DNA from: Rhodanobacter sp. C05
GTDB lineage: Bacteria > Pseudomonadota > Gammaproteobacteria > Xanthomonadales > Rhodanobacteraceae
Reading direction: 5' to 3'
Length of the DNA stretch: 64,000 nt
Assembly (NCBI RefSeq): GCF_002001165.1
Contig: NZ_MUNQ01000007.1
Span: 248,001-312,000 of the forward strand
Position 1 is the first letter of the stretch. Every line of letters begins with the position of its first letter. Shown piece after piece: positions 1 through 64,000 of this stretch. The position numbers and the translations under genes are program-made. The notes under the pieces are model-generated. The model was not told where the DNA came from, searched no databases, and worked only from the letters and a program-made list of their open reading frames with translations.

Positions 1-809
<809 letters not shown>

Positions 810-878
810 TTCGTCGGATGTCTTGCCCGCGCGCAATGCAGCCTTCATGCTGACGCCATGCCGATTGAGCACCTTGCA

Positions 879-905
879 ATCCGTACGTCGAGCACACCCC
901 GTCTC
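879..905 (+). promoter_or_regulatory. Candidate ECF sigma promoter of the sigma/anti-sigma operon
   Basis: AATCCGTA at 878-885 is followed, 16 bases after AATCCG, by CGTCTC at 900-905, with the sigma gene starting 20 bases further on. The same arrangement (ATCCGTAA, 15-base spacer, CGTATC) precedes the fasciclin gene at 2263-2288. The shared pattern suggests autoregulation by the ECF sigma factor. This is inference from two sites only. Confidence 0.4.
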
Positions 906-925
906 ATGCCGGATGGCAAGGCCAC

Positions 926-1489
926 ATGCCTGTGAGCAGCAGCCCGGTCGAACCTGAGGAGTTGACCCGTCTGCTGATCCACACGGGCCGCGGTGATCAA
1001 CACGCCTTTGCCGAGCTGTACCAGCGCACCTCATCGAAACTGTTTGGCGTATGCCTGCGCATGCTGCGTGAACGCAGCGAAGCCGAAGAGGTATTGCAGG
1101 AAACCTACATGACCGTATGGCGCCGCGCCGCCAGTTTCGATGCATCCAAGGCCAGCGCCATCACCTGGCTGGTAACGCTGGCCCGCAACAAGGCGATCGA
1201 TCGGCTGCGCCAACACCGCGAAGAACAGCTGGACGACCCGCTCCGGCTCGAAGAAACCGCCGATGTGCAGCCCACACCAGCCGCCGACGCCGAAATCAGC
1301 CAGGAGCGCCAACGTCTGCAGCGATGTCTGGACGAACTGGAATCGCCGCAGCGCGCTGCCGTGCGTGAAGCCTTTTTCACCGGCGCGACGTATAACGAAC
1401 TGGCGACCCGCTGCAAGGTGCCGCTGGGCACCATGAAAAGCTGGATCCGCCGCAGCCTGCTGCAACTACGCACCTGTCTGGAACGATGA
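926..1489 (+). CDS. ECF RNA polymerase sigma factor, SigK-like
   Basis: This 187-residue protein has the two domains of an extracytoplasmic-function sigma factor. Region 2 spans about residues 22-90 (DQHAFAELYQRTSSKLFGVC, then TWLVTLARNKAIDRLR) and region 4 about 128-182 (LDELESPQRAAVREAFFTG, then the helix-turn-helix TYNELATRCKVPLGTMKSWI). There is no C-terminal extension. It overlaps the next gene, a RskA-type anti-sigma factor, by 4 bases (ATGA), so the pair is translationally coupled. A downstream secreted fasciclin protein makes the set resemble mycobacterial sigK-rskA with its mpt70/mpt83 targets. The sigma family is certain; the SigK-like subgroup rests mainly on the partner genes. Confidence 0.93.
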   Translation: MPVSSSPVEPEELTRLLIHTGRGDQHAFAELYQRTSSKLFGVCLRMLRERSEAEEVLQETYMTVWRRAASFDASKASAITWLVTLARNKAIDRLRQHREEQLDDPLRLEETADVQPTPAADAEISQERQRLQRCLDELESPQRAAVREAFFTGATYNELATRCKVPLGTMKSWIRRSLLQLRTCLER

Positions 1490-2211
1490 ACACACCTGCC
1501 GACCACCGCCACGACGATCTGCGCTATGCCGAGTACGTACTCGGTGTGCTGGACGCCGATGCGCGCGCGGCGGTGGAGCGGGAGATTCAGGTCAATCCGC
1601 AAGCCGCCGCAGCGGTCGCCCTGTGGCAACGTCATTTGACGCCACTGGCCGACGATGTCGGCGACATGGCTCCGGCGCCGTATGTCTGGGCACGCATCCG
1701 CGATTCACTGCAATTGGCTGCACCGGCAACGCCGCAGCCACGCACCAGCCTATGGGACAACCTGCGCCTGTGGCGCTGGCTCGGCATCGGCGCCAGCATG
1801 GTGGCGGCAGCCTGCGTGGCGGTCATGTTTGCACTGCCACGCCTGGCAACCACGCCATCGGTGGTCAACGCCGGTTACATGGCCGCCACCATCACGCAGG
1901 ACAATGGTGTCACCGGCTGGACCGCCACGATGGATCTTCAGCATGCGCGAATGATCGTGGTACCGGCCACGCCGACCGCGTTTGTGCAGGGGCGCGCACC
2001 CGAGCTGTGGCTGATCCCGCCGGGTGAAAAGCCCATCTCACTGGGCGTGATCGCACGCGACAAACCCACGACCATCGCCTTGCGCACCCAATTGCTGACA
2101 CGCCTGAGCGCCCAGGCTCTGCTTGCCGTATCGGTGGAACCGGTTGGCGGCTCACCCACCGGCCAGCCCACCGGCCCGGTGATGGCCAAGGGTGCAATCA
2201 CCGGCGCCTGA
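1486..2211 (+). CDS. Anti-sigma factor, RskA (anti-sigma-K) family, membrane-anchored
   Basis: This 241-residue protein probably holds the cognate ECF sigma factor inactive at the inner membrane. The N-terminal cytoplasmic part (residues 1-90) has the anti-sigma zinc-finger-like fold region (DDLRYAEYVLGVLDADARAA), but no HxxxCxxC zinc triad is visible. One transmembrane helix covers about 98-118, and a periplasmic RskA domain (about 125-241) includes PELWLIPPGEKPISLGV, typical of this family. Release would normally require regulated proteolysis of the periplasmic domain. The gene is coupled to the sigma gene by a 4-base overlap. The signal sensed is not visible. Confidence 0.9.
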   Translation: MNTPADHRHDDLRYAEYVLGVLDADARAAVEREIQVNPQAAAAVALWQRHLTPLADDVGDMAPAPYVWARIRDSLQLAAPATPQPRTSLWDNLRLWRWLGIGASMVAAACVAVMFALPRLATTPSVVNAGYMAATITQDNGVTGWTATMDLQHARMIVVPATPTAFVQGRAPELWLIPPGEKPISLGVIARDKPTTIALRTQLLTRLSAQALLAVSVEPVGGSPTGQPTGPVMAKGAITGA

Positions 2212-2262
2212 CCGGCTTGTTGCATGGCTGGGTTGGGATCAACTTATTTTTGTCCCGTTTGC

Positions 2263-2288
2263 ATCCGTAACCACATCTGCTGCGTATC
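2263..2288 (+). promoter_or_regulatory. Candidate ECF sigma promoter of the fasciclin gene
   Basis: ATCCGTAA at 2263-2270 and CGTATC at 2283-2288 are separated as in the site upstream of the ECF sigma gene (879-905). The ATCC core recalls the CCATCC -35 element reported for mycobacterial SigK. The site is 45 bases before the fasciclin start codon. Assignment is inference from the paired sites and gene context. Confidence 0.4.
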
Positions 2289-2333
2289 TCCTCCCGCTTC
2301 CGATCCGCGAAGCGGACATCACTGGAGAACGAG

Positions 2334-2918
2334 ATGAAGATCAATCAGCACATGCGCACCGTTGCCCTTGGCTTTTCTCTGGCATTGGCCACGGCGGCTG
2401 CAGCACCGATGGCCATGGCCGGCTCGATGAGCATGGAAAAGACCGTGATGGTCGGCGGTGCGGCGATGTACCCGTCGAAGAACATCATCCAGAACGCGGT
2501 CAACTCGAAGGATCACACCACCCTGGTCGCCGCGGTGAAGGCTGCCGGCCTGGTCGACACCCTTTCCGGCACGGGTCCGTTCACGGTGTTCGCGCCAACC
2601 AACGAGGCGTTTGCGGCGCTGCCCGCAGGCACCGTCGACAATCTGCTGAAGCCTGAGAACAGGGCCACGCTGACCAAGATTCTTACCTACCATGTGGTGG
2701 CCGGAAAGATGACCTCGCATGACCTCGAAAAGGCAGTCATGACAGGCGGCGGCAAGGCCGTGCTGAAGACTGTCGAAGGTGATTCGATCACGGTCGCAAA
2801 GAGCGGCAGCGCCTGGACTGTCACCGACGACAAGGGCAACGCGGCCAACATCACCATCGCGGACGTGATCCAGTCGAATGGCGTGATCTTCGTGATCGAC
2901 AAGGTACTGATGCCGTAA
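2334..2918 (+). CDS. Secreted fasciclin (FAS1) domain protein
   Basis: This 194-residue exported protein has a signal peptide of about 29 residues (hydrophobic stretch, then PMAMAG) and one FAS1 domain over about residues 50-194. FAS1 landmarks are FTVFAPTNEAF (H1), the central YHVV, and the closing GVIFVIDKVLMP (H2). FAS1 proteins mediate adhesion or ligand binding at the cell surface. A good ribosome-binding site (GGAGAACGAG) precedes the ATG, and a strong terminator follows. It sits directly downstream of an ECF sigma/RskA pair, as fasciclin genes mpt70/mpt83 are controlled by SigK in mycobacteria, so it is probably a target of that sigma factor. Its ligand is unknown. Confidence 0.92.
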   Translation: MKINQHMRTVALGFSLALATAAAAPMAMAGSMSMEKTVMVGGAAMYPSKNIIQNAVNSKDHTTLVAAVKAAGLVDTLSGTGPFTVFAPTNEAFAALPAGTVDNLLKPENRATLTKILTYHVVAGKMTSHDLEKAVMTGGGKAVLKTVEGDSITVAKSGSAWTVTDDKGNAANITIADVIQSNGVIFVIDKVLMP

Positions 2919-2943
2919 TCGGCAGTAACGCTTCATTGCATCG

Positions 2944-2978
2944 GCCGCCCCGATTCCATCGTCGGGGCGGCTTTTTTT
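2944..2978 (+). terminator. Rho-independent terminator after the fasciclin gene
   Basis: A perfect 10-bp stem (GCCGCCCCGA at 2944-2953, TCGGGGCGGC at 2962-2971) with an 8-base loop is followed by seven T residues. It lies 26 bases after the stop codon. Confidence 0.95.
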
Positions 2979-3027
2979 GCGACGACATCGGCGCTAAGGT
3001 GCTTGCTGGTTTTCGTGGGAATTTCGC

Positions 3028-3561
3028 ATGGCCCTGCTAGCTCCGCTCGACCTCCAGCGCTGGATCGACGAACACCGCCACCTGCTCAAACCGCCGGTAG
3101 GCAACAAGTGCATCGTCGACGGCGACTTCATCATCATGATCGTCGGCGGCCCCAACGCGCGTACCGATTACCACCACGACGAAGGCCCGGAGTTCTTCTA
3201 CCAGCTCGAGGGCGAGATGGTGTTGAAGGTGCAGGACGATGGCCACGCGCGCGATATCCCGATTCGCGCCGGCGAAATCTTTTACCTGCCGCCGTGCGTA
3301 CCGCACTCGCCACAGCGCCTGCCTGATTCGATCGGCCTGGTGATCGAACGGCGCCGCGTCCGCGGTGAGAAGGATGGTCTGCTGTGGTTTTGCGAGCGTT
3401 GCAACCACAAGCTGTACGAGGAATATTTCGTGCTCGACAGCATCGAACGCGATTTCCCGCCGGTGTTCGACCGCTTCTACGGTTCACGCGATGCGCGCAG
3501 CTGTGACGCCTGCGGGCACCTGAACCCGGCACCGGCGAAATACGCCGAATACCACCCCTGA
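3028..3561 (+). CDS. nbaC: 3-hydroxyanthranilate 3,4-dioxygenase
   Basis: This 177-residue cupin enzyme opens the ring of 3-hydroxyanthranilate to give 2-amino-3-carboxymuconate semialdehyde, the precursor of quinolinate in the kynurenine route to NAD. The iron ligands of the family are present: His49 and Glu55 in HHDEGPEFF and His93 in PHSPQR. The C-terminal rubredoxin-like site of bacterial enzymes is also complete (CERC near residue 125 and CDAC near 158). Length is normal. The gene stands alone here between the fasciclin terminator and a palindromic repeat; other kynurenine-pathway genes are not in the window. Upstream GGGA serves as a weak ribosome-binding site. Confidence 0.96.
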
Positions 3562-3565
3562 CGTC

Positions 3566-3625
3566 ATGCCCGCGAAAGCGGGCATCCATGTAACTGTTCG
3601 CCATGGATTCCCGCTATTGCGGGAA
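3566..3625. repeat. REP-like intergenic double hairpin
   Basis: Two short palindromes lie between convergent genes. ATGCCCGC-GAAA-GCGGGCAT occupies 3566-3585 and TTCCCGC-TATT-GCGGGAA occupies 3608-3625. The first matches the very common dispersed motif CCCGCGAAAGCGGG of proteobacterial intergenic repeats. The pair may help terminate transcription from both sides. No second copy was seen in this window. Confidence 0.6.
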
Positions 3626-3648
3626 AGACGGCATGCTCTGAGCTTTCC

Positions 3649-4221
3649 CTATGCGTTAGCGTCATCTCGAGCCAGCCATTTGCGCGCCATCCGCTGCAAC
3701 GAGGTATCCAGGCTGGAATCATCGGCCACATCCGCCACCTGGCGCCACGCCAGCGCCAGTGATTCCTCGTTGATTGTGAAGCGCTCATCCTCGCCAGCAT
3801 GCACGACATAGCGAACATCGTAATGCCAGTGATCCGGCTGACTGCCGCGTGCCGCAATCCGGTGACGATCGATGTCGAAGATGCCAGCTTCAACACGTAG
3901 ACCCACCACGCCGGTTTCTTCCTCTGCTTCGCGCAACGCTACCCGCGCCAGATCCACATCACCGTCAGCATGACCTCCCGGCTGCAGCCAGCGGTCCAGC
4001 TTGCGATGGTGCATCAGCAGCACGCGCATGCCGTCTGCACTGACCAGCCATGCCGAGCCGGTGAAGTGACCCGAGAGATGACTGCGCTCGAACACGGCAG
4101 GATGGGACTGCAGGAAACCGGTGAACCGGGCAACCGAGGCAACATCCCCGGGAGTACGCGAGGCGTATTCCTCGAAGTCGAGCCGCATTCGCGAAAAATC
4201 AGACAGCATGACTTGAGACAT
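3649..4221 (-). CDS. Nudix hydrolase
   Basis: This 190-residue protein has a Nudix box at about residues 82-104 (GGHADGDVDLARVALREAEE, then ETGV), with the catalytic REAEEETG core intact. The first Glu of the consensus GX5E is replaced by Val, which is tolerated in several subfamilies. Nudix enzymes hydrolyse nucleoside diphosphates linked to another group; the substrate here cannot be read from sequence. The N-terminal extension of about 45 residues (FEEYASRTPGDVASVARF) suits the larger ADP-ribose/8-oxo-type family members. It is convergent with nbaC and divergent from the permease pair. An alternative start is Met5. Confidence 0.88.
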   Translation of the reverse strand: MSQVMLSDFSRMRLDFEEYASRTPGDVASVARFTGFLQSHPAVFERSHLSGHFTGSAWLVSADGMRVLLMHHRKLDRWLQPGGHADGDVDLARVALREAEEETGVVGLRVEAGIFDIDRHRIAARGSQPDHWHYDVRYVVHAGEDERFTINEESLALAWRQVADVADDSSLDTSLQRMARKWLARDDANA

Positions 4222-4369
4222 GGGATGCGGGAACGGCGTCCATCATAGCTGCGTCGCAGCTTGTTCCCCTTCCGCCACTCCGTTATGGTTGCTTGTCACA
4301 TCGGCTCGTCGCGTCATACTCGTCGCGGTTCCAGGCGAGCGTGCATTGGTTTTCACGGGGAGTCACCAA

Positions 4370-5854
4370 ATGCTTTTCCAGCGCGTCAAGTCACTCGATC
4401 AGATTCTCGCCACCGCCGAGAAGAAAAGCCTCACACGTCAGCTCGGCCCCATCCAGCTCACCCTGCTCGGTATCGGCGCCATCATCGGCACCGGCATTTT
4501 CGTGCTGACCGCCGAAGCGGGCCAGAAAGCAGGTCCCGGCATGATGATCGCCTTCGTGATCGCCGCGGTGGTCTGCGCGCTTGCCGCGCTGGCCTACGCC
4601 GAACTGGCTTCGATGATACCGGTGGCCGGGTCCGCCTATACCTACACCTATGGTGTGATTGGCGAGAGCGTGGCTTGGGTGGTCGGCTGGGCACTCGTGC
4701 TGGAATACACGGTCGCCGCCAGTACGGTCTGCGTGGGCTGGTCAGGATACGTGAACGGGCTGCTTGCCCACAGCGGATTCGGGCTGCCGGAATTCCTGCG
4801 CACGGGCCCGATGGACGGCGGCACCTTCAACCTGCTCGCCTTCCTGATCGGAATTGCCGTCACTCTCCTGCTGGTTGTCGGCACCTCCAAGTCAGCCAAG
4901 GTCAATGCCTTCCTGGTGCTGATCAAAGTCGCGGCATTGACCGTGTTCATCTACGTGGCGCTGCCCGCCGTGAAGGATCCGAACTTCAAGCCCTTCGTGC
5001 CCAACGGCTGGGGCAGCCCGATGGGCGGCATTGGCGTGCTTGGCGCCGCCGCCTCGATCTTCTTCGCCTATGTCGGCTTCGACGCCGTATCGACGGCAGC
5101 GGAAGAGACCAAGAATCCGAACCGCAACATCCCGATCGGCCTGATCGGCTCACTCGGCGTTTGCACCATCTACTACCTGCTGGTGAGCTACGCGGCCGTC
5201 GGCTCGGTGGGTGCGCAACCGATGCTCGGCCCGGATGGCCTCGCACTGCAGCCAGGCACACCCGAAATGGCGGTGGCCTGCCATGCCTCGCAGGCACTGG
5301 TCTGCAGCAAGGAAGCACTGGCGCACGTCATGCGCCTGCTCAACCACAATCAGCTGGGCAACATGATCGGCTTCGCGGCGAGCATCGCGTTGCCGTCGGT
5401 CATCCTCACGATGACCTACGGACAGACCCGCATCTTCTTCACCATGGCCCGCGACGGCCTGCTGCCGAATTCGCTCGCGAAGATCCATCCACGCTTCCAC
5501 ACGCCATACGTGATCACGCTGATCACCGGCGTCTTCGTATCCCTGTTCGGCGCCATGTTCCCGGTGGGTGCGCTCGCTGACGTCACGAATTCGGGCACCC
5601 TGTTTGCCTTCATGATGGTGTCACTTGGCGTACTGATCCTTCGCATCAAGCAGCCTGACCGTCATCGTCCGTTCCGCACGCCGTTGCCCTGGGTGGTCTG
5701 CCCGCTTGCCGTGTTCGGTTGCCTGCTGCTGTTCTTCAACCTTTCGACCAAGACCATTGTCATCTTCTTCAGCTGGGCGGCGATTGGTCTGGTGATCTAT
5801 TACCTCTATGGCTATCGCAAGAGCCATCTGGCCAACGGCACCGAGCCGGATTGA
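4370..5854 (+). CDS. APC-family amino acid permease (cationic amino acid transporter-like)
   Basis: This 494-residue integral membrane protein has about 12 transmembrane segments and the APC superfamily signature in TM1 (GIGAIIGTGIFVLTA). AYAELASMIPVAGSAYTYTY is typical of the bacterial CAT/YfnA group that imports amino acids by proton symport. A longer open frame reaches back to 4220, but Met at 4370 is preceded by a CACGGGGAG ribosome-binding site and begins the conserved N-terminus, so it was chosen. A paralogous permease follows 75 bases downstream. The loop at about residues 285-320 is long and carries two Cys residues. The substrate is not determined. Confidence 0.9.
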   Translation: MLFQRVKSLDQILATAEKKSLTRQLGPIQLTLLGIGAIIGTGIFVLTAEAGQKAGPGMMIAFVIAAVVCALAALAYAELASMIPVAGSAYTYTYGVIGESVAWVVGWALVLEYTVAASTVCVGWSGYVNGLLAHSGFGLPEFLRTGPMDGGTFNLLAFLIGIAVTLLLVVGTSKSAKVNAFLVLIKVAALTVFIYVALPAVKDPNFKPFVPNGWGSPMGGIGVLGAAASIFFAYVGFDAVSTAAEETKNPNRNIPIGLIGSLGVCTIYYLLVSYAAVGSVGAQPMLGPDGLALQPGTPEMAVACHASQALVCSKEALAHVMRLLNHNQLGNMIGFAASIALPSVILTMTYGQTRIFFTMARDGLLPNSLAKIHPRFHTPYVITLITGVFVSLFGAMFPVGALADVTNSGTLFAFMMVSLGVLILRIKQPDRHRPFRTPLPWVVCPLAVFGCLLLFFNLSTKTIVIFFSWAAIGLVIYYLYGYRKSHLANGTEPD

Positions 5855-5886
5855 TCCTGCGCCCCTCTATTCAGCCTGCAACATTG

Positions 5887-5910
5887 CCGGCACGGTGCCC
5901 ACCGTGCCGG
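5887..5910. other. Hairpin between the two permease genes
   Basis: CCGGCACGGTG (5887-5897) can pair with CACCGTGCCGG (5900-5910). No T-tract follows, so it is not a classic terminator. It could damp read-through or stabilise the upstream mRNA end. Confidence 0.4.
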
Positions 5911-5929
5911 TGTTATATCCGGAACGCCC

Positions 5930-7375
5930 ATGCTCAAGCAGCTACTCGCGCGCAAGACCGATTTCTCGAATGTCGATGAAGGTGACGGCCCAGGCCTGAA
6001 ACGGACGCTGGGCCCGTGGGGTCTCACCGCGCTGGGCATCGGCGCCGTGATCGGCGGGGGCATCTTCGTGATCACCGGCCAGGCTGCTGCCGAGCATGCC
6101 GGCCCGGCGATCATCCTCTCGTTCGTGATCGCCGCCATCTGCTGCAGTTTCACGGCGCTTTGCTATGCCGAGTTCGCGACATTGATCCCGATGTCGGGCA
6201 GCTCGTATTCCTACGCGTACGCCACCCTGGGCGAGCTGGTGGCCTGGTTCATTGGCTGGAACATGGTGCTGGAATACGGTGTGTCAGCCTCCGCCGTCGC
6301 GGTGAGCTGGACCGGTTATTTCGTCAGCCTGCTGGATAACTGCGGCCTCCATTTGCCCGACGTGCTGACCAATGCGCCACTCGCCTATACGGACGGTCAC
6401 CTCGTGACGACCGGTGCCCTGTTCAATATGCCAGCAGTTGCAATCGTGCTGGTCCTGACCTGGTTGTGTTACGTCGGCATCAAGGAATCCAGCGGCGCAA
6501 ATCTCGCCATGGTGATCCTCAAGGTCGGCCTGATCGTGATCGTGATCGTCGCCGGCTGGCATTACGTGAACCCGAGTTACTGGCATCCCTTCATACCGGC
6601 CAACCAGAGTCCGGAAAAATACGGCTGGTCCGGCATCATGCGGGCGGCGACCCTGGTGTTCTTCGCCTATATCGGCTTCGAGGCCACCTCGACCGCCGCG
6701 CAGGAAGCGAAGAATCCGCAGCGCGATCTGCCGATCGCCACGCTGGCATCGCTGGCCATCTGTACTGTTTTGTACATCGGTGTCGCCGCGGTGATCACCG
6801 GACTGCTGCCGTTCGACCAGCTCGGCACCGCCGAGCCCGTCGTGACGGCAGTCAGGGCACATCCGGAACTCGGCTGGCTGCGCTGGGTGGTCGAAATCGG
6901 CGCGCTGATCGGATTGTCGTCGGTGATCCTGGTCATGATCATCGCGCAGCCTCGCATCTTCATGATCATGAGCCGCGACGGCATGCTGCCCAAGGTGTTC
7001 TCCAAAATCCACCCGCGCTATCGCACACCGCACATCAACACCGTGATCACCGGCATCGGCATCGCAGCACTCGCTGCGGTGTTCCCGCTCGACATACTCG
7101 GTGACCTCGTCTCGATGGGCACCTTGATCGCCTTCGTCGCGGTCTGTGCCGGCGTGCTGATCCTGCGTCACACGCAACCCGACCTGCCACGCACCTTCCG
7201 CGTGCCATGGGCGCCGGTCACCTGCGTACTCGGCGTGCTCAGCTGCCTTGGCTTGCTCTACTGGGAAAACTGGTACCAGTGGCTGATGCTCGGCATCTGG
7301 ACGGTGATCGGCCTGGCGATCTACTTCGGCTATGGCCGCAAGCATAGTCAGCTGCGGAATCTGCCTCAGGCATGA
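5930..7375 (+). CDS. APC-family amino acid permease, second copy
   Basis: This 481-residue APC permease is paralogous to the gene just upstream. It has the same TM1 signature (GIGAVIGGGIFVITG), the YAEFATLIPMSGSSYSYAYA segment, and FFAYIGFEATSTAAQEAKNP matching FFAYVGFDAVSTAAEETKNP of its neighbour. About 12 transmembrane segments are predicted. The pair likely arose by tandem duplication and may take different amino acids. The ribosome-binding site is weak. After it comes an AT-rich convergent region without an obvious terminator. Confidence 0.9.
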   Translation: MLKQLLARKTDFSNVDEGDGPGLKRTLGPWGLTALGIGAVIGGGIFVITGQAAAEHAGPAIILSFVIAAICCSFTALCYAEFATLIPMSGSSYSYAYATLGELVAWFIGWNMVLEYGVSASAVAVSWTGYFVSLLDNCGLHLPDVLTNAPLAYTDGHLVTTGALFNMPAVAIVLVLTWLCYVGIKESSGANLAMVILKVGLIVIVIVAGWHYVNPSYWHPFIPANQSPEKYGWSGIMRAATLVFFAYIGFEATSTAAQEAKNPQRDLPIATLASLAICTVLYIGVAAVITGLLPFDQLGTAEPVVTAVRAHPELGWLRWVVEIGALIGLSSVILVMIIAQPRIFMIMSRDGMLPKVFSKIHPRYRTPHINTVITGIGIAALAAVFPLDILGDLVSMGTLIAFVAVCAGVLILRHTQPDLPRTFRVPWAPVTCVLGVLSCLGLLYWENWYQWLMLGIWTVIGLAIYFGYGRKHSQLRNLPQA

Positions 7376-7836
7376 CTTGGCTGAAAAGTTGCCATTTGCG
7401 TTAATTGGCATCAAAAAGCTTCGAACATCCTTGATATTCGCAGAAGTGGCATTTGTGTCACCAAGGCACACTTCTAATGAAAATAATCAAGAATTTTTAC
7501 TCAAGTCATTGTTTTTAATATATTTAACGAGATTTTTTCGATAGATCTTCGGTAGCTGATCGCCCATTCGCCAATCGCGGGAGTATCATCCTCAGTCCGC
7601 GGGTTGATCACTTGGCAGTGGGCCCCGGATCGCCGCCCGGCGCATCAGGTGAGTCAGCTCCTCAGCTTGATGCGTCGGGCAGCACTTTCTTCGGGCCAGC
7701 CGCCCCGCACTTCCCCCTCACCCGACTTTTCCAGTGCTTCGCCACAGGCGATGCACCCTCATCACGCGCATCAAAAGAAAAGGCCGGCGATATGCCGGCC
7801 TTCAAATGATCCGCATGCGCTACTGACGTAGTGCGA
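7376..7836. other. Convergent intergenic region with AT-rich block and long inverted repeat
   Basis: No convincing gene is seen in these 461 bases. Bases 7380-7550 are strongly AT-rich against the GC-rich background. An imperfect inverted repeat (GCCCGGCGCATCA at 7635-7647, TGATGCGTCGGGC at 7668-7680, one mismatch) could form a 13-bp stem. The right end holds the HiPIP terminator. Short open frames here lack ribosome-binding sites and recognisable similarity. Confidence 0.6.
7771..7802 (-). terminator. Rho-independent terminator of the HiPIP gene
   Basis: On the minus strand a 9-bp stem (AAGGCCGGC/GCCGGCCTT, arms 7780-7788 and 7794-7802, 5-base loop) is followed by TTTCTTTT. It lies 34 bases after the stop codon. 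Confidence 0.9.
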
Positions 7837-8169
7837 TCAGGACTTCTTTGGCGTGTGTGACACGCACCAGCCTTTCGCATTCACCGACTTGCCCGGGAAC
7901 AGCTGGCACGGCCCGCGACCGGTGGCGCCGCCGGAATAGAACTGGCAATTGGAGCAGCTGTCACCCGCCTTGTGTTTCGCGTCGGTGGACTTGCTGGCAT
8001 CTTCCACGTAACCAAGCGCCTTGGCGGTCGGATCGGCCTCGGTCACCGGCGGCAGATCGGCAGCACGTGCGAAGCGCGGCAAGCCGCCGATGACCAAGGC
8101 AGCGACGGTGGTGCCGGCTGCGACCTTGAGGAATCGGCGACGCGATTCGTTATCTTGTTCGTTCGACAT
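7837..8169 (-). CDS. hip: High-potential iron-sulfur protein (HiPIP), Tat-exported
   Basis: This 110-residue precursor is a periplasmic [4Fe-4S] electron carrier, usually donating electrons to terminal oxidases or a photosynthetic centre. The N-terminus has a twin-arginine signal (SRRRFLKVAAG, hydrophobic stretch, cleavage after FARA), as expected for a protein exported folded. Four cluster cysteines are visible: CSNC, PCQLF and GWCVSH. The frame is open upstream, but Met at 8169 directly follows a GGAGG ribosome-binding site. It is monocistronic with its own terminator and lies divergent to the methionine-salvage genes. Confidence 0.96.
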   Translation of the reverse strand: MSNEQDNESRRRFLKVAAGTTVAALVIGGLPRFARAADLPPVTEADPTAKALGYVEDASKSTDAKHKAGDSCSNCQFYSGGATGRGPCQLFPGKSVNAKGWCVSHTPKKS

Positions 8170-8317
8170 GGACAAGCCTCCGTCGGGATCTATCCGGCGC
8201 ACCCTGCCCCGGATTACTGCTGGATGGTACGCCCGCCACCGCAATCTTTCATGACTTGCGAGAATGGCTCTCATTTAAACAAGGCAGCCGCCTCGCACAT
8301 GTTATCATGGACCCTCA

Positions 8318-8331
8318 TTTGGACGTCCAAA
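8318..8331. promoter_or_regulatory. Palindromic operator candidate upstream of mtnB
   Basis: TTTGGACGTCCAAA is a perfect 14-bp palindrome ending 4 bases before the mtnB ATG, where a ribosome-binding site would normally be. A -10-like TTATCAT is at 8302-8308. The GACGTC core also occurs in MetJ boxes (AGACGTCT), but no tandem second box is present, so the binding protein is not identified. Confidence 0.5.
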
Positions 8332-8335
8332 CACC

Positions 8336-8986
8336 ATGAGCCAAGACCTCCCCGCCACGATCGCCACAGATACGTTCGATGCCTGTGCAGACGCCATCGC
8401 GGATACGGCGCGCGAGCTGTCGGCGATGGGCTGGACACCGGCTACGAGCAGCAATTTCTCGATGCGGGTCGATGCAGAGCATGCGGCCATCACCATCTCC
8501 GGCCGACACAAGGGTCGGCTCGGTCGCAGCGACATCATGCTGATCGATCTGAATGGCAACGCCGTCGGTACCGACGCTCGACCCAGTGCCGAGACTGCCC
8601 TGCACACCCATATCTACCGGCGCTGGGCAGACATGTGCGCAGTGCTGCACACCCACTCGCACACTCAGAGCGTGGCATCCAGGCTGTTCGCCAGTGAGGG
8701 GATGATTCGCCTGCAAGGCTGGGAGCTGCAGAAGGCGATCACCGGCTACCACACGCATGAGAGCGTGCTGGAGATTCCGGTGTTCCCGAATACCCAGCAC
8801 ATGCCCGAACTGGTCACCCAGGTCGACGCCTGGCTGGATGCCGGCAAGCCCTTGCACGCCTATCTGATCGACGGCCACGGCATCTACACCTGGGGCCGCG
8901 ACATGGCCGAGGCGCAACGCCATCTGGAAGCGCTGGAGTTCCTGCTCAGCTGCGAACTGGACCTGAAAAAACTGAGGGCATCATGA
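8336..8986 (+). CDS. mtnB: Methylthioribulose-1-phosphate dehydratase
   Basis: This 216-residue class II aldolase-fold zinc enzyme dehydrates 5-methylthioribulose 1-phosphate in the methionine salvage pathway. Family marks are the N-terminal TSSNFSMR, the zinc motif LHTHSHTQS (around residue 105), and the C-terminal DGHGIYTWG. It overlaps mtnD by 4 bases (ATGA), so the two are translationally coupled. No clear Shine-Dalgarno is present; a 14-bp palindrome sits there instead. mtnA and mtnK/mtnP, needed for the earlier steps, are not in this window. Confidence 0.96.
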
Positions 8987-9546
8987 GCCGCCTGCGTATC
9001 TTCGACGAATCCCAGCCGCAATCGCCGCTGACGGAGCATCTTGAGCACGCCTCGATCGCCCATGAACTGGGCAAGGTCGGCGTCCGTTTCGAGGAATGGG
9101 AAGCGAGTCAACCGATCGCGCCCGGCGCAAGCCAGGACGAAGTGATCGCCGCGTACCGCGGCGATATCGATCGCTTGAAGGAAGAGAGGGGCTATCAGGC
9201 GGTCGATGTGATCAGCCTTGCGCCCGACCACCCTGACCGCGCCACGCTGCGGCAGAAATTCCTCAGCGAGCACACCCACAGCGAGGACGAAGTGCGTTTC
9301 TTCGTCGCCGGCTCCGGCCAGTTCACCTTGCACATCGCCGGCAAGGTCTACGACATCCTGTGCGAACAGGGTGACCTGATCGGCGTGCCGGACGGCACTC
9401 GCCACTGGTTCGACATGAGCGAGGCACCCTACTTCGTGGCAATCCGGCTGTTCACCAACAAGGAAGGCTGGGTAGCGCAATTCACCGGCGACGACATCGC
9501 ACAGCGCTTTCCTCGGATGCAGCCGCGCCAGGCAATGACGGGCTGA
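8983..9546 (+). CDS. mtnD: Acireductone dioxygenase
   Basis: This 187-residue cupin enzyme oxidises acireductone, giving the keto-acid precursor of methionine with Fe or an off-pathway product with Ni. Metal ligands are visible in [11 protein letters not shown] (HxHxxxxE, near residue 95) and the downstream His of GTRHWFDM (near 137). The ATG overlaps the mtnB stop. A 135-base gap separates it from mtnC, with a TATGCT -10-like element at about 9649, so mtnC may have an added promoter. Confidence 0.97.
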
Positions 9547-9681
9547 GGGGCGCATGGCGGGCCGGGGAATGGCAGGCTGATTGCGACAACCGCGGCGACG
9601 CGCACATTCGCGACCCCAACCCGCGACGCAACCAGGCAGCCATTCGTTTATGCTGGTGATCCTTTTTCCACCAGTGCCGCC

Positions 9682-10368
9682 ATGATCGAAATCCGCGCCA
9701 TCGTCACCGACATCGAGGGCACTACCAGCTCGATCAGTTTCGTCCGCGACGTGCTGTTCCCCTATGCGCGCAAGCGGCTGCCGGCTTTCATCGAAACCCA
9801 TGGCGACCAGCCCGAAGTGCAGCACTGGCTGCATGAGGCTGCCAGGGAGGCCGGGCTGGTCGAAGCCAGTCGCCAGGACATCATCGAACTGCTGCTGCAG
9901 TGGATCGACCAGGATCGCAAATCCACCGCATTGAAAGCGCTGCAGGGGATGATCTGGAAAGATGGCTACGCAACCGGCGACTATCGTGCCCACATGTACC
10001 CCGAAGTCGCTGCGCGGTTGCGCGACTGGCGCGCCGACGGACTGCGCCTGTACGTCTATTCTTCCGGCTCGGTGCCGGCACAGCAGCTGCTTTTCCGTTA
10101 CAGCGAGGCCGGTGACCTGACCCCGCTGTTTGCCGGCTATTTCGATACCGAAACCGGCCCGAAACGCGAGACCGAATCCTACCGGCGTATCGCCGATGCC
10201 ATCGGCGAACAGCCCGGGCACATCCTGTTCCTTTCCGACATCGTGGAAGAACTCGACGCGGCGCAGGCCGCCGGTTTCCACACCGGCTGGCTGATCCGCG
10301 AACCGCTGGCGTGGCCGGATACACGGCAGCATCCGGCCTACCGCGATTTCGACGCCATCACTCTCTGA
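9682..10368 (+). CDS. mtnC: Acireductone synthase (enolase-phosphatase E1)
   Basis: This 228-residue HAD-superfamily enzyme both enolises and dephosphorylates 2,3-diketo-5-methylthiopentyl-1-phosphate to acireductone, the substrate of MtnD. HAD motifs are visible: VTDIEGTTSS (motif I, DxEGT as in MtnC), YSSGSVPAQ (motif II), and the final FLSDIVEELDAA acidic motif. Order and strand match mtnB and mtnD. A C13-type peptidase gene follows after 19 bases, so the transcript may continue. Confidence 0.97.
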   Translation: MIEIRAIVTDIEGTTSSISFVRDVLFPYARKRLPAFIETHGDQPEVQHWLHEAAREAGLVEASRQDIIELLLQWIDQDRKSTALKALQGMIWKDGYATGDYRAHMYPEVAARLRDWRADGLRLYVYSSGSVPAQQLLFRYSEAGDLTPLFAGYFDTETGPKRETESYRRIADAIGEQPGHILFLSDIVEELDAAQAAGFHTGWLIREPLAWPDTRQHPAYRDFDAITL

Positions 10369-10387
10369 ACCGGCCGCAGATTCCGCC

Positions 10388-11413
10388 ATGCGTACTGTCC
10401 TGACTGCCCTGCTTGCCTTCGCCGCTGGCGTGCTTCTGATGATATGGCTGCCCAACCATTCAACAGCGCCAACCGGTGCCAGCCTGCCAGCACCCTCCGC
10501 CTCGGCTCCGAGCAGCGCGGACAGCAGCGCAGCAGAAGCATCCTCGACTGACGCCACCAATGGAGATGACTGGCCTAACACCGCCCCGACTCCGGAGCAG
10601 GTGTTCTACGCGCAGCCGCAGATGGTTCACGAGGCTCTGTCAAAACTGACTCCACGTGTGGCTGGCAAGCCCAACCTGTACGTGGTGACTTTTGCCGGCG
10701 ACGGCGGCGAAGACGTGTTCCGCAACGAAGCCGAGTACACCGCCCAATTGTTTGCAGGGCGCTTCGGTGCTACTGCGCATACCCTGGTACTCGAAAACAA
10801 TCCGGGCACGCTGGCGACTCATCCCCTGGCCAGTTGGAGCAATCTTGAAAGCACGCTCGATGGCCTGACCAAGGTGATGCAGCCGGACCAGGACATCCTC
10901 ATGCTATATGTCACCAGCCACGGCGACGAAGATCACAATCTGCTGGTCGACATGGACCCGCTGCCGCTCGACCAGATCGGCGCCCCTGATCTGGCCAGCA
11001 TCCTGGCCAAGCACCCGTTCAAGTGGAAGGTGCTGGTGATCAACTCGTGCTACTCGGGAGGCTTCGTGCCGTCGCTGCACAATCCCGGCACGCTGATACT
11101 CACCGCCGCCCGCACCGACCGCAGTTCGTTCGGCTGCGGCAGCGACTCGGACGCCACCTATTTCGGCAAGGCGTGGCTTATCGATGCACTCAACCGCACA
11201 CCGGATTTCATCGAAGCGTTCAAGCAGGCCAGTAGCGAGATCAGCCAGTGGGAGCAGAAGGACAAGCTCACTGCGTCGGAACCGCAGATCGATATCGGCA
11301 GCGGCATCGCGGATCAGCTCGCGCAGTGGCGCAAAGGCTTCACGCCGGGCCCCGCAGTGGCTTTCAAGCCAGCAGTGCCAGCGCAGGCCAGCACGACAGC
11401 GATAGCGCAGTAG
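10388..11413 (+). CDS. C13 (legumain/caspase-like) family peptidase, exported or membrane-anchored
   Basis: This 341-residue protein has an N-terminal hydrophobic segment (residues 3-21) that is a signal peptide or anchor, then a Ser/Ala-rich linker to about residue 60. The C13 peptidase fold follows, with catalytic His178 in VTSHGDED and Cys221 in VINSCYSGGF. Bacterial C13 members are annotated but their substrates are mostly unknown. The region after residue 310 is Ala/Thr/Pro-rich. It lies 19 bases after mtnC and is convergent with the his operon, only 32 bases away with no visible terminator. Metabolic linkage to methionine salvage is not established. Confidence 0.87.
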   Translation: MRTVLTALLAFAAGVLLMIWLPNHSTAPTGASLPAPSASAPSSADSSAAEASSTDATNGDDWPNTAPTPEQVFYAQPQMVHEALSKLTPRVAGKPNLYVVTFAGDGGEDVFRNEAEYTAQLFAGRFGATAHTLVLENNPGTLATHPLASWSNLESTLDGLTKVMQPDQDILMLYVTSHGDEDHNLLVDMDPLPLDQIGAPDLASILAKHPFKWKVLVINSCYSGGFVPSLHNPGTLILTAARTDRSSFGCGSDSDATYFGKAWLIDALNRTPDFIEAFKQASSEISQWEQKDKLTASEPQIDIGSGIADQLAQWRKGFTPGPAVAFKPAVPAQASTTAIAQ

Positions 11414-11445
11414 TCCATCCGTACGTCTCTTAAGTACAGTCCTAC

Positions 11446-12078
11446 TCAATGCCCCTTGCGCGCGCTGTGCCGCGTGGCCAGCAGCAGCGCAACATCCGTC
11501 AGTGATAGCCCGCGTGCACGCAACATCACGGTGAGATGGAAGATCAAGTCGGCTGACTCACCAAGTAGTTCGGCATCGTCCTGCACCACCGCGGCCAGCG
11601 CCGTCTCGACGCCTTCCTCACCGACCTTCTGCGCCATCCGGCGAATCCCGCCTTCGAACAGCTTGGTGGTGTAACTACCCCCAGGACGCTCGGCATGGCG
11701 CTGCGCGACCATTGCGTCGAGTTCGGCGAGGAAGCCAAGCGGTGGTTGCACGGCTTCGCCGAAGCAGCTGTACGTTCCAAGATGGCAGGTCGACCCATGC
11801 GGCTCGGCCTGCACCAGCAAGGTGTCGGCGTCGCAGTCGATGCGGATCGACTTCAATACCAGCACGTGGCCGGAGCTTTCGCCCTTGGTCCACAGGCGCT
11901 GCTTGCTGCGGCTGTAGAACGTGACCTTGCCGCTGGCCTGCGTCTGCGCCAGCGCTTCGGCATTCATGTAGCCAAGCATCAACACCTCGCCGCTCAGCCA
12001 GTGCTGCACGATCGCCGGCAGCAGGCCGTCGCCCTTGGCCCAATCGAGGCGGCTGAAGTCGGTATTGGAATCGCTCAT
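11446..12078 (-). CDS. hisI: Bifunctional phosphoribosyl-AMP cyclohydrolase / phosphoribosyl-ATP pyrophosphatase
   Basis: This 210-residue HisIE fusion carries out steps 2 and 3 of histidine synthesis. The N-terminal cyclohydrolase domain (about 1-115) has [15 protein letters not shown] and the zinc site [12 protein letters not shown]. The C-terminal pyrophosphohydrolase domain (about 120-205) has [14 protein letters not shown]. The frame extends further upstream through hisF, but Met at 12078 gives the family N-terminus and follows hisF by 20 bases. It is the last gene of the his operon; no clear terminator is seen before the convergent peptidase gene. Confidence 0.96.
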
Positions 12079-12098
12079 CGCTGCTTGTCCTTGGATGC

Positions 12099-12869
12099 TC
12101 ACAGGCGGACTGCCACGCGCTGCCCGTGCAGATAATGCTTGAGTGCGGGGATCGCGATTGCGCCGGAGTGGAATACGCTGGCGGCCAGTGCGCCGTCCAC
12201 GTCGGCCTCGACGAAGGCGTCGCGGAAATGCCCTGGCGCACCGGCACCGCCGGAAGCGATCAGCGGCACCTGGCAGATCGCGCGCGCAATCGACAACTGT
12301 TCCAGGTCGTAGCCCTGGCGCACACCGTCGCTGCCCATGCAGTTGAGCACGATCTCGCCGGCACCACGCTGCTGCGCCTCGATCATCCAGTCCAGCGTCT
12401 TGCGTGCCAACGCCTGCGTCTTGGTGGGATCGCCGGTGTACTGGCGCACGCGCCATGCGCCATCCTCATCGCGCAGCGAATCGATGCCGACCACCACGCA
12501 CTGCACACCGAACGCGGCGGCCAGTTCATCGATCAATGCAGGCCGCTCCAACGCCGGCGAGTTCACCGAAATCTTGTCGGCGCCGGCATGCAGCACCGTG
12601 CGCGCCTCGTCCGCCGAACGAATACCACCGGCGACGCAGAACGGGATGTCGATCACCCGTGCCACCCGTTCGACCCAGCTTCGATCCACGCTTCGCCCTT
12701 CCGGACTGGCGGTGATGTCGTAGAACACCAGCTCATCGGCACCCTCGTCGCGATAACGCAGCGCGAGGTCGACGATCTCGCCCATCACCACGTGATCGCG
12801 GAAACGCACGCCCTTGACCACCTTGCCCTCGCGCACGTCCAGGCAGGGAATGATGCGGCGGCTCAGCAT
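12099..12869 (-). CDS. hisF: Imidazole glycerol phosphate synthase, cyclase subunit HisF
   Basis: This 256-residue TIM-barrel subunit uses ammonia from HisH to convert PRFAR to imidazole glycerol phosphate and AICAR. The start [20 protein letters not shown] contains catalytic Asp11, and VVGIDSLRD holds the second catalytic Asp near residue 131. GGAGAPGHF is a phosphate-binding loop. Translation starts at 12869 after GGGAGAG. An unusual 211-base gap holding a palindromic repeat separates it from hisA, whereas the rest of the operon is tightly packed. Confidence 0.98.
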
Positions 12870-12925
12870 CGTATCTCTCCCTTGCTCACCTGCGAGGTGC
12901 GCAGGAGCGATGCCGAAATCACGCT

Positions 12926-13061
12926 CCCTCCCCTGCTTGCAGGGGAGGGCTGGGGAGGGGTTGCTCTTGATCTCAAAGTCAAAAGCTCTGCACCCTCCTC
13001 CCAAAAGGGGGATTCCCTCCGGTCACAACCTCTCTCTGCAAACAGGGGGAGGAGCAGAGCT
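12926..13061. repeat. Palindromic repeat element inside the his operon (hisA-hisF gap)
   Basis: A perfect 11-bp inverted repeat (CCCTCCCCTGC at 12926-12936, GCAGGGGAGGG at 12939-12949) is followed by a second, longer imperfect one. Its outer arms are AGCTCTGC (12984-12991) and GCAGAGCT (13054-13061), with nested CCTCCTCCC/GGGGGAGGA. C/T-rich repeats of this look are common dispersed elements in Xanthomonadales (recollection, not checked). It probably inserted between hisA and hisF and would form stem-loops in the his mRNA. Confidence 0.65.
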
Positions 13062-13080
13062 GGCAAGCACGCGTTGATAC

Positions 13081-13809
13081 TCATGCAATCATGGCCTCCT
13101 GCACGGTGAAGCGCCCTTCCAGCAAGGCACGCCCGAGGATCACGCCCCGCGCACCGGCCTCGCGTGCCGCGCGAATATCATCCAGCGAACGCACGCCACC
13201 GGAGGCCTGCACGGCCAGTTGCGGCACGCGGTCGGCGAGATGGCGATACAGCTCCAGATTGAAACCGGCCAGCATGCCGTCGCGGTCGATGTCGGTGCAC
13301 AGCAGATGGCATGCGCCACGCGCGGCGTACCACGGCGCGAGTTCGTCCAGCGTGCGCTCCTCGACTTCAGTCCAGCCGGCGCTGGGCAAGGCCCAGCGAC
13401 TGTCGATGCGGCGTGTGTCGAGTGCGATGGTCAGCCGCTCGGCACCGTATTGGGCCAGCCAGCCGGCGACCAGATCGGGATCGCGGATCGCCACGCTGCC
13501 CAGTACCACGCGCTGCACACCGGCATCGAACAGACGCTGGAGATCGGCCTCTTCACGCACGCCACCACCAGCCTGAATCTGCATGCCGTCGGCAGCGATG
13601 GCCTGGATGACGGCCAGGTTGTCGAGGCTGCCGGAACGGGCACCGTCCAGATCGACCAGATGCAGCCAGCGTGCGCCGGCAGCAGCATAGCGCTGCGCCA
13701 GTTCGCGCGGGTCCACCGCATAAGTAGTTTGCTGCGCGTAGTCGCCCTGCTTCAAGCGCACCACCTGGCCGCCACGCAGATCGATCGCCGGAATTACTTC
13801 AAATGTCAT
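13081..13809 (-). CDS. hisA: ProFAR isomerase HisA
   Basis: This 242-residue TIM-barrel enzyme isomerises ProFAR to PRFAR (step 4 of histidine synthesis). Catalytic Asp8 lies in IPAIDLRGGQVVRL and the second Asp in LLCTDIDRDGML (near residue 171). Phosphate-binding glycines appear in IQAGGGVR and VQASGGVRS. The start codon overlaps the hisH stop by 4 bases. Relationship to HisF is clear, but the N-terminal RGG and the DIDRDG motif identify HisA. Confidence 0.98.
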   Translation of the reverse strand: MTFEVIPAIDLRGGQVVRLKQGDYAQQTTYAVDPRELAQRYAAAGARWLHLVDLDGARSGSLDNLAVIQAIAADGMQIQAGGGVREEADLQRLFDAGVQRVVLGSVAIRDPDLVAGWLAQYGAERLTIALDTRRIDSRWALPSAGWTEVEERTLDELAPWYAARGACHLLCTDIDRDGMLAGFNLELYRHLADRVPQLAVQASGGVRSLDDIRAAREAGARGVILGRALLEGRFTVQEAMIA

Positions 13810-14396
13810 AGCGCGAGAAAATTCTGCAGGAACTTCGCGCCGACGGCCGCGGAACGTTCGGGGTGAAATTGCATGCCGTGGAAGTTGTCGCGCGCGATCA
13901 CCGCCGAGAACGCCTCGCCGTAGTCGCTGGTGGCAAGACTCCAGTCGCCCACCGGCACCGCATAGCTGTGCACGAAGTACGCCTGATCATCATCGCCCAG
14001 CCCGGCCAGCAGCGGATGCGGTTGTTTCGTGCGCAGTTGATTCCAGCCCATGTGAGGCACGCGCATGCCGGGAGCTTCGACGAAGCGGCGCACCGGCGCC
14101 GGTATCAGCCCGAGGCATGTGGTATCGCCCTCCTCCGAATGCGCGCACAGCAACTGCATGCCCAGGCATACGCCGAGCACCGGCTGGGTCAGCGAACGCA
14201 TCAGTTCGACCAGCCCCAGCTCACGCAGTCGTGCCATGCCGGGACCAGCCGCACCGACGCCGGGCAGGATCACCTTGTCGGCGGCCCGAATCACTGCAGC
14301 ATCCGCGGTCAGCGCGGCATCCACGCCCAGCCGCTGCAGCGCATAGCGCACCGAGCCGATATTGGTACCACCCGCATCGACGAGGACCACGCTCAT
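13806..14396 (-). CDS. hisH: Imidazole glycerol phosphate synthase, glutaminase subunit HisH
   Basis: This 196-residue class I glutamine amidotransferase supplies ammonia to HisF. The nucleophilic Cys is in VLGVCLGMQLL (near residue 77), and the His-Glu pair of the triad is in GMQFHPERSAA (near 176-178). Its ATG overlaps the hisB stop codon by one base, and its stop overlaps the hisA start by 4, indicating coupled translation of the HisH/HisA/HisB block. Confidence 0.98.
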   Translation of the reverse strand: MSVVLVDAGGTNIGSVRYALQRLGVDAALTADAAVIRAADKVILPGVGAAGPGMARLRELGLVELMRSLTQPVLGVCLGMQLLCAHSEEGDTTCLGLIPAPVRRFVEAPGMRVPHMGWNQLRTKQPHPLLAGLGDDDQAYFVHSYAVPVGDWSLATSDYGEAFSAVIARDNFHGMQFHPERSAAVGAKFLQNFLAL

Positions 14397-15460
14397 TACA
14401 GTGTGCCCTTGGTGCTCGGCAGCTCACTGCCCTCGCGACGAATCGCCTGGCGCAACGTACGCGCGACCACTTTGAAACAGGCTTCGACCATGTGATGCGC
14501 GTTGTCGCCCTGCACGGCCAGATGCAGATTCGCGCCCAGCGTCTCGCACAGCGAGCGGAAGAAGTGCGGCACCAGTTCGGTCGGTACCTCACCTACGCGT
14601 TCGCGCGGGAAGCTGCCTTCGAACACGAAGTACGGGCGTCCGGACAGATCCAGGGCCGCGCTGGCCTGCGACTCATCCATGGGAAGAGTAAAACCGTAGC
14701 GACCGATGCCGCGCTTGTCGCCCAGCGCCTGCTTCAGCGCCTGACCCAGCGCCAACGCGCAGTCCTCGATGGTGTGGTGCTCGTCGATATGGGTGTCGCC
14801 ATCGCAGTTCAGCTCCAGCGCGAAACCACCGTGCTTGCCGATCTGTTCCAGCATGTGGTCGAAGAAACCCAGCCCCGTATGCGCCTTCGGCTCGGCCACC
14901 TTGTCCAGATCCACGCTGACCGTGATGCGGGTTTCCTTGGTATTGCGCACCACTGTCGCCGTGCGCGGCGCATCCAGCAACTGGTGTGCCAGTTCATCCC
15001 AGCTCACGCCGAATGGGCCGACACGGAGGCCGCGCACGCCGATATTCGCGGCGAACTGCAGATCCGTTTCGCGATCGCCAACCATAGCCGAAGCAGCCCG
15101 GCTCCAGCCGTCGTCGGCAAGGTAATGGCGCAACATGCCGATGCCCGGCTTGCGGGTGTCCTTGCCCTCATGCGGGAAACTGCGGTCGATCAGCACTTCA
15201 CGGAAACGCACACCCTGCGAGGCGAAGATGCGCATCAGCAGTTCATGCGGTCCGGTGAAGTGCGGCTCGGGGAAACTGTCGGTACCGAGGCCATCCTGGT
15301 TTGTCACCATCACCAGCTCGTAGCCGGCAGCGACAAAACGTTGCAGCGCTGCGATTACGCCGGGCAACAGGGCCAGCTTCTCGTAGCTGTCGATCTGCTG
15401 GTCGGCCGGCTCCTCGATCAGGCAACCGTCGCGGTCGACGAAAAGAATCTTGCGGCTCAT
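14396..15460 (-). CDS. hisB: Bifunctional histidinol-phosphatase / imidazoleglycerol-phosphate dehydratase
   Basis: This 354-residue fusion catalyses steps 6 and 8. The N-terminal HAD phosphatase (about 1-160) opens with [12 protein letters not shown] (DxD nucleophile). The C-terminal dehydratase (about 165-354) shows [14 protein letters not shown] and [15 protein letters not shown], whose His/Glu residues bind manganese. The fused form is typical of enteric and xanthomonad-type gammaproteobacteria. It overlaps hisC by 4 bases. Confidence 0.98.
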
Positions 15461-16569
15461 GCGTAGTCACCCGATGCCGGTTTGCCGACAAAACCACGGC
15501 CGGCGATGGCCGCCATTTTCAACTCGCTCAGCACACGATCGTTTTCATCGGGCGTACCGATGGTGATGCGCAGCGCGTCGCCGAGATTCGGATAGCGGCG
15601 TACATCGCGCACCACGATGCCGGCGGCGAGCAGCTGTTGATATACCGCAGCCGCATCGTCGAAACGCACAGCCAGGAAATTGGCCTGCGACGGCAGCACC
15701 TCGCGCACACCGGGCAGTTGGCGCAACGCTTCCTGCATCCGCACCCGCTGATTGCGCACGATGGCGACGTGATTACGCGCATTCACCTGACCCCAGCCGG
15801 ACAACGCGATCAGCGCAGCTTCCACGCACGGCAACGGCAGCGGATACGGCGGCATGATCCGCTTGAGCAGCGCGATCACCTCGGCATTCGCCAGCAAGGT
15901 TCCTATGCGCGCGCCAGCCAAGGCCCAAGCCTTCGACAAGGTGCGCAGTACGGCAAGATTGTCGTAGCGGTCGATCAGGTCGGCCACGCTGGCATCGCCA
16001 GCATCCGTGAATTCCACATAGGCTTCGTCCACCACCAACAAGGCGCGACCAGCCAGTGCTTGCGCGAGTTGTTCGACACTCGCACGCGGCACCAATTGGC
16101 CAGTGGGATTGTTCGGGGTGCAGATGAAGACCAGCTTCACCGCTGGCGTCACGGCAGCGAGTATCACGTCCACATCCAACGTGAAATCGGCCTTCAGCGC
16201 CACCTCGATCACGCCAGCATTCTGGATCCGTGCGCATACCGCGTACATGCCGAAGGTCGGCGGCTGAATCAGGATCGCGTCTTGGCCGGCGCGACAGAAC
16301 GCACGCACCAGCAGGTCGATCGCCTCGTCGCTACCGCGACCCACCAGAAGCTGCTCGCGGCACACGCCGTAGAGCGCGGCCAGAGCGTCGACCAAAGCCG
16401 CTGGCTGCGGCTCGGGGTAGCGGTTGCAACCGAGGCCGTCGTCGCCTACCGGCGCCCATGCGGATTCATTCGCATTGAGGAACACCTGGCCGCCGCTGGC
16501 TTCCATGCGCGCCGAGGAATACGGCTGCATCGTGCGGATTTCCGGCCGTGCCAGATCGAGCACGCTCAT
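15457..16569 (-). CDS. hisC: Histidinol-phosphate aminotransferase
   Basis: This 370-residue fold-type I PLP enzyme transaminates imidazole acetol phosphate to histidinol phosphate. The PLP lysine is in [15 protein letters not shown] (near residue 220), [13 protein letters not shown] is the cofactor phosphate region, and the C-terminal Arg in the ALRITIG segment binds substrate carboxylate or phosphate. Its ends overlap hisD and hisB by 4 bases each. Confidence 0.97.
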
Positions 16570-17873
16570 GACTGTGCCTCCAGTGCTGCCAGCCGCAACG
16601 TCACAGCGCGACGGTGTGCCTCCAGCTGTTCAGCCGCTGCCAGCGTCGCCGTGCACGGGCCGATATTGCGCAAACCTTCTTCACTCACTTCCTGCACCGT
16701 AATCTGCTTCTGGTAGCTCGCCACTGATACGCCGCTGTAGCTGCGCGCATAACCGTAAGTCGGCAGCACATGATTGCTTCCGCTGCAATAGTCGCCCACC
16801 GATTCGGGCGTCCATTGACCGAGGAAGATCGAGCCGGCGCTGTCGATACCATCCAGCAAGGCGCGTGGCTCGGCCACCTGCAGGATCAGGTGTTCGGGCG
16901 CGTAGCGGTTGCTCACCGCGACCGCCTGGTTCAGCGACTCGACGGCGATCAAGCGACTCTGTACCAGCGCCCTCTGCGCGATATCTCCACGCGGCAGTTC
17001 GGCACACTGCCGATCGACCTCGATCGCCACTTTGTCCAGTAATGCCGCGGAAGGACTCAGCAGGATCACCTGCGAATCCGGCCCATGCTCGGCCTGTGAC
17101 AGCAGATCGGCAGCGACGAAGGCCGGATTGGCCTCTGCATCGGCAATCACCAGCACCTCGGACGGACCCGCCGGCATGTCGATCGCCGCGCCGTCCGGAT
17201 CGGCGGAAACTTGCAGCTTCGCCTCGGTAACCCAGGCGTTGCCGGGGCCGAACAACTTGTCGCACTTCGGTACGCTAGCCGTGCCATAAGCCATCGCCGC
17301 GATCGCCTGTGCACCGCCGAGCTTGAATACCTTGTGCACGCCGGTGACGCGCGCGGCATACAGCACCGCCTCGTCGCAGGATCCGTCGGCGCGTGCCGGC
17401 GAACACAGCACCACCTGACGGCAACCGGCGATCTGCGCCGGGATGCCGAGCATCAACGCGGTCGACGGCAGCGGCGCCGTGCCCGCCGGCACGTACAGGC
17501 CAACCCGGCTGATCGGACGCAGGATCCGTTCCACCCGTACACCAGGCGCGGTATCCACACCCACGGGCTGCGGCGCAGCGGCACGGTGGAACAGTTCGAT
17601 GCGTGCGGCCGCTTCGTGGATCGCAGCTTTCAGGGCCGGATCGAGCGAGGCTTCGGCTGCAGCGAATTCGGCCTCGTCCACTTCGATCGCATCCAGCGTG
17701 CAACGGTCGTATTTCGCACTGAGTTCCCGCAATGCGGTATCACCACGTTCGCGCACGGCGGCGACGATCTGCTCGACACCGCGCCGCAGCTCATCGGCAC
17801 GCGATTGTGCGGGGCGCGCCAATGCCTCGCCTCGCGCAGTCTCGTCCAATGCATTCCAGTCGATACGGTTCAT
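16566..17873 (-). CDS. hisD: Histidinol dehydrogenase
   Basis: This 435-residue zinc enzyme oxidises histidinol to histidine in two NAD-dependent steps. Recognisable regions include [34 protein letters not shown], and the zinc/active-site stretch [18 protein letters not shown], with the conserved Asp and His. It starts 10 bases after the hisG stop and overlaps hisC by 4 bases. Confidence 0.98.
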
Positions 17874-17883
17874 GCGAGCCTGC

Positions 17884-18777
17884 TCATGCCAGCATCTTCT
17901 CCACCGGCAGCACGTACATCTCGCGCGCGCCGGCCTTCTTGATCTCTTCCAGCTGCCGCCAGCTCACCTCGCCAGCGCACAGCGCCTGCAACATCAGCTG
18001 ATCCGGCTGACCGGCTACCGACAGCAAGGTTGGCTGTGGCCCACCCGGCAGCAGGCGGGTGACTGCCTCCAGCGTGTGGCGCGAGGTCTGCAGCAGCAGC
18101 AGACGTGACTCGCGCACCTGGATCACGCCATCCAGCCGCTTCAGCAGCAGCTCCAGCATGTCACCGCGCTCATCGACGGGCAGCGTCAACGGACCCGCCA
18201 GCACCGCCTCACTTTCCAGCAGTACCTCGGCCTCGCGCAGCTGGTTCGCGACCAGGGTGCCGCCGCTCTGCACCAGGTCGCAGATCGCGTCCGCAGTGCC
18301 CAGCTTCGGCGCAATCTCGACCGAGCCTGCCAGTATCACCACGCCGGCATTCACGGCATGCGTGCGCAGCCATTCGCCGAGCAGGCCGGGATACGAGGTG
18401 GCGATACGCCGGCCTTCCAGCTGCTGCGGCGCGTGATAATCCAGCTCCTGTGGCACCGCGATCGACAGCCGGCAACGACCGAAACCGAGCGGCCGCAGTT
18501 CGCTGAGTGGTGCGAGCTCGTGGCCGGCGGTGAGCTGGAATTCGCTGAGCACATTGCGTCCGACGATACCGAGGTCGCATACGCCCTGTGCGATCAACCC
18601 GGGGATGTCGTCGTCGCGCACGAGCAGCAGGTCGACCGGCTCGCCTTCGCCGAAACAGAACAGCTTGTCGCGACTCTGCCGGAAAGTGAGTCCGCAACGG
18701 GTGAGCAGTTCCAGCGCAGGCTCGGTGAGCCGGCCGGATTTCTGCATCGCAATACGCAAACGGTCACGCGTCTTCAT
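17884..18777 (-). CDS. hisG: ATP phosphoribosyltransferase (long form, HisG)
   Basis: This 297-residue enzyme performs the first, feedback-controlled step of histidine synthesis, joining ATP and PRPP. The length shows the long form with a C-terminal regulatory ACT-like domain (after about residue 215), so no HisZ partner is needed. [20 protein letters not shown] and [16 protein letters not shown] are family regions. The frame continues upstream, but Met at 18777 overlaps the regulator stop by 4 bases (ATGA) and gives the usual N-terminus [17 protein letters not shown]. Confidence 0.97.
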
Positions 18778-19112
18778 GCCTTCGCCTTCTTCGCCGCCAG
18801 CGATTGCCGCCGCGCCGCACGTGCTGCCGCGGCCAGATAGCCGCCATTGCCCTGGTTGAGATAGCGCGCCACCCGCCCGATGGTGGTGATGCTGACCGCG
18901 GTGCGCTCGTGGATCTCCCGGTAGGCGATGCCTTCCAGCAGATACGGCACCACCCGCCAGCGATCCACCAGCACCTCCAGCTCGGCCGGCGTGCACAGGT
19001 CACCGAGGAAGGCGCCCATCTCGCTGGCGTTCTTCATCGACAGCAGCGCCTCGCACAGACTCAGCTTGGCTGACTCAACAGGGGTTTCAGGATCAAGCGA
19101 TCGACGCTTCAT
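18774..19112 (-). CDS. TrpR/YerC-family transcriptional regulator heading the his operon
   Basis: This 112-residue protein belongs to the TrpR-like YerC/YecD family. The N-terminal helices (ALLSMKNASEMGAFLGDL) and the helix-turn-helix region (CTPAELEVLVDRWRVVPYLL, then REIHERTAVSITTIGRVARY) align with the TrpR fold. It overlaps hisG by 4 bases, so it is the first gene of the histidine operon. A palindrome close to the E. coli trp operator covers its promoter region, implying autoregulation and histidine-responsive control of the whole operon. The effector (histidine or another pathway compound) is inference; E. coli-type his attenuation with a His-rich leader peptide is not seen. Confidence 0.9.
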   Translation of the reverse strand: MKRRSLDPETPVESAKLSLCEALLSMKNASEMGAFLGDLCTPAELEVLVDRWRVVPYLLEGIAYREIHERTAVSITTIGRVARYLNQGNGGYLAAAARAARRQSLAAKKAKA

Positions 19113-19115
19113 AAT

Positions 19116-19133
19116 GTACTAATGCATTAATAC
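19116..19133. promoter_or_regulatory. TrpR-type operator in front of the regulator-his operon
   Basis: GTACTAATGCATTAATAC is an 18-bp inverted repeat with one mismatched pair, centred 13 bases upstream of the regulator's ATG. The E. coli TrpR operator core is GTACTAGTTAACTAGTAC, so the outer GTACTA and TAnTAC are shared while the centre differs. A minus-strand TATGAT at 19144-19149 could be the -10, placing the operator just after the transcription start. Confidence 0.65.
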
Positions 19134-19320
19134 AGTGGATCGCATCATACACAGCATGCGGCAGCGCGGCAAACCCGCTAGCGGCGTGTGTCAACCGACA
19201 TTCAGATTCCGGCGGTGAGAACAGCGGCTTTTCGCGTCGACTCGATGCGCGGTGCAAGACGTCGGCTACTTGCCCATCTGCGCCACAGCAACTTGCTTGA
19301 CCTTGTCTGTGACTTTGAAC

Positions 19321-19346
19321 TACCTTTATCAAATATGATAAAGGTA
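19321..19346. promoter_or_regulatory. Perfect palindrome spanning the start codon of the HTH regulator
   Basis: TACCTTTATC (19321-19330) and GATAAAGGTA (19337-19346) are perfect 10-bp arms around AAATAT. The ATG of the regulator at 19335 lies at the junction with the right arm. A possible promoter is TTGTCT (19304) with TATCAA (19327), which would make the mRNA nearly leaderless. Autorepression is the simplest reading. Confidence 0.6.
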
Positions 19347-19904
19347 TCGCACTCCTTGACTAAAAAGACTGCCGTTGATGTCTTGCTACACCCGATACGC
19401 CTGAGGATCGTGCGTGCGTTTGTAGGAGGAACGGAGCTCACTGCTCGCGACTTGGCGCAAAGGCTTGACGATGTCCCACAAGCGACGCTTTACCGACACG
19501 TGAAGCGATTGGCCGAAGCCGGCACTTTGATCGTCACTTCGGAAACACCCGTACGCGGTGCCCTTGAGCGCACTTACCGACTCGATCCCAACACCGGAAA
19601 GGTGGCTCCGGAAGACATCGGAACCATCGACCCAGAAACGCATCTGAAATATTTCTCGATCTTTCTCGCGTCGCTACTTGAGGACTTTGGCCGCTACATG
19701 CGTGCCGATGACGTCGACGTGGTGCGTGATGACGTCCACTACTTGCAGGTGACTTTTAACGCGGGATCGAAGGAATTCGCGGGTTTTATGAAAGAGCTAG
19801 AGGCACTCATTCAGCAGTTTGCAAAACGTGGCCCCACCAAGAATCAAGTGCAACGAACAGTATCCATCGTCACTCTCCCGGAACGGCCCATGAGGGCAAA
19901 GTAA
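19335..19904 (+). CDS. ArsR-like winged-helix transcriptional regulator
   Basis: This 189-residue protein has an N-terminal winged helix-turn-helix (about residues 8-90). VDVLLHPIRLRIVRAFVGG and TARDLAQRLDDVPQATLYRH followed by VKRLAEAGTL fit the HTH_20/ArsR-like group. The C-terminal half (about 95-185) has no recognised domain but looks helical (LKYFSIFLASLLEDFGRYM). The frame is open to 19188, but the palindrome and family N-terminus support Met at 19335. The neighbouring CPBP membrane protease on the same strand, 185 bases on, may be its target. Codon use and local GC are lower than in flanking genes, which hints at transfer. Confidence 0.82.
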   Translation: MIKVSHSLTKKTAVDVLLHPIRLRIVRAFVGGTELTARDLAQRLDDVPQATLYRHVKRLAEAGTLIVTSETPVRGALERTYRLDPNTGKVAPEDIGTIDPETHLKYFSIFLASLLEDFGRYMRADDVDVVRDDVHYLQVTFNAGSKEFAGFMKELEALIQQFAKRGPTKNQVQRTVSIVTLPERPMRAK

Positions 19905-20033
19905 CGGCCGCGATCGCCAATTTTTGATTCCGGGAAAGGGGAAAAGCATACCCAGCCACTCTTACCGGCATTTGAACGGCGGTTTCGTAGCTGACCAGGC
20001 TCCAGTTGGTGGCGTGTAACACGAGATGCAAAG

Positions 20034-20051
20034 ACGGATCCAAGGATCCGT
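20034..20051. other. Perfect palindrome upstream of the CPBP gene
   Basis: ACGGATCC-AA-GGATCCGT (18 bp, 8-bp arms) lies 39 bases before the CPBP start codon. It is followed by an AT-rich stretch holding the ribosome-binding site AGGG. It may be an operator or an mRNA hairpin; it does not resemble the palindrome at 19321-19346. Confidence 0.4.
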
Positions 20052-20089
20052 ACATTCAATGGTTAACCCTCCGGATAGGGATATATCTA

Positions 20090-20758
20090 ATGCCGCAGCT
20101 TCTATATCTCGGTCTTTTCGTGGCGCTTTTCGGGTCACCACTTTTGTTGATGTTTTTCAGGTGGCTGCGTTTCGATCAATTTTCACCGGTTCCGCGCCTC
20201 ACCCTTTGGGTGGCTGCTGTAGGTGTGCTCGTCATCGCTGCTGCAAACATTGAGGCTTGGCATGTGGATTTCGGCCTGGAACGGCTCACATGGCAAAGTC
20301 TGGGGCTGGCCATTCTTGCCGCTGCGATCCTGTTTGTTGTGCTCAGCGCCTATGTCTCCTTGCGAGGCAAATTTGCTGCCGCTTCGCCGAATCAGCTCGA
20401 ACTGCAGAAAAGTCTTTTGCGCCTGCCGTTCGGCCATAGGTGCTTCGTGGTGATGACGGCGGCTGTTACTGAAGAGGTGCTGTATCGCGGCTACGCAATC
20501 GGTGTAGGTCAACATCTGCTCGGTAGCATCTGGTTGGCGTGCGTTCTCTCTGTCGTTGCGTTCACGCTTGGTCATTTGCGCTTGGGGCTTGCTCACCTCG
20601 TCCCGGTTTTTATGTGCGCACTTGTTATTACGCTCCTCTTTACGTTCACCCAAAATCTCTGGGTCTGCATCATCGTGCATGCAATTCTTGATGGCGCCGG
20701 GGTTCTTGTTATGCCAGTCCTCGCAAAACGCAGGCAAACGGCACAGAGCACTGGCTAA
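20090..20758 (+). CDS. CPBP-family intramembrane metalloprotease (Abi-like)
   Basis: This 222-residue membrane protein has six or seven hydrophobic segments and the CPBP (CAAX protease/bacteriocin-processing) motifs: EEVLYRGY (EExxxR), FTLGHLRLGL (FxxxH-type), and a final HAILDGAG. In bacteria such proteins are linked to bacteriocin self-immunity, peptide maturation or membrane stress. The frame starts upstream at 20006, but Met at 20090 follows GATAGGG and begins the first membrane helix. It lies downstream of an HTH regulator, an arrangement reminiscent of SdpR-type regulator/immunity pairs. The substrate is unknown. Confidence 0.85.
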   Translation: MPQLLYLGLFVALFGSPLLLMFFRWLRFDQFSPVPRLTLWVAAVGVLVIAAANIEAWHVDFGLERLTWQSLGLAILAAAILFVVLSAYVSLRGKFAAASPNQLELQKSLLRLPFGHRCFVVMTAAVTEEVLYRGYAIGVGQHLLGSIWLACVLSVVAFTLGHLRLGLAHLVPVFMCALVITLLFTFTQNLWVCIIVHAILDGAGVLVMPVLAKRRQTAQSTG

Positions 20759-21010
20759 CCCTCGATAAGCGGACCATCCTGACCGGCAGCTCCGGGGTGA
20801 CAAGCGACCCTAGGTCGGGTGGTCAGTTGGTTGGCGATCCCAGTCGAGTTGAGTGGCGATCTTGGTCGACTGTGCTGGCAACAACACGCAGCGGATCGAC
20901 AGGACGGGCCGCGCTGTTCGCTGCGTCCACAGACATCACTGCAATACAGGCGCGCATGATCAGGTGATCCATGCGACTGATCCATGCGGCCCGGACGAAT
21001 CCATATCCCT
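20759..21010. other. Intergenic region, no gene recognised
   Basis: Between the CPBP gene and the THX terminator I see no coding signal. Two imperfect copies of a 16-base segment (TGGCGATCCCAGTCGA at 20832 and TGGCGATCTTGGTCGA at 20854) are the only structure. It could be a remnant of inserted DNA. Confidence 0.4.
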
Positions 21011-21040
21011 GAAAACAAAAACCCCCGCCGTGGCGGGGGT
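21011..21040 (-). terminator. Rho-independent terminator after THX
   Basis: On the minus strand ACCCCCGCC (21040-21032) pairs with GGCGGGGGT (21029-21021), followed by TTTTGTTTTC. It is 25 bases after the THX stop codon. Confidence 0.9.
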
Positions 21041-21064
21041 CTTGTCTGCCCAGCGAGACTCAGC

Positions 21065-21226
21065 TCAGGCGGATTTCTTTTTCGGCGCAGCCTTCTTGGC
21101 GGCGGCCGGCTTGGTCACGGTCGGCTTGGCGCCAACGACGGCCGGCAGCGTGCCGTGCGCGCGGGTATTGCCATAGCTGCCGCGGTAGGTCTTGCCGCGA
21201 CGAGTCTTGCGATCGCCCTTGCCCAT
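21065..21226 (-). CDS. 30S ribosomal protein THX
   Basis: This 53-residue, very basic protein begins MGKGDRKTRRGKTYRGSYGN, the signature of the bacterial small-subunit protein THX, which binds at the head of the 30S subunit. The C-terminal tail is Ala/Lys-rich (KPAAAKKAAPKKK), longer than the Thermus protein but usual for proteobacteria. A strong ribosome-binding site (AAGGAG, 6 bases before ATG) and a terminator flank it. It is short and easily missed by gene finders. It lies 65 bases after the CDF exporter on the same strand but probably has its own promoter. Confidence 0.93.
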   Translation of the reverse strand: MGKGDRKTRRGKTYRGSYGNTRAHGTLPAVVGAKPTVTKPAAAKKAAPKKKSA

Positions 21227-21291
21227 GGGAACTCCTTGATTCGTTAGATGAATGATCGAGCATCATAGCAGGTTGGCCCGATGCACCATAG

Positions 21292-22242
21292 TCAGGGATG
21301 ACCATGCCCCGTACAGTTCTGCGGCTGGTCCAGGCACTCGCCCGGGTCGATCTGCACGGTCACGTGCTGAATGCCGAAATTCTCCAGCAACATCCGCTTG
21401 ATCGCCCGCAAGGCTTGCGCGCTGTCGGCAGGTTCTTGCAGCTCGGCATGCAGGGTCGCCATGCGCGAGCCCGAGGCCAGCTGCCATACATGCAGATGAT
21501 GGACATTCCGGATCGATGGGTCGGCGCCACGTAGCGACACCTCCACCGCTGCGCTGTCCATGCCGTCAGGCACACCTTCCAGCAGAATGTGTGCAGACAT
21601 CCGCAACAGCCGCCACGCACTGTTGAGGATCAAAAGCCCCACCAGCAACGACAACACAGGATCGGCCCACAGCCAGCCAAACCAGCGGATTGCCAGCGCG
21701 GCGAGAACTGCCGCCACCGAGCCGAGCAGGTCGCCCAGTACATGCAGGCTTGCCCCAGCCAGATTGACGTCGTCATGTGCATGCCCGTGCAACATGCGCA
21801 GCACCAGCACGTTCACCAGCAAGCCGATGATCGCCACCACAAACATCACGCCGGACAGGATTTCCCCGGGATGCAGCAACCGGGTAACTGCTTCGTAGAT
21901 GATCCAGCCGACCAGCACGAACTGGCTCAGCGCATTGACGAAACCGATCAGCACTTCCATCCGGCCATAGCCGTAACTGCGTCGCGCATCGGCAGGCCGG
22001 GTCGCCATCCAGGCGCCGACAAACGCCAGCAGCAGCGCCAACGCATCGACCATCATGTGGCCGGCATCGGCAATCAGCGCCAGCGAACCGGACCATGCTC
22101 CGCCGACCACCTCGGCCACCATCATCAAGGTGGTCAGGACAAATGCGAACAGCAGCTTGCGGCTACGACCGTCGCCTGAATCCGCATGCTCGTGCACATG
22201 CGGGTGGTCATGGGAATGGGTATGGCTATGCGACATGCTCAT
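21292..22242 (-). CDS. Cation diffusion facilitator, Zn/Co/Cd exporter (CzcD/ZitB-like)
   Basis: This 316-residue inner-membrane antiporter exports divalent metals, probably zinc. A His-rich N-terminus (HSHTHSHDHPHVHEH) precedes six transmembrane helices. Transport-site residues appear in DAGHMMVDALALLLAF (TM2) and SLHVLGDLLGS (TM5, HxxxD), and the cytoplasmic dimer domain (after about 215) contains VHHLHVWQL. It lies 60 bases after the MerC-like gene; a 16-bp perfect palindrome between them suggests independent control. Met3 is an alternative start. Confidence 0.95.
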   Translation of the reverse strand: MSMSHSHTHSHDHPHVHEHADSGDGRSRKLLFAFVLTTLMMVAEVVGGAWSGSLALIADAGHMMVDALALLLAFVGAWMATRPADARRSYGYGRMEVLIGFVNALSQFVLVGWIIYEAVTRLLHPGEILSGVMFVVAIIGLLVNVLVLRMLHGHAHDDVNLAGASLHVLGDLLGSVAAVLAALAIRWFGWLWADPVLSLLVGLLILNSAWRLLRMSAHILLEGVPDGMDSAAVEVSLRGADPSIRNVHHLHVWQLASGSRMATLHAELQEPADSAQALRAIKRMLLENFGIQHVTVQIDPGECLDQPQNCTGHGHP

Positions 22243-22256
22243 CCGCGCATGCTAGA

Positions 22257-22272
22257 AACGGCAGCTGCCGTT
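22257..22272. other. Perfect 16-bp palindrome upstream of the CDF exporter
   Basis: AACGGCAGCTGCCGTT lies 14 bases before the CDF start codon, in the 60-base gap after the MerC-like gene. It could be an operator or a weak terminator; no T-tract follows on the minus strand beyond TTTCT. Confidence 0.4.
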
Positions 22273-22302
22273 ACACAATCACGATGCATCGGCATGCGCG
22301 AC

Positions 22303-22737
22303 TCAGTGCGCACACTGCGGCCCATGCACATGGGCATGGCCGTGGCGACGATCGTTGTGCAGATTGACGAAATGCGCTGAAGCCACCAACAGACCACCAC
22401 ACGTCACCAGCACGCTGTGCAGGATGATCGAGTAGTGCTCGGCGTAGGTGACGCCGAGCAGCAGCAGGGCGAGCCCCGGCACGGCCAACAGCAGCGGCAG
22501 CGAAACTTGATGCCGGCGATAGCCGCGGACCATGGCAAACAGGGCCAACGTGCAAGCGAACAAGACAAAGCCGCGCTCGAAACGATGATCGGCGAGGAAT
22601 TCAAGACCAACAAAAGGCAACAACGCCAGCACGAATGGCAGCAGCGCACAGTGGATCGCGCACAGGAACGAGGCCGTCGCACCAACGCGATCGGCCACGC
22701 GCCACCAGCGGGATTTGCTCGCCTGTTCGGAGTCCAT
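22303..22737 (-). CDS. MerC-like membrane protein with His-rich tail
   Basis: This 144-residue protein has four hydrophobic segments and belongs to the MerC domain family, known from mercury uptake. The first helix has a paired-cysteine motif (FLCAIHCALLPF), a likely metal site. The C-terminus is His-rich (HNDRRHGHAHVHGPQCAH). A frame runs upstream to 22956, but Met at 22737 begins the conserved part and lies downstream of a Zur-box-like site. No merR, merA, merT or merP is nearby; instead zur and a zinc exporter flank it. Zinc (not mercury) transport is therefore inferred. Confidence 0.85.
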   Translation of the reverse strand: MDSEQASKSRWWRVADRVGATASFLCAIHCALLPFVLALLPFVGLEFLADHRFERGFVLFACTLALFAMVRGYRRHQVSLPLLLAVPGLALLLLGVTYAEHYSIILHSVLVTCGGLLVASAHFVNLHNDRRHGHAHVHGPQCAH

Positions 22738-22787
22738 CGACCTATTCTGGCATCGCCAAGTGTGGCGATTTGTGAATTCCAGTGGTT

Positions 22788-22810
22788 GAAATGTTACTTT
22801 ATAACACTTC
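22788..22810. promoter_or_regulatory. Zur-box-like operator
   Basis: A 23-bp inverted repeat has half sites GAAATGTTA (22788-22796) and TAACACTTC (22802-22810), matching at all but one position pair. Gammaproteobacterial Zur boxes share the GAAATGTTAT half site. It sits between zur and the MerC-like gene, 51 bases upstream of the latter. Confidence 0.75.
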
Positions 22811-22940
22811 AAAATGCCATACCCGCTAGCCCGCACTCCACGGGAGCCGCCCCGTGCGGGGCAACGCCATCTGTGCCGATCTCGCGCATGCGTTGCCACA
22901 CGCCGGATCACACGCGCCATGCATACTCGAACGAACAGAT

Positions 22941-23450
22941 TCAGGCCTTGCGGCAATTCTTGCAGGTGCCGTGCACTTCCAGCGTCTGCGCCTGCGGCCG
23001 GAAGCCAAGCGCCGCGGCCTGTGCCTCGATCAGCTCAGCCACCCGCTCATCGCAAACCTCCTCTGCACTGGAACAGGTATCGCAGATCAGGAACGGCACC
23101 TGATGCGCCTCGGCTGGATGGTGGCAGGAGACGAAGGCGTTGATCGATTCCAGCTTGTGGATGAAGCCGTTCTCCAGCAGGAAATCGAGTGCGCGATAGA
23201 CCGTGGGCGGTGCCGCATTGCCATGCTTTTCGCGCAGCAGATCGAGCAGGTCGTAGGCTTTGATCGGCTTGTGCACGGCAGCGATCAGCTCCAGTACTTC
23301 CTTGCGCAAGGGCGTGAGCCGAAGGCCGCGCTCCTCGCTGGCATGCTCCACTGCGCGCACGAAACCCTTCGCATCGTGATGATGCGGGTGATGCGGGTGC
23401 GTGTGGTGGGCAGTGTCGTGGCTCAAGGGTTTCACCTCTGGATGAATCAT
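22941..23450 (-). CDS. zur: Zinc uptake regulator, Fur family (Zur)
   Basis: This 169-residue Fur-family repressor most resembles Zur. The winged helix lies around residues 35-95 (LRLTPLRKEVLELIAAVHKP, TVYRALDFLLENGFIHKLES). Metal sites include FVSCHHPAEAH, structural cysteines in CDTC and the C-terminal CKNC, and VHGTC as in E. coli Zur. A His-rich N-terminal extension (HHTHPHHPHHH) is unusual. Met at 23450 was chosen; GTG at 23468 and GTG at 23435 are alternatives. It follows a small membrane-protein gene by about 30 bases, so it may be co-transcribed from gltX. Confidence 0.9.
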   Translation of the reverse strand: MIHPEVKPLSHDTAHHTHPHHPHHHDAKGFVRAVEHASEERGLRLTPLRKEVLELIAAVHKPIKAYDLLDLLREKHGNAAPPTVYRALDFLLENGFIHKLESINAFVSCHHPAEAHQVPFLICDTCSSAEEVCDERVAELIEAQAAALGFRPQAQTLEVHGTCKNCRKA

Positions 23451-23481
23451 ACACTGGCACCACCACACAGCCTGGCGAAAC

Positions 23482-23760
23482 TCACCGTCGCAACGGTGGC
23501 GGCTGCGCAGGCGGCTTGGGCCGGGGCTTGGCGAGGATCACGATCCAGCCGATCGGCCCCAGCACGAGCGCCCAGACGATGCCTTCCGCCGTTCGGCCGC
23601 GCCACCAGCCAAGCAGTGCGCCGACAGCGATGAACAGCAGGTTCCACCAGAACATGGCGGCCCACGGCAGCATATTCAACAGATTGACGAAGATCTGCCA
23701 GAACGCGCCGGGTGCGTCGGGATCGACGCCCTGGGAGGCTCTGGCGAGCAGTTCATCCAT
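23482..23760 (-). CDS. Small two-helix membrane protein, function unknown
   Basis: This 92-residue protein is not recognised as a named family. Two hydrophobic segments are visible (about residues 27-50, NLLNMLPWAAMFWWNLLFIA; and 60-78, GIVWALVLGPIGWIVILA), separated by a short GWWRGRTAEG loop. The tail is Pro/Lys/Arg-rich (KPRPKPPAQPPPLRR). It sits 35 bases after gltX and just before zur on the same strand, with frame and composition typical of a real gene. Confidence 0.75.
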   Translation of the reverse strand: MDELLARASQGVDPDAPGAFWQIFVNLLNMLPWAAMFWWNLLFIAVGALLGWWRGRTAEGIVWALVLGPIGWIVILAKPRPKPPAQPPPLRR

Positions 23761-23795
23761 GTCGAAGCAGATTCGTCATCGACATGGCGACAGGA

Positions 23796-25196
23796 TCAAC
23801 CCTGCGCCAGGGCGATCGCAGCGTCGATGCGCTTGAGCGCCTCGCTGCGACCGGCCAGATAGATCGTGTATTCGATCGAGGGCGACACCTGGGTGCCGGT
23901 CATCGCCACGCGCAGCGGCTGGGCGATCTTGCCCATGCCCAACTCCAGCCTGGCGGCAACCTGCTCGATCACCTGATGGATCGGCTCGGGCTTCCACTCG
24001 CAATCGGCCAGCAACGACTTCGCCGCATTGAGCACGGCCACCGCACTGTCGTTCTTCAGATGCTTGCCGACCGCCTTGTCGTCCCATTCCGTGATCGGGC
24101 CGTACCAGATCTTCGCGCGCTCGGCCATTTCCTTCAGTGTGTGTACGCGATCGCGCAACGCCACGATCACGTCGACCGGCGCCGGGCCATGCGCGGTGTC
24201 GATGCCGGCCTGTGCCAGATGCCAGGTGAACTCCGCCACCAGTGTCTTCGGCTCGTCGGTCTTCAGATAGTGCTGGTTGAGCCAGGCCAGCTTCTCGGTA
24301 TCGAAGCGTGAGGCAGCCTTGTTGACGTCACTGATGTCGAACAGCGCGATCATCTGCTCGCGCGAGAAGATCTCCTGATCGCCGTGCGACCAGCCCAGCC
24401 GCACCAGATAGTTCAGCAGCGCGTGCGGCACGAAACCGTCGGCACGGTAATCCATCACGCTGACCGCGCTGGTGCGCTTGGACAGCTTCTTGCCTTCCTT
24501 GTCGAGGATCATCGGCAGATGCGCGAACTCCGGCACCTTGGCACCCAGCGCGTGATAGATGTTGATCTGGCGCGGCGTGTTGTTGACGTGGTCGTCGCCG
24601 CGGATCACCTCGGTGATGCCCATGTCGATGTCGTCGACCACCACCGCGAAGTTGTAGGTCGGCCAGCCGTCGGAGCGGAAGATCACCAGGTCGTCCAGCT
24701 CGGTGTTCGCCCACTCGATCCGGCCCTTCACCTTGTCGTCGAACACCACCGAGCCTTCACTCGGATTGCGGAAGCGAATCACCCTATTGGGATCGTCGCG
24801 CAAGGGTTCATGGCGATCACGGTAGTAGCCGTTGTAACGGGGCTTCTCGCCCTTCGCCATCGCAGCCTCGCGCATCGCCTCGATCTCGTCCTTGCTCTCA
24901 TAGGCGTAATACGCCTTGCCGGCAGCAACCAGCTCGTCGGCCACCTGCTTGTACCGCTCCAGCCGCTGAGTCTGGTAGAACGGACCTTCGTCGGCATCGA
25001 GATCGAGCCAGTGCATCGCGTCGATGATGGCTTTCACTGCCTCGTCGGTCGAACGCTCGCGGTCGGTATCCTCGATGCGCAGGATGAACTCGCCGCCGCG
25101 ACGACGCGATTCCAGCCAGCAATAAAGCGCGGTACGGGCACCGCCGATATGCAGGAAACCGGTGGGGCTGGGGGCGAAGCGGGTGCGGACAGTCAT
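23796..25196 (-). CDS. gltX: Glutamyl-tRNA synthetase
   Basis: This 466-residue class I aminoacyl-tRNA synthetase charges tRNA-Glu. The HIGH-type motif appears as [12 protein letters not shown] near residue 15 and the KMSKS-type motif as [12 protein letters not shown] near residue 235. [11 protein letters not shown] is the family N-terminus. The C-terminal anticodon-binding helical domain (about 340-466) is complete. It is the first gene of a minus-strand run that includes the small membrane protein and zur. Confidence 0.98.
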
Positions 25197-25224
25197 GGGA
25201 ACTCAAAGGATGCGAAGCGAAGTG

Positions 25225-26037
25225 ATGGATTTTAGCCGATACCGGAGCACAAACCGTTGCCCGCGTAAGCATGCGCGACGAAGCGTGCCCATCACGGCAC
25301 TCGCCATGCTCATGCTGGGCGTTACCCTGCCTGCACTGGCCGACAACCCGGGCTACGACCGCCCTGGCTATGGCTTCACTCCCGTGGTGCTCGGCGCCGG
25401 TGACATCACCGTCGAACAGGGATTGCCGGACTGGAGCCGTAATCGGCAGGATGACCTCACCAGTTCGCAATACAGCGCCGACAGCCTGCTGCGTATCGGC
25501 ATCGGCGGTCCCCTGGAATTGCAGCTGGGCAGCTCGCCATGGAATTCACTGCAACAGAACGGCTCAATCCGCGATAACAGCCAAGGGCATGGCGACTCGA
25601 TACTCGGACTGAAACTGGCACTGCCCTCCTCCAGCCAGGCCTTCAGCTGGGGCCTGCTGGGCAGCGTGGAATTCACCGACGGCGCGAAGGCATTCCGCAG
25701 CGCCCAGCGCCAATACCTGCTCGGCGCCCAGTTCAACCTGCAGGCAGACGAGCGCAACTCGCTGGGCCTGTATCTGCAGGATGCGCGCAGCGGTGGCGCG
25801 GACAGCACCACCGCTGCGGTCAGCGACAACTACGCAATAAGCAAGACACTGACGCTGTATGCCGAAACCGCATGGCTGCACGCGCCGGATCAAGGCAGCG
25901 GCACGGTGGCTGGTGCCGGCCTGGCATGGATGATCACGCCACGCGTGCAGTTCGACGCCGGCTTCGATCGGCGACTGGGCGGGGCAGCGCCCGAATGGCA
26001 GACCAATCTCGGTGTCTCGATCTACTTCGGGCACTGA
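25225..26037 (+). CDS. Exported outer-membrane-type beta protein (MetA-pathway/transporter-like)
   Basis: This protein of about 270 residues has an N-terminal signal (hydrophobic ITALAMLMLGVTLPALA), then alternating short beta segments (LRIGIGGPLELQLGSS, SWGLLGSVEFTD, ITPRVQFDAGFDRRLGG) ending in a C-terminal aromatic-containing strand (LGVSIYFGH). This pattern fits outer-membrane proteins annotated as putative MetA-pathway-of-phenol-degradation transporters. The start is uncertain: ATG at 25210 and further upstream codons are in frame, but those before 25197 would overlap gltX on the other strand. The gene is monocistronic and its ligand is unknown. Confidence 0.72.
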   Translation: MDFSRYRSTNRCPRKHARRSVPITALAMLMLGVTLPALADNPGYDRPGYGFTPVVLGAGDITVEQGLPDWSRNRQDDLTSSQYSADSLLRIGIGGPLELQLGSSPWNSLQQNGSIRDNSQGHGDSILGLKLALPSSSQAFSWGLLGSVEFTDGAKAFRSAQRQYLLGAQFNLQADERNSLGLYLQDARSGGADSTTAAVSDNYAISKTLTLYAETAWLHAPDQGSGTVAGAGLAWMITPRVQFDAGFDRRLGGAAPEWQTNLGVSIYFGH

Positions 26038-26068
26038 GCGCAGCTGGCAAGCCGATGGCGCCTGAAGC

Positions 26069-26503
26069 TCACTTGACGTGAATGGTGATCTTCTTCGACA
26101 CCAGCGGCGGATCGAACGGGATGTGGTTCTGGTCGCCAAGTTCCAGCTGCAACGTATGCGTGCCGGGTTTCAGCTTCAGCATGGTCTCGGTCTGGCCACC
26201 ACCGAAGTGGAGATGGTTATCGTCCTTCGGAATCGGCAGACCAGCGGGCGGCAGCTCCTTTACGTCGACCAGCAGATGATGGTGGCCGGTTTGTTCCCTG
26301 GCGACACCTGCCGGCGCCACGCCCATGCCTTTGAGGCCGAAACGGACGGTGAACTCCTGACCGACAGTCGCGCCATCGCTGGGCGAGATGATGTAGACCG
26401 CGGCGTCGACGGGAGCCTTGGTGACCGGCAACGCCGGCGCATCGGCAGCCATCACCGTGCCGACCAGTCCACCCAGGGCAAGCGCAAGCAGGATGCATTT
26501 CAT
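26069..26503 (-). CDS. DUF4399 domain exported protein
   Basis: This 144-residue protein has a signal peptide (cleavage near VMAAD) and one DUF4399 domain. Family features are IISPSDGATV, FGLKGMGVAPAG, TGHHHLLVD and DNHLHFGGGQTE, rich in His that may bind metal. Function is unknown. GAGGAG precedes the ATG at 26503; a GTG 15 bases upstream is in frame but would place the ribosome-binding site inside the coding region. It is convergent with the preceding outer-membrane protein gene. Confidence 0.9.
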   Translation of the reverse strand: MKCILLALALGGLVGTVMAADAPALPVTKAPVDAAVYIISPSDGATVGQEFTVRFGLKGMGVAPAGVAREQTGHHHLLVDVKELPPAGLPIPKDDNHLHFGGGQTETMLKLKPGTHTLQLELGDQNHIPFDPPLVSKKITIHVK

Positions 26504-26659
26504 CGGTGATCTCCTCACTGGCAGAAAGACCCAGTGTAGGCGTGTCGACCTGGACAGGACACTCCTGGGTGGATGACGTCGTCACCGTGGCGTCATGCAC
26601 CCGCCACACCGCCGAAACGCCGGCGGTCGATGCTATGCCAAGCCAGCACAGGTATTGTC

Positions 26660-27820
26660 ATGCGCATCGGCATTGTCAGCGAAACGTATCCACCCGAAGT
26701 CAACGGTGTCGCACTGACCGTGCACAGTCTGGCCGCCGGGCTCGCCGCCCGCGGCCACCACGTGGATCTGATCCGTCCACGTCAGCCGAAACCCCACCCC
26801 GATGAACCCGGGATCCACGTACTCGATGTGCGCGGCAGCGCCCTGCCCCGTTACCCGGGACTGCGCTTTGGGCTGCCCGCCGGCCGCACACTGCGCCGGC
26901 ACTGGCAGCAGCAGCGCCCGGATGCGATCTACGTCGCTACCGAAGGCCCGCTCGGCTGGTCGGCCGTACGCGCAGCAGCGCGACTGGGCATTCCGATCAG
27001 CAGCGGCTTTCATACCCGCTTCGACAGCTACGCCGACCACTATGGCCTGGGCCTGCTCACGCCGGTGGTGCGCGGCTACCTTCGCCGCTTTCACCGGCGC
27101 GCCGCCGCGACCCTGGTGCCCACTGACGCACTCGCACAGGAGCTGCACACCATGGGTATCTCCAACGCCCGCCTGCTGCGCCGGGCTGTAGACACGCAAC
27201 TGTTCCACCCCAACCGGCGCGATGACAACCTGCGCGACGCCTGGGGCGCCGATGCCAGCACGCCGGTGGTGCTGTACGTGGGGCGTATCGCGCCGGAAAA
27301 GAATCTCGAGCTGGCCGTGCAGGCCTTTCGCGCCATCCAGCAACACATGCCACGCGCCCGTTATGTGTGGATCGGCGATGGCCCGGCACGCGCCGCGCTG
27401 GAAGCAGCCCATCCGGACTTCATCTTTGCCGGCGTGCAGCGTGGGGAAGCACTGGCACGACATGTCGCCAGCGCAGACCTGTTCCCGTTTCCCAGCCTCA
27501 GCGAAACCTTCGGCAATGTGATTCTCGAGGCATTGGCCGCCGGCCTGCCCGTGGTGGCCTATGCCGAAGGTGCAGCACGCGAACATCTGACTGACGGTGT
27601 CAACGGTTATTGCGTCGAGTCGGGCAACGCAGCGGCCTTCATCAACGCGGCAACCCGGCTGGCCAGCAATCCGGGCCTGATCCGGCACATGGGTCGCGCC
27701 GCGCATGCCGGCGTGGCCGGACTTTCACCGGATGCAGTGATCCGCGATTTCGAAACCCTCTTGCGCGAGATGGCCGAGGAGAACCTGCATGAACACATTG
27801 CCGCCGCTGCACACGCCTGA
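26660..27820 (+). CDS. GT4-family glycosyltransferase
   Basis: This 386-residue GT-B fold enzyme transfers a sugar from a nucleotide donor, probably to a lipid or glycan. The N-terminal acceptor domain shows RIGIVSETYPPEVNGVALTV, and the donor domain has VLYVGRIAPEKNLELAVQAF and the ExxxxxxxE motif SLSETFGNVILEALAAGLPV. The arrangement resembles PimB/MgtA-type transferases. A longer frame starts at 26573, but Met at 26660 begins the first beta strand. It overlaps the PAP2 phosphatase gene by 32 bases, suggesting a shared membrane-lipid role, such as glycolipid synthesis. Confidence 0.92.
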   Translation: MRIGIVSETYPPEVNGVALTVHSLAAGLAARGHHVDLIRPRQPKPHPDEPGIHVLDVRGSALPRYPGLRFGLPAGRTLRRHWQQQRPDAIYVATEGPLGWSAVRAAARLGIPISSGFHTRFDSYADHYGLGLLTPVVRGYLRRFHRRAAATLVPTDALAQELHTMGISNARLLRRAVDTQLFHPNRRDDNLRDAWGADASTPVVLYVGRIAPEKNLELAVQAFRAIQQHMPRARYVWIGDGPARAALEAAHPDFIFAGVQRGEALARHVASADLFPFPSLSETFGNVILEALAAGLPVVAYAEGAAREHLTDGVNGYCVESGNAAAFINAATRLASNPGLIRHMGRAAHAGVAGLSPDAVIRDFETLLREMAEENLHEHIAAAAHA

Positions 27821-28364
27821 GTTGTCGCTCGGATCAACACGTTTTGCGCTGGATCGCCGCGTCTGCGTGGCAGCCAATCGCTGGGGCGCACGACGCGCCG
27901 TGGGCCTGTTCTTCGGTGCCATCAGCCGGCTCGGCGACGGCATGTTCTGGTATGCACTGATGGCCGTGCTGGCCGTGGTCGGTGGCCAGCGAGGACTCGC
28001 CGCCGCCGCGCACATGGCAGCCACCGGACTGACTGCGTTATTGCTGTATCGCCTGCTGAAACGCTGGACGCGCCGGCCGCGACCTTACCGCGTCTGCCCG
28101 GGCGTGATCGCCCATGTGCCAGCACTGGATGAATTCAGCTTTCCATCGGGGCATACCTTGCAGGCGGTGAGCTTCAGCATCGTCGCACTGGCCTGGTATC
28201 CGCACCTCGCACCGCTGCTGCTCGGTTTTACTGCGCTGGTTGCTGCTTCGCGCGTGATCCTTGGCCTGCACTATCCCAGCGACGTGCTCGCGGCAATCCT
28301 CATCGGCAGCGGGCTGGGCGCTTCGTCGCTGTGGCTGTTGTCGCTGGCAACGAAACTGGCCTGA
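27789..28364 (+). CDS. PAP2-family membrane phosphatase
   Basis: This 191-residue integral membrane protein carries the three type-2 phosphatidic acid phosphatase motifs: KRWTRRPRPYR (KxxxxxxRP), FPSGHTLQ (PSGH) and SRVILGLHYPSDV (SRxxxxxHxxxD). It probably removes phosphate from a lipid phosphate or diphosphate, such as undecaprenyl diphosphate or phosphatidylglycerophosphate. It is translationally coupled to the upstream glycosyltransferase by overlap. Downstream is a repeat-rich convergent region. Confidence 0.93.
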   Translation: MNTLPPLHTPELSLGSTRFALDRRVCVAANRWGARRAVGLFFGAISRLGDGMFWYALMAVLAVVGGQRGLAAAAHMAATGLTALLLYRLLKRWTRRPRPYRVCPGVIAHVPALDEFSFPSGHTLQAVSFSIVALAWYPHLAPLLLGFTALVAASRVILGLHYPSDVLAAILIGSGLGASSLWLLSLATKLA

Positions 28365-28403
28365 ACTTGCACCACCACTGAGCAGCATTTGCGCACGCTG
28401 TCA

Positions 28404-28769
28404 CAAGCGCCTTTGTGGTCAGACAGATAGCGTACTTGTCCACAGGCTTTACCGGTCACGCTCCACAATCGCTGTGGATTACTGCGCATCGAACTGGCTG
28501 GCACTGCGCAAAATGTCAGCATGCCGTGCCAAGTGCCTGTCGACAAAAGGGCTGAGCAAGGTTGTCCACAGGCTTTCATGACGGGCATGCACAGTTGCTG
28601 TGGAAAACTGTGCCGCCGGATACGACGCTCCCCATGCGTCACTCGTCGTTGTTGCGTTACACGCCTGTGCAATTCCTGACCAGTGCGTAGCAAGTGCCTG
28701 ATCGACAAGCGGCAGATGTGTTTTGTCCACAGGCTTTACCTGCAGGCTTCCACATTGGCTGTGGAAAAC
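28404..28769. repeat. Three-copy tandem repeat module with DnaA-box-like sites
   Basis: Three modules begin with CAAGYGCCT at 28404, 28530 and 28691. In each, TTGTCCACAGGCTTT follows exactly 32 bases later (28436, 28562, 28723), and GCTGTGGA a further 35 or 36 bases on (28471, 28598, 28758). The two elements form an inverted pair (TCCACAG/CTGTGGA). TTGTCCACA is one base from the DnaA box TTATCCACA; the opposite-strand partners read TAATCCACA, TTTTCCACA and TTTTCCACA. Unit lengths (126 and 161 bases) differ only in the spacer after the core. The region lies between convergent genes and has no coding potential. Confidence 0.8.
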
Positions 28770-28794
28770 CCATGCACAGAAAACCGGGACGCGA

Positions 28795-28823
28795 AAACGA
28801 CGATGCCGCCTGACGGCGGCATC
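28795..28823 (-). terminator. Terminator candidate of accD
   Basis: On the minus strand a 9-bp stem (GATGCCGCC/GGCGGCATC, 28802-28810 and 28815-28823) is followed by GTCGTTTTCG. It lies 22 bases after the accD stop codon. Confidence 0.75.
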
Positions 28824-28844
28824 GCTATGCACAACGGCACATCA

Positions 28845-29714
28845 TCAGGCCGCGCGCGGCGCCTTCATCAGAATGCCGAGCAGGTCGGCCAGCTTGTCGC
28901 GCATCTCGCGGCGGTCGACGATCAGATCGATCGCCCCGTGCTCGACCAGGAACTCCGAACGCTGGAAGCCTTCCGGCAAGGTTTCGCGCACGGTCTGCTC
29001 GATCACACGCGGACCGGCAAAACCGATCAGCGCCTTCGGCTCGCCGATGTTGATGTCGCCGAGCATCGCCAGACTGGCCGACACGCCGCCGGTGGTCGGA
29101 TTGGTCAGCACGCTGATGTACGGCACGCCGGCATCGCGCAGGCGCGCCAGCGCAGCCGAGGTCTTGGCCATCTGCATCAGCGAGAACAGTGCTTCCTGCA
29201 TGCGCGCACCGCCGGTGGCAGAGAAGCACACCAGTGCGCTCTTGTCGGCCAGTGCGCGTTCGGCGGCACGCGCGAATTTCTCGCCGACCACCGAACCCAT
29301 CGAACCGCCCATGTAGGCGAACTCGAACGCCACCGCCATCAGCGGACGACCCTTGAGCTTGCCGCTCATCGCCAGCAGCGCATCCTTCTCGCCGAGCTTT
29401 TTCTGCGTGGCGACGATGCGGTCGCGATACTTCTTGGAGTCGCGGAATTTCAGCGGATCGGTAGGCTCCAGGCTGGCCCACAGCTCCTGCGCGGAACCTT
29501 CATCGAGCAAGGTATCCAGTCGCATGCGCGCACTGATGTAGTGATGATGGCCGCATTTCGGGCACACCATCAGGTTGCGTTCGAGTTCCGGCCGGTACAG
29601 CACGGTGCCGCAACCGCCGCACTTCTCCCACACGCCTTCGGGTACCGAACCCTTGCCGCCGTTCGTACCCTGCGGGCGGGTGCGCGGGTTCATGATTTTC
29701 TGCAGCCAATTCAT
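28845..29714 (-). CDS. accD: Acetyl-CoA carboxylase carboxyltransferase beta subunit
   Basis: This 289-residue subunit, with AccA, transfers carboxyl from biotin to acetyl-CoA to make malonyl-CoA. The N-terminal four-Cys zinc ribbon is clear (CGGC near residue 33, CPKC near 52). The carboxyltransferase core includes [19 protein letters not shown] and [18 protein letters not shown]. It lies 50 bases after trpA, the order found in many gammaproteobacteria. Confidence 0.98.
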
Positions 29715-29764
29715 CGCATCACCCTACCATTCTTGAGCGCACCACCCGCAGGTGGCACGCCTTC

Positions 29765-30565
29765 TCAATGCGCATCGAGCGCAGTGCGGATCGGCGCGAG
29801 AAACTCGCAAACCCGCACGGTTATCTCTTCGGCATCCTTCGCCTCGGCCAGCCGCTCGACCAGCGCACTGCCGATCACCACGGCATCGGCAAAACCGGCA
29901 ATCGCCACCGCACTCGCCGCATCGCGGATGCCAAAGCCTACCGCTACCGGTGCCTTCGCGTGGGCGCGGATATCCGCCACGCGCGCGGCGATATCGCCGG
30001 TACTCAAGTGTGCCGCACCAGTGATGCCGGCAAACGAGACATAGTACAGGAAACCCTCGGCCAACTCGCACAGCTGCAACATACGCGCGGGTGCGGTAGT
30101 CGGTGCAGCAAGCAATATCTGCTGCAGGCCGGCGTCGCGCAGCGGCTGCAACACGGCCGATTCTTCCAGCGGGCAATCCACCAGCAGCACGCCATCGACA
30201 CCTGCCTGTACGGCTTCCTGTGCGAAGCGCGCATAGCCGTGGATCTCGACCGGATTCAGGTAGCCCATCAGCACGATCGGTGTGTCCGTATCACGCTGGC
30301 GGAACGCGGTGACCCAGCCCAGCACTTCGTTGAGGCCAACACCCTTTGCGATCGCCCGTTCGCTGGCGTGCTGGATCACCGGGCCATCCGCCATCGGGTC
30401 GGAAAACGGCACACCCAACTCGATCAGGTCGGCACCGGCATCGACCAGAGCATGCATCAACGCCACCATGTGCTCGGGTGACGGATCGCCCGCGGTGACG
30501 AACGGAATCAGGCCGGTGCGATGGGCGGCTTTCAAGGCGGCGAAACGACGGTCGATGCGGCTCAT
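29765..30565 (-). CDS. trpA: Tryptophan synthase alpha subunit
   Basis: This 266-residue TIM-barrel subunit cleaves indole-3-glycerol phosphate, passing indole to TrpB. The catalytic Glu and Asp are in [16 protein letters not shown] (near residues 49 and 60), and [11 protein letters not shown] is part of the phosphate site. The frame is open far upstream through trpB, but Met at 30565 overlaps the trpB stop by 4 bases (ATGA) and yields [18 protein letters not shown]. Confidence 0.98.
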
Positions 30566-31773
30566 ACCTCGACTCCTTCGCGCGCGGCGATCGTATGCAC
30601 GTCCTTGTCGCCACGGCCGGAGAGATTGCACAACACGATGCCGTCCTTCGGATACTCGCGCGCCAGCTTGATCGCCTGCGCCACCGCGTGGCTGGATTCC
30701 AGCGCAGCCAGAATGCCTTCGGTACGCGCCAGCAAGTGGAACGCTTCCATCGCCTCGTCGTCGGTCACTCCGACGTAGTCGGCGCGACCGGCATCCTTGA
30801 GGAAAGCATGCTCGGGACCGACGCCGGGATAATCGAGTCCGGCCGAGATCGAATGCGTTTCGGTGATCTGGCCGTTGTCGTCGCACAGCACATAGGTGCG
30901 GTTGCCGTGTAGTACACCGGGCCTGCCAGCAGCCAGCGACGCGGCGTGATGTCCCGTCGCGATGCCCTCGCCGGCCGCCTCGGCGCCAACCATGCGCACA
31001 TCCGCGTCGTTGAGGAACGCGTGGAACAGGCCGATCGCATTGGAGCCGCCGCCGACGCAGGCGGTCAGCACGTCCGGCAAGCGGCCGTACTGCTCCAGCA
31101 TCTGCGCACGTGCCTCGCGGCCGACGATCGCGTTGAAGTCGCGTACCATCAGCGGATACGGATGCGGGCCGGCTACGGTGCCGATGATGTAGAAGGTGTC
31201 GGCGACGTTGGTGACCCAGTCGCGCATCGCCTCGTTCAGCGCATCCTTCAGCGTCTTCGAGCCAGACGTCACCGGCACGACTTCCGCGCCGAGCAGCTTC
31301 ATGCGGTAGACGTTGATCTTCTGCCGCTCGATATCGACCGCGCCCATGTAGACCACGCACTTCAGGCCGAGTCGCGCGGCCACCGTGGCGCTGGCCACGC
31401 CGTGCTGGCCGGCACCGGTCTCGGCGATGATGCGCGGCTTCCCCATGCGCTTGGCAACCAGTGCCTGGCCCACGGTGTTGTTGATCTTGTGCGCACCGGT
31501 GTGGTTCAGATCCTCGCGCTTGAACAGGATGCGCGCACCGCCGACGTGCTGCGACAGCCGCTCGGCGTGATAGATCGGGCTGGGCCGGCCGACGTAATGC
31601 TTCAAGTCACGATCGAGCTCGGCGATGAATTCCGGATCATCGCGCAGGCGCAGATACGCTTCGGTCAGTTCGGCCAGCGGCGCCATCAGCGTCTCGGCCA
31701 CATACATGCCGCCGTAGTTGCCGAAGCGTCCGTGCGCATCGGGCCAGGCGTGGAAATCGTCGATCGTGGGCAT
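30562..31773 (-). CDS. trpB: Tryptophan synthase beta subunit
   Basis: This 403-residue PLP enzyme condenses indole with serine to tryptophan. The PLP lysine lies in [12 protein letters not shown] (near residue 87), the catalytic-loop motif is [11 protein letters not shown], and the phosphate loop is [10 protein letters not shown]. The frame reaches 31833, but Met at 31773 gives the usual start. It is divergent from a LysR-type regulator across 130 bases, the arrangement known for TrpI-controlled trpBA in pseudomonads. Confidence 0.98.
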
Positions 31774-31879
31774 TACCGTCACTCGTCTCGGGGAAACCGC
31801 CGCCGCGCCCGCGCGCTGCGGCAAGGCGCCCACCGTAGCGCAGTGGGGTGCCTGGCAAAAGCGATAAGATCACCGCGAC

Positions 31880-31898
31880 CTGTCAGAAAAACTCACAG
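31880..31898. promoter_or_regulatory. LysR-type operator candidate between trpB and lysR
   Basis: CTGTCAG-AAAAA-CTCACAG (31880-31898) is an inverted repeat with one mismatched pair, six bases before the lysR ATG. LysR regulators commonly bind such sites in the shared divergent promoter. Its position near the regulator start suits autoregulation. Confidence 0.4.
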
Positions 31899-31903
31899 AT
31901 ACC

Positions 31904-32794
31904 ATGTCCCGCGAACTGCCTTCGCTGAATGCCATGCGTGCCTTCGAGGCCACAGCCCGTCTGGAAAGCGTGAGCCATGCCGCTGCCGAACTGCATGTAA
32001 CCCACGGCGCGGTCAGCCGGCAAATCCGTGCGCTGGAAACCGAGCTGGGCGTACCACTGTTCGGCCGCGAAGGACGTGGGCTGACGCTGACTCCTGCGGG
32101 CCGCCAGTTGCGCGATGGCGCCGCCAGTGCCTTCGCGCAACTGCGCCAGACCTGCGACAAGCTGCGCCGCGAGACGAGCCAGGCACCGCTCGTGCTCGGC
32201 TGTTCCGGCAGTGTGCTGGCACGCTGGGTGATTCCACGGCTGGAACGGCTGGGCCGCGACCTGCCCGACCTGAAACTGCATCTGTCTGCCGTCGAGGATC
32301 TACCCACGCCTGCCCTGCCCGGCCTGGACGCCGCCCTGCTGCTGGCCGAACCGCCGTGGCCGGCGACATGGCAGGCACATGTGCTGTCACCGGAGCGGAT
32401 CGGCCCCGTGCTCAGCCCGCGCCATCCACGCTATGCCAGCCTGCGCAAGGCCAGTGCGAGCACGCTGTGCAAGGAAGCACTGCTGCATACGGCCTCGCGC
32501 CCACAAGCATGGCCGGCGTGGGCGCGTGCGCAGCGGATCGCCGCACGTCGGCTGCATTACGGGCAATCGTTCGAGCATCTCTACTATCTGCTGGAAGCGG
32601 CTGTGGCCGGCCTCGGCGTGGCGATCGCACCGCAGCCGCTGGTAGCCGACGACCTCGCCGCCGGCCGGCTGGTCGCGCCGTGGGGCTTCCGCACCACGCG
32701 GGCCAGCTGGGTGCTATGCGCACCAAGGCGTGCCAGCGATGTGCGTCTGGCCGCGCTGACGAACTGGCTGCAACGAGAACTGGCAGAGGCTTGA
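31904..32794 (+). CDS. LysR-family regulator, TrpI/GcvA-like
   Basis: This 296-residue LysR-type regulator has an N-terminal winged HTH ([20 protein letters not shown], then [15 protein letters not shown]) and a C-terminal effector domain (about 90-296). It is transcribed divergently from trpBA, and its N-terminus resembles the TrpI/GcvA subgroup. In Pseudomonas TrpI activates trpBA in response to indoleglycerol phosphate; the same role is inferred here. It is convergent with the cupin gene, only 12 bases apart. Confidence 0.9.
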
Positions 32795-32806
32795 AGCCGC
32801 GCCGCG

Positions 32807-33841
32807 TCAGAGGTTCAGGCGCGCGCCCTGCTTCAACTGTTCCACCGTTTCAGGTGTCAACGGACCGAGCACGCCGCGGCGATGCTCGGGAATGTGCGCA
32901 ATGGCCTCTTCGTCGCCAAACACATAGTGGTCCAGCAAATTCTTCCAGCCGGCCCGCTCAGCAGGCGGCAGCGTGCGGAAGGCGAGCAGGCAGTGGTACA
33001 GCGCAGCCCGTGCATGACCCGTGGTGAAACCCTCAACCTGCACAGGACTCCACCAGTAGTTCACCAGCGCGTTGAGCTGTCCGAGCGACTCGACGTTGTG
33101 CCACCACAGGGGCGGCATGTAGATCGCATCGCCCGGATGCAGCTCGGCCACCTGCGCGGTAGCCAGCGCCAGTCTCAGGCGCGGGTAACGCGGGTCGTCC
33201 GGCCGGTCCAGCCGGGCCATGCTGATCGCCGCGCCGGTGGGTGCGAAATCCAGCGGGCCAATGTAGAGATTGGGCAACTGTTCCGGCGGGAACAGTGTGA
33301 AGCGGCGCGAGCCGCATACCACGCAGGCGATGTTGTGCTGCGAGTCGAAATGCGTGGGCGTGGTGACTTGGTTGCCCATCCACAGCCGCGGTTCCACCTT
33401 CGGATCGAGAAAGGGCAACGCATGCTCCGCGAGGAATCCGGGCAGGCAATCGCGGATCGGCGCGCTCTGGATCACCATCCCCGGCGCGTTGTCGCGCCGG
33501 CTGTAACTGGCCAGCCGCTGCAGGCCGAGGGTCACCGGCACCTTGAAGTGCTGGTAGCTGAGGTCGCTCATGTCCGGCGCGTAGCCGATGATGCCATCGG
33601 CATCCGGCGCGATCATCAGCGTGCTCACGTCGGCACCGTTGTCCAGCTCAGCCAGTCGCTGCGCGAAGGCGGTATCCGACTGCCGCGCCAGCTTCACGAT
33701 AGGCCAGTCGTTCACCAAACCGCGAATCACCAGCGGGCGGTCGCGGCCCAGCACGTCGTCGAGGCCAAACGGGCGATCGCCGCTGGCGTGGCATTCCTCG
33801 ATGGCGGCGGGTGCGGGGATCGCATCGGAAAGTTCACTCAT
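32807..33841 (-). CDS. Cupin-like (JmjC/Cupin_8) Fe(II) oxygenase family protein
   Basis: This 344-residue protein has the Cupin_8/JmjC fold of 2-oxoglutarate/Fe(II) oxygenases. The HxD pair is in THFDSQHNIACVV (near residue 160) and the distal His in MPPLWWHNVESLG (near 240). FTLFPPEQLPNLYIGPLDF is typical. Related proteins hydroxylate protein side chains, but the substrate here is unknown. It overlaps trpF by 4 bases, so it is embedded in a tryptophan-gene transcript between trpF and trpBA. The long upstream frame to 33955 is a by-product of trpF. Confidence 0.88.
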   Translation of the reverse strand: MSELSDAIPAPAAIEECHASGDRPFGLDDVLGRDRPLVIRGLVNDWPIVKLARQSDTAFAQRLAELDNGADVSTLMIAPDADGIIGYAPDMSDLSYQHFKVPVTLGLQRLASYSRRDNAPGMVIQSAPIRDCLPGFLAEHALPFLDPKVEPRLWMGNQVTTPTHFDSQHNIACVVCGSRRFTLFPPEQLPNLYIGPLDFAPTGAAISMARLDRPDDPRYPRLRLALATAQVAELHPGDAIYMPPLWWHNVESLGQLNALVNYWWSPVQVEGFTTGHARAALYHCLLAFRTLPPAERAGWKNLLDHYVFGDEEAIAHIPEHRRGVLGPLTPETVEQLKQGARLNL

Positions 33842-34479
33842 GATTGTTCTTCCGTCCTGTCCGCGGCACGCACGGCAGCCATAAAGCCCATCAGCCTGCT
33901 CGCATCCTTGATGCCTGGTGCCGATTCCACACCGCTGGCCACATCGACCGCCCACGGCCGCGCCATGCGGATCGCCGCGCCCACGTTGCCCGCATGCAGG
34001 CCGCCAGCAAGAATCAGCGGCTGCGCGAGGTCATGCGGCAGCAGAGACCAGTCGAACGCCTTGCCGCTGCCACCGGCCTCGCCTAGGCCGTGACCATCCA
34101 GCAGCAGCCCCACCGCGCCGGGGTGGGCGCGCAGCTGCGGCAAAGCCGCCGTGCCCTCGCCCATGGCGATGGCCTTGAGCCAAGGGCGGCGGAACTGCGC
34201 GCACCAGTCGTCGCGCTCGTCGCCGTGGAACTGCAGCAGGTCCGGCTGCACCGCCGCAATCACCTCCTCGACGAAGGCCGCCTCGTCGTCCATGAACAGT
34301 GCCACGCAGGCGACGAATGGCGGCAGTGTGCGACGGATCGTCTGCGCCTGCGTAATCGTCACCCGCCGTTTGCTGTTCCCGGTGAACACCACGCCGATAG
34401 CATCGGCGCCAAGCCTGGCCGCCAGCAGGGCGTCCTCGACGCGGGTCATGCCGCAGCACTTGATGCGTGTTCGTGTCAT
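33838..34479 (-). CDS. trpF: Phosphoribosylanthranilate isomerase
   Basis: This 213-residue TIM-barrel enzyme performs the Amadori rearrangement of phosphoribosylanthranilate in tryptophan synthesis. The catalytic Cys is in RIKCCGMTR (near residue 8) and the Asp in [17 protein letters not shown] (near 127). AGGLHAGNV and [12 protein letters not shown] bind phosphate. It overlaps truA and the cupin gene by 4 bases each. Confidence 0.97.
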
Positions 34480-35258
34480 TCGCCGGCACCTGCGAGGCAG
34501 ACTTCCATTGGCAAGCCCCAGTAAGTCTCATAGCGCGGACCGACAAAGGTCAGCCCGGTGGCCGGCGCGGTCGGCCCGGCCAGCTGGCGGTCGCAGCCCG
34601 CGAGCAATTCGGCCACCCATTCAACCGGCTGTTCACCGCGACCGATCGGCAGCAGCGAACCCACGATATTGCGCACCATGTGATGCAGGAAGGCATTCGC
34701 CTCGATCTCGACGAAGACCTGCTCGCCTTCGCGTCGCACGCTCACCGCCAGCACCGTGCGACGCGGATGCGTTGCCTGGCACGAAAGTGCGCGAAACGCG
34801 CTGAAGTCGTGCTCACCCAACAAAACCTGTGCCGCCTGATGCATGCGTTCGGCGTCCAGTGGCAGACGCTCCCAGGTGACGTAGCGCGCATCCAGCGCCG
34901 CGCGTACCGGTCGATTGAGTATCTGATAGCGATAGCGACGGCTGCGCGCGGCGTAGCGCGCATGGAAGCTTTCCAGCACCGGCTGCGCCCACAACACGGC
35001 CACGCTGGCGGGCAGATTGGAACACGTACCCAGAACCCAGCCGCGCATGTCACGCCCGGCTTCGCTGTCGAAATGCACTACCTGGCAACGGCCATGCACA
35101 CCGGCATCGGTGCGCCCGGCGCAGCTGATTTCAACCGAGTGCGCAGCAACCTTCGACAGCGCCTGCTCCACCGCTCCCTGCACGCTGGCGTCGACTTTCA
35201 GGCGCTGCCAGCCGGAAAAGTCGGTGCCGTCGTATTCGATGCCGAGAGCAATACGCAT
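34476..35258 (-). CDS. truA: tRNA pseudouridine(38-40) synthase
   Basis: This 260-residue enzyme makes pseudouridine at positions 38-40 of the tRNA anticodon arm. The catalytic Asp is in [11 protein letters not shown] (near residue 51). Other family regions are [16 protein letters not shown] and [14 protein letters not shown]. The frame extends to 35345, but Met at 35258 gives the conserved start [17 protein letters not shown]. Its stop overlaps trpF by 4 bases. Confidence 0.97.
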
Positions 35259-35308
35259 GAGGTTGTGCAAGGGCCTGCTGAAGGCATTCAAGATTAGCAG
35301 CCCATCAA

Positions 35309-35341
35309 CGAAATCGGGCCGGCAAAGCCGACCCGATTTCG
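35309..35341. other. Strong hairpin between fimV and truA
   Basis: CGAAATCGGG (35309-35318) and CCCGATTTCG (35332-35341) are perfect 10-bp arms. An inner GGC/GCC extension closes around AAA. No T-tract follows on the minus strand, so it may be a partial terminator or a processing or stability element between fimV and truA. Confidence 0.6.
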
Positions 35342-35365
35342 TCATGTCAAGGCGCTTGCCGCAGT

Positions 35366-37747
35366 TCAGTGCAGACTATCGAGCAGACGCTTGGCGGTAT
35401 CCCGCTGCATCTGGCTACCTTCCTTCATCACCTCGCTAAGCATCGCGCGGGCGCCATCGGCATCACCCATGTCCACATAGGCTCGCGCCAGATCGAGCTT
35501 GGTGTCGATCGGGTCATCGTTGAATTCACCCGGATCATTGCCGTGGTCGTCGGCATGATGCTGATGTGCGCTGTCCGATTCATCGAAGTGCCAGCTCGAA
35601 GTCGGTTCGGCATCGTGATGAGCTTCTGCTGCATGCGCATCCGACACCAGCGGTGCTATCACGGTGGCGTCATCCGGAGCAGCAGGCTTGTGTGCCGCAG
35701 CATCCGTGGCATTGGCCGGATGGGTCAGATCGAAATTGAAGCTGTATTCGCTGACCTTCTTCGGAGCCTGCGGGGGCAGCGGTGGCATCGACGACACCAC
35801 CGTGGCTGCATCGTCATCGGCATGGTAATCGTCGATGTTGAAGGGACGATGTGCCTCGGTTTCCTCATGCATCGGCGGTTCGACGTGGTGGTCGAACAAC
35901 GGATGGCCCGGTACCAGGTCTTCACCCATGTGCACCACGTCCTGCCACTCGTCCTGCTGCGGGTCGGTGATGTGTGCATGCATCGCCTCGGCCGCTGCCT
36001 CGAAATGCTCGACGTCGCGCCGCGAGTAGTACAGGGTGACCAGCTCCAGATGCAGGCCGATGTCGTCCGGATGCTCGGCCAGTTGGTCGAGCAGTTCTTC
36101 CTGATCGATATCGTCGCCACCGACCAGATCCTGACCCGCGGCCGGAGCCGTGCCGAAGCGGTCGGCCAGCGACGAGGCAGATTTCCCCGCCACTCCCGCC
36201 GTCGACTTGCGTTTGCGACCGAGCAGGGCCAGCAGGAGCAGCACCAGGATCGCGCCAGCACCAGCCGCCCAGGCCCAGGTCTGCATGTACCAAGGCTCCT
36301 CGACCGGCACAGGGCTCAGTGGAGCTACAGGCTTGATTGCCGGCTTGCTCGGGGCTGCTGTGGCAGCAACCGCTGTGGACGCCGTGGCTGGCGCACTGGA
36401 AGTGACAACCGCCGGAGCTGTCGTCGTCGCGGTCGATGCAGCGACAGGCGCTGCGTTCGCATTGCTTGCAGTGCTGGCCGATGCAACTTCAGGTTTGGCC
36501 TGTGAGGCAGCCGGCGCCACCGAGGCTGAAGCGACACTGGAGGTCACTGCAGGCTTGGCCACCGTCGCGGCATTCGCCAGCGCCGCAACAGGCTGGCCTG
36601 CCGCCTTGCGTGCAGCTGCCAGCTTGTTCTGCAATTCCGCGATCTCGGTGTCCTTGAGCGAAAGCAGGTGTTCGTTCTTGCCATTGATGTCCGTCAGATC
36701 CTTCAGACGGGTCTTCAGGTCGGCGCTCTGCTGCTGCAGGCTGGCCAGGCTCTCCTGGGTACGCAGCAGGTCCTGACGCAGGCCGGCGGCGGACTTGTCG
36801 CCCTTGCCCTCGGCACTGCCACCTTCGGCACCGGATCCGTTGATGTCCTTCGCCGGCACCAGTGCAAGATGGTCACCCGTGCCACTGGAAGCGTTGCTGG
36901 ATGCACCGGAAGCCGACGCACGGGTCGCCGCATCGGCCACCACGCTGGGCTTGCCCGGTGTGCCGGCACGCCAGTCGCTGTTCTGGCGGCGCACCTCGGC
37001 AACTGCCGCGGCAATCGTCATGGCCTGCGCTTCCGCGGAAGTGGGCACGCGCAGAACCGCACCGGTTTTCAGCGCATTGATGTTGTCACGATAAAACGCA
37101 TCCGGGTTGGCCTGTTTCAACGCCAGCATCATCTGCTGCACGTCGATACCGGACGGTGCCGTACTGCGGGCAATCGACGACAGCGTCTGGCCGCGCTCGA
37201 CCGGGCCGTACTGACCGTTGCCTGCAGCAGCTGGTGTCTTGGCTGTCGCCACATGTGCCGGTTTCGAGGCCGCCGCTGCCGTGGTGGTGCTGGCGCGATT
37301 GTTGTGGGTTGGTGTTGTCTGCACTGGAGCGGCAGCTGGGGCAGCGGCCTGCGCACCCGGCGGGTCCAGCAGGATGGCGAACTCACGCACGCTCTTGCCG
37401 GCATGACCGTTCACCTCGATCAACAGGTCGAGATAGGGATCGTCCACGGCCACGCTGCTGGTGATGCGGATGACCGGATGGCCTGTACCGGCATCGGCAA
37501 CACTGAAATGCAGCGGGACCGCAGTACGTCCGCCGGTAATACCGGCGCGGACGAAATCCTCGCTGGACGCGAGCTGGACGGTGAGGTTCTTCAGTTCACC
37601 CGGATTGGCCGGATGCAGGGGGATTTCAGCCAGCAGCGGCTGTCCCAGCGCCGATTTGACCTGGATCTGGCCGAAATCGACTGCCATCACCTGGCTGCTG
37701 CCCAGTGCCAATGCCATCAACATCGACAACTTCAACGAACGATTCAT
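35366..37747 (-). CDS. fimV: FimV/HubP-family polar hub protein
   Basis: This 793-residue inner-membrane protein organises cell poles and supports type IV pili in relatives. It has a signal peptide (residues 1-22), an N-terminal FimV domain ([20 protein letters not shown] to about 135), and a LysM peptidoglycan-binding domain near 195-255 ([14 protein letters not shown]). A coiled coil (about 330-400), a long Ala/Thr/Pro-rich linker, one transmembrane helix ([20 protein letters not shown]) and an acidic, His-rich cytoplasmic region follow, ending in the FimV TPR-like C-terminus ([20 protein letters not shown]). The start at 37747 was chosen for the signal peptide. Confidence 0.95.
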
Positions 37748-37911
37748 CGCGTGCTCCCCCGAACGATCCCTGGCACCATTTTTGGTATTACCGCGGTAAC
37801 GGCTGCGGTCCAAACGAGTTGCCACTTTAGTTACATGCAGGCCAATCAACAATAGGTGGGGCGAATACTTGCGATGCATTGCTGCAGTGCGTTCTCACTG
37901 CCGCGACATCC

Positions 37912-38199
37912 TCAGTGCTGCGTGGCCGACGATTGGTCATGCAGCGCAGTCAGCTGTTTCCGGAGTTCGGCGAGTGTCTGATCCTGCTGTTTCAGGCGCT
38001 CACTGGCCTGTTTGCTGTCCGATTCCTGCCGGTCGACATCCTGCTCAAGACGCCTTACTTCAGCCTCATGCCGCTCCAGGCGTTGCCTTGCCTGCTGCAG
38101 CGACGCCGACGACGCCGGCACCGGCTTACTGCCATCAGCGGCCCAAACGGTCGCCGACAGCATAAAAACCATCACACCAAGGATTTTCAGGTAACGCAT
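37912..38199 (-). CDS. Small exported coiled-coil protein
   Basis: This 95-residue protein has a signal peptide (MRYLKILGVMVFMLSATVWA) and then a heptad-rich helix (LQQARQRLERHEAEVRRLEQ continuing to about residue 88). No named family is recognised. It starts 2 bases after the asd stop, so it is co-transcribed with asd, and precedes fimV by 164 bases. A periplasmic structural or scaffold role is possible; the sequence shows only the coiled coil. Confidence 0.75.
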   Translation of the reverse strand: MRYLKILGVMVFMLSATVWAADGSKPVPASSASLQQARQRLERHEAEVRRLEQDVDRQESDSKQASERLKQQDQTLAELRKQLTALHDQSSATQH

Positions 38200-38201
38200 C
38201 G

Positions 38202-39233
<1,032 letters not shown>

Positions 39234-39271
39234 GGGTGGGGTTCTTTGCTCAGGGGAATGGTCGGGCTGGC

Positions 39272-40264
39272 TCAAGCCAGCACGTTGGGATTGAGGATGG
39301 TGGGTGGTCGCCCGGCATGCGGGCCATGACCGAACAGCGCCAGGACATTGTCGACGGCGAGTGCGGTCATTGCGCGGCGCGTTTCCTGACTGGCGCTGGC
39401 GATATGCGGGCTGAGCACGACATTGTCCAGCTCGAGCAGACCCGGATGCACGGCCGGTTCGCGCTCGAACACGTCCAGCGCGGCTCCGGCGAGCCGCTTC
39501 TCGCGCAAGGCCGTCGCCAATGCCGCGTCATCCACGATGCCGCCACGCGCCACATTCACCAGCATCGCGGTCGGCTTCATCTGCGCCAGTTCGGGCGCAC
39601 CGATCGCGTGCCGGGTCTGTGGCGTCAGCGGCAGTACCAGGATCAGGAAATCGGATTCACGCAGCAATTGCGACTTGTCCACATAGCGTGCGTTGCAGGC
39701 GCGCTCGTCCGCCTCCGACAGCGGCGAGCGGTTGTGATAGATCACCGGCATCCCGAAACCGACCGCACGCCGCGCAATCGCCTGGCCGATGCGTCCCATG
39801 CCGAGAATGCCCAGCGTGTGGCCACGGACGTCCGTGCCAAGCCATTGCCTGAACTCGGTGGCATGCCAGTGTCCGGCACGCAGCCAGCGCTCGGCGGCAT
39901 TCATCCGGCGTGCCGCACCGAGCATCAACGCCCAGGCGTAGTCGGCCACACTCTCGTTGAGCACGTCGGCCGTGTTCGAAGCGGCAATGCCCGCCGCGCT
40001 GAGCGCGTCCAGATCGAGGTTGTCGTAACCGACGCCGAGGTTGGCAACGATGCGCAGCCTTGTCGCCTGGCCAATTTCTGCCGGACCGATGCGATCCTTC
40101 AGGCCGACAATCGCAGCATCCTGACCAGCCAGTCTTGCCGCCAGCTCCGAGGCACTGAACTTCCTTTCCTCCGCCTCGGCCGTCACCTCGAAATGCGGCT
40201 CAAGCCGGGCAATGATGCCGGGAAAGGTAGGACGCGAAATCCAGACGCGTGGCTTGTCGGTCAT
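39272..40264 (-). CDS. D-2-hydroxyacid dehydrogenase (GhrB-like glyoxylate/hydroxypyruvate reductase)
   Basis: This 330-residue NAD(P)H-dependent enzyme reduces 2-keto acids. The Rossmann motif is TLGILGMGRIGQAIA (near residue 150), followed by IYHNRSP where the Arg favours NADPH. Catalytic Arg (VNVARGGIVDD), Glu (DVFEREPAV) and His (LSPHIASAS) are all present. The subgroup fits GhrB/TkrA glyoxylate/hydroxypyruvate reductases, but substrate is inferred. It lies between aroC and asd, 31 bases after aroC. Confidence 0.93.
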   Translation of the reverse strand: MTDKPRVWISRPTFPGIIARLEPHFEVTAEAEERKFSASELAARLAGQDAAIVGLKDRIGPAEIGQATRLRIVANLGVGYDNLDLDALSAAGIAASNTADVLNESVADYAWALMLGAARRMNAAERWLRAGHWHATEFRQWLGTDVRGHTLGILGMGRIGQAIARRAVGFGMPVIYHNRSPLSEADERACNARYVDKSQLLRESDFLILVLPLTPQTRHAIGAPELAQMKPTAMLVNVARGGIVDDAALATALREKRLAGAALDVFEREPAVHPGLLELDNVVLSPHIASASQETRRAMTALAVDNVLALFGHGPHAGRPPTILNPNVLA

Positions 40265-40295
40265 GAACGTGACTCCGGATACGGCATGTGTCGCG

Positions 40296-41384
40296 TCACG
40301 GGATGCGCGGCCCCACCACGCCCACGTCTGCGCACTGGGCACGATGACGCAGCGCGTGATCCATCAGCACCATGGCCATCATCGCCTCGGCGATGGGTGT
40401 GGCGCGGATGCCGACGCAGGGATCGTGGCGCCCCTTGGTCACCACCTCCACCGGCTCGCCGGCCAGGTTCACGCTGTGGCCGGGAATCAGGATGCTGGAA
40501 GTGGGCTTGAGCACGATCGAGGCAGTGACGGCCTGTCCCGTGCTGATGCCACCAAGGATGCCACCAGCATGATTGGACGTAAAGCCGTCCAAATACATCT
40601 CGTCCCGATGCTGGCTTCCACGCTGGCTGACCGCGGCGAAACCGTCACCGATCTCCACGCCCTTCACTGCGTTGATCGACATCAGCGCGCTGGCCAGGTC
40701 GCCGTCCAGCTTGCCGTAGATCGGCTCGCCCCAGCCCGGCGGCACGCCATCGGCGACCACGTTGACGCGCGCACCGACCGAATCACCGGATTTGCGCAGC
40801 GCATTGACATAGGCTTCAAGCGCCGGCACCTGCTCCGCGTCGGGCCAGAAGAACGGATTCTGCTCCACCGCATTCCAGTCGAATGCATCGGGCGTGACCT
40901 CGCCCATCTGCGCCAGATAGCCGCGCACATGCACGCCATGGCGTTCGGCCAGCCATTTCTTGGCGATCACCGCAGCAGCCACCCGCATGGTGGTTTCGCG
41001 TGCCGAGGAACGTCCGCCACCACGCGGGTCGCGGATACCGTATTTCTGCCAGTAGGTGTAATCGGCGTGCCCGGGACGGAAGGTCGACACGATGCCGCCG
41101 TAATCCTTGCTGCGCTGATCGGTATTGCGGATCAGCAACGCGATCGGCGTGCCGGTGGTCTGGCCTTCATAGACTCCCGAAAGGATTTCCACCTCGTCGG
41201 CCTCATGCCGCTGCGAGGTATAGCGGCTTCGACCCGTGGCTCGACGATCCAGATCCTGGCGAAATTCTTCGGTGCCGATCGGAAGCCCCGGTGGGCAACC
41301 GTCGATAACGCAGCCGATAGCCGGGCCGTGGCTTTCGCCAAAGGTGGTGACAGTGAAGAGCTTGCCGAAGGAGTTGCTGGACAC
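40296..41384 (-). CDS. aroC: Chorismate synthase
   Basis: This 362-residue FMN-dependent enzyme makes chorismate, the precursor of tryptophan, tyrosine, phenylalanine and folate. Signatures are [14 protein letters not shown], the [14 protein letters not shown] region and [14 protein letters not shown] at 41384 was chosen because it gives the standard start (M)[16 protein letters not shown]; an in-frame GTG ten codons upstream also exists and neither has a strong ribosome-binding site. The prmB-aroC-asd-fimV neighbourhood is conserved in pseudomonads. Confidence 0.97.
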
Positions 41385-41442
41385 GAGGATGGGACGCCCG
41401 AGGGAAACCCTCACAGCTTAACGCGATGGCGCCCCGATCGGG

Positions 41443-41994
41443 TCAGTCAGCCAACCGCGAAGCGCGCCATTCGCTGGACAGCAGCGCAAACACCACATCA
41501 TCGACCCACTCGCCGTGCAGCCACAGGCTTTCACGGTGATGTGCCTCCTGCCGCATGCCCAGCCGGCGCAACATCGCCATGCTGGCGAGGTTGCGCGGAT
41601 CGACCGAGGCGTGAATGCGATGCAGGCCGAGCTGACCGAATACCAGCTCGAACAAGGCACGCACGGCCTCGCTGGCATACCCGGACCCCTGATGATACGG
41701 CGCGATGCTGACCCCGAACTCAACCGAAGCCTCGGTCTGCTCCGGCAGATGCACACCCAAGTCGCCGATCAGCGTCCCGTCATCACAAAGACGGATGGCG
41801 CGCTGGAACCAGCCGCCCGCCCGATCCGGTGTCGCTGCCGTCTGGGCGTCGATGAACTCGCGCGCGGCAGCCAGATCGACTGGGCACCAGCCCTGGAAAC
41901 GGGCAACCACAGGATTGGCACGATAGGCAAACAGCGCCTCGGCGTCATCCGGGCGCAGTGCATCGAGCCGCAGTCGCGCCGTGCTGAGCTTCAT
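41443..41994 (-). CDS. GNAT-family N-acetyltransferase (RimJ/RimL-like)
   Basis: This 183-residue protein has the GNAT fold. The start TARLRLDALRPDDAEALFAY is typical of the RimJ/RimL group, and the acetyl-CoA-binding Q/RxxGxG/A motif is in YHQGSGYASEAVRAL (near residue 105). NLASMAMLRRLGM is the usual C-terminal motif. The acceptor is unknown. It begins 9 bases after prmB ends, so the two are co-transcribed. Confidence 0.9.
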   Translation of the reverse strand: MKLSTARLRLDALRPDDAEALFAYRANPVVARFQGWCPVDLAAAREFIDAQTAATPDRAGGWFQRAIRLCDDGTLIGDLGVHLPEQTEASVEFGVSIAPYHQGSGYASEAVRALFELVFGQLGLHRIHASVDPRNLASMAMLRRLGMRQEAHHRESLWLHGEWVDDVVFALLSSEWRASRLAD

Positions 41995-42003
41995 CCGCCA
42001 GGC

Positions 42004-42930
42004 TTAACCTGGACGGCGTACGGCGGCCGCCGCACGGATGGTCTCGGCATGCTCGACCAGATCGCGCCGCTCCAGCGCGAAGATGCCCATCTGACCGACC
42101 TTGAACTCGATCCATATGAAGGGCACCTGCGGCAGCAATGCAGCCAATGCGTGCTCACTCTCGCCCACCTCGACGATCAACAGGCCATCATCGGTGAGAT
42201 GGTCGGCCGCCTCATCCAGCATGCGCAGGCACAGATCCAGACCATCGATACCCGAGGTGAGACCCAGCTTCGGTTCGTGCGTGTACTCACCCGGCAACGC
42301 GATGTACTCGTCCTCGGTGACATACGGCGGATTGGAGACAATCAGGTCGTACCTACGCCCCTTCACGCCGGCGAACAGATCCGACTGGATCGCTTCAACC
42401 CGACCCTCGACATGCTGGAACACGATGTTCTCGCGCGCCAGCGACAACGCCTCGTCGCTGATGTCCACGATGTCGACCTGCCACTCCGGGTTGTACTCGG
42501 CCATCGCGATGCCGATGCAGCCCGAACCGGTGCACAGATCCAGCGCGCGCTCGATGTGGCGCTCGTCCAGCCACGGTGCAAAACCCGACTCGATCAGTTC
42601 GGCAATCGGTGAGCGCGGCACCAGCGCGCGGCGATCGCTCTTGAACTTCAGCCCGGCGAACCAGGTCTCGCCGACCAGGTAGGCCACCGGCAGGCGCTCG
42701 GTCACGCGACGCTCGATCAGCGCCAGCACGTTCTCGCGCTCGGCCGCGGTGAGCTTGCCGGCGCCGTACGCCGGCGGAATGTCCGGCGGCAGGTGCAGAC
42801 TGGCCAGCACCAGATGGGTCGCCTCGTCGATCGGGTTGTCATGGCTGTGACCGAAGGTCAGCCCGGCCGCCGAAAAACGGCTGGCACCGTAGCGGATGAA
42901 GTCGATGATGGAGGCGAGTTCGGCAGTCAC
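42004..42930 (-). CDS. prmB: Protein-(glutamine-N5) methyltransferase, ribosomal protein L3-specific
   Basis: This 308-residue class I SAM methyltransferase modifies a glutamine of ribosomal protein L3. SAM motif I is [13 protein letters not shown] (near residue 135) and the catalytic NPPY is in [14 protein letters not shown] (near 200). The N-terminal helical domain (about 1-115) binds substrate. Translation starts with GTG at 42930; the frame stays open well upstream, but that part has no family similarity. aroC follows after the GNAT gene, as in pseudomonad gene orders. Confidence 0.95.
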
Positions 42931-43002
42931 GGTGATCCAGAGTGCAACGGAATGGCCGGCGATTATAAGGCCTGCGGGCAGTCCAGCCCGTATACTGGGC
43001 GG

Positions 43003-43842
43003 ATGACTTTCAACGTATTCCTGCAGTACATCCTGCCGCACCGCTTCCTGTCGCGCATCGTCTACTGGGCCACGCGCTGGACCTTCGCGCCATGGAAGAA
43101 CTGGCTGATCGGCACCATCGTGCGCAATTACCACGTGAACATGGCCGAGGCCGCGCAGCCCGATCCGCTGGCCTACCAGCACTTCAATGCGTTCTTCACG
43201 CGCAAGCTGCGTCCCGACGCACGCCATGCGGATGCGGACCCGACTGCACTGCTCAGCCCCGCCGATGGCCGCATCAGCCAGTCCGGCGCGATCGTCGATG
43301 GCCGCATCTTCCAGGCCAAGGGTCAGGAGTACACCGCCGCCGAGCTGCTCGGTGGCGACGAGGCTGCCGCCACGCCGTATCGCAACGGTCGCTTCGTCAC
43401 GGTCTACCTGTCTCCGCGCGACTACCACCGCGTGCACATGCCATTGAAAGGCACACTAAAGGAAACCGTGCACGTGCCCGGTCGCATCTTCAGCGTGGCG
43501 CCGTTCGCGGTGGAGGCTATCCCACGTCTGTTCGCACGCAATGAGCGGCTGGTCTGCCATTTCGAGGGTGAACACGGCCCGTTCGTGGTGGTGATGGTCG
43601 GTGCGATCCTGGTCTCGTCGGTGGCCACCGTGTGGGATGGCCTGGTGATCCCGCCGTATGCCTCGTCGATCCGACGCAAGTCGTTTGCCGGCCAGCACAT
43701 CGCGCTGGAACGGTTCGCCGAGATGGCGCGTTTCAACATGGGCTCCACCGTGATCCTGCTGCTGCCCGAGGGCACGTTCGAACTCGATGCGCTGCAGCCG
43801 CAACAGGCGGTACAAGTGGGACAGCGTCTCGGCCACTGCTGA
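43003..43842 (+). CDS. psd: Phosphatidylserine decarboxylase proenzyme
   Basis: This 279-residue membrane-associated enzyme converts phosphatidylserine to phosphatidylethanolamine. It self-cleaves at a Gly-Ser bond to make the pyruvoyl cofactor; the site here is [10 protein letters not shown] (near residue 248), with MGST in place of the common [14 protein letters not shown] and [11 protein letters not shown] (His of the catalytic charge relay) match the family. Met at 43003 begins the conserved N-terminus. Downstream GCGTCA-TTTTG-TGACGC (43880-43896) is a small hairpin that may be a weak terminator. Confidence 0.97.
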
Positions 43843-43982
43843 GACAACAACCTCAATTCGCCCCGAAAGCTGACGTCGCGCGTCATTTTGTGACGCTTTG
43901 CGCGCTATTTCAAAGGCATCCCCGATAGGCTCAGCGCTTGGCTGCGCGTCAGTGCTGCCGCATTCCAGCACCGGGGAGATTC

Positions 43983-44420
43983 ATGCAACTGCTCACTCCA
44001 TTCTTCGTGATGATGCGTGCGCGCCAGCTTGGCCGCCAGTTCCGTGACATCGAGCGCAATATCCGCGCCCTGCCAAGGCGCAGCCGCACGCGCCTGAGCA
44101 CGCTGACCCTGCGCGAGATCGGCCAGGCGTCACGCAGCGACTTCCCGCATCTCTATGGCACGCCACCGGAGGCGCGCTACCAGCCCTGGGGCCAGGGCAC
44201 CGAGGCTGGTTACGAGCGCGCCTGCTCGACCAATCCCGAAGTGGCGTTACGCGGCATCGCGCTGTGGCTCGCGGTGGCCTATCACGAAACCAAGAACTCC
44301 CCGCACACCAGCCTGCAGCCACAACACCGGCAGCTGATGCAGCTGCTGCGCGAACTGAAGGAAGTCCACAGCAGCGGCAATACGGTGGAAAGCTGGATGC
44401 AGAGCAGCGCGGTTGCCTGA
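43983..44420 (+). CDS. Hypothetical protein
   Basis: This 145-residue protein is not recognised. It begins MQLLTPFFVMMRARQLGRQF after a good ribosome-binding site (GGGGAGATTC), and is basic in the first half (ERNIRALPRRSRTRLS), with an aromatic central region (YGTPPEARYQPWGQG) and a helical end (ALWLAVAYHETKN, LMQLLRELKEVHSS). No signal peptide or clear membrane span is visible. It is convergent with mltD, and its composition fits a native gene. Confidence 0.7.
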   Translation: MQLLTPFFVMMRARQLGRQFRDIERNIRALPRRSRTRLSTLTLREIGQASRSDFPHLYGTPPEARYQPWGQGTEAGYERACSTNPEVALRGIALWLAVAYHETKNSPHTSLQPQHRQLMQLLRELKEVHSSGNTVESWMQSSAVA

Positions 44421-44442
44421 ATTCGGGCAACCGCAGGCGACC

Positions 44443-45927
44443 TCATAGGCAGACCGGGAGCTTGAGTTCCTGACCGACAGCGAGATGGTGGTGCTTGAGC
44501 CCGTTCATCTCGGAGACCTCCTGCACGCTCGAGCAATGCAGGTTACGCACGATACTGACCAGCGTATCTCCGCGACGCACCTTGTAGCGACGCTCCCTGC
44601 GCACCGTCGGCACTTGTTCCGGCGATGGTGGTGCCTGGACCACCGGTACCACGGCACTGTGCAGGTCATGTGCGAGGATCGGCCACGGACCATCGACACA
44701 GCGCGACGCATACACCCGTTCCAGCGGTTTGGGTATCTGCAGTGAGGCACCGACCGGCTGGGTCACCTGCGGATCCAGTCTGGGATTGAGATTGCGCAAG
44801 GTGCGGAACCAACCATCCTCCATGCCGGCAGTCGAGCCCAGGCAAACAGTGAGCTCGGAAAGCGAAGCCGGGCGCTGCAAGGTAATCGAGCCAGGCGCGC
44901 CGTCAGTCCGAGGGAAGCGCAGGTTATAGCTGTCCGGATGCAGGAACAGCCATGCCGCCGCGAGTACGGACGGCACATAGTCGCGGGTTTCCTGCGACAG
45001 CTGGTTGTAGATGCGCGGATCGTAGAAGCTCACCGATGTGTCATCGCCGACCAGCCGGTGCATGCGGCCCTCACCGCCGTTGTAGGCACCGATCGTGAGT
45101 TCCAGGTTGTTGTTGAAGATCTGCAACTGCTCGTTGATGTATTCGGCATTGGCCCGAGCGGACGCCTGTGGATCGAAGCGCGTGTCGAAACCGTTGTCGT
45201 TACCCAGGCCGAAGCGCATGCCGGTGGCGTACATGAACTGCAAGGGGCCAGCAGCGCCCGAGCGCGACACCGCATGCACCTTGCCGCCCGACTCCTTGGC
45301 CATGAGCCCGAACAGCAGCGCCTCGGGCAAATCAGCCTTCTGGTACTGCGGCCACATCTCGTAGCGCAGGTACTGGTAGTTGACGTAGGCGTCCATCAAC
45401 TGCGGCCGCCCCTGGGTCAGCCACATTTCCAGTGCCGCCTTCACCGGGCCGTTCATGGCGATCAGCTCGGACAGTTTCTGCCCGTGCAGCAGGGTCACGC
45501 TGCGCTGCGCCTCAGGCAGGCTGGCCGCACCGGTCTTGCCGGCAGCCAGCGCTGCCTGCGATGGATCGACATCACTGTTCAGATCCTGGCCTTCGTCGAA
45601 ATCGCCATCCTTCAGACGCAGCAGACGGTCAAACACCGAGAAAAACCGTTGTGGATCGCAACCTGGCGTATTGCCGCACTGCGCCGACGCCATCTTCAAC
45701 TGATCCAGCGACCTGGTGAGCGTCAGCTGCGAGGCTTCCAGATCGCCTGCGCGCGACTGCTGCAAGGCATTCTCGTAACCTTTGCTGGCCTGATCAAGCT
45801 GGCCGTAGAGCGCATTGACTGGTGCCGATGGCCGGCTGCCACCGGAACTGGCGCAGGCCGCAAGCAATCCCAGCACGGCTGCAATGGGCGCCAGGCGCAG
45901 GGAACGAACAGTGGAACGCAGCACCAT
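44443..45927 (-). CDS. mltD: Membrane-bound lytic murein transglycosylase D-like lipoprotein
   Basis: This 494-residue protein cleaves peptidoglycan glycan strands. It has a lipoprotein signal (LLAAC, Cys near residue 25), an N-terminal region of unknown function, and a family 1 lytic transglycosylase domain with catalytic Glu in GLMAKESGGKVHAVSRSGAA (near residue 212), then GPLQFM and GAYNGGEGRM. One C-terminal LysM domain closes it (YKVRRGDTLVSIVRN to the end). MltD of E. coli has two LysM repeats; only one is clear here. ATG at 45927 is preferred to the in-frame GTG at 45939. Confidence 0.93.
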   Translation of the reverse strand: MVLRSTVRSLRLAPIAAVLGLLAACASSGGSRPSAPVNALYGQLDQASKGYENALQQSRAGDLEASQLTLTRSLDQLKMASAQCGNTPGCDPQRFFSVFDRLLRLKDGDFDEGQDLNSDVDPSQAALAAGKTGAASLPEAQRSVTLLHGQKLSELIAMNGPVKAALEMWLTQGRPQLMDAYVNYQYLRYEMWPQYQKADLPEALLFGLMAKESGGKVHAVSRSGAAGPLQFMYATGMRFGLGNDNGFDTRFDPQASARANAEYINEQLQIFNNNLELTIGAYNGGEGRMHRLVGDDTSVSFYDPRIYNQLSQETRDYVPSVLAAAWLFLHPDSYNLRFPRTDGAPGSITLQRPASLSELTVCLGSTAGMEDGWFRTLRNLNPRLDPQVTQPVGASLQIPKPLERVYASRCVDGPWPILAHDLHSAVVPVVQAPPSPEQVPTVRRERRYKVRRGDTLVSIVRNLHCSSVQEVSEMNGLKHHHLAVGQELKLPVCL

Positions 45928-46055
45928 TGGAGACTTCACTCGCGCAAAAGCGACACCATAACCGGCACGGCGCCATGACTCAACGCAAACCGGCCGCAGA
46001 ACGCCTGCAAGAGGCTCCTGGCTACAATCAGACCGGCATCAACGAACGGCATGCC

Positions 46056-46139
46056 ATGACCAGGAGCCACATCAACCACTGCGACAACATCTGTATCAGC
46101 CTCGATTCGCATCATGGCTGTCATCACGGCGAACACTGA
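46056..46139 (+). CDS. Possible Cys/His-rich 27-residue peptide
   Basis: An open frame of 27 codons contains three Cys and seven His (pattern HCDNIC, then HHGCHHGEH). TACAAT at 46023-46028 could be a -10 element, but no clear ribosome-binding site precedes the ATG. The frame is also open upstream (possible 54-codon version from 45975). It ends 15 bases before the next gene and could be a metal-binding leader peptide or chance coding. Speculative. Confidence 0.3.
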   Translation: MTRSHINHCDNICISLDSHHGCHHGEH

Positions 46140-46154
46140 ACGGACATCACAGCC

Positions 46155-47399
46155 ATGCCGAGAATCGAGCTGATCGATCCACGCCTGCCACTTTCACAGC
46201 AATTGCTGGATGCGCTGCGCTATCCGCTACGGGGTGCCGCCGTGCCCGCGCTCGCTGCATTTACTCTCGCCCATTACCTGGCGCTGCTGCCAGTGGCGGG
46301 CTGGCTGCTCGAGCTGGTGATCTGGGCAGCTACCTACCTGTATGCACTGGAATGCCTGCGGCACACCGCGGACGGCTATGCGGCGCCACCGGAGTTCGCG
46401 GAGCCTGGCCACGGTGGCTGGGCACTGGTGGCAATCCTGTTGTGGTCCACCGTGCTGACCTTGCTGGTGAAACTGAACTTCGACGGCGGCACCTGGATCA
46501 TCACCCTGTTGATGGCCGTCAGCCTGCCGGCCATCGCCATGTCGCTGGCGCTCGATGGCAGCGTCGGACACGCGTTGAATCCGCTGACCTGGATTCAGGT
46601 CATGTCGCGTTTTGGCTTGCCCTACCTGTTGCTGATTGGCGTGCAATGCCTGATCGCGATCATTGTCGGCGTGGCACAGATAGCCTTCGAATCCACATTT
46701 CCGCGGGTAATTTCGTTGCCGCTGTTCTACCTGGTGGCCAACTACGCCACCTTGTTCAACTTCCATCTGATGGGCGCACTGATCCACCAGCGTCATGAGC
46801 ATTTCGGTGTGCAACCACAGGCGCATCGACTGGCTCGGGAAATCCATCAGGACGCCGACCAACGACTGCTCGATGAGGTAGCGACACTCGCACCCAAACA
46901 GCCGCAGGCTGCGCTTGAGCTGCTGGTGCCACGCCTGCGCGATCACGCCGCACCGGCCTCACTGCATCACGCTTACCGTCAGCTGCTGCAACGCCAGGGC
47001 CTCAAGGACGCGTTGCTGGTGCATGGACAGATCTGGATGGCCGCACTGATCGCCCAGCGCGAATCGCGTCGCGCACTTGGCGTGCTGCAGGAGTGCTGTG
47101 GCATGGATACCAGCTTCTTTCCGGACGATCCGCGTACCTGCGGTGAATTGGCTGATCTGGCCGCGCGGCTCGGCATGAGCCGGCTCGCCCTGCACCTCTG
47201 CCGTAGCTATCTCGTGCAATGGCCACGCGACCAGCAAGTACCGCACTACGGCCTGCTCGCCGCACGTCTGCTTGGCGAACACGCCGATCAACACGCCGAA
47301 GCGGCGCAACTGCTGGATCAGCTCGCCACCGCCTGGCCCGACCATCCGTTGCACGCCGACATCGACGCCCAGCGGCAGCGACTGGCGAATCCCGCATGA
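46155..47399 (+). CDS. Membrane protein with C-terminal TPR-like region, function unknown
   Basis: This 414-residue protein has an N-terminal membrane domain of about five helices (residues 25-200), of DUF4013-like appearance. A soluble helical region (about 225-414) follows with repeated TPR-like patterns ([60 protein letters not shown]). It overlaps greB by 4 bases. No catalytic motif is visible. The name DUF4013 is a tentative resemblance. Confidence 0.75.
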
Positions 47400-47896
47400 G
47401 CCGCTGGCGCCCGCCCTCACCCGCGTCTACCGCAATCATCACCCGCGATGGTTTCGAGCGGCTCAAGGCCGAACTCGATCACCTCTGGCATGTCTTGCGC
47501 CCGGAAGTGGTGAAGGCACTCGCCGCCGCCGCTGCGGAAGGTGACCGCTCGGAAAACGCCGAATACATCTACCGCAAGAAGCAGTTGGGCGAGATCGACC
47601 GCCGTGCGCGCTATCTCAGCAAGCGCATTCCCTCGCTCAAGGTGGCGGAAGGCGCGTCGAGCGATCGCGGGCTGGTGTTCTTCGGCGCACGGATCGAACT
47701 GGAGAACGTCGATACTGGCGAGACGCTTCGCTATCGCATCGTCGGCCCTGACGAAACCGACGCAAAGCTTGGCTGGATCAGCATCGATTCACCGCTGGCG
47801 CGAGCCGTACTCAAGAAACGCGTTGATGACGAATTTACCGCCGAACTTCCGGATGGCCCCACCCAGTTTGTCGTACTGGGCGTGGATTACGGCTGA
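47396..47896 (+). CDS. greB: Transcription elongation factor GreB
   Basis: This 166-residue factor rescues backtracked RNA polymerase by stimulating transcript cleavage. The N-terminal coiled coil holds the catalytic acidic tip ([20 protein letters not shown]), and the C-terminal FKBP-like domain includes [15 protein letters not shown] and [29 protein letters not shown] identifies GreB rather than GreA. ATG at 47396 overlaps the upstream stop by 4 bases. Confidence 0.97.
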
Positions 47897-47942
47897 TGCC
47901 GTGGTTTGCAGGGCTGACTTTTATCTTTGACTGGCACCACAC

Positions 47943-48749
47943 ATGGCGGAACCTGGCATGCGGCACACCCCCGATGCATCCATCGTTTTTCAATGCAATA
48001 TATGCGATCGGGAAAATCAGGCTGACCTGCATCAACTGACACGCGACGATCCCAGTTGCAGCAAATGCGGGTCCAGCGTACGGCTACGCTCCATCGTGCA
48101 GATTCTCACTACCGAGCTGTTCGGTTGCAGTCTTCGCATTTCCGAAATACCACGAAGTCCCGAACTGGTGGGCATCGGCATGAGCTGCTGGGAAGGATAT
48201 GCCGACCGGCTGGCTCGACACATGCATTATCGAAATACGTTCTATCACCAGGAACCGCGTCTCGACATCACCCGGATTGACCCGGCAATGAAGGGGTCAC
48301 TGGATTTCGTCATTGCCACGGACGTCTTTGAACATGTCGGGCCACCTGTCTCAACCGCCTTCGAAAACACCAGGAAGCTGTTGAAGCCGGATGGTGTCTT
48401 CATTTTTTCGGTACCCTTCACGCATCCAGGGGGTGAGCGGCAACCGACCCTGGAACATTTCCCCGAGTTGCATGACTACGAAATCGAGGAAGTGGATGGT
48501 CGCTTCCGATTGAAAAACACGACGCATGCAGGAGCCGTTCAATATTTCGATGACCTGGTATTCCACGGCGGCCCGGGCAGCACACTGGAAATGCGGCTGT
48601 TTTCCGAATGGTCGATCGTCAACGAAATGGAAAATGCAGGACTCCACGACATCACCATCTATAGCGGCTCGGATCTGCGGCATGGCATTTACTGGCCACA
48701 TCCATGGTCGACACCTATGGCTGCACGAGTCCATCCCAGGCAGACCTGA
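47943..48749 (+). CDS. SAM-dependent methyltransferase with N-terminal zinc-ribbon-like region
   Basis: This 268-residue protein begins with two cysteine pairs (CNIC near residue 18, CSKC near 39), likely a zinc ribbon. It then has a class I methyltransferase-like domain: LVGIGMSCWEGYADRLA in the motif I region, LDFVIATDVFEHV (motif II with DVxEH), and LKPDGVFIFSVPF (motif III). Such proteins occur in glycan or lipopolysaccharide gene sets, but none is near. Base composition is lower in GC than its neighbours and codon use differs, so acquisition by transfer is likely. The substrate is unknown. Confidence 0.85.
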   Translation: MAEPGMRHTPDASIVFQCNICDRENQADLHQLTRDDPSCSKCGSSVRLRSIVQILTTELFGCSLRISEIPRSPELVGIGMSCWEGYADRLARHMHYRNTFYHQEPRLDITRIDPAMKGSLDFVIATDVFEHVGPPVSTAFENTRKLLKPDGVFIFSVPFTHPGGERQPTLEHFPELHDYEIEEVDGRFRLKNTTHAGAVQYFDDLVFHGGPGSTLEMRLFSEWSIVNEMENAGLHDITIYSGSDLRHGIYWPHPWSTPMAARVHPRQT

Positions 48750-48807
48750 AATCCGCCACTTTTCCGCAATCGCCGGCGCATCCGCCGGGCACACTCGCCA
48801 GTAGCGC

Positions 48808-49860
48808 CTATTGCGGCAGCAGTTTCTGCAAATCCCGCTGGTGGTCGTGATCGATTTCTGCGAGTCGCGCCAGCCGCGCCTGCGGACTGACCCACTGGCC
48901 ATGCTCGGCCTCTTGTCGCAGCAAGACGTACTGCATGTCCACGAACGGCTGCAGCACACGATTGTTCTGCGGAGCAAAGCCACCCAGATCCGGGATGCGG
49001 GCAAGCTGGCCACGTTCGCGCGCACCCGCCTCGCCGGGTGCGTTGCCATAAGTGAGGATGAACGCGGTCAGCTGCCGGCGCAGTTCAGTCGCCAGTCCTT
49101 CGCGTACGACCAGAACGCCGGATGGAATCAGCGGCGACTGCCAGATCACCCTGAGCTGGGCAGCTTCGCCAGGAAAGTTGTGGCGGAACAGGTCCATGTC
49201 CGGATTGTTGCTGCTCGCCACATCAGCCTCACGGTTGACTACGGCCAGCAGATTGCTCTGGTGATCGCCTACCTGAACATTGGCGAAAAAGGTGTCGGAA
49301 TTGAGGCCGTGCGGCGCGAATACGTCTGCCTCCGGCGCGGTGTAACCGGTGACCGAAAGCTGCTCGCTGCGCGCATAGCGCCAACGACCGGGATTGGCCA
49401 GCAAGCCGGCGAGACTGCGGATCGGACTGTCGCCGCGTACCACCAGCATGGCGACATTGCCCCTGGCGCCGTCGCTGCGCACAAACTGGGCGAACACCTG
49501 CATGTGCTGATGTATCACCGCCTCCACGGCTAGCTTGCCGGAAAGGAAGGCGACATCTACCCGTTGCGCGCCGATGGCGCCGGAAAGGCCGGCATAGCTG
49601 CTTACCGACACGGTAGTCACTCGACGGCCAAGCCGCTTCTGCAGCTCTTCCAGCAGTGGCCGCCATTGCTCCAGCGATTCGGCGGCACTACCAATCGGCA
49701 GGATGCCGAAACGGATCGGTGCTGCCTGGGCAGCAAGCTGCCCCGATGCTTGTGCACTTGCACCGAACAGCAGCAGGCCGAGGCTCAACCCGACCGAAGC
49801 GATGCGCGCCAGGCAATGGCGGGCGCACAACCGATGCAGCCAAGATGCGTTCACTGCCAT
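48808..49860 (-). CDS. PhnD-type phosphate/phosphonate ABC transporter binding protein
   Basis: This 350-residue periplasmic protein has a signal peptide (ASVGLSLGLLLFGASAQA) and the PhnD-like fold: IRFGILPIGSAAESLEQWRP at the start, VDVAFLSGKLAVEAVI and VNREADVASSNNPDMDLF. PhnD proteins bind phosphonate or phosphite, but this distant type also occurs as sensors. No ATPase or permease gene is adjacent, so it is an orphan. AGGGGATCC forms the ribosome-binding site. A 16-bp tandem duplication lies just upstream. Confidence 0.88.
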   Translation of the reverse strand: MAVNASWLHRLCARHCLARIASVGLSLGLLLFGASAQASGQLAAQAAPIRFGILPIGSAAESLEQWRPLLEELQKRLGRRVTTVSVSSYAGLSGAIGAQRVDVAFLSGKLAVEAVIHQHMQVFAQFVRSDGARGNVAMLVVRGDSPIRSLAGLLANPGRWRYARSEQLSVTGYTAPEADVFAPHGLNSDTFFANVQVGDHQSNLLAVVNREADVASSNNPDMDLFRHNFPGEAAQLRVIWQSPLIPSGVLVVREGLATELRRQLTAFILTYGNAPGEAGARERGQLARIPDLGGFAPQNNRVLQPFVDMQYVLLRQEAEHGQWVSPQARLARLAEIDHDHQRDLQKLLPQ

Positions 49861-49875
49861 GGATCCCCTGACCTG

Positions 49876-49907
49876 CTCGCTATGCCTTTATCTCGCTATG
49901 CCTTTAT
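49876..49907. repeat. Perfect 16-bp tandem duplication upstream of the PhnD-type gene
   Basis: CTCGCTATGCCTTTAT occurs twice head to tail (49876-49891 and 49892-49907), 15 bases before the start codon at 49860. It spans the probable leader and might alter promoter or leader spacing. It probably arose by slippage. Confidence 0.85.
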
Positions 49908-49947
49908 ATAGTCGGGTTCATCCACCGGGGCAAGGTTGATCGACAGG

Positions 49948-50760
49948 TCAGGCTTGCCAAGGCACAGGCGGGTACACGCGTCCGGCACGACGCGGCTGGT
50001 AGCAGACCGTAGTGAGATGAAACGCTTCATCGGCATTGTCGGCATGCCAGCCCGGCAGCCCTGACAACGGCAACGGGCGCAACTCCAGCGGGTCGCACAG
50101 TAGCTTGCCTGCGGCAATCGCTGCTGCACATTCAGCACGGACGTGCCGCACGTCGAGGTCATGCGGCGACTGGAAAACCAGCGCTTTGCCCACCAGCAGC
50201 TTGTCCGGGTTCAAGGCATGTTCGAGCACGGCGTGTCCGAACAGTTCCAGCCGGATGGCACCGTCCAGCCACGCCTGCCGCCGTCGCCAGAACAGACCGT
50301 GCCAGTCGTGGGCGTCCCATAGCGCCAGCAACGCAGGATCCTGCAGCACGACGATCACGCCAGCCTCGTCGAAATGGGTCATCGCGTATTGCGGACGCGA
50401 GCGGTCCTTCGGCCCCATCCGGGCGATTTCGGCCATCTGGCGCTGGTTCAGCGCCTGCTTGATCGAAGGGCAGCGCAGCCACACCAGCGCATTGAGCAGG
50501 TCATGCCAGTTGCCTGTGCGTGTGGCGATCTGTCCACGTTCGGCGATGCGCTGCTCGTAGTGCAGGCCATCGGCCAGCAGCTGATGATCCTGCGCCACGA
50601 AGCGGGCACGCGCATCCGCTGGCCACAAGGCATTGAGCGCATCAAGCACAGGCCAGTGCGGACCTTCCAGCAAGCCTGCGTATTCGCGCCATGCTTCCAG
50701 CGGCATGCGGCCAAACACCTGCGGATCGACCGTACCGCGTGCCGGCGCGATGTAACGCAT
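49948..50760 (-). CDS. DUF3025 domain protein
   Basis: This 270-residue cytoplasmic protein belongs to DUF3025. Characteristic segments are YEQRIAERGQIATRTGNWHD, LLNALVWLRCP, HFDEAGVIVVLQDP and GHAVLEHALNPD. No function is known and no catalytic motif is obvious. It starts 9 bases after the rimO stop and is co-transcribed with it. Confidence 0.9.
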   Translation of the reverse strand: MRYIAPARGTVDPQVFGRMPLEAWREYAGLLEGPHWPVLDALNALWPADARARFVAQDHQLLADGLHYEQRIAERGQIATRTGNWHDLLNALVWLRCPSIKQALNQRQMAEIARMGPKDRSRPQYAMTHFDEAGVIVVLQDPALLALWDAHDWHGLFWRRRQAWLDGAIRLELFGHAVLEHALNPDKLLVGKALVFQSPHDLDVRHVRAECAAAIAAGKLLCDPLELRPLPLSGLPGWHADNADEAFHLTTVCYQPRRAGRVYPPVPWQA

Positions 50761-50769
50761 GATGCTGGC

Positions 50770-52107
50770 TTACATCAGCTTGAGTTTGGGATGAGCGAGC
50801 CGCGCATGCAGGTCATGCTCACTGGCGGCCTCGACCACCACGTCGACGAACTGGCCCGACTTCAGCGCGTGGCCGTCGGCGATCAGCACGGTGCCGTCGA
50901 TCTCCGGCGCATCCGCCGCCGAACGCGCCACCGCGCCGTCGGCACCGGCTTCGTCGACCAGCACGGTGATCGTGCGGCCGATCTTGCGCTGCAACTTGGC
51001 AGCAGAGATTTCCGCCTGCACCGCCATGAACTGTTCCAGGCGATCTTCCTTCAGTTCCTCGGAAACCGGATCGGGCAGCTCGTTCGCCTTGGCGCCATCG
51101 ACCGGCGAATACGCAAACGCACCGACGCGATCCAGCTCGGCCTCGCGCAGGAAGTCGAGCAGTTCCTCGAACTCGGCATCGGTCTCGCCAGGGAAGCCGA
51201 CGATGAAGGTGCTGCGGATGGTCAGGTCAGGCACGACCTTGCGCCAGTTCTGGATGCGTTCCAGCGTCTTGTCGATATTGCCCGGGCGCTTCATCAGTTT
51301 CAGGATACGCGGGCTGGCGTGCTGGAACGGGATATCGAGGTACGGCAGCAGCTTGCCGGCCGCCATCAGCGGCATCACCTCGTCCACGTGCGGGTACGGA
51401 TAGACGTAATGCAGCCGCGACCACACGCCCAGCTCGGACAGGCCTTCGCACAACTCGGTCATGCGCGTGCGGTAGCTCTTGTCGCGCCATTGGCGCTCGG
51501 CGTACTTGATGTCCACGCCGTAGGCGCTGGTGTCCTGCGAGATCACCAGCAGCTCCTTGACGCCACCCTTGACCAGCCGCTCAGCCTCCAGCAGCACCTC
51601 GTCGACCGGACGCGAGACCAGGTTGCCGCGCATCGACGGGATGATGCAGAAGCTGCAGCGGTGATTGCAGCCTTCTGAAATCTTCAGATAGGCGTAGTGC
51701 TTCGGGGTCAGCTTGACGCCGGTGTCCGGCACGATATCGAGAAAGCGGTTGCGCTGCGGCGGCAACGCGGTATGCACCGCGTTCATCACGCTGACGTAGT
51801 CCTGCGGGCCGCTGATCGACAGCACGTCCGGATACGCCTCGCGGATCAGCGCCTCACGCTTGCCGAGGCAGCCGGTGACGATCACCTTGCCGTTCTCATG
51901 CAGGGCGGTGCCAATCGAATCCAGCGACTCCTGCACCGCCGCGTCGATGAAGCCGCAGGTGTTCACCACCACCGCATCGGCCTCGCCGTAGCTGGGCACG
52001 ATCTGGTAACCCTCGACCTTCAGCTGGGTGAGGATGCGCTCGGAATCGACCAGCGCCTTGGGGCAGCCGAGGCTGACGAAACCGATCTTGTGTGCAGCCT
52101 GGGACAT
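50770..52107 (-). CDS. rimO: Ribosomal protein S12 methylthiotransferase RimO
   Basis: This 445-residue radical-SAM enzyme adds a methylthio group to an aspartate of ribosomal protein S12. The N-terminal UPF0004 domain has cluster cysteines in [21 protein letters not shown] and VTGCLGKRE. The radical-SAM motif is CNHRCSFC (near residue 148), and a C-terminal TRAM domain starts near 378. The N-terminal [11 protein letters not shown] type distinguishes RimO from MiaB. It is divergent from the 5-oxoproline operon. Confidence 0.98.
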
Positions 52108-52216
52108 GAGCTTGGGTTACCGTGAAAATGTGCGTGGAAACAGACGATTATACGTCAGCTCGCGGGCGATGCCGCGGCAGCTAAGATCACGGCTTCGAAA
52201 CCGCGAGCATCCAGCC

Positions 52217-52885
52217 ATGGGCCAGCAGATCAATCTACCCACCACCCGCACCCAGTGCATCGGCGCGTACCTGGCCCAGCCGCAGGGCAAGCCGAAGGGC
52301 GGCATCGTGGTGATCCAGGAGATCTTCGGCGTCAATGCGCACATGCGCAGCGTGGCCGATCGCTTCGCCGAGCACGGCTATACCGCGATCGCGCCGGCGT
52401 TCTTCGACCATCTGGAAACCGGCGTGGAGCTGGGCTATGACGAAGCCGGCTATGCCAGGGGCAAGCAGCTGGTCACCGAACTGGGGCTGGATCGTGCAGT
52501 GGAGGACGTCGCCAGCGCGGCCGAGGCGATCGCTTCGGCGGGAAAGATCGGCACCGTCGGCTATTGCTGGGGTGGCACCATAGCGCTGCTGTCCGCATTG
52601 CGCCTGGGCCTGCCGTCGGTGAGCTATTACGGCGCGCGCAACCTGCCGTTCCTGCACGAAACACCGAAGGCGCCGGTGATGTTCCACTTCGGTGAGAAGG
52701 ACCAGCACATCACACCCGAGATGGTGGCCAAGCATCGCGAAGCGTTGCCGCAGATGGAGACCTTCACCTATCCGGCCGATCACGGCTTCAACCGCGATGT
52801 CGGCGCCAGTTACGACGAGGCCAGCGCCAGGCTCGCGCTGCAGCGCACCCTGGCATTCTTCGACAAATACCTGGCTGGCGCATGA
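52217..52885 (+). CDS. Dienelactone hydrolase family protein
   Basis: This 222-residue alpha/beta hydrolase has the dienelactone hydrolase triad: Cys in VGYCWGGTIA (near residue 117), Asp near FHFGEKDQHI (near 166), and His in YPADHGFNRD (near 196). Physiological substrates of family members outside chloroaromatic pathways are mostly unknown. Met at 52217 was selected. It is the first gene of an eight-gene operon and overlaps the HIT gene by 4 bases. Confidence 0.93.
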   Translation: MGQQINLPTTRTQCIGAYLAQPQGKPKGGIVVIQEIFGVNAHMRSVADRFAEHGYTAIAPAFFDHLETGVELGYDEAGYARGKQLVTELGLDRAVEDVASAAEAIASAGKIGTVGYCWGGTIALLSALRLGLPSVSYYGARNLPFLHETPKAPVMFHFGEKDQHITPEMVAKHREALPQMETFTYPADHGFNRDVGASYDEASARLALQRTLAFFDKYLAGA

Positions 52886-53307
52886 GCAAGCCCGATTTCG
52901 TACTCGACGCCCGGCTTGAGGCGGATACGCGACTGGTCGCATCACTCGCACTATGCGATGTGCGACTGATGAACGACACGCGCTACGCCTGGCTGGTACT
53001 GGTGCCTCGTCAGGCCGGACTGGTGGAGATCACCGACCTGGCCGCCAACGAGCAGACGCTGCTGTGGCAGGAAGTGAATCGTGCCTCGGCGGCCCTGCGT
53101 GAGATCGCTCCGTGCGACAAGCTCAACCTCGGCGCACTCGGCAACATCGTGCGCCAGCTGCATGTGCATATCGTCGCGCGCCGCGAGGGCGACGCCGCAT
53201 GGCCCGGTCCGGTATGGGGTCACGGCCACGCTCAGCCGTATGCCGATACCAGCCTGGCCGCACGGCTGGATGCGCTGCGGCAAGCGCTCGCCAAGATCAC
53301 CGGATAA
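52882..53307 (+). CDS. HIT-family nucleotide hydrolase/transferase
   Basis: This 141-residue protein belongs to the histidine triad superfamily. The motif reads QLHVHIVARR: the central catalytic His and third His are present, but the first position is Gln. YAWLVLVPRQAGLVEITDL matches the family beta core. It probably hydrolyses a nucleotide phosphoramidate or dinucleotide. It is coupled to the dienelactone hydrolase gene by ATGA and followed by pxpB after 7 bases. Confidence 0.88.
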   Translation: MSKPDFVLDARLEADTRLVASLALCDVRLMNDTRYAWLVLVPRQAGLVEITDLAANEQTLLWQEVNRASAALREIAPCDKLNLGALGNIVRQLHVHIVARREGDAAWPGPVWGHGHAQPYADTSLAARLDALRQALAKITG

Positions 53308-53314
53308 CGCCGCG

Positions 53315-54013
53315 ATGCTGCCGGCCATCCAGTTCGAAGCGCTGGCCGAGGATGCGCTATTGCTGCGTTTTGGCGAGCGCATCGATATCGAACTCAATGC
53401 GCGCGTGCAGGCCGCAACCGCCTGCCTGCGCCAGCGTCTGCCGCAACTGGAATGCGTGCCGGCTTATGCCAGCGTGCTGCTGCGCTTCGATCCGCAGCAC
53501 TGGCCCGGCGGCGACCCGCATCAACAAGTACAGGCAGCCGCCTGCGCGATCCTGGACGCACCGGATCCGTTCGTCATCGCATCACGTGAGTTGGTGATTC
53601 CGGTCTGCTATGGCGGCGAGCACGGCCCGGATCTGGCCGAGGTTTCCGCCCACTGTCGGCTCGATGCGGATGCGGTGATCGCCCACCACACTGCCGCCGA
53701 CTACCGCGTGGCGATGCTCGGCTTCGCACCAGGCTTTCCCTATCTGCTTGGACTCGATCCGCGGCTGGCCGTGCCACGCCGCCCCGATCCGCGCCAACGC
53801 GTGCCGGCGGGCAGCGTGGCGATCGGCGGCAGCCAGACCGGCATCTATCCGGAGACGCTGCCCGGCGGCTGGCAACTGATCGGACGCACGCCCATGCGCC
53901 TGTTCGACATCACGGCGAACACGCCATCGCTGTTCACGCCAGGCGATCGCGTGCGCTTTGAGGCGATCGACGAAGACCAGTTCCGCGACCTGGCAGCGAC
54001 CAACCCGGCATGA
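53315..54013 (+). CDS. pxpB: 5-oxoprolinase subunit PxpB (KipI-like)
   Basis: This 232-residue protein is the PxpB subunit of the ATP-dependent, prokaryotic 5-oxoprolinase PxpABC. Typical segments are ELVIPVCYGGEHGPDLAEVS, MLGFAPGFPYLLGLD and GSVAIGGSQTGIYP. In Bacillus, the homologue KipI was first described as a sporulation kinase inhibitor. It overlaps pxpC by 4 bases. The start at 53315 was selected by family length. Confidence 0.96.
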   Translation: MLPAIQFEALAEDALLLRFGERIDIELNARVQAATACLRQRLPQLECVPAYASVLLRFDPQHWPGGDPHQQVQAAACAILDAPDPFVIASRELVIPVCYGGEHGPDLAEVSAHCRLDADAVIAHHTAADYRVAMLGFAPGFPYLLGLDPRLAVPRRPDPRQRVPAGSVAIGGSQTGIYPETLPGGWQLIGRTPMRLFDITANTPSLFTPGDRVRFEAIDEDQFRDLAATNPA

Positions 54014-54993
54014 ACGTCACCGTCATCAAACCGGGCTTGCTGAGCAGTCTGCAGGATGCCGGACGCTCAGGCCATGCTGCGCTCGGCGTGGGGCGTGCCG
54101 GCGCGATGGATCCGCCCGCGTGGCAGCTGGCCAACGCGCTGGTCGGCAATGTCGGCAGCGAGGCAGCGATCGAATGCACCCTGACTGGCCCCAGCTTGCG
54201 CTTCGAACAAGCGGCAGTGATCGCGCTGACTGGCGCGCCGATCACGGCCCGCGTCGGTGAGCGCAGCGTGCCGATGTGGACCACCTTCCACTTGGCCGCC
54301 GGCAGCGTGCTGCACCTGGGCGGCATGGTCAGCGGCTTTCGCAGCTATCTCGCCGTGCGCGGCGGCTTCGACGTGCCGACCCTGCTTGGCAGCCGCAGCA
54401 GCGACTTGCACGCGCGCATCGGCTATGACCGCGGCCGCGCGCTGCGCGCCGGCGATGTGCTACCTGTTGGCACCGCTGCAGCATTGCCCGGTTTTACCGC
54501 TGGCTACGACGTGCAGCAACTTGACTGGAGTCTCGATCCCCAGCCCTGGTTCGACTTCGCTCAGCGTCCGTTGGCGCTGCTGTGCGGCAGCCACTGGTCA
54601 CAACTGGATGCAGCGTCGCAACAGCTCCTGTTCAGCGGAAAATTTTCCCTGAGCAAGGACAGCAACCGCACCGCCAGTCGTCTGGATGGCCATATGCTGC
54701 AATTGCGGGCACCGCTGGAACTGATTTCCGAGGCAGCACTGCCCGGCACCGTGCAATTGCCGCCGTCCGGCCAGCCGATCGCCCTGCTGGCCGAGGCGCC
54801 AGTGACCGGCGGTTACCCGCGGATCGGCCAGATCGCCATGGTGGATCTGCCGCGATTGGCGCAACGGCGCCCGGGCGATACCGTATGCTTCCGCGAGACC
54901 ACGCTGGACGAGGCGTTGACGCGGCTGGCCGCACATCGGCAGCGGCTGGCACGCCTGCTCGGCACGATCGCACAACGACTGGAACGCACTTGA
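54010..54993 (+). CDS. pxpC: 5-oxoprolinase subunit PxpC (KipA-like)
   Basis: This 327-residue protein belongs to the biotin-dependent carboxyltransferase-like PxpC family. The start VIKPGLLSSLQDAGRSGHAA, then GVGRAGAMDPPAWQLANALV, and the later PVTGGYPRIGQIAMVDLPRL match. PxpC and PxpB phosphorylate or activate 5-oxoproline for ring opening by PxpA. The gene starts inside pxpB and is followed by pxpA after 14 bases. Confidence 0.97.
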   Translation: MNVTVIKPGLLSSLQDAGRSGHAALGVGRAGAMDPPAWQLANALVGNVGSEAAIECTLTGPSLRFEQAAVIALTGAPITARVGERSVPMWTTFHLAAGSVLHLGGMVSGFRSYLAVRGGFDVPTLLGSRSSDLHARIGYDRGRALRAGDVLPVGTAAALPGFTAGYDVQQLDWSLDPQPWFDFAQRPLALLCGSHWSQLDAASQQLLFSGKFSLSKDSNRTASRLDGHMLQLRAPLELISEAALPGTVQLPPSGQPIALLAEAPVTGGYPRIGQIAMVDLPRLAQRRPGDTVCFRETTLDEALTRLAAHRQRLARLLGTIAQRLERT

Positions 54994-55007
54994 TTGAGTC
55001 AACCCGC

Positions 55008-55772
55008 ATGAACCGCATCGACCTCAACGGCGACCTCGGCGAATCGTTTGGCGCATGGCGCATGGGCGACGACGACGCACTGCTGGCGCTGCTCAGTTCG
55101 GCCAACATCGCCTGCGGCTTTCATGCGGGTGACCCGCAGATCATGCGCTACACGGTGGCGCAGGCGGTGGCGCACGGCGTGGCAATCGGCGCGCACGTCT
55201 CGCTACCCGACCTGCAGGGTTTCGGGCGCCGCGAAATGAGCGTCACGGCCGCCGAAGCGCATGCGCTGACGCTGTACCAGATCGGTGCCCTGCACGCGTT
55301 CACCTGTGCCGCCGGCACGCGGCTGACCCACGTCAAGCCGCATGGCGCGCTGTACAACATGGCTGCACGCGATGCGGTGCTGGCCAACGCGATCGCCCGC
55401 GCCGTGCGCGACTTCGATCCGCAGCTGCGGCTGTTCGGCTTGGCCGGCTCGGCCCTGATCGAGGCCGGCCAGACCCTGGGCCTGGCGGTTGTTGCCGAGG
55501 CCTTCGTCGACCGCCGCTATCGCGCTGATGGCTCGTTGCAGCCACGCCGCGAAACCGGCTCCGTGATCGAGGATATGGATCAGGCGCTGGCGCAGGCACT
55601 CGGCATTGCCCGCGACGGCGTGGCGCATACGCTGGATGGCCGGCACGTGCAACTACGCGCCGACACGCTGTGCCTGCATGGTGATGGCGCCCATGCCGTG
55701 CAGTTGGCGCGCAAGCTGCGCAGTGAGCTCGAAGCAGCAGGCCTGCAGATCGCCGCACCAGGAGCTGCATGA
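55008..55772 (+). CDS. pxpA: 5-oxoprolinase subunit PxpA (LamB/YcsF)
   Basis: This 254-residue subunit opens the lactam ring of 5-oxoproline to give glutamate with PxpBC and ATP. LamB/YcsF family marks are DLNGDLGESFGAWRMGDD, ANIACGFHAGDP, VKPHGALYN and LCLHGDGAHAV. The frame extends upstream through pxpC, but Met at 55008 begins the conserved N-terminus. DUF969 follows after 31 bases. Confidence 0.97.
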   Translation: MNRIDLNGDLGESFGAWRMGDDDALLALLSSANIACGFHAGDPQIMRYTVAQAVAHGVAIGAHVSLPDLQGFGRREMSVTAAEAHALTLYQIGALHAFTCAAGTRLTHVKPHGALYNMAARDAVLANAIARAVRDFDPQLRLFGLAGSALIEAGQTLGLAVVAEAFVDRRYRADGSLQPRRETGSVIEDMDQALAQALGIARDGVAHTLDGRHVQLRADTLCLHGDGAHAVQLARKLRSELEAAGLQIAAPGAA

Positions 55773-55803
55773 TGCCCTTCCTTCGCTGCGACGAAGATCG
55801 CTC

Positions 55804-56499
55804 ATGAATTACTGGCCACTGCTCGGCGTCGCGGTGATCGTGGTCGGCTTTCTGCTGCGCTTCAATCCGGTCCTGGTGGTGGTCACCGCAGCGATCAGCA
55901 GCGCCATGCTGGCCGGTTTCACGGTACCGGCGCTGCTCGCCCTGCTCGGCAAGAGCTTCGTATCCAGTCGCATGCTGCTGATCTTTGTGCTGACCCTGCC
56001 GGTGATTGGGCTGCTGGAACGTGCGGGATTGCGCGAACACGCGCAACGCTGGATAGGTCGCCTGCACGGACTGACCCTGGCACGACTGCTGATCGGCTAT
56101 CTGCTGTTGCGTCAGTTGCTGGCCATGCTTGGCCTCACTGGCGTAGCGGGCCCCGCACAAACGGTGCGCCCGCTGCTTGCGCCGATGGGTGAAGCCGCTG
56201 CGGAAAAGATCCTGCCGACACTGAGCGATGCCGATCGCGACGAGTTGCGCGCGATGGCCGCCGCCACCGACAACATCGGCCGTTTCTTCGGTGAGGACGT
56301 ATTCATCGCACTCGGCGCGGTGCTGCTGGTCCAGGGCTTCTATGCGCAGCACGGTATCGAGCTGACTCCCTTGTCGATCGCGTTGTGGGCGCTACCCACG
56401 GCGATCGCAGCCTTCATCATCCAGTCCGTGCGGGTATGGCTGTACCAGCGCCGGCTGCAGCGTCGCGCGGCATCCGCACGCACCGAATCGGCGAGCTGA
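55804..56499 (+). CDS. DUF969 membrane protein, half of a two-gene transporter candidate
   Basis: This 231-residue DUF969-family protein has about six membrane segments (MNYWPLLGVAVIVVGFLLRF at the start; WALPTAIAAFIIQSVRVWLY near the end) and a conserved central loop with GPAQTVRPLLAPMGEAAAEK and ATDNIGRFFGEDVF. DUF969 and DUF979 genes are usually adjacent and resemble halves of an ion-coupled carrier. Its position between pxpA and pcp makes uptake of 5-oxoproline or pyroglutamyl peptides the likely role. Function is inferred from context. Confidence 0.88.
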   Translation: MNYWPLLGVAVIVVGFLLRFNPVLVVVTAAISSAMLAGFTVPALLALLGKSFVSSRMLLIFVLTLPVIGLLERAGLREHAQRWIGRLHGLTLARLLIGYLLLRQLLAMLGLTGVAGPAQTVRPLLAPMGEAAAEKILPTLSDADRDELRAMAAATDNIGRFFGEDVFIALGAVLLVQGFYAQHGIELTPLSIALWALPTAIAAFIIQSVRVWLYQRRLQRRAASARTESAS

Positions 56500-56501
56500 G
56501 C

Positions 56502-57470
56502 ATGCTGCGCATCGAATACGCCTACTGGCTGATCGCTGCCTTCCTGCTCTACACCGGCCTGCGCAATCTGCGCGAGCAGCACGGCTGGCACGCTGCGTTC
56601 TGGCTGGTGCTCGGCACGCTGTTCGGCAGCGGCGATTACGTGTTGGCGCAACAGGCCACCGGCCACGCGCTACCGGCGCAACTGGCTGGTATCGGGGTGA
56701 TCGTGCTGGCGCTGCTGGCACCACGCCTGCGCCGCCACGCACATGTTGAAGGCAACAACGCCGAGCAACGCCTGCAATCGGCGATCCGACTCGGTCACAA
56801 GTTGTTCGTGCCCGCCTTGCTGATTCCACTGGTAACCCTGCTGGTGGCGTTGTTCGGCGCGCATCTTTTCATTGCAGGACATGCCGTATTCGCCACGCCG
56901 CAGATGACCCTGACCGGACTGGCGCTGGCCTGCCTGGTCTCACTGTTCGCAGCGGCGCGGGTGGCGCATGCGCCGATGCGCGACGGCCTGGCCGAAGGCC
57001 GACGCCTGCTCGATGCGATCGGCTGGGCGGCGCTGCTGCCACTGCTGCTGGCGGCGCTGGGCGAGGTGTTCACTCAAAGCGGCGTGGGCGCGGCGATCGC
57101 CGCACTGGCCGGCACCTTCCTGCCGACCGGCAGCGCCTTTGCCTGCCTGCTCGCCTTCGCACTCGGCATGGTGTTGTTCACCGTGATCATGGGCAACGCG
57201 TTCGCGGCGTTTCCGGTGATGATGGCCGGCATCGGCCTGCCGCTGCTGATCCATCAGCACGGTGCGAATCCGGCGATCCTCGGTTCGATGGGCATGCTGT
57301 GCGGCTACTGCGGCACCCTGCTGACACCGATGGCAGCCGACTTCAACCTGGTGCCGGCTGCGCTGCTGGAACTGCGCAGCCCGTACGGAGTGATCCGCGC
57401 GCAGGTATGGAGCGCGTTGTGGATTCTCGCCACTACCTTCATGTTGATGTGGCTGCTGGTATTCCGCTGA
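56502..57470 (+). CDS. DUF979 membrane protein, partner of DUF969
   Basis: This 322-residue DUF979-family protein has about nine or ten hydrophobic segments, with family stretches IEYAYWLIAAFLLYTGLRNL, GVGAAIAALAGTFLPTGSAF, VIMGNAFAAFPVMMAGIGLP and GYCGTLLTPMAADFN. It begins 2 bases after the DUF969 stop, so the pair are made together. A repeated GNAFAAFPVM/GYCGTLLTP arrangement recalls the hairpin loops of ion-transporter (IT) superfamily carriers. Likely one subunit of a pyroglutamate transporter. Confidence 0.88.
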   Translation: MLRIEYAYWLIAAFLLYTGLRNLREQHGWHAAFWLVLGTLFGSGDYVLAQQATGHALPAQLAGIGVIVLALLAPRLRRHAHVEGNNAEQRLQSAIRLGHKLFVPALLIPLVTLLVALFGAHLFIAGHAVFATPQMTLTGLALACLVSLFAAARVAHAPMRDGLAEGRRLLDAIGWAALLPLLLAALGEVFTQSGVGAAIAALAGTFLPTGSAFACLLAFALGMVLFTVIMGNAFAAFPVMMAGIGLPLLIHQHGANPAILGSMGMLCGYCGTLLTPMAADFNLVPAALLELRSPYGVIRAQVWSALWILATTFMLMWLLVFR

Positions 57471-57486
57471 ATTCGATGAGGTCTGC

Positions 57487-58140
57487 ATGAGCACCGTCCC
57501 ACGTATCCTGCTGACCGGTTTCGATCCGTTCGGCGGCGAAAGCATCAATCCGTCGTGGGAGGCCGTGCGGACACTGCACGGCAAACGCATCGGCGGACAT
57601 CGTGTTGTCGCGTTGCAGTTGCCGACGGAGTTTGCCAGTTCGCTGCGCATGCTCAAGGCGGCGGTGCGCGAGCTGACCCCGGTGATCCTGCTCGGCGTAG
57701 GCCAGGCTGGTGGACGGTCGCAGCTGTCGATCGAGCGGGTGGCGATCAACCTGCAGGATGCGCGCATTCCCGACAACGCCGGGGCGCAGCCGGTGGACGA
57801 ACCTGTGATCGCCGGCGCACCGGCCGCCTACTTCAGCACGCTGCCGATCAAGGCGATGCTGGCTGCAATGCATGCGCAAGGCCTGCCGGCCGAGATATCG
57901 AACAGCGCCGGTACCTATGTCTGCAACCAGATCGCCTACGCCATGCTGTATCTGGCAGCGAAGCGGCGTGGCGTACGCGCCGGCTTCATCCACATTCCGT
58001 ACTCGCCAACACAGGCGGCACCGCGACACGGTGCCGCCAGCATGGCGCTGACTGATGTGGTGCGCGGCCTGGAGATCGCCTTGCGCACAGCGATCACCAC
58101 GCCGGTTGATCGCAAGCTTGGCGCCGGCGCACTCGACTGA
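57487..58140 (+). CDS. pcp: Pyroglutamyl-peptidase I
   Basis: This 217-residue cytosolic cysteine peptidase (family C15) removes N-terminal pyroglutamate from peptides. The start LLTGFDPFGGESINPSWEAV is diagnostic. The catalytic Glu is in RSQLSIERVAINL, Cys in GTYVCNQIAYAM and His in GFIHIPYSPTQ. It ends the operon, supplying 5-oxoproline to PxpABC. The last residues before the stop show no unusual extension. Confidence 0.97.
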   Translation: MSTVPRILLTGFDPFGGESINPSWEAVRTLHGKRIGGHRVVALQLPTEFASSLRMLKAAVRELTPVILLGVGQAGGRSQLSIERVAINLQDARIPDNAGAQPVDEPVIAGAPAAYFSTLPIKAMLAAMHAQGLPAEISNSAGTYVCNQIAYAMLYLAAKRRGVRAGFIHIPYSPTQAAPRHGAASMALTDVVRGLEIALRTAITTPVDRKLGAGALD

Positions 58141-58170
58141 GCGCAACACCTCTCGTCACCCGCCACGCAT

Positions 58171-58198
58171 GAAAAAGCCCGCGGATTGCTCCGCGGGC
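58171..58198 (-). terminator. Rho-independent terminator, minus strand (possibly bidirectional)
   Basis: A perfect 9-bp stem (GCCCGCGGA at 58177-58185, TCCGCGGGC at 58190-58198, loop TTGC) is followed on the minus strand by TTTTTC. It lies between convergent pcp and the lipoprotein gene and could serve both. Confidence 0.9.
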
Positions 58199-58234
58199 CG
58201 TCGATAAAAGTCCGTGCGTCCGGTATTGCGCGGA

Positions 58235-58711
58235 TCAGTACTGGGCGCCTGGCGTGTGATCCTGCGGCGGCGGCGCGTCGGGTGTCGGAGCACGCTCGTG
58301 GTGATCCTGCAAGGCGCGCGCCTTGGTGTCCTGCGGGTTGATCTCCATAAGCGTGCCCTTGTTGTCGTAGTACGTACGGAACCCGTAGTCGAGCTGCATG
58401 CGCGCCATGTACTGCAGGTGGATCTTGCGGATCTTCGAATCGTCGCTGTTCTGCAGCAGCACGGTCTTGGGCAACTTGCCCTGATCCTTCAGGTAGGCAA
58501 AGTGGCTGCCGAGATCGACCGCCGACAGCACGGCACCGTCAACCACGAACTGGCCTTCCTTGTAGGCCTGGATGGTGGCGTCGAATTGTCCCTGCATCGA
58601 AGCCGTGGTGACTCCCTTGGTGCCGCCAAAGTGACAACCGGCAAGCAGCAATGTGCTGCCCAGCATGATCGCGACGGCAGCGCGCGTCAGCAATGTGGAA
58701 AAACGGATCAT
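58235..58711 (-). CDS. Lipoprotein of unknown function
   Basis: This 158-residue protein has a lipoprotein signal (LGSTLLLAGC, lipidated Cys near residue 26). A helical body follows (MQGQFDATIQAYKEGQFVVD, SHFAYLKDQGKLP, KIRKIHLQYMARMQLDYGFR) and ends in a Pro/His-rich tail (HHERAPTPDAPPPQDH). No family is recognised. GGAG precedes the ATG at 58711. It has its own terminator. Confidence 0.78.
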   Translation of the reverse strand: MIRFSTLLTRAAVAIMLGSTLLLAGCHFGGTKGVTTASMQGQFDATIQAYKEGQFVVDGAVLSAVDLGSHFAYLKDQGKLPKTVLLQNSDDSKIRKIHLQYMARMQLDYGFRTYYDNKGTLMEINPQDTKARALQDHHERAPTPDAPPPQDHTPGAQY

Positions 58712-58834
58712 GCAGGTCTCCTGAAAATCAAACAATTGAATCAATAATTGGGAAGTGTAACGCCGGACGGTGACATGGGCAGCTGTGGCAGATGCCCGCC
58801 GTTCAGCCACCTGCCTTCGACAGGGCCGTCCGGT

Positions 58835-59401
58835 TCAAGTTCGCGGCAGCGTCACGCCCTGCTGGCCCTGATATTTGCCGCCGCGATCCTTGTAGCTGGT
58901 CTCGCATTCCTCGTCGGATTCGAGGAACAGCATCTGCGCCACACCCTCGTTGGCGTAGATTTTTGCGGGCAGCGGCGTGGTGTTGGAGAACTCCAGCGTC
59001 ACATGGCCTTCCCACTCCGGCTCCAGCGGCGTCACGTTGACGATGATGCCGCAGCGCGCGTAGGTGCTCTTGCCGAGGCAGATCGTCAGCACCTGGCGTG
59101 GAATGCGGAAATACTCGACCGTGCGCGCCAGCGCGAACGAGTTCGGCGGAATGATGCACACGTCCGCTTCGACGTCGACGAAGCTGGTTGGATCGAACGC
59201 CTTCGGGTCGACGATGGTCGAGTTGATATTGGTGAAGATCTTGAATTCGCGCGCACAGCGCACGTCATAGCCGTAGCTGGAGGTGCCATAGGACACCAGC
59301 TTCTGGCCATCGCGCAGCTTGACCTGGCCAGCCTCGAACGGCTCGATCATGCCGTGGCTCTCGGCCATGCGGCGAATCCACTTGTCGGACTTGATGCTCA
59401 C
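58835..59401 (-). CDS. dcd: dCTP deaminase
   Basis: This 188-residue trimeric enzyme deaminates dCTP to dUTP for thymidylate synthesis. Family motifs are [12 protein letters not shown] at the start, [12 protein letters not shown], the nucleotide-binding [19 protein letters not shown] with catalytic Glu in [13 protein letters not shown], and the C-terminal [13 protein letters not shown]. Translation starts at GTG 59401. Mrp and dcd are neighbours in many gammaproteobacteria; here an FMN reductase gene lies between. Confidence 0.97.
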
Positions 59402-59494
59402 GCGGACTCCGGTCGGTAACAGGATCGCCCGGTCGAGCCGGGCGCAAACGACAAAAATACATGGTCAGACCGCTACCACGCCAGCCTGCAGGCT

Positions 59495-60040
59495 TCACGT
59501 CACAGCCAGTTCTGCGACGAGCACAGTCAGCGCAGCACGCAATTCCATGCAGCGTTCGGCACTGGCCAACACTTGCGCCACGCTGCAGCCTGCGCCCGGC
59601 AATGCCACCAGGAACGGCTGCGTGGTCAGCAATTGGGCGGACATTGTGCGCAGGATCTCGCCCAGCGCGTCCTGCGCATGATGCGAACCACGCGCTGCGG
59701 TATTCAGCAACAGTACCCGCTTGCCAGGGAACTCCAGGCTACCCACCAGCCAGTCGAGCAGGTTCTTGAACGCGCCGGGCACACCGTGCGCATATTCGGG
59801 ACAGGCGACCAGCAAGGCATCGGCACGCCCCACCGCCTCGCGCAACTCAACCACGGAGGCAGGTAACAGTGCGGCTTCGTCATCCGGATTGAACAGCGGT
59901 AGCGCGCCGAGACCCTCATAAAGATCGAGTTCCAGCATGTCCGTTGCAAGCTGCCGTGCCGCCTGCAAGGCAGCCGTGTTTGCCGAAACTCGGCGCAGGC
60001 TGCCGGATAGACACAACACCCGTCGTCGCGTCGCCGTCAT
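59495..60040 (-). CDS. NADPH-dependent FMN reductase family protein
   Basis: This 181-residue flavodoxin-fold protein resembles NADPH-dependent FMN/azo reductases. The FMN-binding start is LCLSGSLRRVSANTA and a second flavin loop is CPEYAHGVPGAFKNLLDWL. It overlaps mrp by 4 bases (ATGA). A very long open frame covers it and mrp in the same direction but only this part has family features. The physiological acceptor is unknown. Confidence 0.92.
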   Translation of the reverse strand: MTATRRRVLCLSGSLRRVSANTAALQAARQLATDMLELDLYEGLGALPLFNPDDEAALLPASVVELREAVGRADALLVACPEYAHGVPGAFKNLLDWLVGSLEFPGKRVLLLNTAARGSHHAQDALGEILRTMSAQLLTTQPFLVALPGAGCSVAQVLASAERCMELRAALTVLVAELAVT

Positions 60041-61131
60041 GCGACAGGCGCGCCCTGCACCACGATCTTGCCCAGTCCCAGTGACTTGTTGCGTGGCTGG
60101 CGCGAAAGTCGCCCTGCGGCATTGCGGGCAATTTCGCGGTAACGGGCCGCCAGATCGGAATCCGGCATCGCCACCACCGTAGGTGTGCCGCCATCGGCCT
60201 GCTCGCGGATGCGGATGTCCAGCGGCAGCGAACCGAGGTAAGGCACGCCGTATTGCGTTGACATCCGCTCGCCGCCGCCTTCGCCAAAGATATGCTCCTC
60301 GTGGCCGCAGTTCGAGCAGACATGCGTGGCCATGTTCTCCACCACGCCGAGCACCGGCACCTCGACCTTTTCGAACATCTTGAGCGCCTTGCGCGCATCC
60401 AGCAGCGCGATGTCCTGCGGCGTGGTGACGATCACTGCGCCAGCCACCGGCACCTTCTGCGACAGCGTGAGCTGGATGTCGCCGGTGCCCGGCGGCAGGT
60501 CGATGATCAGATAGTCCAGTTGCTCCCAGCGCGTGTCGGTGAGCAGCTGCATCATCGCCTGCGTCACCATCGGGCCGCGCCAGATCATCGGCGTGTCCGC
60601 TTCCACCAGAAAACCGATCGACATCACCGGCATGCCGTGCGCCTGCATCGGGATGATGCTCTTGCCATCGGGCGATTCCGGCTTGCCGCTGACGCCCAGC
60701 ATGGTCGGCTGGCTGGGCCCGTAGATGTCGGCATCCAGCACGCCGACCTTCGCACCCTCGGCCTGCAGCGCGAGCGCCAGGTTCGCCGACACGGTGGACT
60801 TGCCTACACCGCCTTTGCCCGAGGCCACCACGATGATGTTCTTCACGTTCGGCAACGGCCCCAGCGTGCCCTGCACCTTGTGCACGTGGACGCGGCTGGT
60901 GATCGAGACAGCAGCCGATTCGATCGCCGGATCGCTCTCCAAGGCCTGCCGAACACGCCCAGTCAGACTGTCGATCGCACCCGCGGCCGGATAACCAAGC
61001 TGAATGTCCACCGACACGCGCGCACCGTCCACGCCGACCGCACGCAAGGACTCGACCAGCGGCGCGCCGGTATGGGTGTCGATCAGCTCGCCGAGAAGGC
61101 GACGGACCAGGGCTTCGTTCGCCTGTGTCAT
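60037..61131 (-). CDS. mrp: Iron-sulfur cluster carrier ATPase Mrp/ApbC
   Basis: This 364-residue P-loop ATPase carries Fe-S clusters to apoproteins. An N-terminal DUF59 (MIP18-like) domain (about 1-90, RVSVDIQLGYPAAGAIDSLT) precedes the NTPase with deviant Walker A (VASGKGGVGKSTVSANLALA), IDLPPGTGDIQLT (Walker B region), and cluster-binding cysteines in CSNCG (near residue 283). Met at 61131 was chosen for family length. Confidence 0.97.
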   Translation of the reverse strand: MTQANEALVRRLLGELIDTHTGAPLVESLRAVGVDGARVSVDIQLGYPAAGAIDSLTGRVRQALESDPAIESAAVSITSRVHVHKVQGTLGPLPNVKNIIVVASGKGGVGKSTVSANLALALQAEGAKVGVLDADIYGPSQPTMLGVSGKPESPDGKSIIPMQAHGMPVMSIGFLVEADTPMIWRGPMVTQAMMQLLTDTRWEQLDYLIIDLPPGTGDIQLTLSQKVPVAGAVIVTTPQDIALLDARKALKMFEKVEVPVLGVVENMATHVCSNCGHEEHIFGEGGGERMSTQYGVPYLGSLPLDIRIREQADGGTPTVVAMPDSDLAARYREIARNAAGRLSRQPRNKSLGLGKIVVQGAPVA

Positions 61132-61291
61132 GGGGGCTCGAATGGTATGGGGACTGCTTATTATGCCAGCCCGCATCACGGTACCGCCGACCTGGGTCAA
61201 CCAGATCGCGCAGCACATGGCGCAATGCAGCTTGACGCTCCGCACAGGCCCCGGCAGGCTCCAGCCATACGCTTTCGTACGGGAGGTCAAC

Positions 61292-61753
61292 ATGAAGCCA
61301 CTGTTCCGACTCGCCATCGCCGCCAGCCTGCTGCTGGGCGCCAGCGCCGCTTTTGCCGCCAACGACTCCCCCGTGGGGACGTGGAAACAAGTGGACGATG
61401 CAACGCACAAACCCACCTCGATCATCCAGATCACCGAAGACAACGGCAAACTGCAGGGCAAGGTGCTGCAGGTGATGAATGCGACGCCGGAGGACATTGC
61501 CCGCGACGGCAATCCTCCCAAATGTACGCAGTGCAGCGGCGCCAACAAGGATCAGCCAATCATTGGCATGACCATCATGTGGGGCGTGAGCAAGGACGAC
61601 GACGTGTGGAACGGGGGCAAGATCCTCGACCCGAAGACCGGCAAGATCTACAAGGTAAAGCTCACCTTGAGCGATGGCGGCCAGAAACTCGACGTGCACG
61701 GCTATATCGGCTTCGCCCTGCTGGGTCGCAGCCAGGTGTGGGAGCGGCAGTAA
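61292..61753 (+). CDS. DUF2147 exported protein
   Basis: This 153-residue protein has a signal peptide (AIAASLLLGASAAFA) and one DUF2147 domain. The lipocalin-like segments include SPVGTWKQVDD, GKLQGKVLQVM, PIIGMTIMWGV, WNGGKILDPKTGKIYK and LDVHGYIGFALLGRSQVW. A CTQC pair suggests a disulfide. Function is unknown. GGGAGG gives a good ribosome-binding site, and a strong terminator follows. Confidence 0.93.
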   Translation: MKPLFRLAIAASLLLGASAAFAANDSPVGTWKQVDDATHKPTSIIQITEDNGKLQGKVLQVMNATPEDIARDGNPPKCTQCSGANKDQPIIGMTIMWGVSKDDDVWNGGKILDPKTGKIYKVKLTLSDGGQKLDVHGYIGFALLGRSQVWERQ

Positions 61754-61790
61754 CAGGCACCAGCGTCAAACGCCTTGTCCGTGTAGTACC

Positions 61791-61825
61791 AAACCCCATG
61801 CCGGGGCTCCGGCATGGGGTTTTTC
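61791..61825 (+). terminator. Rho-independent terminator after the DUF2147 gene
   Basis: A perfect 14-bp stem (AAACCCCATGCCGG at 61791-61804, CCGGCATGGGGTTT at 61809-61822) with loop GGCT ends in a T-run. It lies between convergent genes and may act both ways. Confidence 0.95.
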
Positions 61826-61863
61826 ATTGGCCTCAGGCAGGCCTATAGGGCTTATGTCCTGCC

Positions 61864-62658
61864 TCATGCCGCTGGCGCCTCAGCCCGATGCACCGTCAGC
61901 CCATGCGCGCTGAATGTTGCACGAAGCGCACGACCGACATCGTGCTCGACCACCAGATGCTGCACTTCGTCGATACCAGCCACCCGATGCGTCGCCACGG
62001 TACCGAGCTTGTCGCTGGTGGCGACGACAACGACCTCACCGCTGGCCTCGACCATCGCCCGCTTCAGCAGGACTTCCTCGCTGTCGAAACCCCATAGGCC
62101 GCCGTCCGCATCAACGGCGCAGGCGCCGGGAAAGCACAGATCGGCACGTACCCGCTGGATCTCCTGCACCGCCTGCGCACCGACAGCGGCACCAATCCGT
62201 GCATCGATTCGGCCGCCGATCAGCAGGATCTCGAAGCCTTCACGCTCCAGCAGGATCTGCGCGATCTCCGGCGCATTGGTCACCACGGTCAGTCCGAAAT
62301 CCGGTGGTAACACGGCGGCGATCGCCGCGTTGGTCGAACCGGCATCGATCAGCAACACCTGTCCTTGCCGCACCAGGGCCACCGCCTTGCGTGCCAAGGC
62401 CAGCTTGCGACCGGCATGTTCGTGGCGCCGCTGCTTGAGCGGCGCCACGGCGGCGGACAAGGGCAGCGCACCGCCGTATACGCGCTTGCACAGACCTTGT
62501 GCGGCCAGCTCGCGCAGATCGCGCCGGACCGAATCCTCGGACACCGCGAATTCCGTCGCCAGCTCCACTGCCACCACGCGACCGCGCTGGTGCAGTCGAT
62601 CGAGTATCCATTGCTGGCGCTCCTGCGGCAGCATCTCGCCGGGATTCACCTTAGCCAT
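61864..62658 (-). CDS. DeoR/GlpR-family transcriptional regulator
   Basis: This 264-residue protein has an N-terminal DeoR helix-turn-helix (PQERQQWILDRLHQRGRVVA, then FAVSEDSVRRDLRELAAQG) and a C-terminal DeoRC sugar-phosphate-sensing domain (LLIDAGSTNAAIAAVLP, then TVVTNAPEIAQIL). Family members repress sugar or nucleoside catabolic genes. It overlaps the HAD phosphatase gene by 8 bases in an MFS-HAD-DeoR operon, so it may control that set. The frame is open upstream; Met at 62658 fits the family. Confidence 0.93.
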   Translation of the reverse strand: MAKVNPGEMLPQERQQWILDRLHQRGRVVAVELATEFAVSEDSVRRDLRELAAQGLCKRVYGGALPLSAAVAPLKQRRHEHAGRKLALARKAVALVRQGQVLLIDAGSTNAAIAAVLPPDFGLTVVTNAPEIAQILLEREGFEILLIGGRIDARIGAAVGAQAVQEIQRVRADLCFPGACAVDADGGLWGFDSEEVLLKRAMVEASGEVVVVATSDKLGTVATHRVAGIDEVQHLVVEHDVGRALRATFSAHGLTVHRAEAPAA

Positions 62659-63313
62659 GCTCACGCATCTCCGGCGATGCGGCGTCGAGCAAGCCCAGCG
62701 AAACCAGTTCAGCGCGCAATGTCGTTGCATCACGGAACTGCAGCGCGTGCATGCCGAGCTTCGCCGCCGCAGCCACATTGCGCGGAGCGTCGTCGATAAA
62801 GACGGCGCGTTCCGGCTGAACACCGTAACGGTTCAGCAGTACGTGGAAGATCGCCGGATCGGGCTTGATCATCCGCTCCGCCCCGGACACCACAATGCCC
62901 TCGAATACCTGCAGGAACGCATAGCGCTCGAACGCCAGCGGAAAGGTTTCCTGCGACCAGTTGGTCAAGGCATACAGGCGCATGCCGCGCACACGCAGCT
63001 CATGGAATATCGCCAGGCTGTCGTGCAGCGGGCCGCGCAACATCTCGTCCCAGCGTGCACGGTAGGCGGCGATCAGCGCAGCGTGTTCGGGGAACTCCGC
63101 GCTACGCAGCCGGATGGCTTCATCCCATGGACGCCCGGCGTCCTGTTGCTCGTTCCACGGCGAATTGCACACCTCGGCCAGGAACCGCTCCATCGCCTGC
63201 TCGTCATCGAATAGCTGGCGATACAGATAGCGCGGATTCCAGTCGATCAGGACACCGCCGAGATCGAAGATCACCGTGTCCACTGCCGCATGCCCCGGTC
63301 CACGTTCGCTCAT
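62651..63313 (-). CDS. HAD-family hydrolase (subfamily IA)
   Basis: This 220-residue HAD enzyme has motif I in TVIFDLGGVLIDWNP (nucleophilic Asp), motif II in YALTNWSQE, Lys motif in ERMIKPDPAIF and the acidic motif in AVFIDDAPRNV. The LGGVLIDWN type resembles the YihX glucose-1-phosphate phosphatase group, so a sugar phosphate is a likely substrate. Met at 63313, after GAGGATGACG, was chosen; Met at 63334 is an alternative. It lies 26 bases after the MFS gene. Confidence 0.92.
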   Translation of the reverse strand: MSERGPGHAAVDTVIFDLGGVLIDWNPRYLYRQLFDDEQAMERFLAEVCNSPWNEQQDAGRPWDEAIRLRSAEFPEHAALIAAYRARWDEMLRGPLHDSLAIFHELRVRGMRLYALTNWSQETFPLAFERYAFLQVFEGIVVSGAERMIKPDPAIFHVLLNRYGVQPERAVFIDDAPRNVAAAAKLGMHALQFRDATTLRAELVSLGLLDAASPEMREHG

Positions 63314-63339
63314 TTCGTCATCCTCATCATGCATGTCAT

Positions 63340-64000
63340 TCAACGCCGCACGATTCGCGCCGAGGCTGCCACCAGCAACAGCATGCCGGCGACCACGGCC
63401 AGCGCCACCGGCAGGTTGCTGGCATGGGCCAGGAAACCGATCAGTGCCGGGCCACTAAGCAGACCGGCATAGCCCAGCGTGGTCACCGTGGCGATGGAAA
63501 TGGCTGGCGGGATACCCGGCAGGCGGCCCGCCGCACTGAACATCACCGGCACGATGTTCGACGCGCCCAGGCCAATCAACACGAAACCGGACAGCGAAAC
63601 CGGTGGCCATGGCGACATCGCTGCCAGCAGGAACCCGAGCGCAGCGGTACCGGCACCGACGCGCACCGCCCACACCGGACCCAATCGCCCGACCACCCGA
63701 TCGCCGGCAAGTCGGCCGACGGCCATCGCCACCGAGAAACATGCGTAACCGATACCGGCGGATGCCGCGGAGAAACCGCGGAAGTCGCGCAGCAACACGG
63801 CGCTCCAGTCGAGCATCGAGCCCTCGGCCAGGAAACTGACAAAGCACAGCACGCCAAGCAGCAACACCAGTCCGCGCGGCAGACGGAACACCGCCGCCCG
63901 TTCGGCCGCATCGTCCACACGGGAAAGCAGGCTGCTGCGCTGGCTGAGCACGATCAGCGCCAGTAGCAGCGCGATCACCACGGCGCCGGCCCACAGCGGC
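63340..64000 (-). CDS. MFS transporter, C-terminal part
   Basis: This is the C-terminal half (about 220 residues visible) of a 12-helix major facilitator superfamily transporter that continues past the window end. The visible helices include GLVLLLGVLCFVSFLAEGSM, ACFSVAMAVGRLAGDRVVGR (motif A-like GRLAGDRV between helices) and LSGFVLIGLGASNIVPVMFS. ASNIVPVMFSAAGR and SIATVTTLGYAGLLSGPALI resemble the YbjJ/fucose-permease-type group. It heads an operon with a HAD phosphatase and a DeoR regulator, suggesting a sugar-related substrate. Confidence 0.88.
   Translation of the reverse strand, partial: PLWAGAVVIALLLALIVLSQRSSLLSRVDDAAERAAVFRLPRGLVLLLGVLCFVSFLAEGSMLDWSAVLLRDFRGFSAASAGIGYACFSVAMAVGRLAGDRVVGRLGPVWAVRVGAGTAALGFLLAAMSPWPPVSLSGFVLIGLGASNIVPVMFSAAGRLPGIPPAISIATVTTLGYAGLLSGPALIGFLAHASNLPVALAVVAGMLLLVAASARIVRR

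Follow-up and report, generated by a model that had tools for sequence, protein, structure and literature searches.

A probable 5-oxoproline utilisation operon of Rhodanobacter sp. C05, with DUF969/DUF979 as a likely two-part transporter

Eight closely packed genes of Rhodanobacter sp. C05 probably comprise a six-gene 5-oxoproline utilisation operon, pxpB–pxpC–pxpA–DUF969–DUF979–pcp, lying behind an unrelated dienelactone hydrolase (DLH)–HIT pair, with DUF969 and DUF979 acting as one transporter of 5-oxoproline or of compounds carrying it. The two membrane proteins would assemble in the inner membrane into a single secondary transporter of a split ion-transporter-superfamily type, through which 5-oxoproline, or compounds carrying it, would cross. 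Cytosolic Pcp would remove N-terminal pyroglutamate from peptides, PxpB–PxpC would phosphorylate 5-oxoproline in an ATP-dependent step, and PxpA would open the ring to give glutamate. An operon of this kind, with DUF969/DUF979 as a two-part transporter, had been proposed from the sequence alone; it is now supported by family matches, conserved gene order, a weak fold match of DUF979 and published statements.

According to the accessible part of PMC13274462, 5-oxoproline arises spontaneously from glutamine and glutamate. Its transporters are only now being settled. The idea that DUF969/DUF979 transports it is not new and is already in print: the available parts of PMC11467057 and PMC12795558 credit it to Niehaus et al. 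2017. What is added here is the reading of the DLH–HIT pair, the counts of coupling to Pcp or DUF2891, and a fused hydantoinase/oxoprolinase-type protein found at the PxpABC position. The survey takes DLH and HIT out of the supposed pathway, and designates DUF2891 as the next protein of interest.

Gene block and enzymes

The eight genes occupy positions 52217–58140 of the window, the whole stretch of 64,000 nt that was analysed. Their same-strand packing, as first described from the sequence, was confirmed: all ORFs are open on the plus strand, and the junctions read from the DNA range from −4 to +31 bp (DLH/HIT −4, HIT/pxpB +7, pxpB/pxpC −4, pxpC/pxpA +14, pxpA/DUF969 +31, DUF969/DUF979 +2 and DUF979/pcp +16 bp). 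In a Pfam profile search, each ORF scores above the cut-off for its family. Among 80 loci compared, 78 carry a DUF969 match, and DUF979 and Pcp come next on the same strand in 76 of these 78, which excludes chance for the block. Trees cover 51 chosen loci and the window. This analysis itself shows which genes are present and in what order, their families, their conservation and, weakly, the fold of DUF979; the ATP-dependent conversion of 5-oxoproline to glutamate by PxpABC is taken from papers.

PxpB (5-oxoprolinase subunit B, 232 aa, 53315..54013, plus strand, the start being set at 53315) has a CT_C_D domain (Pfam, 228.9 bits) and scores 187.9 with TIGR00370, for a cut-off of 145.55. Its best solved match is PH0987 (2phc_B), and YbgJ (5dud_B) is also among its solved relatives. 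PxpC (subunit C, 327 aa, 54010..54993, plus strand) has a CT_A_B domain (Pfam, 281.6 bits) and YbgK (5dud_A, 1.8e-52) as best solved match. It falls below the narrow NCBI equivalog model NF045499 (240.8 bits versus a cut-off of 500), and is thus named by family and context, the broader TIGR00724 (262.8 versus a cut-off of 230.2) and the YbgK match carrying the name. PxpA (subunit A, LamB/YcsF family, 254 aa, 55008..55772, plus strand) scores 329.9 bits with Pfam LamB_YcsF and 346.3 with NF003814 (cut-off 226), its best solved match being YbgL (1xw8_A, 7e-72). All three subunits are therefore encoded together, PxpC being assigned through TIGR00724. The last gene, pcp (57487..58140, plus strand), encodes a pyroglutamyl peptidase I of family C15 with 217 aa (Pfam Peptidase_C15 250.0 bits; TIGR00504 257.6, cut-off 201.75). 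Residues 6–208 of Pcp align with 3lac_A (1.8e-65), and the Glu, Cys and His of the catalytic triad are retained. Inspection by eye found no signal peptide in Pcp.

The genes pxpB, pxpC and pxpA, together with DUF969/DUF979 as suggested transporter, are shared with the PxpABC 5-oxoprolinase loci of Niehaus et al. 2017 (J Biol Chem 292:16360), as these are described in the accessible parts of PMC11467057 and PMC12795558; in the window, pcp lies inside the operon and the DLH–HIT pair stands in front.

Downstream of pcp, a G+C-rich 10-pair stem (58176..58199) precedes a convergent ORF (58235–58810) and is a possible transcript end; its T-rich tail is given for the minus strand only. Terminator-like sites in 51900–58700 number 3, for 3.0 expected, which is not significant. 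A promoter scan of 51900–58700 found 0 versus 0.8 expected; the 64,000-nt window yielded no hit in a tRNA scan or in an Rfam scan at the gathering cut-off.

The leading DLH and HIT genes

The block opens with a gene for a dienelactone-hydrolase-family protein (52217..52885, plus strand; Pfam DLH 134.9 bits) and one for a HIT-domain protein (52882..53307, plus strand; Pfam HIT 50.5 bits; best solved match 3nrd_A, 1.3e-39). In principle, a single pathway could span all eight genes, DLH and HIT contributing real steps. The 4 bp overlap between the two genes and the 7 bp gap to pxpB fit with this, as do the 46 loci, out of 80, that have DLH and HIT upstream, and the position of the pair directly downstream of pcp in G059 and G066, which belong to one genus of another family. 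Such an eight-gene pathway is nevertheless very improbable, given what the pair does in genomes of the window's family. These are 34 genomes, those among the DUF969/pxpA matches listed, compared through the best match per genome for DLH, HIT and rimO. DLH and HIT are adjacent in 32 of the 34, and in 18 of the 19 that have no pxpA match; in 12 of these 18, they lie within 300 bp of rimO, the usual partner of the pair in the family, which is divergent in the window (50770..52107, minus strand; TIGR01125 557.7 bits). Likewise, G039, G046 and G085 keep DLH–HIT 103–104 bp from rimO, with pxpA on another contig or 233 kb off. DLH is absent from 34 loci; in 17 of them the sequence extends 4 kb or more beyond pxpB on the upstream side, and a contig end does not explain the absence there. 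Since the pair persists in genomes of the family that show no pxpA match, these two genes are probably ordinary neighbours and not pathway steps, contrary to the extra steps that the sequence-only reading had attached to them. HIT is possibly co-transcribed with the pxp block.

The DUF969/DUF979 membrane pair

The proposed transporter halves are encoded by adjacent genes, and both proteins lie well above their Pfam gathering scores: DUF969 (231 aa, 55804..56499, plus strand) with 270.8 bits for a gathering score of 32, and DUF979 (322 aa, 56502..57470, plus strand) with 316.9 bits for a gathering score of 26. The DUF969 start was set at the ATG at 55804, which gives a shorter frame than the alternative open one. 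The predicted model of DUF969 is all-helical, with a mean pLDDT of 77.7, and its Foldseek search gave no informative match. For the DUF979 model, 26 of the best 28 fold-search rows are carriers of ion-transporter-superfamily type, which we take to be members of that superfamily, and the modelled DUF979 fold weakly resembles these carriers. DUF979 may correspond to one inverted repeat of such a carrier and DUF969 to its counterpart. Foldseek gave neither model a match at E 0.001 or better, the E-values for DUF979 being not below 0.041; this, like the DUF969 search, weighs against the preferred reading.

A sequence search of the PDB found no solved relative of DUF979 and a single, chance-level match for DUF969; hhalign with shallow profiles detected no homology between the two proteins, which also counts against that reading. 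Compared with the ion-transporter-superfamily carriers VcINDY, SiaQM, YdaH and NaS1, the pair differs in being encoded by two genes, in its shorter chain and in having no sequence match in the PDB. A fused DUF969–DUF979 gene was looked for and rejected: it occurs in none of the 78 loci that have both, and the two share a common frame only in L088 and L093, with stops between. The Nramp Pfam domain, as in an NRAMP-type PxpT, is absent from DUF969 and DUF979, and there is no binding protein or ATPase of a TRAP or ABC importer among the eight genes.

In the available part of PMC11467057, DUF979 is assigned to clan CL0182, and a C. difficile DUF979–DUF969 complex is predicted with an ipTM of ~0.9. 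The pairing of the two proteins in the window species is inferred here, as are cargo, direction and coupling ion. As far as the accessible text of PMC13274462 goes, C. glutamicum pxpTABC and B. subtilis YcsG similarly associate pxpABC with a 5-oxoproline transporter gene; the difference is that their transporter is a single NRAMP/APC-type protein. The same paper states that B. subtilis deleted for ycsG no longer uses 5-oxoproline.

Gene neighbours and cargo

DUF979 comes next after DUF969 at all 52 surveyed places, and the third gene is Pcp at 40, DUF2891 at seven and neither at five; the count leaves aside two DUF969 places lacking a locus, G039 C1 and G085 C22, the former being with Pcp (in L154). 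This near-constant coupling to Pcp or DUF2891 (47/52), together with the weakness of the transporter-fold evidence, would suit a membrane partner or sensor for these proteins that transports nothing. Such a role is extremely unlikely, however, since the DUF979 model matches carriers and the published mutant phenotype concerns an external substrate: in a preliminary experiment reported in the available part of PMC12795558 (2026), a C. jejuni mutant lacking the whole cj0552-4 operon (DUF969–DUF979–DUF2891) cannot use 5-oxoproline as nitrogen source. This operon shares the DUF969 and DUF979 pair with the window and differs in having DUF2891 where the window has pcp.

The sequence-only reading had called for a genome-wide co-occurrence of DUF969/DUF979 with pxp and pcp. 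Its pxp part held in the home order, where a sample of 200 genomes has DUF969 in 30, pxpA in 67 and both in 29 (Fisher p 2.6e-15, kinship being ignored). Same-strand pxpA lies within 300 bp at 26 of 32 DUF969 places of this sample; the position counts use 32 of 33 DUF969 rows, the second piece of the G021 gene being omitted, and 31 of 70 pxpA rows, those from DUF969 genomes and from the family genomes compared. Elsewhere, pcp or DUF2891 tracked DUF969 better than pxp did, and free 5-oxoproline and pyroglutamyl peptides are therefore not yet separable as cargo. In the Bacillus-phylum sample, for which genome completeness is not given, the association with pxpA is not significant (p 0.22), and seven of 13 DUF969 genomes have no pxpA match; the centre genome G395 had been picked for having both genes, and pxpA is found in 5/12 without it. 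Pcp follows DUF979 in six of these seven. In the phylum sample, four of 12 DUF969 genomes have no pxpA match. These pxpA-less genomes (7/13 and 4/12) count against the preferred reading: they would gain little from importing free 5-oxoproline, unless they have another 5-oxoprolinase or are incomplete.

The cargo could be 5-oxoproline moving in, pyroglutamyl peptides moving in, or 5-oxoproline moving out. That DUF969/DUF979 stays with Pcp or DUF2891 even without a pxpA match raises the question of cargo and direction for pyroglutamyl peptides as well as for free 5-oxoproline. Import of pyroglutamyl di- and tripeptides instead of free 5-oxoproline, with Pcp cutting inside and PxpABC, where present, completing the route, would agree with Pcp as the commonest next gene and with its place after DUF979 in seven genomes without a pxpA match (G210, G451, G476, G592, G594, G622 and G645). 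It would also agree with the phylum sample, where DUF969 occurs in 8/10 strong-pcp genomes (E < 1e-60; 8/22 for all pcp matches) versus 8/56 with pxpA. We nonetheless consider it unlikely. Ion-transporter-superfamily carriers are mostly known for small anions. The C. jejuni mutant of PMC12795558, in the part available, loses the use of free 5-oxoproline, though its locus has DUF2891 and not pcp. An Nramp protein, of the family of PxpT/YcsG according to the accessible part of PMC13274462, lies within the same cluster as DUF969/DUF979 in L158 and L162; this speaks for peptide import and against the preferred reading.

Export of 5-oxoproline, produced by Pcp or by glutamine cyclisation, or its exchange for an incoming compound, looks distinctly improbable, since it would oppose the pathway wherever the operon also encodes PxpABC, as it does in the window. 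Exchangers do occur in the ion-transporter superfamily, and genomes that have DUF969–DUF979–Pcp and show no pxpA match would have to get rid of 5-oxoproline. B. subtilis pxp mutants build it up in cells and medium, as stated in the available part of PMC13274462; the C. jejuni result (PMC12795558, accessible part) points to import.

A bolder and doubtful proposal is that the main partners of DUF969/DUF979 are Pcp and DUF2891, not PxpABC; the pair would be a split half-repeat carrier, importing pyroglutamyl peptides or swapping them for 5-oxoproline, with DUF2891 as a so far unrecognised enzyme replacing Pcp. If so, 5-oxoproline import by DUF969/DUF979 would be one specialised case.

The preferred reading, a transporter of 5-oxoproline or of compounds carrying it, gains further support from L134 and L135, from two genomes of one family in another class than the window, with no pxpA match. 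The gene directly upstream of DUF969 there encodes a fused hydantoinase A/B protein (1,224–1,239 aa), whose architecture we take to be that of the eukaryote-type 5-oxoprolinase. The L134 protein is below every NCBIfam cut-off, and the name is given by architecture only. These loci are alike in having the same membrane pair, as DUF969–DUF979–DUF2891, beside a candidate 5-oxoprolinase of another family; the enzyme itself is unrelated to PxpABC, of which it is a possible non-homologous replacement.

The pyroglutamate gene block and its DLH–HIT neighbours

Eight ORFs were verified on the + strand of the window DNA (52217-58140), with successive gaps of -4, +7, -4, +14, +31, +2 and +16 bp. Profile searches assign them, in order, to the dienelactone hydrolase (DLH) family, HIT, PxpB, PxpC, PxpA, DUF969, DUF979 and pyroglutamyl peptidase (Pcp). 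Solved structures related to PxpB, PxpC and PxpA include YbgJ, YbgK and YbgL, respectively, and those related to Pcp include several pyrrolidone-carboxylate peptidases. PxpC fell below the cut-off of NCBI's narrow PxpC model in the profile search; it takes its name from a broader model and gene context. The source genome is Rhodanobacter-like: among the matches listed, in which very close records may be missing, the closest relative of DUF979 comes from Rhodanobacter sp. B04 (95% identity). An ORF at 48808-49860 (- strand) resembles, by eye, a phosphate/phosphonate-type periplasmic binding protein.

From the window DNA alone, DLH and HIT look like operon genes, they precede the block at 46 of 80 contig-search loci, and the sequence-only reading had made them pathway steps. 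This claim was not borne out among 34 genomes of the same family, taken from those listed in the DUF969 and pxpA searches (15 with a pxpA match, 19 without). The two genes lie <100 bp apart in 32 of the 34, and the pair is kept in 18 of the 19 genomes without a pxpA match, 12 of which have it <300 bp from rimO (divergent from DLH in the window, 50770-52107, - strand). A distance of 103-104 bp separates rimO from the pair in three genomes (G039, G046 and G085) whose pxpA is on a different contig or 233 kb away. DLH–HIT therefore belongs with rimO. The pxp block is present without the pair at two loci (L153 from G046, L154 from G039). The operon is thus probably one of six members, with DLH–HIT as neighbours. 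In G059 and G066, from one genus of another family, the pair lies directly downstream of pcp, which counts against dismissing it wholly and is tentatively taken as one neighbourhood rearranged.

DUF969–DUF979 and the genes that follow

DUF969 was surveyed at 52 places (29 in the order sample, 10 in the phylum sample outside the order, and 13 in the phylum to which G395, a Bacillus genome, belongs). The next gene is DUF979 at all 52, and the two form a single unit. The following gene is Pcp at 40 places, DUF2891 at seven and neither at five; on a longer stretch of G365 (L133), DUF2891 is followed by Pcp. Pcp is also next in 76 of the 78 DUF969-holding loci of the contig search. On the 52-row trees, the DUF2891-linked copies are grouped, with three changes for DUF979 and two for DUF969 (0/500 shuffles as low), but do not make up a single clade. 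G039 and G085 each carry two DUF969–DUF979 copies, one adjoining pxpA and the other DUF2891, which look like two carrier versions within one genome. The DUF2891-side copies are L121 and L122, where DUF2891 was recognized by a Pfam match and by similarity, respectively.

DUF969 was found in 30 and pxpA in 67 of the 200 genomes of the order sample (both in 29), and in 12 and 56 of the 200 of the phylum sample (both in eight). In the latter, DUF969 is present in 8/10 genomes with a strong pcp match (E < 1e-60) and in 8/22 with any pcp match; where a DUF969 genome lacks pcp, in four cases (G310, G315, G343 and G394), DUF979 is always followed by DUF2891. In the Bacillus-phylum sample (279 genomes), the corresponding numbers are 13, 84 and six (p 0.22; this Fisher test, like all those on co-occurrence, ignores phylogeny). 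Pcp follows DUF979 in 6/7 of its DUF969 genomes without pxpA, which may be incomplete genomes.

Cargo of the proposed carrier

In the likeliest scheme, DUF969/979 would carry in free pyroglutamate, peptides that contain it, or both; cytosolic Pcp would free it from peptides, and PxpABC would convert it to glutamate. The block is real and conserved, and the core of the sequence-only reading, a pyroglutamate operon with DUF969/979 as the probable transporter, is judged correct, previously proposed and partly tested elsewhere. A passage of PMC12795558 (2026) recalls the earlier suggestion that DUF969/979 transports 5-oxoproline, and reports from a preliminary experiment that a cj0552-4 mutant no longer uses this compound, DUF2891 being part of that operon. 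As described in part of PMC6904757, a metabolic model also took the homologues as this transporter; the idea is therefore already in print. Another type of 5-oxoproline transporter, PxpT, is shown for C. glutamicum in PMC13274462 (2026), where YcsG is cited as the B. subtilis case and a TRAP-type system is also named.

The least secure part of this scheme is the cargo, with Pcp and DUF2891 as the steadiest next genes and DUF969/979 also present where pxpA was not found. Import of pGlu-peptides is a live alternative, as is export or exchange of 5-oxoproline. A Nramp protein, of PxpT's family, shares a cluster with DUF969/979 at two loci (L158 and L162), which suggests a division of labour. Directly upstream of DUF969–DUF979–DUF2891, G315 and G343 encode hydantoinase A and B domains in a single chain (L134:2262-5981 and L135:6716-10390). 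These genomes, from one family of the same phylum but a different class, are without a pxpA match. The single chain has what we take to be the eukaryote-type 5-oxoprolinase architecture, a layout shared by other hydantoinases, and the L134 protein reached no cut-off in the NCBIfam profile search. Because of the mutant phenotype and of this hydantoinase-type protein occupying the place of PxpABC, DUF969/979 is most likely a 5-oxoproline importer. A table in PMC10040529 lists hydantoinase B/oxoprolinase, DUF969, DUF979, DUF2891 and DUF885 among halotolerance-co-occurring clusters, the first four numbered near-consecutively (113, 115-117). What usefully remains is a sharper question on the cargo and on DUF2891.

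Further genes near related blocks

A DUF885 protein is encoded between pxpC and pxpA in three relatives (L074:6693-8483, L076:6668-8452 and L090:6666-8450) and upstream of pxpA in another (L099:6229-8031), as assigned by Pfam for L074 and L099 and by similarity for L076 and L090. The protein has a lipoprotein-like start and is possibly an exported peptidase supplying the pathway. CRP/FNR-type regulator genes lie near DUF969–DUF979–pcp at L156:10518-11234, L158:6824-7507, L160:6715-7383, L161:9498-10175 and L163:5063-5623; CRP-type HTH and cNMP-binding domains were found in 5/5 of these ORFs scanned, covering five of the 13 Bacillus-phylum loci, and L159, L162 and L164 show N-termini that resemble theirs. 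Between pxpC and pxpA, Dyella choica (L068:5022-7957) has a LysR-like ORF, judged by eye, and a GMC oxidoreductase recognized by Pfam.
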